The notes beneath the pieces are model-generated. The model saw nothing but the letters and a program-made list of their open reading frames with translations. It made no database searches and was not told where the DNA came from. A stretch of 39,455 nt of DNA from Candidatus Marinimicrobia bacterium CG08_land_8_20_14_0_20_45_22 (GTDB lineage Bacteria; Fidelibacterota; UBA2242): assembly GCA_002774355.1 (NCBI GenBank), contig PEYN01000049.1, positions 1 to 39,455 of the forward strand. The letters run 5' to 3'. The translations under genes were made by a program, and so were the position numbers. Within the stretch, counting starts at the first letter, position 1; the number at the start of each line of letters is the position of its first letter. This document shows, piece by piece, positions 1 to 39,455 of this stretch.

Positions 1-559
1 CCAGCATAAAAATTTCACAAGATACATTGACATTTTGCAGGATACTCATAAAAGTATTATTAAATACCGTCGTCGATGACAAGATAATGGCATCGGCTTT
101 ATGCAAATAGGACAACTGCCGAGTAAGCGGCACAAGGACGGGATCATTTTTACTGATATCAAAAACACTCAAGGGAATGCCCTCGTCGCGAAATTTCTTG
201 ACAACCGGTCGAAATAATCCAATCATGACAACAGTTGAATACGATTTAAAATTAATTGCGTCGAAAATATCGCCTTCCTTTTTGCCGTCGTCGAAATAAT
301 TTAACGAAGCGCCGAAATAGGCATTCAGTAAAATGCGATGTTGAATATTGTCCAAATCCGGATTGTTTAGTTCCTGCTCTGATAGCGTTACTTGATTGCC
401 GAGATTGGCGCAAACGCCGATATTTCCATTATTCAACATGACGGCGGTATAGCGCAGTCCGGTTGCAACGGCCTTTATTTGAGAGACATCGACGCCATAT
501 TTGTCAATCAATAAACATAGCGGTTCAGATTTGGCCTTGATTATCAGCTTCTCAATCAT
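1..559 (-). CDS. DUF4213/DUF364 putative heavy-metal chelation protein, C-terminus cut by window edge
   Basis: Reading back from an ATG at 559 gives 186 codons without a stop to the window edge, so the C-terminus is missing. An in-frame TGA two codons upstream limits the start, although a good ribosome binding site is not visible. The N-terminal part contains the ATGLRYTAV-type segment of DUF4213. From about residue 108 it reads VVMIGLFRPVVKKF, then a strand ending in FDIS, then DAIILSSTTVFNNTF, which is the Rossmann-like DUF364 pattern. The family is annotated as a putative heavy-metal chelation domain and often sits near Fe-S, molybdenum or nitrogenase-like genes. The neighbouring CGGC, NifX-like and MinD genes fit that. 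The biochemical role is not established. Confidence 0.8.
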   Translation of the reverse strand, partial: MIEKLIIKAKSEPLCLLIDKYGVDVSQIKAVATGLRYTAVMLNNGNIGVCANLGNQVTLSEQELNNPDLDNIQHRILLNAYFGASLNYFDDGKKEGDIFDAINFKSYSTVVMIGLFRPVVKKFRDEGIPLSVFDISKNDPVLVPLTRQLSYLHKADAIILSSTTVFNNTFMSILQNVNVSCEIFML

Positions 560-614
560 TAGTCAGGCGGTATTAAAGTCGTCTTCTCCAAAACACAATT
601 TGTTTCTCAAGCGA

Positions 615-1370
615 CTACAGTTTCGTCAATATTTCGGCGCCCACAGAAGTTACCAGAACAGTATGTTCAAATTGAGCGCTGGGTGAACCATCGGCGGTTC
701 TGACTGTCCAGCCATCCAGTTTTGAGACAGTGACTGCGTCGGTTTTTCCCAAATTTATCATTGGCTCAATCGTGAAAATCATACCTGATTGAAGTTTTAT
801 TCTGCTATCCGGCGAAAAATGATGAGGTACAAAAGGATCTTCATGGAAATTTTTCCCGATTCCATGTCCGCCAAAATCCTTAACGATTGAATAGCCAAAC
901 TTGGAGATATATTCCTTAATAGATTTCCCAATATCGGAAAGATATCCACCCGGTTTCACGGCTTCGATACCGATGTACATAGCCCTTTCCGTATGCATCA
1001 CCAGATTTTTAATGTCTTCCTTGACATCTCCTATCAGAAAAGTTCTGGAAGTATCTCCGTGGTAGCCTTCTAAAATAACCGTCACGTCGATGTTGACAAT
1101 ATCGCCGCTTTTTAAAATATCTGTTTCTGATGGAATGCCGTGACAGACGACGTCATTGATCGAGGTGCAGATACTTTTGGGAAAACCGTTATAATTCAAA
1201 GGCGCCGATTTTGCTCCGTGCTGTTTGGTGAATTTTTCACAAAGATCATTCAGATACAGTGTTGAAACTCCCTCTTTTACAAAGGGATCAATATAATTCA
1301 GGAGTTGCGCGGCTAACTTCCCGGCTTTTCGCATCTGTTTTATTTCATGTTTGTTTTTTATGATAATCAT
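615..1370 (-). CDS. map: methionine aminopeptidase type I
   Basis: Removes the initiator methionine from nascent cytosolic proteins, using a dinuclear metal centre. The metal ligands of the pita-bread fold are all visible: two Asp in VNIDVTVILEGYHGDTSRTF, His in DFGGHGIGKNFHEDP, Glu in MIFTIEPMI and Glu in AQFEHTVLV. At 251 aa it has the usual length of a type I enzyme without a zinc-finger extension. The reading frame can be extended to a TTG at 1391, but the ATG at 1370 begins MIIIKNKHEIKQMRKAG, matches where the family starts, and has GGA about ten bases upstream. Peptide deformylase, which acts just before it on the same substrates, is encoded near 12.4 kb. Confidence 0.97.
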   Translation of the reverse strand: MIIIKNKHEIKQMRKAGKLAAQLLNYIDPFVKEGVSTLYLNDLCEKFTKQHGAKSAPLNYNGFPKSICTSINDVVCHGIPSETDILKSGDIVNIDVTVILEGYHGDTSRTFLIGDVKEDIKNLVMHTERAMYIGIEAVKPGGYLSDIGKSIKEYISKFGYSIVKDFGGHGIGKNFHEDPFVPHHFSPDSRIKLQSGMIFTIEPMINLGKTDAVTVSKLDGWTVRTADGSPSAQFEHTVLVTSVGAEILTKL

Positions 1371-1446
1371 CTTAGGTTCCGATTTCGACAATCTTCACCA
1401 ACGGTTCTGTTGTCATTTGTTCACAATATTTATATTACTAAACCCA

Positions 1447-1893
1447 TTAGTTGTAGGCTATCCTCGTCTTTTCGTCCGCCCATGTGGGTTGAATCATTTC
1501 CTGCCATTCAGCACTTTTCCACGTTCCTAATTTCTCGTGGTTATCAACATACTTTTGCGGAATTGGATGGGTTCCGATGACAACCTTTATGCCATAGCGA
1601 TTTTCCAGAAAGTTCTTAAATGTATTGATATACGGACAGGGCGGGTATCCGACGACCAATCCCGTCGCAAGGTGAATGACCTCCGCCCCGTTTTTTACCA
1701 TTTCGTCGCCGGCATATTCGATATTTCCACCCGGACACCCATCGCAAGTCGTGTAACCGACTAATTCCAGTTCAGCATCTCCGTGAATGCTGAAAGCACC
1801 TTCATGGTTTCGCATCGCACGCAGGCATTTTCCTGCGGCGCAACGACGGTAGCGATCGCAGATAATTATACCGATTTTAACTTTTTGGGACAT
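1447..1893 (-). CDS. CGGC-domain putative metal-binding protein
   Basis: A 148-aa protein. It begins KIGIIICDRYRRCAAGKC and has the signature TTCDGCPGGN near residue 70, then a third Cys in VVGYPPCPY, the pattern of the CGGC domain. Cys content and spacing suggest metal or Fe-S binding, and the family is common in anaerobes, but no reaction is known. AAGGA lies seven to eight bases upstream of the ATG. It follows the NifX-like gene at 1984-2379 by 90 bases that contain a short inverted repeat, and is followed by map. Family assignment is strong; function is inferred only from context. Confidence 0.85.
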   Translation of the reverse strand: MSQKVKIGIIICDRYRRCAAGKCLRAMRNHEGAFSIHGDAELELVGYTTCDGCPGGNIEYAGDEMVKNGAEVIHLATGLVVGYPPCPYINTFKNFLENRYGIKVVIGTHPIPQKYVDNHEKLGTWKSAEWQEMIQPTWADEKTRIAYN

Positions 1894-1923
1894 TTTCTAT
1901 TCCTTCTATAATCTATATATTTC

Positions 1924-1936
1924 CGGGACGATCCCG
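1924..1936. repeat. short GC inverted repeat between NifX-like and CGGC genes
   Basis: CGGGA and TCCCG arms face each other across a 3-base loop, with AT-rich flanks that could extend pairing imperfectly. It lies in the 90-base gap between the NifX-like stop and the CGGC start. No run of T follows on the minus strand, so it is a poor intrinsic terminator. It may be an attenuating hairpin or a protein-binding site. Confidence 0.3.
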
Positions 1937-1983
1937 ATATTTTCATCTTTAAAAAAACGAAATCACTGAAATATAAATTATCT

Positions 1984-2379
1984 CTATTTACGCAAAACCA
2001 AATGTTTTCGATCCTCGCCCTTTCCCCACTCTTCCATCACAAGCCGGATGTTTTTACAAAGACGATCCATGCTTTCATCAAGCGATTCATCATTCATCAG
2101 AATACAAACGAACTTCTTTTTGATTTTTAAAATGTTCGGCCCGAAAATTTTAGAAACCACTACTTTGACGTTTTCCTTCTCCAACAATTCGGTAATACCT
2201 TTAGATTTTTTAGGATCTGCATGGATTTCCTCTTCTCCAACAACATTTTCAATTCGTTTTACAAAATCAGCGCTATGTTCATTAATAGCATAAATATCAT
2301 AAAAGTTAGCATCCCCAAAATGGCGACTCATAAATTCTTTCCCATTATCGGTAGCAAAGGCAACTAGTATTTTTTCCAT
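1984..2379 (-). CDS. NifX/NifB-like dinitrogenase iron-molybdenum cofactor-binding domain protein
   Basis: A 131-aa protein whose opening ILVAFATDNGKEFMSRHFG and later VVVSKIFGPNILK match the RNase-H-like fold of the dinitrogenase FeMo-cofactor-binding family (NifX, NafY, NifB C-terminus, orange protein). Such proteins bind or carry metal clusters. No nitrogenase genes are visible, so a role in nitrogen fixation is not implied. It lies downstream of a second NifX-like gene and two MinD-ferredoxin ATPases in the same orientation, which recalls ORP clusters. AAGGA lies ten to eleven bases before the ATG. The final 30 residues are Lys/Glu/Arg-rich and lack a typical family counterpart. Confidence 0.85.
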   Translation of the reverse strand: MEKILVAFATDNGKEFMSRHFGDANFYDIYAINEHSADFVKRIENVVGEEEIHADPKKSKGITELLEKENVKVVVSKIFGPNILKIKKKFVCILMNDESLDESMDRLCKNIRLVMEEWGKGEDRKHLVLRK

Positions 2380-2401
2380 GGAATAATATCCTTATAAAAA
2401 G

Positions 2402-2602
2402 TTAAAACGAATCAGAATCGATACAATTACCAGGTCTCATGTCTTCTGGACGAAATTTTGCGGCATACTCCTTCTTATGTCTAACGTATTTGCAAAGACT
2501 GCTAAAACAACAATCTCGTAACAACTTTTCTGACAGCATATCCTCCCGAAAAAAGCGTTTCATCGGATAAAATGAGATCCGTTTACAGATTATCGATTCC
2601 AC
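2402..2602 (-). CDS. small Cys-containing hypothetical protein
   Basis: I do not recognise this 66-aa protein. It starts with GTG four bases after the stop of the upstream NifX-like gene, with AAGGGA inside the end of that gene as a possible ribosome binding site. It ends 22 bases before the next NifX-like gene. Five Cys are present (6, 31, 32, 37, 60), including CCFSSLC, and the rest is basic. The tight spacing in a cluster of metal-cluster carriers suggests a real small Fe-S or metal-related protein. An internal ATG at residue 14 is an alternative start. It could still be a chance frame. Confidence 0.5.
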   Translation of the reverse strand: MESIICKRISFYPMKRFFREDMLSEKLLRDCCFSSLCKYVRHKKEYAAKFRPEDMRPGNCIDSDSF

Positions 2603-2606
2603 AAAG

Positions 2607-2945
2607 TTAGAGTCCCTTCAATTCATTCCTCTTATAGGCTTCATAAGCATCTTTCAAGGTCATTTCACTGGCGCCGATATAGACCTTAATATTGCTTTGA
2701 GTAAGAACTCGCGCCGCATTTCCGCCGGGACCATTACCGGTAATTAATACATCGGGATTCAGCTCAAATAGTTGTTGGGCTGTCTGTGGACCGGCGCCGT
2801 GAGCGGTTTCCGCGATCGCCCGATTATCGAAAGTCGAGACTTCCTTTGTATCCTCATCAAAAACGAAAAAATAATCAGTTCGACCAAAGCGCGAATCGAT
2901 TCCTGATTCCCATTCTGTACCTTTGCTCGTAAATACAATCCTCAT
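2607..2945 (-). CDS. NifX-like dinitrogenase iron-molybdenum cofactor-binding domain protein
   Basis: A 112-aa protein, essentially the bare family domain. MRIVFTSKGTEWESGIDSRF opens it, FGRTDYFFVFD follows, and GAGPQTAQQLFELNPDVLITGNGPGGNA is the typical core. In orange-protein type members this fold holds a Mo-Cu sulfide cluster; other members carry Fe-Mo precursors. AGGAG stands a few bases before the ATG. It starts 15 bases after the MinD-ferredoxin gene at 2961-3839, so co-translation is likely. It differs from the 131-aa paralogue at 1984-2379 by lacking the charged tail. Confidence 0.9.
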   Translation of the reverse strand: MRIVFTSKGTEWESGIDSRFGRTDYFFVFDEDTKEVSTFDNRAIAETAHGAGPQTAQQLFELNPDVLITGNGPGGNAARVLTQSNIKVYIGASEMTLKDAYEAYKRNELKGL

Positions 2946-2960
2946 GATTACTCCTACTTA

Positions 2961-3839
2961 TTAATTGTTTACTATCTCTTTAATTTTCCCCCAGCTTTGC
3001 TGGATAATTTTTTGCAATTCTCCATCGCCAAACTCAATAATGGTTTGCCCCTGCGTCATAGCGGCGGTAAAACTTTCATCATAGGGCAATTCCGCAATGA
3101 GTACAATTCCACTCAGTTGAATAAATTCCCGAATCTGCTGTGCGACATCGGCGTTGAGATCGGCTTTATTGATAATACAACCGGCGCGGATGCCGAACTT
3201 TTCCACTAATTGGTAAACTCGTTGCAGATCATGCAAGCCGGAAACCGTCGCCTCTGTTACCAATACCACAAAACTTGCACCCGACAAAGAGGAAACCACC
3301 GGACAACCAATACCCGGCGAACCATCCACGATTACCATTTCTTTATTCTGTTCTTTGGCAATGCGTTTGGCTTCATTTTTCACCTTAGCGACTAATTTGC
3401 CGGAGTTCTCCGTACCGATTCCAAGTTTTGCATGAACCATTGTACTGCCGGTTTTAATGGTCGAAATATACAAATCACCAACATTTTGTTCTTCCATTGC
3501 AATAGCATCGGTCGGACACACACGAGCGCAATAACCGCAACCTTCGCAATCCAACGGTTGAACGACAAAATTTCCGTCAATAATCGGAATGGCATCAAAG
3601 CGGCAAACCTCGGCACATTTATTACACTTTATGCACAGATCCTGATCGATTTTGGCAATGACGCCACTATAAAAACTCTCAGCAGATTTGAAATCCGGTT
3701 TTAGCAACAGATGCATATCTGCCGCGTCCACGTCGCAGTCAGCCACCACCACGTCACGAGCGCCCAGCATTGCAAAAGATGCCGTCAATGATGTCTTGCC
3801 TGTACCACCCTTACCGGAAATAACGACGATTTCTTTCAT
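2961..3839 (-). CDS. MinD-superfamily ATPase with inserted 2[4Fe-4S] ferredoxin domain
   Basis: A cytosolic 292-aa P-loop ATPase of the MinD/Mrp type. The deviant Walker A SGKGGTGKT is at residues 9-17. About 55 residues later a dicluster ferredoxin insertion begins, with CIKCNKCAEVC and CEGCGYCARVCP. VIVDGSPGIGCPV is the Walker B/switch region. The family is thought to handle or insert Fe-S clusters, and in Desulfovibrio homologues occur in the ORP complex with a NifX-like orange protein. The ATG overlaps the stop of the upstream paralogue in ATGA, so the two ATPases are probably translationally coupled and may form a heterodimer. Confidence 0.92.
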   Translation of the reverse strand: MKEIVVISGKGGTGKTSLTASFAMLGARDVVVADCDVDAADMHLLLKPDFKSAESFYSGVIAKIDQDLCIKCNKCAEVCRFDAIPIIDGNFVVQPLDCEGCGYCARVCPTDAIAMEEQNVGDLYISTIKTGSTMVHAKLGIGTENSGKLVAKVKNEAKRIAKEQNKEMVIVDGSPGIGCPVVSSLSGASFVVLVTEATVSGLHDLQRVYQLVEKFGIRAGCIINKADLNADVAQQIREFIQLSGIVLIAELPYDESFTAAMTQGQTIIEFGDGELQKIIQQSWGKIKEIVNN

Positions 3840-4702
3840 AACGCTGTCCTCCGGTTCAGATTATTGATGTAAGCGACAATATTATCCAGTTCCCGCCGAA
3901 ACGCCGGCACAACATTATAGAGCAAGTTCCCTCGAGAGTATAATTCAGCGATGGCTTTGCTATTTGGAATTTTCGCGATGATCCGGATATTTTCTGATTT
4001 GCAATAATCGATGACGTCATCATTACCGATCCCATAACGATTGATCACTATTACAAACGCCTTCTCTAACTTCCGCATCGTTTCCACAGCCAATTTCAAA
4101 TCATGCAACCCGAAAGGCGTCGGTTCAGTAATCAGAATGACCAAGTCGGCTTCTTTCGTGGCGGCGATTACCGGACAGGAAGTACCCGGCGGGGAATCGT
4201 AAATTTTTAAACTGACATCAGGGTATTTTTCTTCTACATAGCGTAAGGTTTGCGTGATTAAAGGTACAGCCTGCTCCTGCCCGATATCCAGTTTACTTTC
4301 GATAAAAGTCAGCTTCCCAACAAAGTATTCCCGGAGTTCGCCCATCTTTTCTGGAACCATGGGCAATGCACCCACCGGACACAATTCTGAACAGGCATAG
4401 CAGCTATGGCAGAGTTGCGGAAAAATCATAATCTGATCCGGCAACTGCACAATCGCATGATAATTACACACGTCCTTGCATATTCCGCAAAACGTACAGG
4501 TATCGGATTTCCACTCCGGTACCATTTTATACTTGTTTTCCAGATGCTTTAATTCACCATGAATAAACAGCCCCGAGTTAGGCTCTTCCACATCGAGATC
4601 GGTTAAAACAACTGGTTCATTTTCTGCCACAAAGGCGGCCAGATTGGTCGACAATGTAGTTTTCCCCGTTCCGCCTTTTCCGCTGGCAATGGCAATTTTC
4701 AC
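3836..4702 (-). CDS. MinD-superfamily ATPase with inserted 2[4Fe-4S] ferredoxin domain (first of the pair)
   Basis: A 288-aa paralogue of the next gene with the same layout. SGKGGTGKTTL is at the N-terminus, CTFCGICKDVC and CHSCYACSELCP form the inserted dicluster ferredoxin, and YDSPPGTSCPV is the Walker B/switch loop. The start is GTG, preceded by GGGAG at nine bases. Pairs of such ATPases followed by a NifX-like protein are the core of ORP-type clusters, so cluster loading onto the NifX-like proteins is a reasonable inference. Nothing in the sequence says which metal is handled. Confidence 0.92.
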   Translation of the reverse strand: MKIAIASGKGGTGKTTLSTNLAAFVAENEPVVLTDLDVEEPNSGLFIHGELKHLENKYKMVPEWKSDTCTFCGICKDVCNYHAIVQLPDQIMIFPQLCHSCYACSELCPVGALPMVPEKMGELREYFVGKLTFIESKLDIGQEQAVPLITQTLRYVEEKYPDVSLKIYDSPPGTSCPVIAATKEADLVILITEPTPFGLHDLKLAVETMRKLEKAFVIVINRYGIGNDDVIDYCKSENIRIIAKIPNSKAIAELYSRGNLLYNVVPAFRRELDNIVAYINNLNRRTAL

Positions 4703-4736
4703 TTTAGACTACTCCCAACTCTACACATTAACAATA

Positions 4737-5537
4737 CTATTTCGATCCTTTCAACTTCTCGTCTATACTTCCATCGGGAAGCATCCAATCCGGATGATAG
4801 ATTCCACTTTCTTCCATTTTATAGCGGACACAACTTTCCCAATCGCCTTTACAGTATCTCTGAACCCACTCCTGATCTATTTGCCCCTGCTCATAAAACG
4901 CTCTTATTGGACAAACCGGATACCATTTACAATCCCGTGAAAGAACTTGTAGTTTTTTGTTTTGTTCGATAGTTTGATTTTTGAAAGAGGGATCGTAAAG
5001 TAAAGAAGCCGGATGAGGTAACGGTAAAAATTTTTGCTTCTCCTGAAAAATAAATTTCCCATATAGATCGCTAAATTCTCTTCGCGAGTCTGGGACATCG
5101 ATAGAATATTTCGCAAAAATGCTACGCGTCGCATAGTAGCCCAAAGGTACAATGATTTCAGGAGAAATAATTGATATTTCTTCATCCAGATAAGGTGTAC
5201 AAAATTCTATCTCATCCATTTTAGGACGACGGTTTTTAGGCAACAGGCACTTAATCAGATTAGTCATATATACCGAATTTCTTTCGATTCCGATCGTCTT
5301 AAACAGCATATCCAACACCTGTCCGGAAGGGCCGACAAACATTTTATTTTCTAAGTTTTCCTTTTCGCCGGGTGAGAGCGCAATCAACATAAAACGCGCA
5401 TTCGGATTCCCCTCACCGACGAGGACGTGCGCCCGCGTATCTGAAAGCCGGCATTTTGTGCAAGATCTGATCCATTGATTGAGGCTATCAAGTAATTTTT
5501 GCTTACTTCTGTTTATTGAAACCTCTGATTTTTGCAT
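4737..5537 (-). CDS. family-4/5-like Fe-S uracil-DNA glycosylase with Cys-rich C-terminal extension
   Basis: A predicted base-excision-repair enzyme that removes uracil from DNA. Cys26, Cys29, Cys97 and Cys113 match the four [4Fe-4S] ligands of family-4 enzymes. GPSGQVLDMLF follows motif 1, and LPHPAS with His175 is motif 2. Motif 1 is altered: family 4 usually has GEAPG where this protein has ALSPG (53-57). After residue about 200 comes an extra 65-residue tail with Cys203, Cys209, Cys229 and Cys236, GDWESCVRY and HPDWMLPDG. The tail is not part of the glycosylase fold and may bind a second metal centre. The gene starts 5 bases after the HD-domain gene. Confidence 0.82.
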   Translation of the reverse strand: MQKSEVSINRSKQKLLDSLNQWIRSCTKCRLSDTRAHVLVGEGNPNARFMLIALSPGEKENLENKMFVGPSGQVLDMLFKTIGIERNSVYMTNLIKCLLPKNRRPKMDEIEFCTPYLDEEISIISPEIIVPLGYYATRSIFAKYSIDVPDSRREFSDLYGKFIFQEKQKFLPLPHPASLLYDPSFKNQTIEQNKKLQVLSRDCKWYPVCPIRAFYEQGQIDQEWVQRYCKGDWESCVRYKMEESGIYHPDWMLPDGSIDEKLKGSK

Positions 5538-5542
5538 GATGC

Positions 5543-6358
5543 TTATAATTGCTTCTCTCTCATTCCATTTAACCGGTGATCGATGTATTTCTGAGTCACG
5601 TTATATATTCCGTGAATTTCGTCCGATTCCGGCAAAGTTTCCAGAATCATCTCCAGATAGCGCCTCGATCTGACGGAACGCAAACTTGGCTCGAAATTAA
5701 TATCGAAAACCCAGCCAATCTGAAGCAGTTTAAAGTCATTCAGATTCCTGATAGTATTCACATCCACAACACCTTGATTGATTAAATCCCGATAAACTTC
5801 GGTTGAAATTCCGGGAGTATTGGGTAAATCAAGTTCCAGCGCACCATTGCGTTGGCCATTCCCCCGATGATAGTAATCGGTTACAACTTTCCAAATATCC
5901 AGTTTATCCGCATCTCTCAGTAGTTTCGTAAAAAGCATTCCGGGCTCCGGTTCGCTTGAGGGAAGCGTAGCCCGATTATGGTATCCGATTACCCGGAGAA
6001 TCAGATCTTTCGTTGCTTCCTCGAATCCGTTCAGGATTCCATATCGGTTCAAAATATTTATCCCTAAGATGGCATGATCTTCGGATTTTCGGTCATGAAA
6101 AGTTCGATAGTGAGCATATTGTTCAAAGCGCCCCACATCATGCAGAAGAGCCATGATTTCAGCTAAACACATTTCATCTTGATTCAATTCAATCTGCTCG
6201 CCGATTCTTAAAATTTCGTTACATACTCGCTTCGTGTGTTCTTCTTTAAGAATGACATTTTGCCGTAATTCTTTATCGCCAAACTTAAAGGTCTTAACAT
6301 AACTGGAAAACCATGCCTTCAGATTTTTCACCCTTTTTGGGCCAATTATTATCTTCAA
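5543..6358 (-). CDS. HD-domain phosphohydrolase
   Basis: A 271-aa cytosolic protein with a metal-dependent HD domain: the core LLHDVGRFEQY is near residue 72, with HAILG and VIGYHNRATLP as further His-containing segments. HD proteins hydrolyse nucleotides or cyclic dinucleotides, and the substrate here cannot be read from the sequence. The start is TTG, supported by AAAAGGA seven bases upstream; no ATG fits near the N-terminus. It begins 18 bases after the feoB stop and ends 5 bases before the glycosylase, which suggests a shared transcript and possibly a nucleotide-pool role. Confidence 0.8.
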   Translation of the reverse strand: MKIIIGPKRVKNLKAWFSSYVKTFKFGDKELRQNVILKEEHTKRVCNEILRIGEQIELNQDEMCLAEIMALLHDVGRFEQYAHYRTFHDRKSEDHAILGINILNRYGILNGFEEATKDLILRVIGYHNRATLPSSEPEPGMLFTKLLRDADKLDIWKVVTDYYHRGNGQRNGALELDLPNTPGISTEVYRDLINQGVVDVNTIRNLNDFKLLQIGWVFDINFEPSLRSVRSRRYLEMILETLPESDEIHGIYNVTQKYIDHRLNGMREKQL

Positions 6359-6376
6359 TTCTATGTCCTTTTTAAA

Positions 6377-8443
6377 TTACAATCCTAAGAGTAAGCCACC
6401 CTGATAAATAACAAATGTTAAAAAGGTAGCAATCACCAGCGGTACTATCATGCTCATTGCCACCCATTTTAGTTTACGGGTTTCCTTCCAAGTCGCCCAT
6501 ACGGTTACAATACAGGGAAAATAGAACATAAAAAATGTGATAAAGGAAAAAGCTGTCAAAGACGACCAGTTTTGAGCCAGATAATCTAAAATTGCTTCAG
6601 AATCAACCAATGTAGTCTGTAATCCATATGTCATTGCCAAAGAAGAAACAACAATTTCCTTAGCCGGCAATGTGAACAATAGCGCAGTAAGCATCTCACC
6701 GGTCAGCCCGAAAGGTTTCCCTAATGGAGCCAATACCGAGACTAAACGCCCTACAGCCGTTTGCTCAAAAGGAACTCCTGCTGGCAAATTCCCCAACAAC
6801 CAAATGATAAAAGTAGCCGGAGCCGCAATCATTACGGCTCGACTCATTGTATGACCTACTTGATGCACCAGAGTTCGCCATATTACCTGTCCCCATTTTG
6901 GGGTTCTGTAAGGTGGTAATTCCATGACAAAACCTCCAGGCTCGTTTCTAAAAAATATTAAGTTAAGCAACCATGTTGCCAGAAGCATGGCCACAACACT
7001 GATCGCCAGATAAACCAGAGTGACCGGAAGAGCGTGGTTACCAAAGAACAGAATAATCAACGCCAGACCCGCCCCAAAACGACCGTTACAAATAACCAGA
7101 GGGCTTGTAACAATGGCAACAATTCGATCTTTAGGATTTTCGATGATGCGACTGGTAAGAACACCCGTTACATTGCAACCAAAACTCATTAATGCTACTA
7201 ATGTATGTTTTCCCTGAGATCCAACAGCACGCATTAATCTATCCATTATAAAAGCGATGCGCGGTATAAAACCAATATCTTCCATCAAATTAAAGGCGGT
7301 AAAAAAAATAATCATCGGAGGAAGCATAACAGCGATAACTGTACCGGTACCAACAATCAGACCATCCACCAGCGCCCCTACTAACCACCATGGAGCATGT
7401 TGATTTACTAAAAATTTGCGGCTTATTTCCGCCAACCACCCAAATCCTGTCGCCAAAAGATCTGAAGGTACATTGGCTCCTTTAATGGTTATCCACAAGA
7501 CAACGACAATGATCATCAAAATAATAGGCCAAGCCCAAATTCTATGAGTAACTATTTGATCGACTCGCTCCGTAAATGTTTGTTCGATCGGCCGAAAAAC
7601 ATGCACAACACGGTGAAAAATGTCGTGAGCAAGTTCATAACGCCGACGAATAATTTCTATCTTAGCATCAGGTCGAATGGATTCTCGTAAGCGAGTCGCC
7701 TTTAATAAAATTGCTTTAAGAGAACCAGACAATGAATTTAACGTTTTTTCGTTAGGACAAAAGCCCGCAAGATTTCCATCTTTGAAAGCCTCTACAATTT
7801 CAGGATCATCCTCGAGTAAGCGCAATGCCAACCAATGTTTATGCTCACTAATTCCCAGTTTAGTCAGATCACTCTCTAAGTTTTGTGCATATTCTTGAAC
7901 AATCACACCATAATCAATGACTACCGGCTTGGTCTGCCGCTTTGTGGCCAGACTTATGATTGCTTCAACTAATTCTATGAGTCCCTCGCTTCCAATGGCA
8001 ATGGTTGGGACAACCGGTACGCCCAGCGATTTTTCCAATTCTTGCACATTTATTTCAGAACCATGACGCCGAACTTCATCCATCAAATTGACTGCTATAA
8101 CGACATTGTCGGTCAATTCAAGAATCTGCAAAGTTAAATTTAGGTTGCGCTCCAGGCTCGTTGCATCGATGACATTTAGGATCACATCCGGCTCACCAGA
8201 AATGATGTAATCTCTGGCAACCACCTCTTCCAGCGATTGTGCCGCTAAACTATATGTGCCGGGAAGGTCAACAAGATTAATTTCATAATCGCCCCGATAG
8301 AAATTCCCCTCAGCACGCTCTATAGTTTTTCCAGGCCAATTGCCTACATGCTGATGACCGCCCGTAAGTGCGTTAAAAATAGCGCTTTTCCCTACATTGG
8401 GATTCCCCGCCATTCCTACAACAATGCGCTTATTATCAGACAT
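6377..8443 (-). CDS. feoB: ferrous iron transport protein B
   Basis: An inner-membrane Fe(II) transporter with a cytosolic GTPase. GNPNVGKSAIFNALTG (G1), DLPGTYSLA (G3) and NLMDE (G4) form the G domain in the first 180 residues, followed by the helical GDI region. The membrane part has the FeoB gate and core motifs, including MLPPMIIFFTAFNLMEDIGFIPR, here quoted only in part as family-typical, and LMSFGCNVTG. At 688 aa it is complete. The ATG lies inside the end of the upstream regulator-FeoA gene with an 8-base overlap, so the two are coupled. Expression is probably controlled by the product of that gene. Confidence 0.97.
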   Translation of the reverse strand: MSDNKRIVVGMAGNPNVGKSAIFNALTGGHQHVGNWPGKTIERAEGNFYRGDYEINLVDLPGTYSLAAQSLEEVVARDYIISGEPDVILNVIDATSLERNLNLTLQILELTDNVVIAVNLMDEVRRHGSEINVQELEKSLGVPVVPTIAIGSEGLIELVEAIISLATKRQTKPVVIDYGVIVQEYAQNLESDLTKLGISEHKHWLALRLLEDDPEIVEAFKDGNLAGFCPNEKTLNSLSGSLKAILLKATRLRESIRPDAKIEIIRRRYELAHDIFHRVVHVFRPIEQTFTERVDQIVTHRIWAWPIILMIIVVVLWITIKGANVPSDLLATGFGWLAEISRKFLVNQHAPWWLVGALVDGLIVGTGTVIAVMLPPMIIFFTAFNLMEDIGFIPRIAFIMDRLMRAVGSQGKHTLVALMSFGCNVTGVLTSRIIENPKDRIVAIVTSPLVICNGRFGAGLALIILFFGNHALPVTLVYLAISVVAMLLATWLLNLIFFRNEPGGFVMELPPYRTPKWGQVIWRTLVHQVGHTMSRAVMIAAPATFIIWLLGNLPAGVPFEQTAVGRLVSVLAPLGKPFGLTGEMLTALLFTLPAKEIVVSSLAMTYGLQTTLVDSEAILDYLAQNWSSLTAFSFITFFMFYFPCIVTVWATWKETRKLKWVAMSMIVPLVIATFLTFVIYQGGLLLGL

Positions 8444-9449
8444 CTAGTTCCTCAACTAAAATTGTGTCAGCTTCTTTCTGACGTAAAGTTACGGCCGTAC
8501 CCTTCACCCAGTACTCGATGGGATCACCTAACGGTGCTTTTCTCATGACAAATATTTCAGAGCCTGGCACAAAGCCCATATCCAACATACGCCGCTGATG
8601 TTTCCCACCTCCCTTTACATCAGTGACCTGCGCTCGGCTACCAACCGGCACTTGCCCCAGCGGTATAGGAAGAACAGGAGAAGGCGCTACAAAAATATGA
8701 TTCGCGGCCGCTTCTGCCACAGGAACAATCTTATCCCCAATACGCAAATAGAGGATGTTTTGCTTTCGATCAACAAGGTCAATGTCAATACCTGGCTCAA
8801 ATCCCATTGCAACTAATTGCGCTAATAAAGCCGTATACTCATCGTTCAAACTGACAATTCTCATACGGCTTCCTGATTTCCACGCCTCCACCAGAGAATG
8901 TTTAGGAAGAGAGGTTGTCAGCCCATCAGGTTCTGGAATAAATTGACCATGAGGATCCCACGCAGGATAACCTAACTCATTGTCAAGTTTATCCAATTCC
9001 TCAGAACTTATTTCATGTTCCATACGATTGGCTTCACTGTGGACTTCATCAAGAGACATTCCCTTACAGGCAACCAGATATTTTTCCAAAAGACGATGAG
9101 CACGAATTAATTCCCTGCCTCTTTGCTTTCCCTTTTCTGTCAAATGGTACTTACCCTCTCTGTCCTTTTCAGTCCAATCGAAGTCAATGAGAACATCAAT
9201 AAGGCTTTTAATTAAATTATCACTCATTCCTAAAATCACGGAAAGATCTCTACCATCCCAGTCCTTTTTCTCTTCATGAAGGTGATATACAACTTTAAGT
9301 ACATCCTCAGCCTCAATAGAATTTTGACCCATCGAGACTGGAGGTGTCTTTTTTTTCTTCTCTCTACGCTGACAGAGTAAAGTTCCCAGCCACAATCCGG
9401 CAAATACTAAGGTAAGAAAAAACCAAAACCAGTTGGAAAAAATGAACAC
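8436..9449 (-). CDS. membrane-anchored DtxR-type metalloregulator fused to FeoA domains
   Basis: A 337-aa fusion. Residues 3-25 are one hydrophobic segment followed by a basic stretch, so the rest probably faces the cytosol. A winged-helix DtxR/MntR domain follows (about 45-115), then the dimerisation and metal-site region with AHRLLEKYL, EANRMEHEISSEEL and a DPHG-IP motif. Two SH3-like FeoA domains close it (about 190-255 and 265-335, the second with MLDMGFVPGSEI). FeoA stimulates FeoB, and DtxR proteins repress iron genes when Fe(II) binds. Here both activities are joined and tethered to the membrane, overlapping feoB by 8 bases. The start is GTG with GAGG at about ten bases. Confidence 0.88.
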   Translation of the reverse strand: MFIFSNWFWFFLTLVFAGLWLGTLLCQRREKKKKTPPVSMGQNSIEAEDVLKVVYHLHEEKKDWDGRDLSVILGMSDNLIKSLIDVLIDFDWTEKDREGKYHLTEKGKQRGRELIRAHRLLEKYLVACKGMSLDEVHSEANRMEHEISSEELDKLDNELGYPAWDPHGQFIPEPDGLTTSLPKHSLVEAWKSGSRMRIVSLNDEYTALLAQLVAMGFEPGIDIDLVDRKQNILYLRIGDKIVPVAEAAANHIFVAPSPVLPIPLGQVPVGSRAQVTDVKGGGKHQRRMLDMGFVPGSEIFVMRKAPLGDPIEYWVKGTAVTLRQKEADTILVEELDV

Positions 9450-9480
9450 TTTAAAAAATCCTCATTCGTTAAAACATAAT

Positions 9481-10488
9481 CTATACATTTTCAGCAATCT
9501 GTATCACGGCATTGCCTCTAACTTCTCCATGTTTGACCCGAATTAATACTTCCGGCACAGCATCAAAGGGAAAAACCTCAATTGAAGTTTTGAGATCAGC
9601 GCGCTCAGCAATATCCAAAAATTCCACGCCATCTCTTTTAGTAATATGAGCCAAACTGATGATGGAGCGCTCCTGCCAAATGAGATTATAGTCATTAATT
9701 TTAATTGGCGTCATAGTAACCGGGGCTAAAACAAGCTTACCACCACTATCCAATTGCGACAAAGCGTGGGTAACTAAATCGCCAGCCGGAGGAAAGATGA
9801 TCCCGCCATCCAACTTTTCCGGAATTTTATCACCATATCCACCAACCCAATCAGCACCTATTTGCTTCGCCAATTTTCGATTTTTTTCACTACGAGTAAT
9901 CACATATACTTTAATATTCTTATACTTAGCAACCTGCAATACATAAGTGGCAGTCGGTCCAAAGCCATAAAGTCCTAATTTATCGCCGGGATGCAGATCC
10001 GCCAGCCGGAATGCACGATAGCCAGCAATTCCCGGACACATTAGCGGCGCCATATCGACAAAAGACTGTTTATTCCCCAAATGAAAAGCAAAATCGGCCG
10101 CGATAACGCTGAATTCGGAAAATCCTCCATCTTTATCCCAACCCGTGAAATGCGCATCGGGGCACAAATTTTCTCTCCCCGATAAGCAAAATTTACATCG
10201 CCCACAATTACCATTAAGCCAACCAATTCCTGCTCGATCTCCAATTTTGAAACTGGTGACATTTTCGCCTATTTCATCCACGATACCGACGATTTCATGA
10301 CCCAAGACAAGCGGTGACTTCTTCAGCGTTAAGTCACCCTCAGCGACATGAATATCGGTGCGGCAAACACCACACGCTATATTTTTTATTCTGATTCCGT
10401 GTCCATTTGGATGCGGATCGGGAAAATCTCTTAAAATGAGTGGTTTTGTCTCAATCGGCGCCTGTTTTTCAAGAACCCATGCCTTCAT
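9481..10488 (-). CDS. zinc-dependent alcohol dehydrogenase (MDR family)
   Basis: A 335-aa medium-chain dehydrogenase. CGVCRTDIHVAEGDL carries the catalytic-zinc Cys, GHEIVGIVDEIG the catalytic His/Glu, and CGRCKFCLSGRENLC the four structural-zinc Cys. The dinucleotide-binding loop is GLYGFGPTA, close to the usual Gly-rich motif, followed by VYVITRSEKNRKLAKQIGAD, typical of NAD(H) enzymes. It probably oxidises primary alcohols or reduces aldehydes; the physiological substrate is unknown. AGGAAAA precedes the ATG, and the gene starts 8 bases after the NAD(P)HX repair gene, an apt neighbour for a nicotinamide-dependent enzyme. Confidence 0.92.
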   Translation of the reverse strand: MKAWVLEKQAPIETKPLILRDFPDPHPNGHGIRIKNIACGVCRTDIHVAEGDLTLKKSPLVLGHEIVGIVDEIGENVTSFKIGDRAGIGWLNGNCGRCKFCLSGRENLCPDAHFTGWDKDGGFSEFSVIAADFAFHLGNKQSFVDMAPLMCPGIAGYRAFRLADLHPGDKLGLYGFGPTATYVLQVAKYKNIKVYVITRSEKNRKLAKQIGADWVGGYGDKIPEKLDGGIIFPPAGDLVTHALSQLDSGGKLVLAPVTMTPIKINDYNLIWQERSIISLAHITKRDGVEFLDIAERADLKTSIEVFPFDAVPEVLIRVKHGEVRGNAVIQIAENV

Positions 10489-10496
10489 TTATTTTC

Positions 10497-12071
10497 CTAC
10501 ACTACCTGAATGCTATAATAATAATTTTCTACAATCGAATGATAATCTTCTCTATACATTCTCATAGAAGCAGGCAGATGATCCATGATATCGCTGGCAA
10601 TCAGGCCATCTTCTCCTCTATCTTTTGCCGCAAGGTCGCCGGCAAAACCATGCATGAAAACACCCATACCTACAGCATCGTTAATCGAAAATCCGAGCCC
10701 GAACATTGCCGCAATGGTTCCGGTCAAAACATCGCCACTGCCGGCTGTAGCCATGCCGGGATTACCGCTCAGATTGATCAATACGCGCTTATCCGGGTAA
10801 CCGATCAATGAATGCGCCCCTTTCAAAACAATGATAGCGTTGAGTTCATGGGCTGTGCTTTGCAGAATGTCGATTTTGTTTTTTTTAATATCGTCACTCT
10901 TTTGCCTCGTAATTCGCACCATCTCACCTAAATGAGGCGTTAAAACTGTTGGCAACTTGCGTTTCTTGATGATATCTAAATCATTAGCAATAGCTGTTAT
11001 TCCATCACCATCAATGAGCAAAGGTTTATTGATTTCAGCGCTTAATTCCCTGACTAACGTTTGGGTTTCTTCGTTTAAAGATAATCCGGGTCCAATGACA
11101 ACCATATCGACGTTTTCAGAAAATTGTAAAATATTCTGCTTGTTTTCTATGCTAATACTTCCCGATGACGTGCTTTTTTGCGGTACAAAGACAATTTCAC
11201 TTCCCTTATTCCCGATGAAAGCGGAAATATTCTCCGGCGTTGCTAAAAACGAAAGTCCGCCACCAGCCCTTAGAAATGACAAGGCGGCAAAGTAGGGCGC
11301 GCCCAGATAATTGGACGACCCCGCAATGAACAATACTTTCCCATAGTCACCTTTATGAGAATCTTTATCTCTTGGGGAAATGGGCTTAGGATCATTCGTC
11401 GCTATTTTTAATTGATCAGAATCCTGAAAATTAGAAGGAAAAGAAATATGTGTGACATACAGTTTACCACATAGTTCAAAACCGGGATAAAGCAGGTTGC
11501 CTATTTTGGGCAGACCAAACGTGATTGTATAATGAGCTTTTACCGCTGTGCCCATGATCTGACCAGTATCTCCGTGAACACCCGAAGGAATATCTATACT
11601 GAATACAGTCTTCTGACTTGTGTTAATCAAATTTATAACATCTTTATATTCCATGCCGACTTCCCGATCAAGACCCGTACCGAAAATGGCATCAATAATG
11701 GCGTCGCTGTTTTGGACAGCCTCCTGTGCCGAATTGATATCTTTAAAATCCATTATCTTAATTGGAAACTTATCCACAATATCAAAATTCTGTTTTGCAG
11801 AGCCTTTGAATTTAGAGCGATCGCCCACGATGAAAACAGTAACCTTACCGCCGCTGGAATGAATTTTTCTCGCCGCTACGAGTCCGTCACCCCCATTATT
11901 TCCAACTCCGCAGAAAAATACAAAATTTTTATCCTTAACCCCAAACTCTTTCAAAATAGTGAAATATGAAGCCTGACCAGCATTCTCCATAAGAATTTCC
12001 GGGGCAATTCCATATTCTGTAGTTGCCCGTCGATCCAGATCTCTCATTTCACTCACACGACTGACTTTCAT
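10497..12071 (-). CDS. nnr: bifunctional NAD(P)H-hydrate epimerase / ADP-dependent (S)-NAD(P)H-hydrate dehydratase
   Basis: Repairs hydrated NADH and NADPH. The N-terminal YjeF_N epimerase domain (about 1-215) interconverts the R and S hydrates and shows MENAGQA, GVGNNGGDGLVAA and DIPSGVHGDTG. The C-terminal carbohydrate-kinase-like dehydratase (about 225-510) uses ADP and shows VIGPGL, TPHLGEM, and the GNPGMATAGSGDVLTGTI active-site loop. At 524 aa it is full length. GAGG stands before the ATG. It precedes the zinc alcohol dehydrogenase by 8 bases. Confidence 0.95.
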   Translation of the reverse strand: MKVSRVSEMRDLDRRATTEYGIAPEILMENAGQASYFTILKEFGVKDKNFVFFCGVGNNGGDGLVAARKIHSSGGKVTVFIVGDRSKFKGSAKQNFDIVDKFPIKIMDFKDINSAQEAVQNSDAIIDAIFGTGLDREVGMEYKDVINLINTSQKTVFSIDIPSGVHGDTGQIMGTAVKAHYTITFGLPKIGNLLYPGFELCGKLYVTHISFPSNFQDSDQLKIATNDPKPISPRDKDSHKGDYGKVLFIAGSSNYLGAPYFAALSFLRAGGGLSFLATPENISAFIGNKGSEIVFVPQKSTSSGSISIENKQNILQFSENVDMVVIGPGLSLNEETQTLVRELSAEINKPLLIDGDGITAIANDLDIIKKRKLPTVLTPHLGEMVRITRQKSDDIKKNKIDILQSTAHELNAIIVLKGAHSLIGYPDKRVLINLSGNPGMATAGSGDVLTGTIAAMFGLGFSINDAVGMGVFMHGFAGDLAAKDRGEDGLIASDIMDHLPASMRMYREDYHSIVENYYYSIQVV

Positions 12072-12177
12072 CTTTATTTTACCTCTTGGGTTTGGAATAA
12101 ATATATAATCATTGCCTCTACATTTAACATTTCATTTATCGGCAAATCTATTCGTATAATGCCAATAATGACATTAT

Positions 12178-12645
12178 TTAGATATATGGATAGTCTTTAT
12201 TTCCTTTTTCCTGATAATCAATAATCAAAACGCCGTTCAAGTGGTCAACTTCGTGCTGAACAACTCTCGCTAAAAGTCCGCTCAATTCCATTTTTACTTC
12301 TTCGCCCTCAGGGTTCACGCCAGTCAAAGCAATCATCTGATTGCGACGGACATCCACTCCAATATCTGGGAGGCTCAAACACCCTTCGATCAAATTATCA
12401 TACCCCGTGCTAGTCGTAATGACTGGATTCGCCAGCGCAAGTAATCCTTCACCAATATCAGCGATAATGATACGTTTGAGTATTCCTACCTGGGGTGCCG
12501 CCAAGCCAATTCCCTCATTTTTGTACATAATGTCTTTCATTGCCATGATGAGATCGTGAATTTGGCCATTCATATTCGAAACCACACGGGATTTACCTCT
12601 AAGAACGGCATCCGGGTAAATTCTTAGTACGTATTTCTTCCTCAT
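12178..12645 (-). CDS. def: peptide deformylase
   Basis: Removes the formyl group from N-formylmethionine of new proteins. All three motifs are present: GIGLAAPQVG (45-54), EGCLSLPD with metal ligand Cys89, and QHEVDHLNG with His131, Glu132 and His135. The 155-aa length is that of a compact bacterial enzyme. It starts 15 bases after the KaiC-like gene; GAGAAG precedes the ATG. No methionyl-tRNA formyltransferase (fmt) is adjacent, unlike in many genomes. Confidence 0.96.
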   Translation of the reverse strand: MRKKYVLRIYPDAVLRGKSRVVSNMNGQIHDLIMAMKDIMYKNEGIGLAAPQVGILKRIIIADIGEGLLALANPVITTSTGYDNLIEGCLSLPDIGVDVRRNQMIALTGVNPEGEEVKMELSGLLARVVQHEVDHLNGVLIIDYQEKGNKDYPYI

Positions 12646-12660
12646 AAACTTCTCACAAAT

Positions 12661-13410
12661 TCAAATTTTACTTATTTCCGGTATTCTTTTTTGCCGGGTT
12701 GATTCTGCTATTTTACTGATTTCCTCAAGCATTTCTTTTGATATGGGAACTTCTACCTCCTCGCTTGAAAATCTAACATCTTTCATTCTGGCTATCCTGA
12801 AAAACAAGCGCATCGGATTTTCGACTCTCATAAACATCAAATTATCAGCGGCATCTTCCAGCACTTTAATTCGATCTGCAAAAGCACTGGTGCTCACAGC
12901 AAGCACATAGGTTTTGCTCTTATCATTTTCGGTGATTTCTTTTAATTTTCCCAGAATGAGGCTCTCATAATTACGAGAAAATAGGAGCAGGTTCAAGGCT
13001 GATCCAAAAACCATGGCGCCCAGTTCACTCTTTTGAAGCATTCTTTCAGCCTGAAGTATCGTTTCATCCCATATTTCAGGTTTTACCATATTTGCCCGCA
13101 ACGTGTTTTCACTAATTTTCTGACATTTATCGGCAGTTGGATCAAATTGAATATAAACCACTTTCCCGTGATAATCGTTGAGATCGATATTGTAGAGCTT
13201 TTTCATCGCCGTTTGCATCAACTCTGGCGTCTGATATTGCAATGGAATACCAATTAATGTCCCTCCTGCCTTTAGCCAAGCAGAGACAAATGCAAATTCC
13301 ACCAATGGTTTCCCAGTTCCGCCCGGCCCACTGATAACCGTGGACGAAGGAACATGCATCCCGTCAGGCAATAATTGATCTAACCATCTGACACCTGTCT
13401 TTAAGATCAT
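12661..13410 (-). CDS. KaiC/RecA-like protein with degenerate P-loop
   Basis: A 249-aa RecA-fold protein resembling single-domain KaiC/GvpD proteins (TGVRWLDQLLPDGMHVPSST before the P-loop). The P-loop reads GPGGTGKP (28-35): the Lys is kept, but Pro replaces the Thr/Ser that binds magnesium. The segment where Walker B should be, GAMVFGSALNLL, has Gly136 instead of Asp. ATP hydrolysis is therefore doubtful and it may be a ligand-binding or scaffold protein. The ATG at 13410 is chosen over the GTG at 13416 because GAGG then has five-base spacing. It sits between a fucose-isomerase-like gene and def; its role is unknown. Confidence 0.75.
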   Translation of the reverse strand: MILKTGVRWLDQLLPDGMHVPSSTVISGPGGTGKPLVEFAFVSAWLKAGGTLIGIPLQYQTPELMQTAMKKLYNIDLNDYHGKVVYIQFDPTADKCQKISENTLRANMVKPEIWDETILQAERMLQKSELGAMVFGSALNLLLFSRNYESLILGKLKEITENDKSKTYVLAVSTSAFADRIKVLEDAADNLMFMRVENPMRLFFRIARMKDVRFSSEEVEVPISKEMLEEISKIAESTRQKRIPEISKI

Positions 13411-13510
13411 CGTCACCTCTTTACTTCGTCACTCAAAATTTTTTAAAGGCATAAAATGTTACCTTCACGTTAGAAATCTCCTGGGTTCTAATCACTAACC
13501 AGATTATTCC

Positions 13511-14935
13511 TTAGATGATATATTCCTTATCCTTATCTTCTTCGATTACCTCATATCCGATTATGGTGGCCATTTCTTTTATCATTTCCCGATAATCGCC
13601 ATACAAAACATTTCTATGAACTCCAAAAGTAACTGTATCATAGCGTTTTTCGAATGCTTTTGCGTTCATTTTCACAGCTATTTTTGTTCTGCATAAGATA
13701 TCATCGAAATTTTTATAAAGTTCCCATCCCGGAACCGTCAAACCGGTACTGACAGCAATTCTTTTAGAGTATAAGCCTATTTTCACTACCGTCACAACTT
13801 CATCTATCGGTAAATCGACTTTGATAGCGGCGCTAATACTTTTACCGACCTCAGGATAATCTTTCGGAATCATACTATTTTGATTTTGTAACGCATGACT
13901 TCTAATCACATAAGGAACTCTATCGTTCCCGTGAGGATTTACAGGACACTGACAATGAGCGAAAGTGACAACATCATTGACCGTATCTATGCCGAGAACA
14001 TCTCCAATAAAACTGGGTCTCCCAGCGATATAAATTCCGAATAGTTCTGTAATGGCATTATTGACAAGTCCTTCACAAACGCCTACTCTAAGTTGCTTAT
14101 TCAGTTCCGTATTCGCCAAGCAAGGAGTCACGTCTGTCATTTTTTTAACCCACGGAACCAAACTGCGAATTGCTAATCCCATCGCGCCATATTTTTCTAA
14201 AATATCCTTCATGGCTAAATACATCTTAGCTACTTTTAAAATCTCATCCTGATTGGTTTCCTTTTTGACTTCTTTGGCTTCGCGAATCCACATCTCGGCA
14301 ATTTTCTTTGCTTCCAATTCAACGACTTTTTTAACATCATCGAGCAATTCAATTAAACTGACATGTTGAATATCTAATTTTAATTGCTTCAAATTTTCCG
14401 AATAAACTTCTATGTAATCCTTTGGTAAGGGAGTGTGAAAATCCATCCCGTAAACATCGTAATTTCCCAATACCTCCGGTTCTTGCACACACAATAATTT
14501 TGTTTCCTTTATCTTATTTAAAGCGACAATCAGATTGAGTTTATTCGAAAGATCGGCAAATCTTAATTCTGAAGTTTTTTCCGAGGTATCAACACTGCAT
14601 AAAGAGGCAGTTAAAACCTTCTCGTTTTTATAGAAGCTAAGAATCCCTTTTTGCCAGTCTCCTGCCCCCAGAATAGTTCTTACAATAATCACCGGCAAGC
14701 CAAATAAGGTGATTTGATGATCTAAGTAACCTCCAAAAACTATAATTCCATCTAAATCATCTGTTAAATCTCTTATTTCTTGATAGATAGCGTTTTTCTC
14801 TTCTGTGTTTTCTATGCTCGATAGATTACTAAGTCCTACAAATTCTACGTCTTTATGAAAATCTACCAGTTTAATTATGATGTCATCTTTCTTCGATTGA
14901 ATCTGGTGAAAAAATATCGTATAAATTTTTGTCAT
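13511..14935 (-). CDS. L-fucose/L-arabinose isomerase-like protein
   Basis: A 474-aa protein of the fucose-isomerase-like superfamily. The N-terminal half looks like the substrate-binding lobe (LDGIIVFGGYLDHQITLFG, LPVIIVRT). The C-terminal half has family-like segments: TPCLANTELN, VGVCEGLVNNAITELFG, then GDVLGIDTVNDVVTFAHCQCP, in the places where true isomerases have metal-binding Glu, Asp and His. Similarity to characterised sugar isomerases is low and no sugar transport or kinase gene is nearby, so the substrate is unknown. GAAGG precedes the ATG. It lies 28 bases downstream of the radical-SAM gene. Confidence 0.65.
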   Translation of the reverse strand: MTKIYTIFFHQIQSKKDDIIIKLVDFHKDVEFVGLSNLSSIENTEEKNAIYQEIRDLTDDLDGIIVFGGYLDHQITLFGLPVIIVRTILGAGDWQKGILSFYKNEKVLTASLCSVDTSEKTSELRFADLSNKLNLIVALNKIKETKLLCVQEPEVLGNYDVYGMDFHTPLPKDYIEVYSENLKQLKLDIQHVSLIELLDDVKKVVELEAKKIAEMWIREAKEVKKETNQDEILKVAKMYLAMKDILEKYGAMGLAIRSLVPWVKKMTDVTPCLANTELNKQLRVGVCEGLVNNAITELFGIYIAGRPSFIGDVLGIDTVNDVVTFAHCQCPVNPHGNDRVPYVIRSHALQNQNSMIPKDYPEVGKSISAAIKVDLPIDEVVTVVKIGLYSKRIAVSTGLTVPGWELYKNFDDILCRTKIAVKMNAKAFEKRYDTVTFGVHRNVLYGDYREMIKEMATIIGYEVIEEDKDKEYII

Positions 14936-14963
14936 CTCTCAGCCTTCATAAATGTTAATACTC

Positions 14964-15983
14964 CTACAGTCCCATTCCAGATATCTCTAACCCGCAATTT
15001 GGGCAACGATTCTCTTGAATGTAGTTTTTCTTCACTCCAAAATATGAACGCTCAATCAACACGCGACCACATTTTGGACATTTTGTATCCAAGCCATCAT
15101 GATCTTCTAAATTACCTATATAAACATAATTTAAACCCGCTTCAAGGCCGATTTCTCTTGCCTTAAACAAGGTCTGTTTAGGCGTTACCGGCACATTTTT
15201 CATTTTGTAAGCCGGGAAAAATCGGCTGATGTGCCATGGAACGTCTCGTCCTAATTCATTCGCCACAAAATTTGCCATATCCCGAATTTCTTCCCAATCA
15301 TCATTTATTCCAGAGATGATCAAACTAGTAACTTCAAGCCAAATCCCTAACTTTTTTGTTTGCTTCAAACTATCCAGAACCGGTTGCAGACGCGCCCCAA
15401 TGATACGGCGATAGGTCTCATCCCGAAAAGCCTTTAAGTCAATGTTCACTCCATCCAGATAGGGACCGATCATTTCCAGCATTTCAGTTGTCATATAGCC
15501 ATTGGTCACATAAACATTCTTAATTCCGGATTCATGCGCCAATCGGGCTGTATCGTAGCTATATTCGAAGAAAATCGTTGGTTCGGAGTAAGTATAAGCG
15601 ATGTTCTTACAGCCTGACTGTCTGGCGCTTAATACAATTTGCTCCGGCGTAGATTCCTGACCGGCTTTCAGTATTTCTTCATCGACAATTTGTGAAATAT
15701 CCCAATTCTGGCAAAATTTGCAATGGAAATTACAACCGGGAGTCGCTATAGAATAGGCTTTTGAGCCGGGATAGAAGTGATATAAAGGTTTTTTTTCGAT
15801 CGGATCAATATGTTGAGTAATGGTGCGCCCATAGACTTCTGTGTAGAGTGTTCCGTTGTGGTTTACTCTTACTCTACATAAGCCTTTTTTGCCGGCATTG
15901 ATTACACAACGGTGCGCGCACAGGTCACACCGTACCTGATTTCCCGCAAGTTTTTGATATAACAGAGCCTCTTTCATATTCAT
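14964..15983 (-). CDS. amrS: AmmeMemoRadiSam-system radical SAM enzyme
   Basis: A 339-aa radical-SAM protein of the AmrS / PflA-like group. The cluster motif is CNFHCKFC (CX3CX2C), preceded by the family N-terminus with CDLCAHRCVINAGKKGLCRV and PGSKAYSIATPGC. A C-terminal zinc ribbon (CPKCGRV ... CPNCGLEI) is also typical. The AmmeMemoRadiSam group is named for co-occurrence of AMMECR1, Memo and this enzyme, but neither partner is encoded in this window. The reaction is unproven. Two in-frame ATGs (15983 and 15977) are possible starts. Confidence 0.9.
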   Translation of the reverse strand: MNMKEALLYQKLAGNQVRCDLCAHRCVINAGKKGLCRVRVNHNGTLYTEVYGRTITQHIDPIEKKPLYHFYPGSKAYSIATPGCNFHCKFCQNWDISQIVDEEILKAGQESTPEQIVLSARQSGCKNIAYTYSEPTIFFEYSYDTARLAHESGIKNVYVTNGYMTTEMLEMIGPYLDGVNIDLKAFRDETYRRIIGARLQPVLDSLKQTKKLGIWLEVTSLIISGINDDWEEIRDMANFVANELGRDVPWHISRFFPAYKMKNVPVTPKQTLFKAREIGLEAGLNYVYIGNLEDHDGLDTKCPKCGRVLIERSYFGVKKNYIQENRCPNCGLEISGMGL

Positions 15984-16141
15984 GTTTCAAATCTCTTAGT
16001 AGGGCAGTTACACTCCCGCCGCTTCCTTCCTCTCCGAACATCAGAATAATTTATAATCCAGTTATCTTCTCTCCAGATATATCTGTTACAGAGTCCCACG
16101 ACAATATTTACAAATTTTGATTCCTGAAAAGCCAAAATTAT

Positions 16142-16393
<252 letters not shown>

Positions 16394-16415
16394 TTACCTC
16401 CAACTGATTATTTAG

Positions 16416-17300
16416 TTAAAACTTTAATGCATTTTTAGCTTTCATTCTGATCTCTTCTGCAATACGAACTTCATATTCGTTTCTTTCTAATGCAAATTTA
16501 ACCTTTTCCAATGTTATTTCATTCATGCCTTTACACAGAGTATTAACCGGATGAAATATTTTATCCGGATTATCTTTCCTTAACCGATATACAAAATTAT
16601 CTTCTGTACCGACGATAAATTCCTTCTTCTGAGACTGGAATACAAAACGTGACATTTGGGAGGTACTGCCAATAAAATTAGCCAAATGTCTCACGCCGGT
16701 GGGGCATTCCGGATGAACAATAACTTCCGCTTCCGGATATTTTACTTTTAAATATTCCATCTGAGCAGTTGTAATATTTTCATGGACATAACAATACCCA
16801 TCCCAGAGAATCACTTCTTTATCCGTATGCTCAGCCACATAAGACCCTAAATTTCTATCAGGTACAAACAAAATTTGCTTATGTGGCAAAGAATTTACTA
16901 TATCAATAGCATTGGCTGAGGTACAGCAAATATCGGACTCGGCTTTAACAGCGGCGGAGGTATTGACATAACTAACGACAGCCGCGGCGGGATATTTCTG
17001 CTTCAATTCTCTCAGCCGCTCGGCAGTAGCCATATCTGCCAAACCACATCCGGCATTCCTATCCGGCAGTAGGACTGTCTTGCTAGGATTGAGAATTGCC
17101 GCCGTTTCGGCCATAAATCGAACTCCGCAAAAAACGATGACATCGGCTTCCGTACTGACCGCTTTTTTGCTCAATTCCAAGGAGTCTCCCACAAAATCGG
17201 CTATATCTTGCACTTCACCCCGCTGATAGACATGAGCAAGGATTACTGCATTTCCCCTCTTTTTTAATTCCTCTATCTCTTCTTCTATTTTACGATACAT
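16416..17300 (-). CDS. nadA: quinolinate synthase A
   Basis: Condenses iminoaspartate with dihydroxyacetone phosphate to quinolinate in de novo NAD synthesis, using an oxygen-sensitive [4Fe-4S] cluster. The three cluster Cys are Cys85 (NAGCGLADM), Cys170 (WDGYCYVHE) and Cys256 (NTLCKGMN), with the 85/86-residue spacing of the short 300-aa family. HPECPTGVR and GSTSQMSRFV are also conserved. The 294-aa length is complete. No nadB or nadC lies in the window. CGGAAA precedes the ATG. Confidence 0.97.
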   Translation of the reverse strand: MYRKIEEEIEELKKRGNAVILAHVYQRGEVQDIADFVGDSLELSKKAVSTEADVIVFCGVRFMAETAAILNPSKTVLLPDRNAGCGLADMATAERLRELKQKYPAAAVVSYVNTSAAVKAESDICCTSANAIDIVNSLPHKQILFVPDRNLGSYVAEHTDKEVILWDGYCYVHENITTAQMEYLKVKYPEAEVIVHPECPTGVRHLANFIGSTSQMSRFVFQSQKKEFIVGTEDNFVYRLRKDNPDKIFHPVNTLCKGMNEITLEKVKFALERNEYEVRIAEEIRMKAKNALKF

Positions 17301-17328
17301 GAATTTTCCGCTGAATAGTTTTTAACGA

Positions 17329-17991
17329 CTATCTTTCGCCGAACAGCTTTGTGCCGATCCGAACAATATTAGCGCCTTCTGCTATGGCTATCTCGTAGCT
17401 ATTACTCATGCCCATTGACAAATATTTCATTTTCACATTGGAAATACCCGCTTGAGCCAATCGGTCAAAAACGGCTTTCGTCTTTTTAAAATAAGGTCTG
17501 GACTCTTCCGGGTCTCCAAATCGAGGGCCCATGGTCATCAAGCCCTGAATCCGCAAATTTTGCAGGGAGATTATTTTTCTAATTAGACCCTCCACATCCT
17601 CTGGCATCACCCCGGTCTTATTTGATTCCCGGCCGCTATTGATTTCAATCAGAACTGGCATAATCTTACCAATTTCGGCACAATGCCGATCGACTGCCAT
17701 TGCGATTTTCAGAGAATCGATCGTTTCGATCATATCAAAAAGCCGAGAAGCTTGTTTAGCCTTGTTGCTTTGAAGATGTCCAATCAAATGCCACTGTACC
17801 GTATTTTTCACGTGCGGGTATATTTGCTCGGCTTCCTGCACATAATTGCAGCCGATAACTTTTACGCCCGCGTCTATTGCTCTTTTAACTTCTTCGGGAG
17901 TTCTCGTTTTGGCGGCGGCTACAAGCAAAACATCCTGGGGAAGGGCTTTTAAAATATGTTTTACTGACGTTTTAATGTTATCTGTTTCCAT
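17329..17991 (-). CDS. yggS: YggS-family PLP-binding homeostasis protein
   Basis: A soluble 220-aa protein that binds pyridoxal phosphate and affects vitamin B6 and amino-acid homeostasis; no catalytic reaction is known. LLVAAAKTRTPEEVKRAID contains the PLP Lys, and WHLIGHLQSNKAKQA, INSGRESNKTGV, GLMTMGP and LSMGMSNSYEIAIAEGAN are the family's TIM-barrel motifs. The frame opens at a TTG at 18018, but the ATG at 17991 has AAAGGA six bases upstream and fits the family start. It lies between nadA and mrp. Confidence 0.95.
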   Translation of the reverse strand: METDNIKTSVKHILKALPQDVLLVAAAKTRTPEEVKRAIDAGVKVIGCNYVQEAEQIYPHVKNTVQWHLIGHLQSNKAKQASRLFDMIETIDSLKIAMAVDRHCAEIGKIMPVLIEINSGRESNKTGVMPEDVEGLIRKIISLQNLRIQGLMTMGPRFGDPEESRPYFKKTKAVFDRLAQAGISNVKMKYLSMGMSNSYEIAIAEGANIVRIGTKLFGER

Positions 17992-18064
17992 TGCGAATCC
18001 TTTGTGCAATCTAATCAATTTGGTTGAAGTAACAGAATTATTCTGCCCATCGACTATTCACCAA

Positions 18065-18868
18065 CTAATCCAGTAAACCTTTCACATTTTTAGTAATTTC
18101 AGCAAATGCCATAGCGGTCTTGCTCTCCGGATATTTTAAAACCATTGGAGTCCCGTTATCGCCGCATTCACGTCCCTGCAGTTCCATTGGAATGCGTCCC
18201 AGAAAAGTAACATTCATTTCCTTCGCCATCTGTTCGCCACCGCCTTTGCCAAAGATGTCGATCACCTCTCCACAATGCGGACAGATTAATCCCGACATAT
18301 TTTCGACGACCGCAATTTTTGGAACATCCAATTTCTTTGCCATGTTAACCGCCCGGCGGCAATCGATCAGCGAAACTTCCTGAGGCGTCGTTACAATTAT
18401 TGCCAATTGAGGATGCATTTTCTGAGAAACCGTCAGCACTTCATCACCGGTTCCCGGCGGCAGGTCGGTCACCAGCACATCCAGTTCATCCCAGACAACA
18501 TCCGCTAAAAACTGTGAAATAGTGTTTGAACGCAATGGACCGCGCCAGATTACCGGCTGATCTTTGGGAATCATCGGAGCAATCGAAATCACCCGCAAAC
18601 CTTGTACAATTTGGGGTAAAATCTGATGCTGATCCATCATTTCCGGAATACCAGAAAGTCCTACCATCTGAGGAACGTTCGGGCCTGTAATATCAGCGTC
18701 CAACAGTCCTACCTTTAATTTTTCTTTCAATAAAGAATACGCCAGATTTACCGCCACGGTACTTTTCCCGACACCGCCCTTACCGCTGAACACAGCAACG
18801 CGATATTTAATCAACTCCAAATTTTCACTAATTCTTTGATCCTGTTTTTTGATTTGGTCGATGTCCAT
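18065..18868 (-). CDS. mrp: Mrp/NBP35-type iron-sulfur cluster carrier ATPase
   Basis: A 267-aa cytosolic P-loop ATPase that carries and transfers [4Fe-4S] clusters as a dimer. Walker A is SGKGGVGKSTVAVNLA, the switch region is VTDLPPGTGDE, and the bridging Cys pair is CPHCGE in VVENMSGLICPHCGE. It lacks the N-terminal DUF59 domain that some Mrp proteins have. AGGAAG precedes the ATG. The cluster with nadA, a ferredoxin and a glutaredoxin is consistent with Fe-S delivery. Confidence 0.95.
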   Translation of the reverse strand: MDIDQIKKQDQRISENLELIKYRVAVFSGKGGVGKSTVAVNLAYSLLKEKLKVGLLDADITGPNVPQMVGLSGIPEMMDQHQILPQIVQGLRVISIAPMIPKDQPVIWRGPLRSNTISQFLADVVWDELDVLVTDLPPGTGDEVLTVSQKMHPQLAIIVTTPQEVSLIDCRRAVNMAKKLDVPKIAVVENMSGLICPHCGEVIDIFGKGGGEQMAKEMNVTFLGRIPMELQGRECGDNGTPMVLKYPESKTAMAFAEITKNVKGLLD

Positions 18869-18931
18869 AATATTTACTTCCTACATTAACGGCAGATACA
18901 ACGATTAATCCATAGTATTGACTAACATTTA

Positions 18932-19201
18932 TTAATCTAAGACGATTGCCAGAATATCTGATCTTTGTACTATCAGATACTCTTTCCCATCCAGTTCGAT
19001 CTCATCGCCAACATATTTTCCGTAAAAGATTTTATCACCAACCTTGACTTTTTCTTGTAAATCTTCGTCAGTGCCAACGGCAATCACTTTCCCAAGCCTC
19101 GGTTTCTCCTTCGCGGTATCGGGAATAATAATATTCCCCGATCTAACTTCTTCTTCTACTCTTTCAACAACTACACGGTCATCCATTGGTTGTAATTTCA
19201 T
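18932..19201 (-). CDS. groES: co-chaperonin GroES
   Basis: An 89-aa Cpn10 subunit; seven form the lid of GroEL. KLQPMDDRVVVERVEEEV opens the barrel, GNIIIPDTAKEKP is the mobile loop that docks on GroEL, and the C-terminus has KEYLIVQRSDILAIV. GAAAGGA lies six to seven bases before the ATG. No groEL follows: mrp is next, 63 bases downstream. This may be a second or separated groES copy. No full CIRCE operator is visible upstream. Confidence 0.95.
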   Translation of the reverse strand: MKLQPMDDRVVVERVEEEVRSGNIIIPDTAKEKPRLGKVIAVGTDEDLQEKVKVGDKIFYGKYVGDEIELDGKEYLIVQRSDILAIVLD

Positions 19202-19217
19202 TTTGGTTTCCTTTCAA

Positions 19218-19472
19218 TTAACCTCTAATTCCTAAGAGGCGATTAATTTCCGGCTTATTAAATCCAACAACCGGACGATTATTAATTAACACTACCGGGA
19301 CTCCTCTGTGGCCACTGCGAGCCAAATCTCGTGCGGCTTCAGCGTCACGGCTAACATCAACATCTCGAAAACTCATGTGATTTTCCCTTAAATAGCGCTT
19401 TACAGCGTTACACCAAGAGCATGTTGGCGATGTAAAAACAATGATTTTGGGTTGTTTTTTACCCGATTCCAT
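19218..19472 (-). CDS. glutaredoxin-like protein (NrdH/Grx family)
   Basis: A small thioredoxin-fold redox protein of 84 aa. The dithiol active site is CSWC in FTSPTCSWCNAVKRYL, and GHRGVPVVLINNRPVVGFNK supplies the cis-Pro and the glutathione/thioredoxin-binding surface. The ATG at 19472 has GAGAGA at nine bases; the ATG three codons earlier (19481) would leave no room for it. It may reduce ribonucleotide reductase or help Fe-S traffic. groES follows by 16 bases. Confidence 0.9.
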   Translation of the reverse strand: MESGKKQPKIIVFTSPTCSWCNAVKRYLRENHMSFRDVDVSRDAEAARDLARSGHRGVPVVLINNRPVVGFNKPEINRLLGIRG

Positions 19473-19798
19473 ACAGTACATTCTCTCTTTCTAATTTTAA
19501 AAATTAACATTCCAGCACTCTCTTAGATACACCTTGCAATTAAAAGTTTCCGATATGGGCTATTTTTTTCATCTCTATCAAGTAATCTACAAGAACTCAT
19601 ATTTTCGTTCTCTCTTTGTTTAAAACAAAAGATGATTATTTAGAAACTTCATCTGAGACTGTTTTCAATTAAACACATTTAGATAATCTATTTTGATTGT
19701 ATGCGTTAATTCCCGCATCGGTTTTAAACAATGGCGCGAATTTGTAGTACTGTTTTTTGTGTTTTTGCAAATTTTTATCATAATCCATATCCTGATGA
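19473..19798. other. AT-rich intergenic region, no gene seen
   Basis: About 325 bases between the sirtuin stop and the glutaredoxin start. It is AT-rich and must hold the promoter of the glutaredoxin-groES unit, but no convincing -35/-10 pair stands out. A short inverted repeat (ATGCG at 19701-19705, CGCAT at 19714-19718) is present without a T-run on either side, and one half of a CIRCE-like sequence (GCACTC) occurs near 19515 without its partner. Confidence 0.6.
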
Positions 19799-20551
19799 TT
19801 AATTTAAAATATTCATTAGGCGGTTCATTTCTTCAGTCGCCTTACCATTAAGAAAAACGTCCGTGATACTGTTTGTATATTCAGAGATTCCAATATTTAT
19901 TTCAATGATTTTTGCACCATTATTTTTGGCATAGATGGGCATCATCGAAGCGGGTTGGATTTTTCCTGTTGTTCCAATTAAAATAAAAACATCCGCAACT
20001 TCGGTTTCATGAATCGAACGGCGATTTGCCGTTTCCGGAATTGGCTCACCGAAGAAGACAAAATCAGGTTTTAACAGCCCCCTACATTCTTCGCACCGAG
20101 GCGGTAAAACACTCAGCAATTTTTCACTCGATTCAAACCGCCTGCCACAATTCGTGCATACCAATTTTTGAGCGGTCCCGTGAAATTCAATGACGTTAGT
20201 ACTGCCCGCCTGCTGATGTAAATTGTCTATATTTTGAGTTATAACAACATTTAACAACCCCCTTTTTTCTAGATCAGCCAGCGCATAATGGGCATAATTT
20301 GGCTTTGCTTTGCCAAAAGTATCATAGAAAATCGCTTTAATCTGCTGCCATGATTTGTCTGGAAACTTATAAAAATGTTGAATATCCAAAAAAACGGGGT
20401 CTATTTTAGCCCACAATCCATTTTCGCCTCGAAAAGGAGGTATGCCGCTCTCAACCGAAACTCCCGCACCCGTGAACGCCGTCGTATGGGTTGAGTTTCT
20501 GATTAACTTCACGGCTTGGATTAATGCACTATTTGGGGTTGGTGACGGCAT
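19799..20551 (-). CDS. cobB: Sir2-family NAD-dependent protein deacylase
   Basis: A 250-aa sirtuin that uses NAD to remove acyl groups from protein lysines. TAFTGAGVSVESGIPPFRG is the NAD site, TQNIDNLHQQAG the conserved core, FHGTAQKLVC holds the catalytic His, and four Cys (CTNC, CEEC) form the structural zinc site; KPDFVFFGEPIP and GTTGKIQPA complete the fold. It starts 8 bases after the 86-aa hypothetical gene. No strong ribosome binding site is visible, so translation may depend on coupling. Confidence 0.95.
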   Translation of the reverse strand: MPSPTPNSALIQAVKLIRNSTHTTAFTGAGVSVESGIPPFRGENGLWAKIDPVFLDIQHFYKFPDKSWQQIKAIFYDTFGKAKPNYAHYALADLEKRGLLNVVITQNIDNLHQQAGSTNVIEFHGTAQKLVCTNCGRRFESSEKLLSVLPPRCEECRGLLKPDFVFFGEPIPETANRRSIHETEVADVFILIGTTGKIQPASMMPIYAKNNGAKIIEINIGISEYTNSITDVFLNGKATEEMNRLMNILN

Positions 20552-20558
20552 CTATTGT

Positions 20559-20819
20559 TCAGGCTCTAATTTTACTTTCATACTCTGGAAAGTACTTTTT
20601 GATGATTCTTAAATTAAATGCAGTCAGTATGGATTCTTTGGATTCTCTTGCCAGCAAAAACTCAAAAGACCTTTTGATCAATTCCTCTTTAGTTATCTTT
20701 CCAGCCCTTAAATTCTGATAGTACTCATCGTCTAAAGTTACTACGTGTTTCGTTTTGGAACCCCTTTCTGTTACAACTACTGCAAACTCTTGTTCACTCT
20801 TCCGGCTGACTTCAATCAT
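20559..20819 (-). CDS. conserved hypothetical protein of 86 aa
   Basis: I know no named function. The first 30 residues form a beta-rich segment (EFAVVVTERGSKTKHVVTL); the rest is helical and acidic/basic (EELIKRSFEFLLARESKESIL, then IIKKYFPEYE). The layout, with a TH-VTLDDEYY stretch followed by EELI-SFEFLL, looks like a genuine conserved small protein rather than a chance frame. AAGGA lies about seven bases before the ATG. It overlaps the NifX-like gene by 8 bases and precedes the sirtuin by 8, so all three are probably co-translated. Confidence 0.75.
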   Translation of the reverse strand: MIEVSRKSEQEFAVVVTERGSKTKHVVTLDDEYYQNLRAGKITKEELIKRSFEFLLARESKESILTAFNLRIIKKYFPEYESKIRA

Positions 20820-21147
20820 TTGATAGTTCCTTCAACCAATCAGTTAAGGCTGTTTTGATATCTCCCTTCTTGAAAAAAAGTCGCATGCCTCTTTCTTGTA
20901 ATCTTGCTATTCCTTTTTTCCCAATATGCGCCGAAATAATGACCGCACAGTCATCAATAAGGTCATACACATCCAGGGTTTTTAAATGTTGCAGGGTATT
21001 TTCATAAGGATTTGTCCGTCTTTCGACAAGCCTAAAGTCCATTCCATCTTCGATTTCATAAATAAACATCTCTTTTGCCATGCCCAGCATCTTAGGAAAA
21101 ATATTGATTCCATCGTTCGTCGGAACAGCGATCTTAATGGATTTCAC
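20812..21147 (-). CDS. NifX-like dinitrogenase iron-molybdenum cofactor-binding domain protein (third copy)
   Basis: A 111-aa protein starting KIAVPTNDGINIFPKMLGMA, with the family's central pattern NTLQHLKTLDVYDLIDDCAVIISAHIGKKG and a final strand MRLFFKKGD. It is more divergent than the two NifX-like proteins at 2-3 kb and lacks the HFG motif. The start is GTG, overlapping the methyltransferase stop as GTGA. It may carry or sense a metal cluster. The linkage to a sirtuin and a methyltransferase is unexplained. Confidence 0.8.
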   Translation of the reverse strand: MKSIKIAVPTNDGINIFPKMLGMAKEMFIYEIEDGMDFRLVERRTNPYENTLQHLKTLDVYDLIDDCAVIISAHIGKKGIARLQERGMRLFFKKGDIKTALTDWLKELSND

Positions 21148-21809
21148 GCAGACTTTTCCGCTTTTAACAATCGAACATAATTTTTAACGAAGAAAAACTC
21201 CTCAAAACCAGAAAAACCATAATCCGACAGGGTAGGCTTCCAATCTCTTTCAATAAAATCAAAGGCATATGGACATTCGATTTTCTTAAAAATGTAACGA
21301 TATACCGACGGCATCTCATCCAGGCTAAATTCCGCATAATCCAGCATAAAAAAACTACCGCCAGGTTTCAAATGATTTCCAACATTTTGGAGAACCGTTT
21401 GGCGGACTTCATGCGGAAAGCCATGGATGACGAAACTGATGAATATCTTATCAAATCGCTCTGTCAGGGAGAACGGCTGGTCAATTCTTTGCCGGATAAA
21501 AGTAACATTCGGATGTTTTGCGCATTTTTTATGAAACTGCTCCTCCATAATCGGCGAAATATCCAAACCGGTTATGGCGCCATCATCTCCCAAATACTTT
21601 GTCATAATACAGGCATTGTGCCCGGTGCCACAGCCCAAATCGAGGATCTTATCGCCGGGCTGAATATCCATTACCCTTATTGCCCGGTGAATGAAGGGGC
21701 TATAAAGACCCAGCGAGGCGGTATTCATTACTTTGTCATAATTCTTCGCTGTGAAGGAACTTAGCTCAACCCCTGAGTCGGGATACATTTTCACTCGTTT
21801 TGTTTTCAT
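21144..21809 (-). CDS. class I SAM-dependent methyltransferase
   Basis: A 221-aa protein with a Rossmann-type SAM domain: motif I ILDLGCGTGHNACIM, acidic motif II in ITGLDISPIMEEQF, and motif IV-like FDKIFISFVIHGF, followed by LKPGGSFFMLDYAEF. This is the UbiE-like (Methyltransf_11/25) arrangement; the substrate is not evident. The ATG at 21809 overlaps the MFS stop as ATGA. A TTG three codons earlier (21818) sits closer to GAGGAG and is a possible alternative start. Confidence 0.9.
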   Translation of the reverse strand: MKTKRVKMYPDSGVELSSFTAKNYDKVMNTASLGLYSPFIHRAIRVMDIQPGDKILDLGCGTGHNACIMTKYLGDDGAITGLDISPIMEEQFHKKCAKHPNVTFIRQRIDQPFSLTERFDKIFISFVIHGFPHEVRQTVLQNVGNHLKPGGSFFMLDYAEFSLDEMPSVYRYIFKKIECPYAFDFIERDWKPTLSDYGFSGFEEFFFVKNYVRLLKAEKSA

Positions 21810-23026
21810 ACTTTGCAATTAACTCCTCTAATAAAATAAATTGACATAATCATAATCGTGATAAATAACCCAAAAAAAAGATTAAATCCAAATTCACTGA
21901 TAATCCATCCGCCCAAAAATGGAAAAATAACCGGGAAAATGCTACCCGCTCCCGAAAGACCTGTATATAAGGCTCTGTTTTGCTCCGTGGTAACTTCCAG
22001 TAAAATCCCATTGATTGAAATCGTATGAATCGTATAAACAATGCCGCCCAACAGGAAAACATAGGGGAAGAGCGTCGGACCGGGCAGTAATAAAATAAAC
22101 AGCGGAATCAAGATTGCGATAATGGTCGTAACATACAACATGACTTGGTATCTTACCTTACCAGAAAAATAGAAAAGTACACTTCCGGATAGAATACCGC
22201 CAATAACCTTCAAAACCAGAAAGTTGCCGATATCCTGGCTGTCTGCGGAGAATAATTTCTTGGCATACAGAACCAGAAAAGGCATCAGTACGATACTAAT
22301 TCCCTGAGTATTGGTTAAAAACAGATAACTTCTCCACTTTTTATTAATACGAATTTCCTGCAAAATGGTATCGATAAAGTTTTTAAAACCGGAAATTTTA
22401 AAATTGGAAGCGGGAATTTCCCTTATTCTCCATAGTCCCAGAGAGGCAATTCCTAGAAGTATGGCGGCTACAAAAAATAAGGCGGCGTAATTCATTGGAT
22501 AATGATACGCAACGAGAACTCTCCTCACAAGGAATGCCGACAAGAAAACAACAATACTGGATATTACCTGCTTGATAGAAAAGAACACCTTCCGTTTTTC
22601 CTGAAATACCGATTTCCCCAAAATGTCAACATAACTGATGTTGGCAAAGGCGCCACCGAATGAAAACAAAGCAATTAAAATAAAAATAGACCAGATTATC
22701 AACGCGTCAGCAATATGGGTTGAAAACCAAAATAACAGTGCCATTGCGCCGAGAGAGAAGATACGGGCGTTAATACCATCCAGCAGGTACTTTTTTTTTG
22801 AAGAACGGTTGCTTAGGAACGGAGCGAAAAACAGTTGCGCAAATTTTCCACCCCCTAACATGATCGCCGTCAGGATTCCCAACTGAAACGAGCTACTACC
22901 GGCATCCACCATCATCGCCGGAATAATTGTCTCCACATCCATAAAGTTTACAGCTAATGCCAGAAAAACGGCATGCCATAAAAAGGCATAATAGTTTTGT
23001 TTTGATGTTTGTTGGTTTAATTCCAT
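21806..23026 (-). CDS. major facilitator superfamily transporter
   Basis: A 406-aa integral membrane protein with about 12 hydrophobic segments and a positively charged central loop, as in MFS carriers. LGGGKFAQLFFAPFLSNRSSKKKY between helices 2 and 3 matches the MFS loop with basic residues. The final segment runs to the C-terminus. Substrate is unknown; efflux or small-molecule uptake are both possible. It starts 9 bases after the Lgt stop with only a weak binding site and is coupled to the downstream methyltransferase. Confidence 0.9.
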   Translation of the reverse strand: MELNQQTSKQNYYAFLWHAVFLALAVNFMDVETIIPAMMVDAGSSSFQLGILTAIMLGGGKFAQLFFAPFLSNRSSKKKYLLDGINARIFSLGAMALLFWFSTHIADALIIWSIFILIALFSFGGAFANISYVDILGKSVFQEKRKVFFSIKQVISSIVVFLSAFLVRRVLVAYHYPMNYAALFFVAAILLGIASLGLWRIREIPASNFKISGFKNFIDTILQEIRINKKWRSYLFLTNTQGISIVLMPFLVLYAKKLFSADSQDIGNFLVLKVIGGILSGSVLFYFSGKVRYQVMLYVTTIIAILIPLFILLLPGPTLFPYVFLLGGIVYTIHTISINGILLEVTTEQNRALYTGLSGAGSIFPVIFPFLGGWIISEFGFNLFFGLFITIMIMSIYFIRGVNCKV

Positions 23027-23035
23027 TGTGTAAAT

Positions 23036-23884
23036 CTACTTCGTACGGATGGTTACATGCCGTTTAGTTATACATCCTCTGAATATTATAATCAAAACAC
23101 CTCCTAACATCATGCAAAAACAGAGAATTTGCCCCATAGTAAAAGGTCCTAATACAAATCCAAGCTGAGAATCGGGTAGGCGCACAAATTCGATAAAAAA
23201 ACGCACCAGCCCGTATCCGATGAGATACATAGAGAAGAAAAAACCATCAAAGACTTTCAGTTTTCTCAATTCCCACAAAAGCATAAAGAGAATTAATCCT
23301 TCAAAAACGGCCTCATAAAGTTGAGAAGGATGGCGCAATTGACCGCTTGCGTCCAAAGGGAAATACATTCCCCATGGCACTGTAGTCACTCGACCATAAA
23401 GCTCGCCATTCATAAAGTTGCCAAGTCGCCCAAACGTGTATCCTAAAGGAACCGCTGGAGATAAAAGGTCTGCAAAATGCCACAGATTGATATTGTTTTT
23501 TCGAAAAAAAATGACAGAGGCAAAAATAACCCCAATTACACCGCCATGATAAGACATTCCTGAAATTCCTATGAAGCGAAAACCATCTGAAAAATCGAAC
23601 GGGCTTATTATCTCTAAGGGATTAGCAATGTAATATTTAAAGTTGTAGAAAACGACATATCCCAGTCTTCCCCCAATAATCACTCCCAAAATTGCCCACA
23701 TAAAATAATTTTGGACAGTCTCTTTTGAATAATTATACTTTTCATCATTTATTCTATACATAACTAACAAATAGGTAACTGCGAAGGCAACAACATACAT
23801 CAGACCATAATAGCGTAACTGAAAAGAGCCAATTTCAAAAATATTAGGGTTTATATGTTTAGGAATATTATTCCACCAACTCAA
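23036..23884 (-). CDS. lgt: prolipoprotein diacylglyceryl transferase
   Basis: The inner-membrane enzyme that attaches diacylglycerol to the lipobox Cys of prolipoproteins. RLGNFMNGELYGRVT is the Lgt signature, and ISGMSYHGGVIGV carries the conserved His-Gly-Gly; HPSQLYEAVFEGL and the multiple membrane segments agree. Length of 282 aa is normal. The start is TTG with AGGAG at six bases, giving MSWWNNIPKHINPNIF, the expected Lgt N-terminus. It shows that the organism makes bacterial lipoproteins. Confidence 0.96.
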   Translation of the reverse strand: MSWWNNIPKHINPNIFEIGSFQLRYYGLMYVVAFAVTYLLVMYRINDEKYNYSKETVQNYFMWAILGVIIGGRLGYVVFYNFKYYIANPLEIISPFDFSDGFRFIGISGMSYHGGVIGVIFASVIFFRKNNINLWHFADLLSPAVPLGYTFGRLGNFMNGELYGRVTTVPWGMYFPLDASGQLRHPSQLYEAVFEGLILFMLLWELRKLKVFDGFFFSMYLIGYGLVRFFIEFVRLPDSQLGFVLGPFTMGQILCFCMMLGGVLIIIFRGCITKRHVTIRTK

Positions 23885-23890
23885 AATTCA

Positions 23891-23895
23891 CTCCT
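23891..23895 (-). promoter_or_regulatory. ribosome binding site deciding the TTG start of lgt
   Basis: AGGAG on the minus strand ends six bases from the TTG at 23884. No ATG or GTG in frame gives the family N-terminus. Confidence 0.7.
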
Positions 23896-23930
23896 ACTAA
23901 ATAATTGGGAATTCTTTTTTCATTTTGGTA

Positions 23931-24479
23931 CTAAATAGAGTAATTCTTCTCGCCAGCGAAAATCGTTACCTTTAACCAGTTTTCCGGAGCTACAAACGGA
24001 CAGGCGTAACGATCGCTGTAGGCACACCATGGATTATAAGCCCGATTAAAGTCGAGAATCCAATTTCTCTGGGGAGTCTGATGTTCCTCCCTATCAATAT
24101 CTAGATAACGCCCCGCCCCATAGGTCTCCTTTCCGCTGGTTTCGTCCCGAAAAGGAATAAACAGTCGTTCTTCCTTCGGAGAACTCTTATAAGCCTGCAA
24201 TTTGCACGTAGTGTTGTCAATCGTAAACTCAAATTCTCCCCATATAAGATACTCTCGGTCATTTCCTTGCGTGTCCTCTATGGTTAATATATCTTTATGC
24301 GCATGTTCGAGGAGACGTAGTTCAAAACGATAGTCCGGATCAGGGAGATAATAATCCAGCCCACTAAATTTCCGACGATCCTCAGACGATAATGGCGATT
24401 GAGAATGCAGTTTGAAAAATTCATCCTTTTCTCTGCGCTCAAATCTGATAATCTCTTCCCATTTGGATATATCCATCAT
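23931..24479 (-). CDS. DUF1684 domain-containing protein
   Basis: A 182-aa soluble protein without signal peptide. The family-defining C-terminal pattern is clear: FIPFRDETSGKETYGAGRYL, then LDFNRAYNPWCAYSDRYACP and PENWLKVTIFAGEK. An N-terminal WRxxR-like segment (WEEIIRFERREKDEFF) and SPLSSEDRRKFSGLDYY also fit. The function of the family is unknown; conserved Asn, Tyr, Cys and Arg residues suggest an enzyme. Two ATGs stand in tandem; the second (24476) is better spaced from AGGTG. Confidence 0.9.
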   Translation of the reverse strand: MMDISKWEEIIRFERREKDEFFKLHSQSPLSSEDRRKFSGLDYYLPDPDYRFELRLLEHAHKDILTIEDTQGNDREYLIWGEFEFTIDNTTCKLQAYKSSPKEERLFIPFRDETSGKETYGAGRYLDIDREEHQTPQRNWILDFNRAYNPWCAYSDRYACPFVAPENWLKVTIFAGEKNYSI

Positions 24480-24575
24480 TGCACCTATTTTAAAATATTA
24501 ACTGGCATTCCGCTAAAATATTTCCCTATAGCAAACAGTTTGGCCATTGATGATCCATTGCCTTTGTGAACTATT

Positions 24576-24941
24576 CTATTTCCAGCCTCTACCGCCACCT
24601 CTTCCGCCGCCTCTTCCATCATGAGTCCCTCTACCTAAGCCTCTGCCCATCCCTTTTCCGAAACCTCTTCCCGCGCCAGTTCCCATACCTCTGCCCATAC
24701 CAGATCCCATGCCGAAACCAAAATTTGGCAAATTATTTTCCTGATTTGGCGGAATATTCTGACGTGAATCTGCCTTGGAATAAACAGCGTCCCGGGGACA
24801 GACCCGAGCGCATTCTCCACAATCTATGCACTTATTCCCGTCAATCACGGCTTTACCGGCAACCATCGATATCGCCTGAGTAGGGCAGACATTGACGCAG
24901 ATTTTACATCCAATACATTTTTCCTCATCTATATAAAACAT
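24576..24941 (-). CDS. 2[4Fe-4S] ferredoxin with Gly/Met/Arg-rich C-terminal tail
   Basis: A 121-aa protein. The first half is a dicluster ferredoxin with CIGCKICVNVCP and CIDCGECARVCP. After a Pro/Asn-rich linker, about 48 residues are almost only Gly, Arg and Met with a few aromatics (GMGRGMGTGAGRGFGKG and GRGGGRGGGRGWK). The tail resembles the Gly-rich parts of the nearby DUF5320 and zinc-ribbon proteins, suggesting they act together. The ATG at 24941 is preferred over a TTG at 24947 because GGCGG then has eight-base spacing. The tail would be basic and disordered; its partner is unknown. Confidence 0.88.
   Translation of the reverse strand: MFYIDEEKCIGCKICVNVCPTQAISMVAGKAVIDGNKCIDCGECARVCPRDAVYSKADSRQNIPPNQENNLPNFGFGMGSGMGRGMGTGAGRGFGKGMGRGLGRGTHDGRGGGRGGGRGWK
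24579..24722 (-). repeat. Gly/Arg/Met low-complexity coding repeat
   Basis: Codons for the last 48 residues of the ferredoxin consist of irregular repeats of GMGRG and GRGGG type. The DNA is GC-richer than the surroundings and prone to slippage. Confidence 0.8.
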
Positions 24942-25056
24942 TCTCAAAACCGCCTTTCTTCACTTTTTACGTTACCTATGGATGTAGTTTTCACATTTAC
25001 AATAATCCCAACCTTTTCAATTCTAATTTATTATTTTCCGCAATAACTTTTTTATT

Positions 25057-25695
25057 TTATAGTTCAATGATCTGACCAACACCACCGGTAATCGTTTTAT
25101 CTGGGTACAATCTCTTGATTTCACCGATGGCTTGCGTACAGTGCGTCGGGCATATTATCCGAACATTTTTCAGAATATCAAATTCCCTGAATCCATGAAA
25201 TCCTCCTATAACGGCATCGATAGCGCCATAGGCTTCTGCCGCTTGCATAATGGCCTTTAAACCCGGGTGGGAGCAACCAACAATCAGCACGATTCCCTTT
25301 TCGGTTCTGACAATTAATGACTGCTCAATACCAGCCAGTTCACCAGTGGAATAAAGTTGATTACCAATGGCACAAGATTCCGACACATGAATGACTTTTG
25401 CGGCATTTCGCACTCCTCGCAGTGAAGCGGGGATAAAAACAGTTACCCGGTTATTTTTTGCTAAAAACGCAGACAGTCCGCCCGTATGGTCAAAATGGTG
25501 ATGAGAAATAAAGACTATATCGATGGATAACGGATCAATGTTCATTTTACGCATGTTTCCCAAGAGAATGTCGCCATCTCCACCGGCATCAAACAAGATT
25601 TTTTTGTCGCCAAATTCAACGACAGCCGCAAAGCCCCAATCACTCTGCAAATCCTCTCGAATTGTTGTATTGTCGTAAACGATTTTTACCACCAT
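25057..25695 (-). CDS. MBL-fold metallo-hydrolase, dihydropterin/RFA-P-synthase-like
   Basis: A 212-aa metallo-beta-lactamase-fold protein. The metal motif is SHHHFDHTGG, followed by GCSHPG, GGFHGF and PTHCT, which place the other His ligands as in the MJ0301-type group often annotated 7,8-dihydropterin-6-yl-methyl-aminobenzene phosphate synthase. FDAGGDGDILLGNM matches the same group. In bacteria the substrate is unknown. AGGTG precedes the ATG. It lies between the DUF5320 gene and the ferredoxin with Gly-rich tail, with 257 bases of AT-rich DNA upstream in which I see no gene or clear promoter. Confidence 0.9.
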   Translation of the reverse strand: MVVKIVYDNTTIREDLQSDWGFAAVVEFGDKKILFDAGGDGDILLGNMRKMNIDPLSIDIVFISHHHFDHTGGLSAFLAKNNRVTVFIPASLRGVRNAAKVIHVSESCAIGNQLYSTGELAGIEQSLIVRTEKGIVLIVGCSHPGLKAIMQAAEAYGAIDAVIGGFHGFREFDILKNVRIICPTHCTQAIGEIKRLYPDKTITGGVGQIIEL

Positions 25696-25952
25696 TTATT
25701 CACCTATTCGATAATGTTGTTTACGGTATATGTATCAATGTCGCTATCTGGCCTACGACAATCAGATCGATACAAATACAATCCCGCATATCTATGAAAT
25801 TTTACCAACAATTTATTTGACAACCCCAGTTCGGACACGTAAATCTCTATCTCTGTTTTTCAGACCATGTATTTTATTCCAACCGTTCAGTGATGATGAA
25901 CTTATAGAATTGGGGCAGATAGTTTGCTTGTCAACCCTGTCCGCCCCCTTAA

Positions 25953-26312
25953 CTACTTGGACTCAGACTCCAACTCATCGATTCTTTTATTAATCTCTTT
26001 AAGTTCCTTATCGTAACCCGCCGCCAGGGTTTTCAGTGCTTCCAATTCCTGTTCTTTAGAAGACGCCCCCCAATATAACGGCGAACCGTAATAAGCCGGA
26101 ACAGCATTATACCCGAAACCTCTGCCAAATCCACCACCGAATCCTCGTCCAAAACCGCCGCGAAATCCGCGACCAAATCCTCCGCCAAATCCGTACCGCG
26201 CACCGATATAGGGATCGGTATATCCCGGACGTCCAAAACCGGCACAAAATCCGGCAGATCTACCCGTCATCGGCCCCATTCCATTTGGACCTGTTCCATC
26301 ACCTCTTGGCAT
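25953..26312 (-). CDS. DUF5320 protein with Gly-Phe-Arg repeats and coiled-coil tail
   Basis: A 119-aa protein in three parts: the MPRGDGTGPNGMGPMTGR start that defines DUF5320; a Gly/Phe/Arg repeat (residues 41-67, units like GGFGRGF); and a heptad-like charged helix (EQELEALKTLAAGYDKELKEI) that is probably a short coiled coil. A single Cys at 23. DUF5320 proteins typically accompany NifX-like, MinD and DUF134 genes in anaerobes; no function is known. AGGAGGT precedes the ATG. It follows the zinc-ribbon gene by 28 bases. Confidence 0.85.
   Translation of the reverse strand: MPRGDGTGPNGMGPMTGRSAGFCAGFGRPGYTDPYIGARYGFGGGFGRGFRGGFGRGFGGGFGRGFGYNAVPAYYGSPLYWGASSKEQELEALKTLAAGYDKELKEINKRIDELESESK
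26112..26192 (-). repeat. GGFGRGF coding repeat in DUF5320 protein
   Basis: Twenty-seven codons of a degenerate Gly-Phe-Gly-Arg repeat, four recognisable units of seven to eight residues. The repeat also opens a second long frame on the same strand, which is an artefact of the composition. Confidence 0.8.
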
Positions 26313-26314
26313 TT
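26275..26314 (-). repeat. 40-base direct repeat, copy A (start of DUF5320 gene)
   Basis: Covers the end of the DUF5320 ribosome-binding region and the codons for MPRGDGTGP and following. It matches copy B at 26531-26570 at 36 of 40 bases; the four differences are consecutive. Confidence 0.85.
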
Positions 26315-26340
26315 TATACCTCCTTGTTATTATTGTTTTT

Positions 26341-26568
26341 CTAACTTCTCGTCATAATTGCACCGCACTTAGGACACTTTCGCTGAGTGCAGGGCAGTCC
26401 TCTTTGATGTGCTTCAACATAACCACATTTCGGGCAAACACAGTTTCCACTTGGACCACCGGCAACCGCGCCACCCATCCGTCCACGACCTCCAGTTTGT
26501 CCCTGGCCTCTTCCAAGACCAGTACCCGCTCCCATTCCGGAAGGACCTGTTCCATCACCTCTTGGCAT
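26341..26568 (-). CDS. small zinc-ribbon protein with DUF5320-like N-terminus
   Basis: A 75-aa protein that starts MPRGDGTGPSGMGAGTGLG, nearly identical to the start of the DUF5320 protein downstream, continues Gly/Arg-rich, and ends in a two-CXXC zinc ribbon (CVCPKCGYVEAHQRGLPC then CPKCGAIM). The start at 26568 has AGGAGA six bases upstream; an upstream extension of the frame to 26625 would cover the end of the DUF134 gene and has no support. It begins 17 bases after the DUF134 gene. Zinc or rubredoxin-like iron binding is possible. Confidence 0.82.
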   Translation of the reverse strand: MPRGDGTGPSGMGAGTGLGRGQGQTGGRGRMGGAVAGGPSGNCVCPKCGYVEAHQRGLPCTQRKCPKCGAIMTRS

Positions 26569-26570
26569 TT
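26531..26570 (-). repeat. 40-base direct repeat, copy B (start of zinc-ribbon gene)
   Basis: Partner of copy A at 26275-26314. The two copies begin neighbouring genes, indicating a local duplication of the N-terminal module. Confidence 0.85.
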
Positions 26571-26585
26571 CATATCTCCTTTCGA

Positions 26586-27056
26586 TTAAGTTAAATGACC
26601 GCGACCTCTCCGAAAACCACCACACTCACCGTGACCGCGCCTAGTAAACCATTCATTTAAATGGACAATATTAGAAGAACCACAGTTACGGCAAGTTTTC
26701 GTTAGTTCTTCGAGAGAATCAAAACGCTGAAATTCGCCACAATCCATACAGCGCACCATTTGTGTCGAAAATGAATAATTGCCGCCCTCTATTACCAATT
26801 CTTTGACTCCGACGATTGCTTCCGCAACTTTTTTCCGGGCTTTTTCGATCGTACGAGTGAAGGTAGGACGAGAGACTCCCATAGCCTTAGCCGCTTCCTT
26901 ATGATCCAACCCATCATTATCCGCCAAACGAATGGCTTCATATTCTCCCAAGGTTAGATATACCCGTTCCAAAAATCTGGCAGGCACTCCCACTGGTTTT
27001 AATCCTTGTACTTTCGGGGGTTCCTGAACTCTCTGCTCCTTTGTGGGTCTCGGCAT
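26586..27056 (-). CDS. DUF134 helix-turn-helix protein with C-terminal zinc ribbon
   Basis: A 156-aa putative DNA-binding protein. Residues about 1-100 are DUF134: LTLGEYEAIRLADNDGLDHK, then AAKAMGVSRPTFTRTIEKAR as the helix-turn-helix, related to sigma-70 region 4. The last 50 residues add a zinc ribbon (RCMDCGEF, CRNCGSSN) and a Gly/Arg/His tail. It is the first gene of a set with the zinc-ribbon, DUF5320, MBL and ferredoxin genes and probably regulates them. A palindrome in its own promoter suggests autoregulation. AGGA lies before the ATG. Confidence 0.88.
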   Translation of the reverse strand: MPRPTKEQRVQEPPKVQGLKPVGVPARFLERVYLTLGEYEAIRLADNDGLDHKEAAKAMGVSRPTFTRTIEKARKKVAEAIVGVKELVIEGGNYSFSTQMVRCMDCGEFQRFDSLEELTKTCRNCGSSNIVHLNEWFTRRGHGECGGFRRGRGHLT

Positions 27057-27086
27057 TTATTTTTTTCCTAACATACTTCAATAGCA

Positions 27087-27115
27087 AATATAATGAACAC
27101 ATGTTCATAATACAA
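27087..27115 (-). promoter_or_regulatory. predicted promoter of the DUF134 gene with palindrome in the spacer
   Basis: On the minus strand TTGTAT (27110-27115) and TATATT (27087-27092) are separated by exactly 17 bases. The spacer is almost filled by ATGAACA-2-TGTTCAT (27093-27108), an inverted repeat whose arms extend to ten bases with one mismatch. A repressor bound there would block RNA polymerase. The likely start of transcription is about 20-25 bases before the DUF134 ATG. Confidence 0.55.
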
Positions 27116-27190
27116 GCATTTTATCTAAGTCATAATGAGGCATATTTTAAACCATTTTACTTAAAATATCCTTCCCAAAACATCCTTCTA

Positions 27191-27209
27191 AAGATTGTTG
27201 AACAATCTT
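27191..27209. promoter_or_regulatory. perfect 19-base inverted repeat, candidate operator
   Basis: AAGATTGTT and AACAATCTT face each other around one base. A one-base loop makes it a better protein-binding site than a hairpin, and no T-run follows. It lies about 135-150 bases upstream of the DUF134 gene and 180 after the ICMT-like gene. Confidence 0.45.
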
Positions 27210-27388
27210 AGCAATTTCAGGCTAACCAATGAAAATGGAATGGGAAAATCCATCCAATGAATCTTCCTGGCCAATTGGATAAGTGCTTTAATCCTCTCAA
27301 ATGAAACCTGAGACCCGTATAAAATAAAAACCGACTACGATCCAAAGCCACCGTAGATAGTAATTAAACAAGGCTATTTCCTGACAAA

Positions 27389-27883
27389 CTATATTTCAGT
27401 CACTTTTGGGAACCATCGGCCGGTGTTACGCTGATAGTCAATATAAACTTGACCATATTTTGCAATTAAAATCCGTTCTTCATAAATGGCAATCCGATTA
27501 TAAAAAAGGAAAATCAGTAACCAGATTGCCAGAGAGACCAACGAAAGACTCGACGCCACGAGACCGAGATAGACCAGTAGGCTTGATAGATAAACCGGGT
27601 GGCGAACATAGCGAAAAGCACCCGTCGAGACCACACCAGCCGGACGCCGATCTGCATCCACCACAAAATGACTATAATTAATGATTACTCCGCTCAATAT
27701 CCAGAGCGGAATTGCAATCGTCAATCGGATTACATTAGGAATTGTTTCCGATAGAAAAGTCGTCCAATTCAGCCAGAAAGAATCGGCCAACCAGACCGTT
27801 ACAAAAATCGCCAAGGCAATTAACTGTCCGGTATCGCCCCAAGGATGTTCTCCTTTTTTTTCTTTGATCTGTTCAGATGACAT
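27389..27883 (-). CDS. ICMT/NnrU-like membrane methyltransferase family protein
   Basis: A 164-aa membrane protein with four to five hydrophobic segments. The C-terminal catalytic pattern of isoprenylcysteine-carboxyl-methyltransferase-like (PEMT/ICMT) proteins is clear: GAFRYVRHPVYLSSLLVYLG, then EERILIAKYG and YIDYQRNTGRWFP. Such proteins methylate lipids or small molecules with SAM; the substrate here is unknown. The ATG at 27883 with GGGAG is chosen; an ATG at 27949 lacks a binding site and would add a basic, non-family stretch. Confidence 0.82.
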   Translation of the reverse strand: MSSEQIKEKKGEHPWGDTGQLIALAIFVTVWLADSFWLNWTTFLSETIPNVIRLTIAIPLWILSGVIINYSHFVVDADRRPAGVVSTGAFRYVRHPVYLSSLLVYLGLVASSLSLVSLAIWLLIFLFYNRIAIYEERILIAKYGQVYIDYQRNTGRWFPKVTEI

Positions 27884-28094
27884 GATGTATTTACTCCCTG
27901 CGTGAAATCTATTCTTTGGACGGTTCGGATTCAGTTTGCGCGTTCTCATCAGTATTGTGTGGTAGATGGGTCTTTTTTTGGGATTTTATAACAAATCAGC
28001 ATCCTTTTGCATCCGATGTCGTTATTAACTGTTCCTTCGTCTTTATTTTTTCATCGTGTTTTCGATTCTTGAGGGTTATTCCACTTTCTTCCAC

Positions 28095-29330
28095 CTATAA
28101 CTTCCAATAAATATTGTGCCTATTGCAAAACCGGATGATCGCCCAAAGGCACATAGTCCAGATCAATCCCCAAAGAAGTCCATTATAACCTGTTTTATCC
28201 AGCAGAAAATGTTGCCAAACCGGACAGTTAAAAATTCCCGACCATTGCGTTAACGTCTGGTTCGGATAACCAGAAAAAAACGCTTCAACTCCCAGAGCGC
28301 GGAATGTCAGCCGCATGACAATTTGCATGAAATACGCCAGCAACGCATTAACGCCGAGAACGCAAAACGGCGTTGTCCATTTTTTATATCCTTTGAGATC
28401 GACTAGATAATAAATACCAACGAATACCAAACTCGCCAGTCCTGCCGTAAACATAGCATAAGAGGCAGAAACATCTGCTTTATTAAAACAAAGTTTCCAT
28501 GTTTCGGTCGAGTAACCGATCCAATGAATTGCATAACCGCCGAACATAAAGACTCCCGCCAGCGTTAATCCCTGACGAACAATCTTCCGACTCTCTTTTA
28601 TGGCAACTGCTTCACCCAGCAAAACGCCAACCATCGTGATGCAGGCATAAGAAATGGAAACCCATGGGAGACAATGAACTCTCAGCGGGCGCGTCAGCGA
28701 ACCATCCAATTGTCCAATTTTAAAGAAAGGCTGACTCGTATCACCAAAATTCAGCCACCAACCAACAAATTGAGACATAACAATATGGAAAGCGAGCAGA
28801 CTAAAAATCAGTCCCCATCTTCCCCGACGCGACAACTGCATCGAAAATGATGCGATGAGATAAGAGAGCGCAATCGCCTGAAGAATTCCCCACCACCACG
28901 AAATTCCGAAGATGAGACTGATGTACAAAACGCCTGCAAAATAAAGTTTGAACGTTCGGGTAAAGACGCGCCGCCGCCATTCTTTCCCTCTCGTCAATCG
29001 GCTAAGCGGAATACAAAGCCCCACGATAAACACGAAAAACGGAGCGACCAGATCAGTTAAAGTTAGACCAATATTCCTCAGATTTGCTTCAGGCAACGAA
29101 GCAATTTGTTTATCGGTCAGACCTTCCGCTTTTTTTTCTTCAACAATTTGTTCCCACGCGGCTTCGGAATGATGCCATGTCGAGACCGGCAAACTTCCAA
29201 ACCACGACATTTGTTGCGGCAAATTTCGGTACCCCGCCACCTGAATGACAAAAACCATGAGAAAAATTGTCAGTCCGCGAAATGTATCAATCGCGTCGAT
29301 TCTCATCGAAGCAGAACGGCTATTATTCAC
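28095..29330 (-). CDS. DUF5009/HGSNAT-like membrane acyltransferase
   Basis: A 411-aa integral membrane protein with about ten hydrophobic segments. RIDAIDTFRGLTIFLMVFV opens it, and TLTDLVAPFFVFIVGLCIPLS follows, as in DUF5009 and heparan-alpha-glucosaminide N-acetyltransferase-like proteins, which move acetyl groups across the membrane to glycans. A hydrophilic insertion of some 35 residues separates the WHHSEAAW His motif from the next helix. The GTG at 29330 has GGAGG at eight bases; TTG immediately before and ATG at 29306 are alternatives. The real substrate is unknown. Confidence 0.85.
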   Translation of the reverse strand: MNNSRSASMRIDAIDTFRGLTIFLMVFVIQVAGYRNLPQQMSWFGSLPVSTWHHSEAAWEQIVEEKKAEGLTDKQIASLPEANLRNIGLTLTDLVAPFFVFIVGLCIPLSRLTRGKEWRRRVFTRTFKLYFAGVLYISLIFGISWWWGILQAIALSYLIASFSMQLSRRGRWGLIFSLLAFHIVMSQFVGWWLNFGDTSQPFFKIGQLDGSLTRPLRVHCLPWVSISYACITMVGVLLGEAVAIKESRKIVRQGLTLAGVFMFGGYAIHWIGYSTETWKLCFNKADVSASYAMFTAGLASLVFVGIYYLVDLKGYKKWTTPFCVLGVNALLAYFMQIVMRLTFRALGVEAFFSGYPNQTLTQWSGIFNCPVWQHFLLDKTGYNGLLWGLIWTMCLWAIIRFCNRHNIYWKL

Positions 29331-29337
29331 CAAAAAG

Positions 29338-29342
29338 CCTCC
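29338..29342 (-). promoter_or_regulatory. ribosome binding site deciding the GTG start of the DUF5009 gene
   Basis: GGAGG on the minus strand stands eight bases from GTG 29330 and five from the adjacent TTG 29333. Confidence 0.7.
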
Positions 29343-29466
29343 AAAACATAAAAGAAATAAACCTATTCAATCTATTACCAAGATTAACTGCCCGAGTACA
29401 CGGAGAAATCAGAGAGAATATTAGATACAATTTTATCCGTCCGAGGTGAACAAGTTTTCAACTTTA

Positions 29467-29503
29467 CCCCAACCTTACCCACGAATTTATCCCCAACTTC
29501 CCC
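29467..29503 (-). other. potential G-quadruplex sequence
   Basis: The minus strand, and hence the RNA of the unit ending at 29520, carries four G-runs (4, 4, 3 and 4 G) separated by 5, 10 and 7 bases. It lies just after the stop of the NarL-type regulator. Loop lengths make it a weak-to-moderate candidate. Confidence 0.35.
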
Positions 29504-29519
29504 TCTCAAATACACAATC

Positions 29520-30161
29520 CTAATCAACTTGTTCCACAAGCCCATTTTTCAAAGCATAACTCATCAGTTCAGCATTATTTCGTAATCCCGTCTTCTCCAA
29601 AATCCGAGACCGATTCGTACTGATCGTTTTGACGCTTAAATTTAGTTCTGATGCGATTTCTGAAACCATTTTGCCGGCCGCTAGCATTTTCATCACCTGA
29701 AACTCACGGTCAGAAAGTCTTTCGTGAAGTGGCTTATCTGAATGTGTATTGACTTCAGACGCTAATTTGATCGCTAAAGATGGATTGATATATTTGCCTT
29801 TATGAAAAATTTGCCGAACAGCAGACAAGAGTTCGACTGATGCGCTGTCTTTAGTTAAATATCCGTCTGCGCCCGATTTCATAACGCGAATTGCATATTG
29901 ATCTTCAGAATACATGGTTAATACTAAAATCTTTGATGGGATTCCCTGGCTTTTAACTTGTTTAATGATCTCGATGCCACTTTTTCCGGGCAATGAAATG
30001 TCCAAGAGAACTACATCCGGTCGATATTTTTCGATCTTGGCAAGTCCTTCGTCGCCGGTTCTGGCTTCGTCGATTATTTCGATGTCGGATTCATCACTAA
30101 AAATCTGCTTCAATCCTTCTCGAACGACTGTATGATCATCAACGATCAAAACGCGAATCAT
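29520..30161 (-). CDS. NarL/FixJ-type response regulator
   Basis: A 213-aa two-component transcription factor. The receiver (1-120) has Asp8/Asp9, phospho-acceptor Asp54 in VVLLDISLPG, Thr in VLTMYS and Lys in YLTKDS. The C-terminal LuxR-type HTH contains LSDREFQVMKMLAAGKM and EIASELNLSVKTISTNRSRI. Its ATG overlaps the stop of the histidine kinase as ATGA, so the two are a cognate pair. Target genes may include the upstream hyp genes, but no binding site can be named. Confidence 0.95.
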   Translation of the reverse strand: MIRVLIVDDHTVVREGLKQIFSDESDIEIIDEARTGDEGLAKIEKYRPDVVLLDISLPGKSGIEIIKQVKSQGIPSKILVLTMYSEDQYAIRVMKSGADGYLTKDSASVELLSAVRQIFHKGKYINPSLAIKLASEVNTHSDKPLHERLSDREFQVMKMLAAGKMVSEIASELNLSVKTISTNRSRILEKTGLRNNAELMSYALKNGLVEQVD

Positions 30162-31231
30162 GTAATGTCCTTATGATCAAGCGGAATGGTAACTTGAACA
30201 ATCGTTCCGCCGTTTTCCGAGCCTTGAATATCGACACGTCCTCCAAATGGATGAACACGCTCGCGTACACCGATAAGCCCAAGTGATTGTGGATCGAATA
30301 TTTTTTCTTCAGGAATGCCGACGCCGTTGTCCCGAATATTCAAATTCAAAATATGGTCTTTGATTTCGAGCCCGGCTTCGACGCGCGTAGCGAATGAATG
30401 TCTCGCGACGTTCGTTAGTGTTTCTTGAAATATCCGGAAAATGGCAATTGCACGATTTTGGTCGAGTGCTATTTCCTCCTGACATAATTTTAGATTACAC
30501 GAAATTCCAGTTCGGTTTTGAAATTCACCGCAATACCATTCGACCGCCGCCGTTAAGCCTAAATCGTCAATTAACCCAGGTCTAAGTTCTGTAGAAATTC
30601 TCCGCACCGTTTGAATCGTGGAATCAATGAGTTGTGACATAGATTCGATCTTGTCGATAACCGTTTTTTGATCTGGCGTAACCTTTTTCATCAGCCAGTT
30701 CAGATCCATTTTCAAGGCCGTCATCGATTGCCCAAGTTCATCGTGAATTTCACGGGCTATATTGGCGCGTTCTTCTTCACGGATTGATTGTAAGTGCGCC
30801 GAAAGATTCCTTAACTGATCGCGCGAGTTTTTCATCTCCCTTTCAACCAGTTTCCGGTCGGTGATATCGATGACAATCCCCCGAAGACCGGAAGTCAAGC
30901 CATTCTGCCGGATCGGATGAGAAAAGATTAACGCTTGAAAAACGCTCCCGTCTTTGCGCAGAGCGGTGTATTCGTATCCTTCAACCTTTTTGCTTTTTAA
31001 AATGTGATAAACATTTTCAGTGACCCGTTTTCTATCTTCCGGGACGAAGAGTTGAGCAAAATTGACACCTTTTACAATATCTTCCTCCGAATACCCAAAT
31101 GTCTCATAACCATATTGATTGGTAAAACGGCACTTTCCATCAATATCGAGTTCAAAAACTGTTTGCGGTAGATGATCGACCAATTCGCGAAAATCGTTTT
31201 CGCACCTGCTATTTTCGTTTCTCGAAGGCAT
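30158..31231 (-). CDS. soluble PAS-domain histidine kinase (HisKA_3)
   Basis: A 357-aa cytosolic sensor kinase with no membrane segment. A PAS domain (about 13-125: FELDIDGKCRFTNQYGYETF, FVPEDRKRV, DITDRK) is followed by a NarX-type dimerisation domain with phospho-acceptor His163 in REIHDELGQSM and an ATPase domain with DNGVGIPEEK and GLIGVRERV. The PAS ligand is unknown; an intracellular redox or gas signal is plausible next to hydrogenase genes. The ATG at 31231 is preferred to TTG 31237; it starts two bases after the ACT-protein stop. Confidence 0.93.
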   Translation of the reverse strand: MPSRNENSRCENDFRELVDHLPQTVFELDIDGKCRFTNQYGYETFGYSEEDIVKGVNFAQLFVPEDRKRVTENVYHILKSKKVEGYEYTALRKDGSVFQALIFSHPIRQNGLTSGLRGIVIDITDRKLVEREMKNSRDQLRNLSAHLQSIREEERANIAREIHDELGQSMTALKMDLNWLMKKVTPDQKTVIDKIESMSQLIDSTIQTVRRISTELRPGLIDDLGLTAAVEWYCGEFQNRTGISCNLKLCQEEIALDQNRAIAIFRIFQETLTNVARHSFATRVEAGLEIKDHILNLNIRDNGVGIPEEKIFDPQSLGLIGVRERVHPFGGRVDIQGSENGGTIVQVTIPLDHKDIT

Positions 31232-31233
31232 AT

Positions 31234-31746
31234 TCAATCGGGCAAATCAAACGCGTCTTCCAGTGCGGTTTTTGCCACATCCATCTCCTTTTCATCGATA
31301 ACCAAACTCACGGATGAAATACTCGTCGAAATGCCGAGAATGTTTATTTCTGCCCGACCCAGCGTCGAACACGTCTGTCCGGCAATCAGCGGCTTCTCGC
31401 GAAAATGCGGTCCATAAATGCAGATGATGCCGACATCTTCCAACCAGCGATCGCCTTTTGCATGGACGACATCGCGAAGTCCTTCGATAATCGACTGCAC
31501 TTTTTTCTTGAATCCCGACTGAAAACAAAAAGTAATGTCGGCAGTCCCTTCACAATTCCAACTTTCAGTAATGAACTCGATGTTGACTTGATTTTGTCCA
31601 AGAAAGCTAAGCACTTTCCCGGCAATTCCAGGTTGATTAGGCGCCGATAAAATCGAAACCATAACCAGATCATGATTTTCGATGATCCCACCAATCTTGA
31701 TCTTTTCGCTTTTATCAGGTTCTTGTATTAATTCCATCGGTGTCAT
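31234..31746 (-). CDS. stand-alone tandem ACT-domain protein, aspartokinase-regulatory-like
   Basis: A 170-aa soluble protein with two ACT domains. The first (about 26-95) has VSILSAPNQPGIAGKVLSFL; the second (about 105-168) has PLIAGQTCSTLGRAEINILG and ISTSISSVSLVI, close to the regulatory half of aspartokinases, but there is no kinase domain. ACT domains bind amino acids or similar small ligands. It is embedded between a receiver and a histidine kinase gene, so it may modulate the kinase or carry an extra signal. Its start has no strong binding site. Confidence 0.82.
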   Translation of the reverse strand: MTPMELIQEPDKSEKIKIGGIIENHDLVMVSILSAPNQPGIAGKVLSFLGQNQVNIEFITESWNCEGTADITFCFQSGFKKKVQSIIEGLRDVVHAKGDRWLEDVGIICIYGPHFREKPLIAGQTCSTLGRAEINILGISTSISSVSLVIDEKEMDVAKTALEDAFDLPD

Positions 31747-31770
31747 TTTACTACCGAAAATCAGCGAAGT

Positions 31771-32151
31771 TTATTTTGTCAGACATTTTTTAATAATTTC
31801 AACCAATCGGTTCGGCATGACCGGTTTTTCGATGAACTCATCGACAGGCAATGTGTCGGAATCCTTTTCAAACTGGATACCCATTTGTTGAGACACAGCC
31901 GTTAGCATCACAATTGGAATACCGGCGATTTCCGGATTTGCGCGAATGTCGTGTGCGACTTCAAATCCTTCGTCCCACGTCGCCATCATCACGTCGAGAA
32001 TGACCAAATCCGGACGAATTTTGAGGATTTCCCCCATTCCTCTCGTTCCATCTTGCGCGTCAAACACTTCGTAGCCATTCTTTTCCAGCGTCAATCTCAG
32101 AACTTCTACAAGGTCGATATCATCATCAATAATCAGTATCTTTTTTTTCAT
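31771..32151 (-). CDS. single-domain response regulator (CheY-like)
   Basis: A 126-aa receiver without output domain. Asp9/Asp10/Asp11 form the acidic pocket, Asp53 in LVILDVMMATWDEGFEV is the phospho-acceptor, and Lys lies in EKPVMPNRLV. The WDEGFEVA insertion is typical of stand-alone receivers in multi-step systems. It lies 44 bases after hypB and 24 before the ACT gene. It may compete with or relay phosphate from the histidine kinase two genes downstream. Confidence 0.92.
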   Translation of the reverse strand: MKKKILIIDDDIDLVEVLRLTLEKNGYEVFDAQDGTRGMGEILKIRPDLVILDVMMATWDEGFEVAHDIRANPEIAGIPIVMLTAVSQQMGIQFEKDSDTLPVDEFIEKPVMPNRLVEIIKKCLTK

Positions 32152-32195
32152 AGCCCATCATCTATGTTTACTTCAAATGCCGTAGGAAATTACTC

Positions 32196-32879
32196 TTAAC
32201 ATTTCGATTTCGCAATATTATCCTTTCCACAAAATCGAATTAGTTGATCGCCAAATTCATCAATGCCTTCTTTAGTTATAGATGAAATCTGTGAAATGGT
32301 AATTTTTGGATTGATTTTCAGGATATTAGATTTTAAAAATTCTAAATCAAAATCCAGGAACGGAAGCAAATCGATCTTGCTAATAAACGCATATTGGCAA
32401 ACACGAAACATGAGCGGATATTTGAGCGGTTTGTCTTCTCCCTCGGTAACACTGAGTAAAACGACATTCAATGCCGCGCCCGTATCAAATTCCGCCGGAC
32501 AAACCAGATTCCCGACATTTTCGATGAAAATGATGTCCATTTTCTCTAAGTCGAGCGGCTCTAAAGCGGGTAAAATTACCTCCGCACACAAATGACAATC
32601 GCCGCCAAACAGCTCGGTATTGATTTGTGATATGGGAACGTTCAACGGTTGTAGCCGCTTCGCATCGCAAGTTGTTGTAATATCTCCCTCGACCACGCCA
32701 ACGCGAATGCCTTTTTTCTGAAGACTCGGGATTAGGTTCTCCAGAAGTGCGGTTTTCCCGGAACCTGGCGAACTCATAATATTAACCAGTAATGTATTGG
32801 AACGAATCATCTTCTGTCGTATTTCATCTGCAGTCTTCGCATTCGCTTCCAGCACTTTTCGAACAATAAACAGTTCCAC
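32196..32879 (-). CDS. hypB: hydrogenase nickel-incorporation GTPase HypB
   Basis: Inserts nickel into [NiFe] hydrogenase with HypA. G1 is SSPGSGKTALLENL; the metal site at the G domain is GGDCHLCAEV with Cys-His plus the later Cys in NLVCPAEFD; KIDLLP is the base-recognition motif. At 227 aa it has neither the His-rich nickel-storage stretch nor the N-terminal high-affinity CXXCGC motif found in E. coli HypB. GTG start with AGGAG at six bases. Starts 8 bases after hypA. Confidence 0.96.
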   Translation of the reverse strand: MELFIVRKVLEANAKTADEIRQKMIRSNTLLVNIMSSPGSGKTALLENLIPSLQKKGIRVGVVEGDITTTCDAKRLQPLNVPISQINTELFGGDCHLCAEVILPALEPLDLEKMDIIFIENVGNLVCPAEFDTGAALNVVLLSVTEGEDKPLKYPLMFRVCQYAFISKIDLLPFLDFDLEFLKSNILKINPKITISQISSITKEGIDEFGDQLIRFCGKDNIAKSKC

Positions 32880-32887
32880 GTTAACTC

Positions 32888-33241
32888 CTATTCCTCATTT
32901 ATTTCGATGGATTCAATAAACATTTCAGAACCTGAAAGCATTTCGATTTCGGTTCCAGAGCAATTTTGGCAAACAAATTCAGGTTCATCGATCGTTGATT
33001 CGGCGCCACACGACAGGCATCTGATTTTAATCGGCAATATTCGAATTACCAACTCCGCGTTTGCGAGATCCGAATGCTCTTTTTTGATCGTGTTAAAACC
33101 GAATGTTAGCGACTCAGGTATGATTGCGTTCAGTTTGCCCGCCACAAAAACAATTCTACTGATTTTTTGAACAATCTGCCGTTTTTCGATCTCATCTTCC
33201 ACAAGCGTGATGATATTTTCTGCAATTGTCAGTTCGTGCAA
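32888..33241 (-). CDS. hypA: hydrogenase nickel-incorporation protein HypA
   Basis: A 117-aa nickel chaperone for HypB. MHELTIAENI gives the conserved nickel-binding Met1-His2, and two CXXC pairs (CLSCGAES and CQNCSGTE) form the structural zinc site. The start is TTG, fixed by the invariant MHEL sequence and by GGAG eight bases upstream. It follows hypE by 34 bases. Confidence 0.95.
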   Translation of the reverse strand: MHELTIAENIITLVEDEIEKRQIVQKISRIVFVAGKLNAIIPESLTFGFNTIKKEHSDLANAELVIRILPIKIRCLSCGAESTIDEPEFVCQNCSGTEIEMLSGSEMFIESIEINEE

Positions 33242-33249
33242 AATCTCAT

Positions 33250-33253
33250 CTCC
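33250..33253 (-). promoter_or_regulatory. ribosome binding site deciding the TTG start of hypA
   Basis: GGAG on the minus strand, eight bases from TTG 33241, which must be the start because the nickel site needs Met-His at the N-terminus. Confidence 0.75.
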
Positions 33254-33275
33254 GTCTTTAATTCTATCGTTTTCA

Positions 33276-34292
33276 TCAACATATTCTGGGCAACTGTTCC
33301 GTTGTCAGCATGTCGAGAATCCTATAACTGCCGATACCGGTTTTAAGTAAAACTTTTCCTTTCGGCTCATCGATTACTTCTCCAATGACAGTGGCGGAAT
33401 TGTCCTCTGAGAATGATTTCATGATTGATAATGCATTTCCAGCAGATTTTCCCCCGACTATTGCAACGACTTTTCCTTCGTTTGCCAAATATAGCGGATC
33501 GAATCCCAGCGGTTCACACAATCCGCGCACCGATTCGCGGACAGGAACCAGATTTTCGTCAATGCGAATCCCGAATGGCTGTTTCCAGACAAATTCGTTC
33601 AAAGTAGTCGCCAGTCCGCCTCGCGTTGGATCCCGCATGATTCGTAAATCTGTAATCTCATCGACCATTTTTTGAGTCAACCGACTGATTAAAGCGCAAT
33701 CGCTGATGATCTCGGCGGAGATATTAAATTCCTCACGTGCTTTAATGATGGCGGCTTCGTGATCGCCCATCCAGCCGCTGACGATTATCACATCGCCAAC
33801 TTGAACCGATTTCAAACTCAGCCGGGCTTTAGAATGTTGAACGCCGATTCCTGCGGTATTGATGAAAATTCCGTCAGCGGCACCATGTTCAACAACTTTC
33901 GTATCGCCTGTGACAATCTGAACGCCAGCAAGGTCAGCCGTATTTTTCATCGAAATGACGATTTTTTCTAATGTATCAAGTTCAAATCCTTCTTCGAGGA
34001 TCATCGCGCAAGATAAATAGAGCGGCGTCGCTCCGCAAACCGCCAGATCGTTGACCGTTCCTGTCACCGATAATTTTCCGATATCTCCGCCGGGGAAAAA
34101 GAGTGGCTTAACGGCATGCGAATCCGTCGTAAACACAATTTTTCCGCCCGGATTTTCAAGGATCGCCGAATCGAGAAGTTCATCCAGAAGATGATTTGAA
34201 AAATGCTTTACAAACAGCGAATGAATCAATTCATGAGTCAATTTCCCACCGCTTCCATGTGCCTTAACGATTTTTCCGGTTACTTCACTCAT
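33276..34292 (-). CDS. hypE: hydrogenase maturation protein HypE
   Basis: A 338-aa PurM-like ATPase that dehydrates a carbamoyl group, received from HypF on its C-terminal Cys, to the thiocyanate that becomes the cyanide ligand. The C-terminus is QLPRIC, the essential PRIC tail. AHGSGGKLTHELI, FTTDSHAV, GTVNDLAVCGATPLYLSCA and DPTRGGLATTLNE are the expected motifs. The start overlaps the hypD stop in TAATG. Confidence 0.97.
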   Translation of the reverse strand: MSEVTGKIVKAHGSGGKLTHELIHSLFVKHFSNHLLDELLDSAILENPGGKIVFTTDSHAVKPLFFPGGDIGKLSVTGTVNDLAVCGATPLYLSCAMILEEGFELDTLEKIVISMKNTADLAGVQIVTGDTKVVEHGAADGIFINTAGIGVQHSKARLSLKSVQVGDVIIVSGWMGDHEAAIIKAREEFNISAEIISDCALISRLTQKMVDEITDLRIMRDPTRGGLATTLNEFVWKQPFGIRIDENLVPVRESVRGLCEPLGFDPLYLANEGKVVAIVGGKSAGNALSIMKSFSEDNSATVIGEVIDEPKGKVLLKTGIGSYRILDMLTTEQLPRIC

Positions 34293-35392
34293 TATAAATT
34301 TTTATTAACCTTATTGTATTTAAACCATGCCGCGCAGGCGCCTTCCGAACTCACCATGCAAGCGCCGATCGGATTCTCCGGCGTACAGTTTTTCCCGAAA
34401 AGCAAGCAATCAGACGGCGTTTTGACACCTCTCATAATCTCGCCACACAAGCAGGCGGGATTTTCTGTGATTTCTGTCCGCGGAATATCAAATATTTTAG
34501 CCGCATCGAATCCAGAATATTTTGACCTGATCCGCAAGCCACTGTTGACTATCGACCCAAGTCCACGCCAAACCGAATCACTCGGCTCAAAAACGCGATT
34601 GATTACTTCGAGCGCACGGAGATTTCCTTCGGGACGGACAGCACGTTTATATTGAATCTCGACACGACTGTTACCATCGATAATTTGCCGAACGATCCGG
34701 TAAATCGACTCGAGAATATCGTTTGGTTCGAAGCCGGATACGACACAAGGAACGTGGTAATCGCGGGATAAAAAGCCAAAAATCTCACCGCCGGTAATTG
34801 CGGAAACGTGCCCCGGACAAATGAATCCGTCAATCATCGTTTCCCCAGAATCCAGAAGCGCTTTCATTGCATAAGGCATTGTTTTATGTCCACATAGAAC
34901 GTAGAAATTCCTGATTTTCCGTCTTTCCGCCAATAGAATGACTGAGGCAACCAATGGCGCGGTTGTTTCAAATCCGATTCCCAAAAAGACGACCCTTTTC
35001 GATGGATTGGATTCTGCCATTTCAAGCGCCTCAGACGGCGAGTAACAGATCCTCACATCTGCGCTGGAAGATTTTTCCTGCTGGAGACTGGATTCGCTTC
35101 CCGGAACGCGCATCATATCACCAAAAGTCGCCACGATCGTTCCTTTTTGCCGGGAAATAAAAATAGCCGCGTCGATAAAATCATTCGGCGTGACGCAAAC
35201 CGGACAGCCAGGACCGCTGATCAGTCTTAGATTTTCCGGTAACAAAGCGGTAATTCCATACCGAAAAATAGCAACAGTGTGACCGCCGCAAACTTCCATG
35301 ATCGAAATTTGTTTTTTCGGCATCATTCTCCAAATTTCCGACGAGATTTTCGCAGCGATTTCGGGATCACGGAATTCGTCAATGAATTTCAT
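34292..35392 (-). CDS. hypD: hydrogenase maturation protein HypD
   Basis: A 366-aa Fe-S protein that with HypC assembles the Fe(CN)2CO unit. EVCGGHT and SGPGCPVCVTP hold the redox-active Cys, FLGIGFETTAP and ICPGHVSAITG are conserved, and the C-terminal Cys-rich segment (CLCGEIMRGVKTPSDC then FGKNCTP and GACMVSSEGAC) binds the [4Fe-4S] cluster. ATGA overlap with hypC. Confidence 0.97.
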   Translation of the reverse strand: MKFIDEFRDPEIAAKISSEIWRMMPKKQISIMEVCGGHTVAIFRYGITALLPENLRLISGPGCPVCVTPNDFIDAAIFISRQKGTIVATFGDMMRVPGSESSLQQEKSSSADVRICYSPSEALEMAESNPSKRVVFLGIGFETTAPLVASVILLAERRKIRNFYVLCGHKTMPYAMKALLDSGETMIDGFICPGHVSAITGGEIFGFLSRDYHVPCVVSGFEPNDILESIYRIVRQIIDGNSRVEIQYKRAVRPEGNLRALEVINRVFEPSDSVWRGLGSIVNSGLRIRSKYSGFDAAKIFDIPRTEITENPACLCGEIMRGVKTPSDCLLFGKNCTPENPIGACMVSSEGACAAWFKYNKVNKNL

Positions 35393-35628
35393 CTTCTCCC
35401 TTCCCGTTTGGCGACAGTTTCGCTTATTTCGTTCCAGATTCCAAGCGTTTCAAGCGCCGCCGCCACATCCAACTTCTCAATGGCAAATCCTGCGTGAACA
35501 ATAATATAATCGCCGATTTTTATGCCAGAGAGCAGATCGAGATTCGCACGATAAATGACTCCGCCGACATCCGCTTCTGCGACATTGTCCTGAATTTTGA
35601 TAACTTTCATCGGAATAGCCAAACACAT
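35389..35628 (-). CDS. hypC: hydrogenase maturation chaperone HypC
   Basis: A 79-aa chaperone that holds the iron ligand complex with HypD and delivers it to the large hydrogenase subunit. MCLAIPMKVIKI carries the essential N-terminal Cys2; GDYIIVHAGFAIEKL is the OB-like core. It starts 6 bases after the hypF stop and overlaps hypD by four bases. Confidence 0.96.
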   Translation of the reverse strand: MCLAIPMKVIKIQDNVAEADVGGVIYRANLDLLSGIKIGDYIIVHAGFAIEKLDVAAALETLGIWNEISETVAKREGRR

Positions 35629-35634
35629 AATTCG

Positions 35635-37989
35635 TCAGTTCTCCATCGATTGTTCTTTCTTTGCTACAGCGCTTGCGATAAGCAATTGTCCAACGGAAAT
35701 TCCGCCATCGTTCGGCGGAACGCGCCGATGCGTCCAAACATGAAATCCGTTTGCTTTTAATAGTTCATTAAGCATTGTCAGCAGATGAATATTCATAAAA
35801 ACGCCACCACTCAACACAACATCGTTGACGCCAACCCATTGTCTTATTTTATCTGTCACATCAGAAAGTACATTCGCAAGTCCGCAGTGAAATTTCGCAG
35901 AAATCAGTCCTGCGTCTATCCCATTTAAAACATCCTCGACAACTTCTGCAATGACTTCTTTCCATTCAAGTATAAACATGTCGTTTTGACTTTCAATTGT
36001 AAATGGGTACGCGTCAACCGTCACACCAGCAATTGACTGTTCAAATTCAATAGCCGCCTGCCCTTCATAGTGAATATGATTTCGGATTCCGGCAATCGCC
36101 GCCACGCCGTCGAATAGTCGTCCGCAACTTGAAGTGATTGGCATATTTATCTGATTCTCAATCGCTTTCAGGATTATTTCCAAATCGTCCGGTTTAACAG
36201 TTTTCAAAAACGGCAAATCATATTTGACAAATTCTTTCCCAAAAACCTGATGCAGATAACCAACTGCCATTTGCCATGGATTTCGGATCGCAGAGTTTCC
36301 GCCGGGCATTCCTACATTTTTAAAATGTGCCAACCGCCAAAATCCATCAAATTCTGCCAATAAAATCTCGCCGCCCCAAATCGTTCCGTCGCTTCCATAT
36401 CCTGTGCCGTCCAAAACGATTGCCAACGCCCGGGAAATTCCGTTCTCTACCATACATGAAACCGCATGCGCATGATGATGCTGAACACCGATTTTGCGAA
36501 TTTTCCTTCCGGACTGAGTTTCAGATAAATATTCCGCCGCGAATCGCGTGCTCAGATAATCTGGATGAAGGTCGAATGCCACAATTTCCGGATCGATGTC
36601 AAAGACTTTCCGATAATGTCGAATGCCGGAATCGAAAGATTGCAAAACTTCAATATTTTCCATATCTCCGATATGCTGGCTGAGATAGACTTGATTGTTT
36701 TTCGCCAACGCGAATGTGTTTTTTTGTTCGGCGCCGCAAGCCAAGATTGGTTGATCGAATTCCCAATCCAAAGATATTTGTTCGGGAGAATATCCTCTGG
36801 CTTTTCGGATCGGATATTCGTGTCCTTCCCAAATTCGTATGACGGAATCGTCGCACCGAGTTTGAATTCGCCGGTCGTGTATCAAAAAATAATCCGCTAT
36901 AGCGGTTAATCTGGCAATTGCATCATCATTTTTGAAAACGATTGGTTCGTCGCTTATATTTCCACTGGTCATCACCAACGGTTTTGGGTAAAAATGAAAA
37001 ATCAGATGATGAAGCGGCGAATATGGCAACATCGCGCCGATAAATTGATTCTTGGGCGCTACCGAAGGTGAAATTTCCCTGTTTGTCTTTTTCCTAAGTA
37101 AAACAATTGGATGCGTAACCTGTTGAAGGAGAGCGCGTTCGGCGTCAGTAACTTCACAATATTCTTCTATCATCGCCAGATTTGGAAACATCACCGCAAA
37201 CGGTTTATCCTCGCGGAATTTTCTGGCTCTAAGCGTGGCAACCGCGGATTCATTCTCCGCATTACAGGAAAGATGAAAACCGCCGATTCCTTTGACGGCA
37301 ACAATTTTTCCATCGGAATAAATCTTAGAAAGAACATTAAAAATCTCTTCATTTTGAAAAGAATCGCCACCGATCAGGTTAACTTTCCCATCCTTGCTGA
37401 GAAGATGAACACGCGGGCCGCAATTCGGGCAGGCGTTCGGCTGGGCGTGAAATCGGCGATCCTGTGGATCATCATATTCACGTTGACAATCCGGACACAT
37501 CGCAAAATCCTGCATGGTCGTTAATCCTCGGTCATACGGAACGTCCAGAGTTATCGTGAAACGGGGACCGCAATTCGTGCAATTAATAAAAGGATATAGA
37601 TATCTTCGATTTGTGGGATCGAATAATTCTTTCAGGCAATCATTACAAATGTCCAGATCCGGCGAAATCCGGGCGGTTTTTTCTGTCTCAGGTTGACTGT
37701 TAAAAATATTGAATTCCTGATATGTTTCGCGTTCTGAAATGGCTACGACTGATAACTCGTCTATTTGACTATGTTTCGGTGCTTCATTTCGAACATTTTT
37801 AAGGAATTTCTCCAGATCGTTTTTTTTACCTTGAATCAGAACCGTGACGCCGCCACTTGTATTGACTACGTAGCCGGTTAATCCACACTCATTTGCCAAG
37901 CGAAAAATAAACGGTCTGAATCCGACGCCCTGAACCACACCTGAAATGTTGAGTCTGTAAGTTGACAAATCTCTCCTGTTATTGATCAA
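35635..37989 (-). CDS. hypF: carbamoyltransferase HypF
   Basis: A 784-aa multidomain enzyme that makes carbamoyl-adenylate from carbamoyl phosphate and passes the carbamoyl group to HypE. In order: acylphosphatase (GVVQGVGFRPFIFRL, 1-95), two zinc fingers (CNDCLKEL with CTNCGP, CPDCQREY with CPNCGP), YrdC-like domain (GGFHLSCNAENESAV, VMTSGNISDEPIV), and Kae1-like domain with QHHHAHAVSC and VLSGGVFMN. Length is complete. The start is TTG with AAGGA at six bases. It heads the hyp-plus-signalling unit; the promoter in the 68 bases upstream is unclear. Confidence 0.97.
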   Translation of the reverse strand: MINNRRDLSTYRLNISGVVQGVGFRPFIFRLANECGLTGYVVNTSGGVTVLIQGKKNDLEKFLKNVRNEAPKHSQIDELSVVAISERETYQEFNIFNSQPETEKTARISPDLDICNDCLKELFDPTNRRYLYPFINCTNCGPRFTITLDVPYDRGLTTMQDFAMCPDCQREYDDPQDRRFHAQPNACPNCGPRVHLLSKDGKVNLIGGDSFQNEEIFNVLSKIYSDGKIVAVKGIGGFHLSCNAENESAVATLRARKFREDKPFAVMFPNLAMIEEYCEVTDAERALLQQVTHPIVLLRKKTNREISPSVAPKNQFIGAMLPYSPLHHLIFHFYPKPLVMTSGNISDEPIVFKNDDAIARLTAIADYFLIHDRRIQTRCDDSVIRIWEGHEYPIRKARGYSPEQISLDWEFDQPILACGAEQKNTFALAKNNQVYLSQHIGDMENIEVLQSFDSGIRHYRKVFDIDPEIVAFDLHPDYLSTRFAAEYLSETQSGRKIRKIGVQHHHAHAVSCMVENGISRALAIVLDGTGYGSDGTIWGGEILLAEFDGFWRLAHFKNVGMPGGNSAIRNPWQMAVGYLHQVFGKEFVKYDLPFLKTVKPDDLEIILKAIENQINMPITSSCGRLFDGVAAIAGIRNHIHYEGQAAIEFEQSIAGVTVDAYPFTIESQNDMFILEWKEVIAEVVEDVLNGIDAGLISAKFHCGLANVLSDVTDKIRQWVGVNDVVLSGGVFMNIHLLTMLNELLKANGFHVWTHRRVPPNDGGISVGQLLIASAVAKKEQSMEN

Positions 37990-37995
37990 AAAGAG

Positions 37996-38000
37996 TCCTT
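37996..38000 (-). promoter_or_regulatory. ribosome binding site deciding the TTG start of hypF
   Basis: AAGGA on the minus strand, six bases from TTG 37989, with no ATG before the acylphosphatase motif. Confidence 0.65.
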
Positions 38001-38057
38001 TTTAAAAACTATCTGCAATATATCATTGAAAAATTAATAATCGGAGAAAAATTTCCG

Positions 38058-38726
38058 CTACGATATTTTCGCTATACAATCAGGTTGATTGTTCTGTACA
38101 GAATTGACCCGATTGGCAACAGGATAAAATTCAAGATCACCAGAAAATGGTTTCAGTAGATTCATCGCCGAGGCTGGAGAAAAATTTTGACAACCCAGCC
38201 ATGCATTGAGTGCAGATTCGGTGAGAATCGCAGGCATCCGTTCGTGAATGAAACGCAGTTGCGAATTCGCTGATGTCGTGATGACAGTATAGGTAAGCTT
38301 TTGTTCGCCTGTTGGTGATTCCCATCGGTTCCAGAGTCCCGCCATCGGCAAAATCAGTCCGTCGGAATGATGAATAAAAAACGGCTGTTTATGTCCGACT
38401 TCCTGCCTCCATTCGTAGTAACCGTCGGAAATGACAACGCAACGATTGGAATCGACGAGATTTGAAAACGAAGGCTTCTCAAAAATTGTCTCGGCGCGGG
38501 CATTGATGAAAATTGGCAGGCTATTCGGATCCTTCGCCCATGAAGGAATCAATCCCCATTGCATCATTCTCACGACACGTGCGTTTTCACTTACCAAAAT
38601 TGGGACAAAATTCGTCGGCGCGATGTTATAACTCGGCTGATATGGAACCGATTCGTCCCACATCTGGATCGAGAGTTCCTCGATGATTTCCATTTTCCCT
38701 TTAGTCAACGTCTTCCGACCGCACAT
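38058..38726 (-). CDS. SRAP domain protein (YedK/HMCES family)
   Basis: A 222-aa protein that forms a stable covalent link to abasic sites in single-stranded DNA and so shields them. Catalytic Cys2 follows the initiator Met (MCGRKTL); Asn75, Arg77 and Glu79 lie in FINARAETI; DGYYEW holds the active Glu and FIHERMPAIL the His. YNIAPT and WGLIPSWAKD are also typical. It stands alone between dnaE and hypF, 94 bases after dnaE. Confidence 0.96.
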   Translation of the reverse strand: MCGRKTLTKGKMEIIEELSIQMWDESVPYQPSYNIAPTNFVPILVSENARVVRMMQWGLIPSWAKDPNSLPIFINARAETIFEKPSFSNLVDSNRCVVISDGYYEWRQEVGHKQPFFIHHSDGLILPMAGLWNRWESPTGEQKLTYTVITTSANSQLRFIHERMPAILTESALNAWLGCQNFSPASAMNLLKPFSGDLEFYPVANRVNSVQNNQPDCIAKIS

Positions 38727-38820
38727 AGGCTTTCCCAGTTAATGATGTTAGTTATTCATCTCATTCAAAATCTTTTTGAATATACACTTTCCGTTCAGGA
38801 AACCAAATTACTTTTCCCAA

Positions 38821-39455
38821 TTAACATTCCTTCGCAAACATCACTTCTCTGACGGAACGTTTGTAAATCGGCGCCGATTCTTTGGGTGTCATTTTTTCCG
38901 CTGTCTGCTGAAGACTGGCAAGTTTTTCAACGGTCACGGTGTATGTGCCGTAAGCCTCTTCGACTTTCCCACGCAGGACGAACAGCGTTTCCCAATGCAA
39001 TAAATCGCCGAATTGCTTATAAACCTCCGGAAACATCACACACTCGAAAATATCGGTTTCATCCTCAAACGTGACAAATTCCATCGGCTCTTCCCGCTGG
39101 GTGAAGGCGACTTTTCGCGTAATGTAAACACCGAGCAGGTTGATCGTCTGCTCGACATAGCGCGAGAGATCAATCGCTTTCTTGATTTTTCCATCAAAAA
39201 CCGGCAGAAATCGTTTCAGTGGATGTTCGGAAATCGGAAAACCAAACGACTCGATTTCCAGCGACAGAATTTCGTACTCGCTCAATTCCTGACGATGGCT
39301 TGCAAACGTCAACGGTCTGCGTTTACCTTTTTGTAGATAAAAACCGGCGACTTTGAACGCGATTTCCTGATGCGTCAATCCAGGCTCCAGATCGGCAAAA
39401 CAGCGGGAATTCGTCAGCGCCATCGCGTCGGAAAGGTCGATATCGATTCTCGACA
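38821..39455 (-). CDS. dnaE: DNA polymerase III alpha subunit-like protein, C-terminal part
   Basis: The frame continues through the right window edge, so only the last 210 residues are present. SLEIESFGFPISEHPL corresponds to the DnaE segment usually reading LG-Y-SGHPL, followed by the OB-fold: INLLGVYITRKVAF and EFVTFEDETDIFECVMFPEVYK. The ending is shorter than in E. coli DnaE, with no clear tau-binding C-terminal domain, which suggests a short DnaE or error-prone DnaE-like polymerase. Its location next to an SRAP gene fits a DNA-damage context. Confidence 0.85.
   Translation of the reverse strand, partial: SRIDIDLSDAMALTNSRCFADLEPGLTHQEIAFKVAGFYLQKGKRRPLTFASHRQELSEYEILSLEIESFGFPISEHPLKRFLPVFDGKIKKAIDLSRYVEQTINLLGVYITRKVAFTQREEPMEFVTFEDETDIFECVMFPEVYKQFGDLLHWETLFVLRGKVEEAYGTYTVTVEKLASLQQTAEKMTPKESAPIYKRSVREVMFAKEC

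Follow-up and report, generated by a model that had tools for sequence, protein, structure and literature searches.

A stand-alone receiver and a tandem-ACT protein are encoded with [NiFe]-hydrogenase and hyp genes in Neomarinimicrobiota and Calditrichota

Comparison of loci shows that the four-gene signalling module following the hyp genes in a Candidatus Neomarinimicrobiota assembly, from an uncultured bacterium of marine type, is a composite. A stand-alone receiver (REC) and a stand-alone tandem-ACT protein (ACT) are an old hydrogenase-linked pair, and the PAS kinase and NarL/FixJ-type regulator (NarL) beside them are a local pair specific to the family. In the window (the whole stretch of 39,455 nucleotides that was analysed) and in its relatives, REC and a YGPHF-type ACT protein were co-encoded with hydrogenase structural or hyp genes. 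The original prediction had joined all four signalling genes to nickel-iron enzyme maturation. A functional tie was strongly supported by the relatives, but the conserved unit was REC and ACT, and it was partnered with the entire hydrogenase system, be it 3b structural genes, the protease or hyp, and not with hyp maturation in particular.

The ten open reading frames lay at positions 29520-37989, all on the - strand. Open reading frames and Pfam together confirmed the predicted layout, in which hypF-C-D-E-A-B were followed by REC, ACT, the PAS kinase and NarL on one strand, no gap exceeding 44 bases. The hyp run began with hypF (35635..37989; 784 aa; acylphosphatase, zf-HYPF, Sua5_yciO_yrdC, HypF_C and HypF_C_2), encoding the carbamoyltransferase for the CN ligands, and continued with hypC (35389..35628; HupF_HypC, 87 bits), hypD (34292..35392; HypD, 503 bits; the sole HypD of the assembly) and hypE (33276..34292; AIRS and AIRS_C). 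It closed with two genes for nickel insertion, hypA (32888..33241; HypA, 99 bits) and hypB (32196..32879; cobW/HypB/UreG), the latter encoding a GTPase. All six Hyp proteins, HypABCDEF, were encoded, with every Pfam score above its cut-off. The signalling genes were REC (31771..32151; Response_reg alone, 126 aa), ACT (31234..31746; two ACT domains, 170 aa; Pfam ACT/ACT_9/ACT_7), the PAS kinase (30158..31237; PAS, HisKA_3 and HATPase_c, 359 aa; probable start ATG at 31231) and NarL (29520..30161; Response_reg and GerE, 213 aa), which was the only DNA-binding output of the set.

Within the hyp run, hypF and hypC were separated by 6 bases, hypC and hypD overlapped by 4, hypD and hypE overlapped by 1, and gaps of 34 and 8 bases followed at hypE-hypA and hypA-hypB. 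The 44 bases between hypB and REC (32152..32195, - strand) were followed by gaps of 24 bases (REC-ACT) and 2 bases (ACT-kinase) and an overlap of 4 (kinase-NarL). The spacing of two bases or overlap predicted for the last three genes thus held for ACT-kinase and kinase-NarL, with REC standing 24 bases off; the 2-base gap assumes the ATG start at 31231, and a TTG start would give an overlap. A ten-gene transcript across hyp and signalling genes would be plausible. Since nearly every large open reading frame of the window was on the - strand, the lack of a strand change was weak evidence, and ten co-directional genes were dropped as evidence by themselves. A scan of the 44-base gap found no promoter- or terminator-like match on the - strand; this silence says little, because the scan called fewer promoter-like sites than it did in shuffled sequence. 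In relatives, the hypB-REC gaps were 49-106 bases, the hyp run was interrupted by other genes at one locus (L022), and the set was divided in two genera (L024/L130, L025).

It was the relatives, and not the strand pattern of the window, that argued for more than chance, because they showed linkage, the lack of which would have counted against the original prediction: REC and ACT were repeatedly found beside hydrogenase or hyp genes. We collected 60 ACT-family loci in genome contigs, mainly from Neomarinimicrobiota and Calditrichota. Hydrogenase or hyp genes were present on the fetched stretch in 42 of the 60, and a kinase was adjacent at 51. When only loci with at least 4 kb upstream were counted (n=39), hydrogenase or hyp genes were found in 35 and a same-strand REC in 33. 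Four ACT loci with adequate flanks (L074, L087, L090 and L103) were without hydrogenase, hyp and REC. The usual order was HydB-HydG-HydD-HydA-protease-REC-6TM kinase-ACT, where the Hyd genes are those of a group-3b-type [NiFe]-hydrogenase, and it was seen in Neomarinimicrobiota, Calditrichota and one Melioribacteraceae assembly. The last of these may reflect transfer or mis-binning, because only 1 of the 245 genomes of its class carried the stand-alone ACT protein. Between distant pairs of loci (ACT identity up to 55%), same-position homologues were present in 44-56% at genes -1 to -7, versus 0-1% at genes +1 to +8 and 0-5% at genes -8 to -10; synteny held strongly between HydB and ACT and was close to zero beyond these conserved boundaries. 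In alignment, REC was the most conserved signalling part. Its phosphorylation residues were conserved (Asp pocket, Asp53 and Lys109), and it was 46-67% identical to 15 REC family members aligned from hydrogenase or hyp loci across phyla. Identity reached 73% with the REC behind hypB in G012, and the next best receiver in the fetched loci was 36% identical.

Several loci connected the usual order with that of the window. In G216, a genome of the same order as the window genome, hypFCDEAB-HydB-HydG-HydD-HydA-protease-REC-ACT formed one run, and this G216 locus (L170) is a bridge between the 3b-linked REC/ACT and the window arrangement. The order was hypF...CDEAB-REC-ACT in G221, and 3b-REC-kinase-ACT-hyp on one strand in G144 and L198. 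REC-ACT came immediately after hydrogenase or hyp genes in G216, G215 and G221, with neither a kinase nor a DNA-binding partner beside it. The window arrangement, hyp-REC-ACT-kinase-NarL, was also found in genera g2 and g7 (the window being g1), with REC and ACT at 56-67% protein identity and a group 4 hydrogenase operon downstream of the set on the same contig. In the window, there was no six-helix membrane kinase between REC and ACT and a soluble PAS/HisKA_3 kinase followed ACT instead; in G005 and G012, of the same family, a six-helix kinase was the last gene of a group 4 hydrogenase operon. In G003 and G005, hyp genes and the group 4 hydrogenase shared a contig. We propose that REC and the stand-alone tandem-ACT protein were the ancestral parts, most often flanking a six-helix membrane histidine kinase and encoded either immediately behind the operon of a group-3b-type bidirectional [NiFe]-hydrogenase or together with hyp genes. 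In the window's family, the 3b hydrogenase is absent from the locus, REC has stayed behind hypB, ACT is joined to the PAS/HisKA_3 kinase and NarL, and a six-helix kinase closes the group 4 (Mbh-like) hydrogenase operon.

In Neomarinimicrobiota, ACT and HypD also occurred together. Among 245 Neomarinimicrobiota genomes, HypD was found in 44 of 48 with ACT versus 25 of 197 others; by genus, the counts were 21 of 22 versus 12 of 62 (p=2e-10). ACT did not track HypD in Calditrichota (17 of 23 with ACT versus 15 of 17 others, p=0.43).

The PAS/HisKA_3 kinase was judged soluble, as no transmembrane segment was seen by eye. Its orthologues were found in ten genomes of the window's family, with a near-invariant H-box (AREIHDELGQ), and NarL was behind the kinase in all family loci examined; among the loci seen, both were confined to this family. 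The HisKA_3 kinase adjoined a REC-GerE regulator, as in a NarL-type two-component system. The pair resembled NarX/NarL-like pairs (HisKA_3 - GerE; UhpB/UhpA, GacA/UvrY family) in the domain types of its kinase and regulator and in lying adjacent with an overlap, but differed from them in its link to ACT and, for some of the genera, to hyp. Neither protein reached the cut-off of a curated NCBIfam equivalog. The ACT-kinase-NarL trio lay away from hyp in genera g5 and g6 (L025, L024), and in G012 and G011 it was elsewhere, beside dnaE, with REC remaining with hyp in G012. These separations, the restriction of kinase and NarL to one family and the one-stranded window would fit an alternative in which the trio lies next to the hyp operon but is independent of it and regulates something else, REC alone being hydrogenase-linked. 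We consider this unlikely, in that ACT was hydrogenase-linked elsewhere, including the kinase-less loci of G216, G215 and G221, and the complete arrangement was kept across g1, g2 and g7.

We lean, if only modestly, towards a signalling module by which hydrogenase expression or activity is tuned and in which ACT provides the kinase with its ligand input. We infer its ligand, phosphotransfer partners, target genes and direction of control as follows. ACT would bind a small ligand and modulate the adjoining kinase, which would read a redox or metabolic cue via PAS and phosphorylate NarL; NarL would in turn control transcription of hydrogenase and/or hyp genes. REC, being without an output domain, may serve the same pathway through contact with a protein or as a phosphate sink. 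H2-making capacity and nickel-iron enzyme maturation would thereby be matched to the reductant that amino-acid fermentation supplies. In some Marinimicrobia, a link between the breakdown of amino acids and H2 has been proposed (PMC5688066), and Caldithrix abyssi produces H2 when it ferments peptides (PMC5317091). Alternatively, REC and ACT could act post-transcriptionally on hydrogenase maturation or activity (e.g. on HypB, the protease or the 3b enzyme), leaving NarL as a side branch. The most conserved signalling part is indeed the one without an output domain, and REC-ACT can stand without a kinase or DNA-binding partner; however, stand-alone receivers often act in phosphorelays, and contact of REC or ACT with such targets is purely hypothetical, so that we hold this account to be similarly improbable.

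Sensing of H2 or of hydrogenase redox state, with the 3b hydrogenase as H2 sensor read by REC and the kinase through contact, is less probable again. The model for it would be HupUV/HoxBC - HupT/HoxJ - HupR/HoxA (group 2b), where two-component control with a soluble PAS kinase likewise lies beside hydrogenase and hyp genes; REC and a kinase were directly behind the hydrogenase protease gene in most loci, and HydDB holds a class of histidine kinase-linked sensory hydrogenases (PMC5037454). However, HupUV/HoxBC systems rely on a regulatory hydrogenase of their own and on an NtrC-type (sigma-54) regulator, whereas the enzymes here were of catalytic type, 3b or group 4, and had NAD(P)- and ferredoxin-type subunits, the regulator was NarL-type (Response_reg and GerE), and the conserved parts were a stand-alone receiver and an aspartokinase-like ACT. 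No regulatory group 2b hydrogenase with a kinase was found in the window or its own genome. We know of no ACT protein in HupUV/HoxBC-type systems.

The predicted model of ACT (pLDDT 93) had the fold of an aspartokinase regulatory domain. Its best fold matches were aspartokinase regulatory chains (5yei, 3s1t, 2dtj), with TM-scores of about 0.8-0.9 for the predicted model and 25-29% identity. By this model, ACT has the tandem ACT fold in common with the regulatory domain or beta subunit of aspartokinase, but it is a stand-alone gene beside hydrogenase and kinase genes and carries YGPHF[RK]E, a signature invariant in its family, in place of the GxGM-type loop of aspartokinases. Scores separated the two groups, stand-alone ACT proteins reaching at least 110 bits even when cut and full aspartokinases at most 99 bits. 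No aspartokinase catalytic domain was found in the ACT open reading frame or adjoining it, the neighbours in the window being signalling and hyp genes without an amino-acid kinase domain. With its own loop, its separate scores, no adjacent catalytic gene and a hydrogenase linkage recurring across phyla, ACT is very improbable as a detached aspartokinase beta-type subunit for lysine/threonine synthesis that lies here by chance, despite its match to aspartokinase regulatory domains in fold and sequence. The ligand of ACT is probably an amino acid or a related metabolite, "amino acid" being named from the ACT fold only.

Fermentation and syntrophy widely involve [NiFe]-hydrogenases of groups 3b and 4, whose control is known in only a minority of lineages. 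A receiver/kinase/ACT set that recurs in two phyla, one with a cultured representative, is a testable candidate for matching amino-acid supply to H2 production, in which the sensor kinase can be swapped while the receiver and ligand-domain partners remain with the enzyme. A broader proposal, which we put forward tentatively and with some doubt, is that REC and the aspartokinase-like ACT may be an undescribed [NiFe]-hydrogenase control unit of Neomarinimicrobiota and Calditrichota, with an amino-acid-type ligand, not H2, as input, a kinase exchangeable between lineages, and the state of amino-acid fermentation directly setting hydrogenase expression, maturation or activity. No description of hydrogenase, ACT and two-component genes in combination was found in the open-access literature searched. 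The hydrogenase upstream of REC-kinase-ACT in relatives had the same subunit order as the group 3b bidirectional NAD(P)-linked [NiFe]-hydrogenase (sulfhydrogenase) of Caldithrix abyssi, Cabys_3226-3229 (PMC5317091). A genome taken to be that of C. abyssi DSM 13497 (G252), going by the 3b hydrogenase of that paper, had 3b hydrogenase-REC-kinase-ACT. The genome paper leaves the receiver, kinase and ACT genes undiscussed, and "two-component", "histidine kinase" and "response regulator" each occur in it zero times.

The hypB of the window was 54-64% identical to that of relatives. HypE is expected to end in a C-terminal Cys with a functional role, and the HypE of the window ended in ...PRIC. As for a client of the Hyp proteins, a PF00374 search of the window's own assembly (G000; 97% complete, 213 contigs) gave no match to a [NiFe] large subunit. 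A protein at a contig end (G000:C171), 33% identical to the large subunit of relatives, was rejected as a [NiFe]-hydrogenase since both CxxC motifs were absent, and a weaker match was found at C112. The large subunits checked at the loci of relatives had both CxxC nickel motifs, and the group 4 large subunit encoded by a genome of the same genus (G001) had the motifs RICGIC and DPCYCC.

The original prediction of hypFCDEAB running into a four-gene signalling module was borne out in both the existence and the placement of its ten genes. By Pfam-type assignments, hypF, hypC, hypD, hypE, hypA, hypB, a stand-alone receiver (REC, 31771..32151), a stand-alone tandem-ACT protein (ACT, 31234..31746), a soluble PAS/HisKA_3 kinase (30158..31237), and a NarL/FixJ-type regulator (29520..30161) occupied 29520-37989, every one on the minus strand, with successive gaps from hypF to NarL of 6, -4, -1, 34, 8, 44, 24, 2, and -4 bases. 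Since nearly every large ORF of the 39-kb window (2961-29333) was also on the minus strand, the shared direction of the ten genes was weak evidence. The assembly belongs to Candidatus Neomarinimicrobiota, the label borne by the loci closest to it. A consensus scan of the 44-base hypB-REC gap on the minus strand returned no match, such a scan being uninformative for this phylum. On the same strand 5' to hypF (38058-39423) lay a gene for an SRAP-domain protein and, cut by the contig end, the last part of dnaE. The order dnaE-SRAP-hypF was also seen in genome G001 (locus L129) and SRAP-hypF in G012 and G011, the last two carrying dnaE downstream of ACT-kinase-NarL.

The ACT alignment was scanned against genome contigs, mostly metagenome assemblies and some of them short, with ORFs identified by BLAST matches to a small set of queries. 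Sixty loci were found, mostly in Neomarinimicrobiota and Calditrichota, with single matches labelled Melioribacteraceae, Fermentibacteria, Eisenbacteria, Caldisericaceae, and Proteobacteria. The commonest order was HydB-HydG-small subunit-large subunit-protease-REC-six-helix kinase-ACT, in which the subunits upstream of REC are of the group 3b bidirectional NAD(P)-linked hydrogenase type. Linkage in relatives, on which the original prediction had staked itself, was present: hydrogenase or hyp genes occurred in 35 of the 39 ACT loci whose upstream flank reached 4 kb or more, and REC in 33. A kinase adjoined ACT in 51/60 loci, G216, G215, and G221 having ACT without one; the hydrogenase-linked pattern was absent from L074, L087, L090, and L103. 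When locus pairs with ACT identity of at most 55% were compared, genes were homologous in 44-56% at positions -7 to -1, in 0-1% at +1 to +8, and in 0-5% at -8 to -10. The module edges are thus sharp, and general synteny is lost between distant loci. Across these phyla REC was 46-67% identical to that of the window; among all other receivers at the loci retrieved, the best reached 36%.

Stand-alone ACT occurred in 48 of 245 Neomarinimicrobiota genomes, with HypD in 44/48 of these versus 25/197 others. Because one genus supplies many of the genomes, genera were also counted, and HypD was found in 21/22 ACT genera versus 12/62 others (p=2e-10). No such association was seen in Calditrichota, since HypD is nearly everywhere there. 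Within the class to which the Melioribacteraceae genome belongs, no other genome had stand-alone ACT.

Within the window's family, genera g2 and g7 carried the same set (hyp, REC, ACT, PAS kinase, and NarL), with REC and ACT 56-67% identical to the window's; in G005 the hyp run was broken up by additional genes. G012 (genus g6) retained the hypB-REC pair (REC 73% identical) with ACT-kinase-NarL elsewhere, adjoining dnaE, and in G011 (genus g5) this trio was likewise apart from hyp. In L021, L023, and L028 the hyp-to-NarL set was followed on the same contig by a group 4 operon, in which a second receiver and subunits resembling HydB and HydG accompanied an Mbh-like [NiFe]-hydrogenase; RICGIC and DPCYCC motifs were present in the large subunit of this enzyme. 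A six-helix membrane kinase closed this operon in G005 and G012. The window's own assembly, though complete for hypABCDEF, yielded no [NiFe] large subunit. The genome may truly lack it; an assembly gap is most likely, because a same-genus genome has the subunit. One contig end of this assembly (C171; L128 3831-11420) held a Mrp/complex I-like operon, and neither CxxC nickel motif was present in its 49-kDa subunit.

Several loci joined the two arrangements. G216, of the same order and a different family, had a single run of hypFCDEAB-HydB-HydG-HydD-HydA-protease-REC-ACT; G221 had hyp-REC-ACT with no kinase; and G144 and the Calditrichota-type locus L198 had hydrogenase-REC-kinase-ACT-hyp on one strand. 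On the simplest reading, hyp and 3b hydrogenase genes would ancestrally have been together with REC and ACT, and the window's family would have lost the 3b genes from the locus, bringing hypB beside REC, and gained the PAS kinase/NarL pair behind ACT.

No description of a hydrogenase-linked REC/kinase/ACT module was found in the open-access papers searched. In the genome paper of Caldithrix abyssi (PMC5317091) the 3b hydrogenase is named and the three genes that follow are left undiscussed; the genome we infer to be C. abyssi reads HydB-HydG-HydD-HydA-protease-REC-kinase-ACT. Two-component control linked to hydrogenase is already known from HupT/HupR and HoxJ/HoxA (HydDB class 2b). The module shares that linkage with them but has neither of the defining features tested, a regulatory hydrogenase and an NtrC-type regulator.

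The ACT structure model (pLDDT 93) matched aspartokinase regulatory domains with TM-scores of about 0.8-0.9. In the second ACT domain a YGPHF[RK]E loop, invariant in the family, replaces the GxGM-type loop of aspartokinases, at the common effector-binding place of ACT domains. The ligand may therefore be other than Lys/Thr. The acidic pocket, phospho-acceptor Asp, and Lys of REC were all conserved, and the PAS kinase H-box was near-invariant among ten family genomes. We propose that ligand-bound ACT would modulate the kinase, which in the window's family would drive NarL as the regulator of the hydrogenase and hyp genes, with REC working through contact or relay. A tie between amino-acid degradation and H2 has been proposed for some Marinimicrobia (PMC5688066), and C. 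abyssi ferments peptides with H2 production (PMC5317091), so an amino-acid-type input would be reasonable.

Some loci showed further features of hydrogenase genes. The first genes of the group 4 operons at L021:14226-19949, L023, L127, L135, and L136 encoded the small receiver RECb plus iron-sulfur and FAD/NAD subunits of HydB/HydG type, and the enzyme is apparently an NAD(P)-linked energy-converting hydrogenase. Straight after ACT in L171 (G215; 1-950) and L079 (5577-6524) began a second iron-sulfur subunit of HydB type, sharing about 49% identity with its counterpart in the group 4 operon; this suggests a second hydrogenase operon there. A few genes past ACT, L076 (11248-12951), L089 (7047-8768), and L094 (8535-10256) encoded a second, larger [NiFe] large subunit of 567-573 aa, probably of a group 1-type uptake enzyme.
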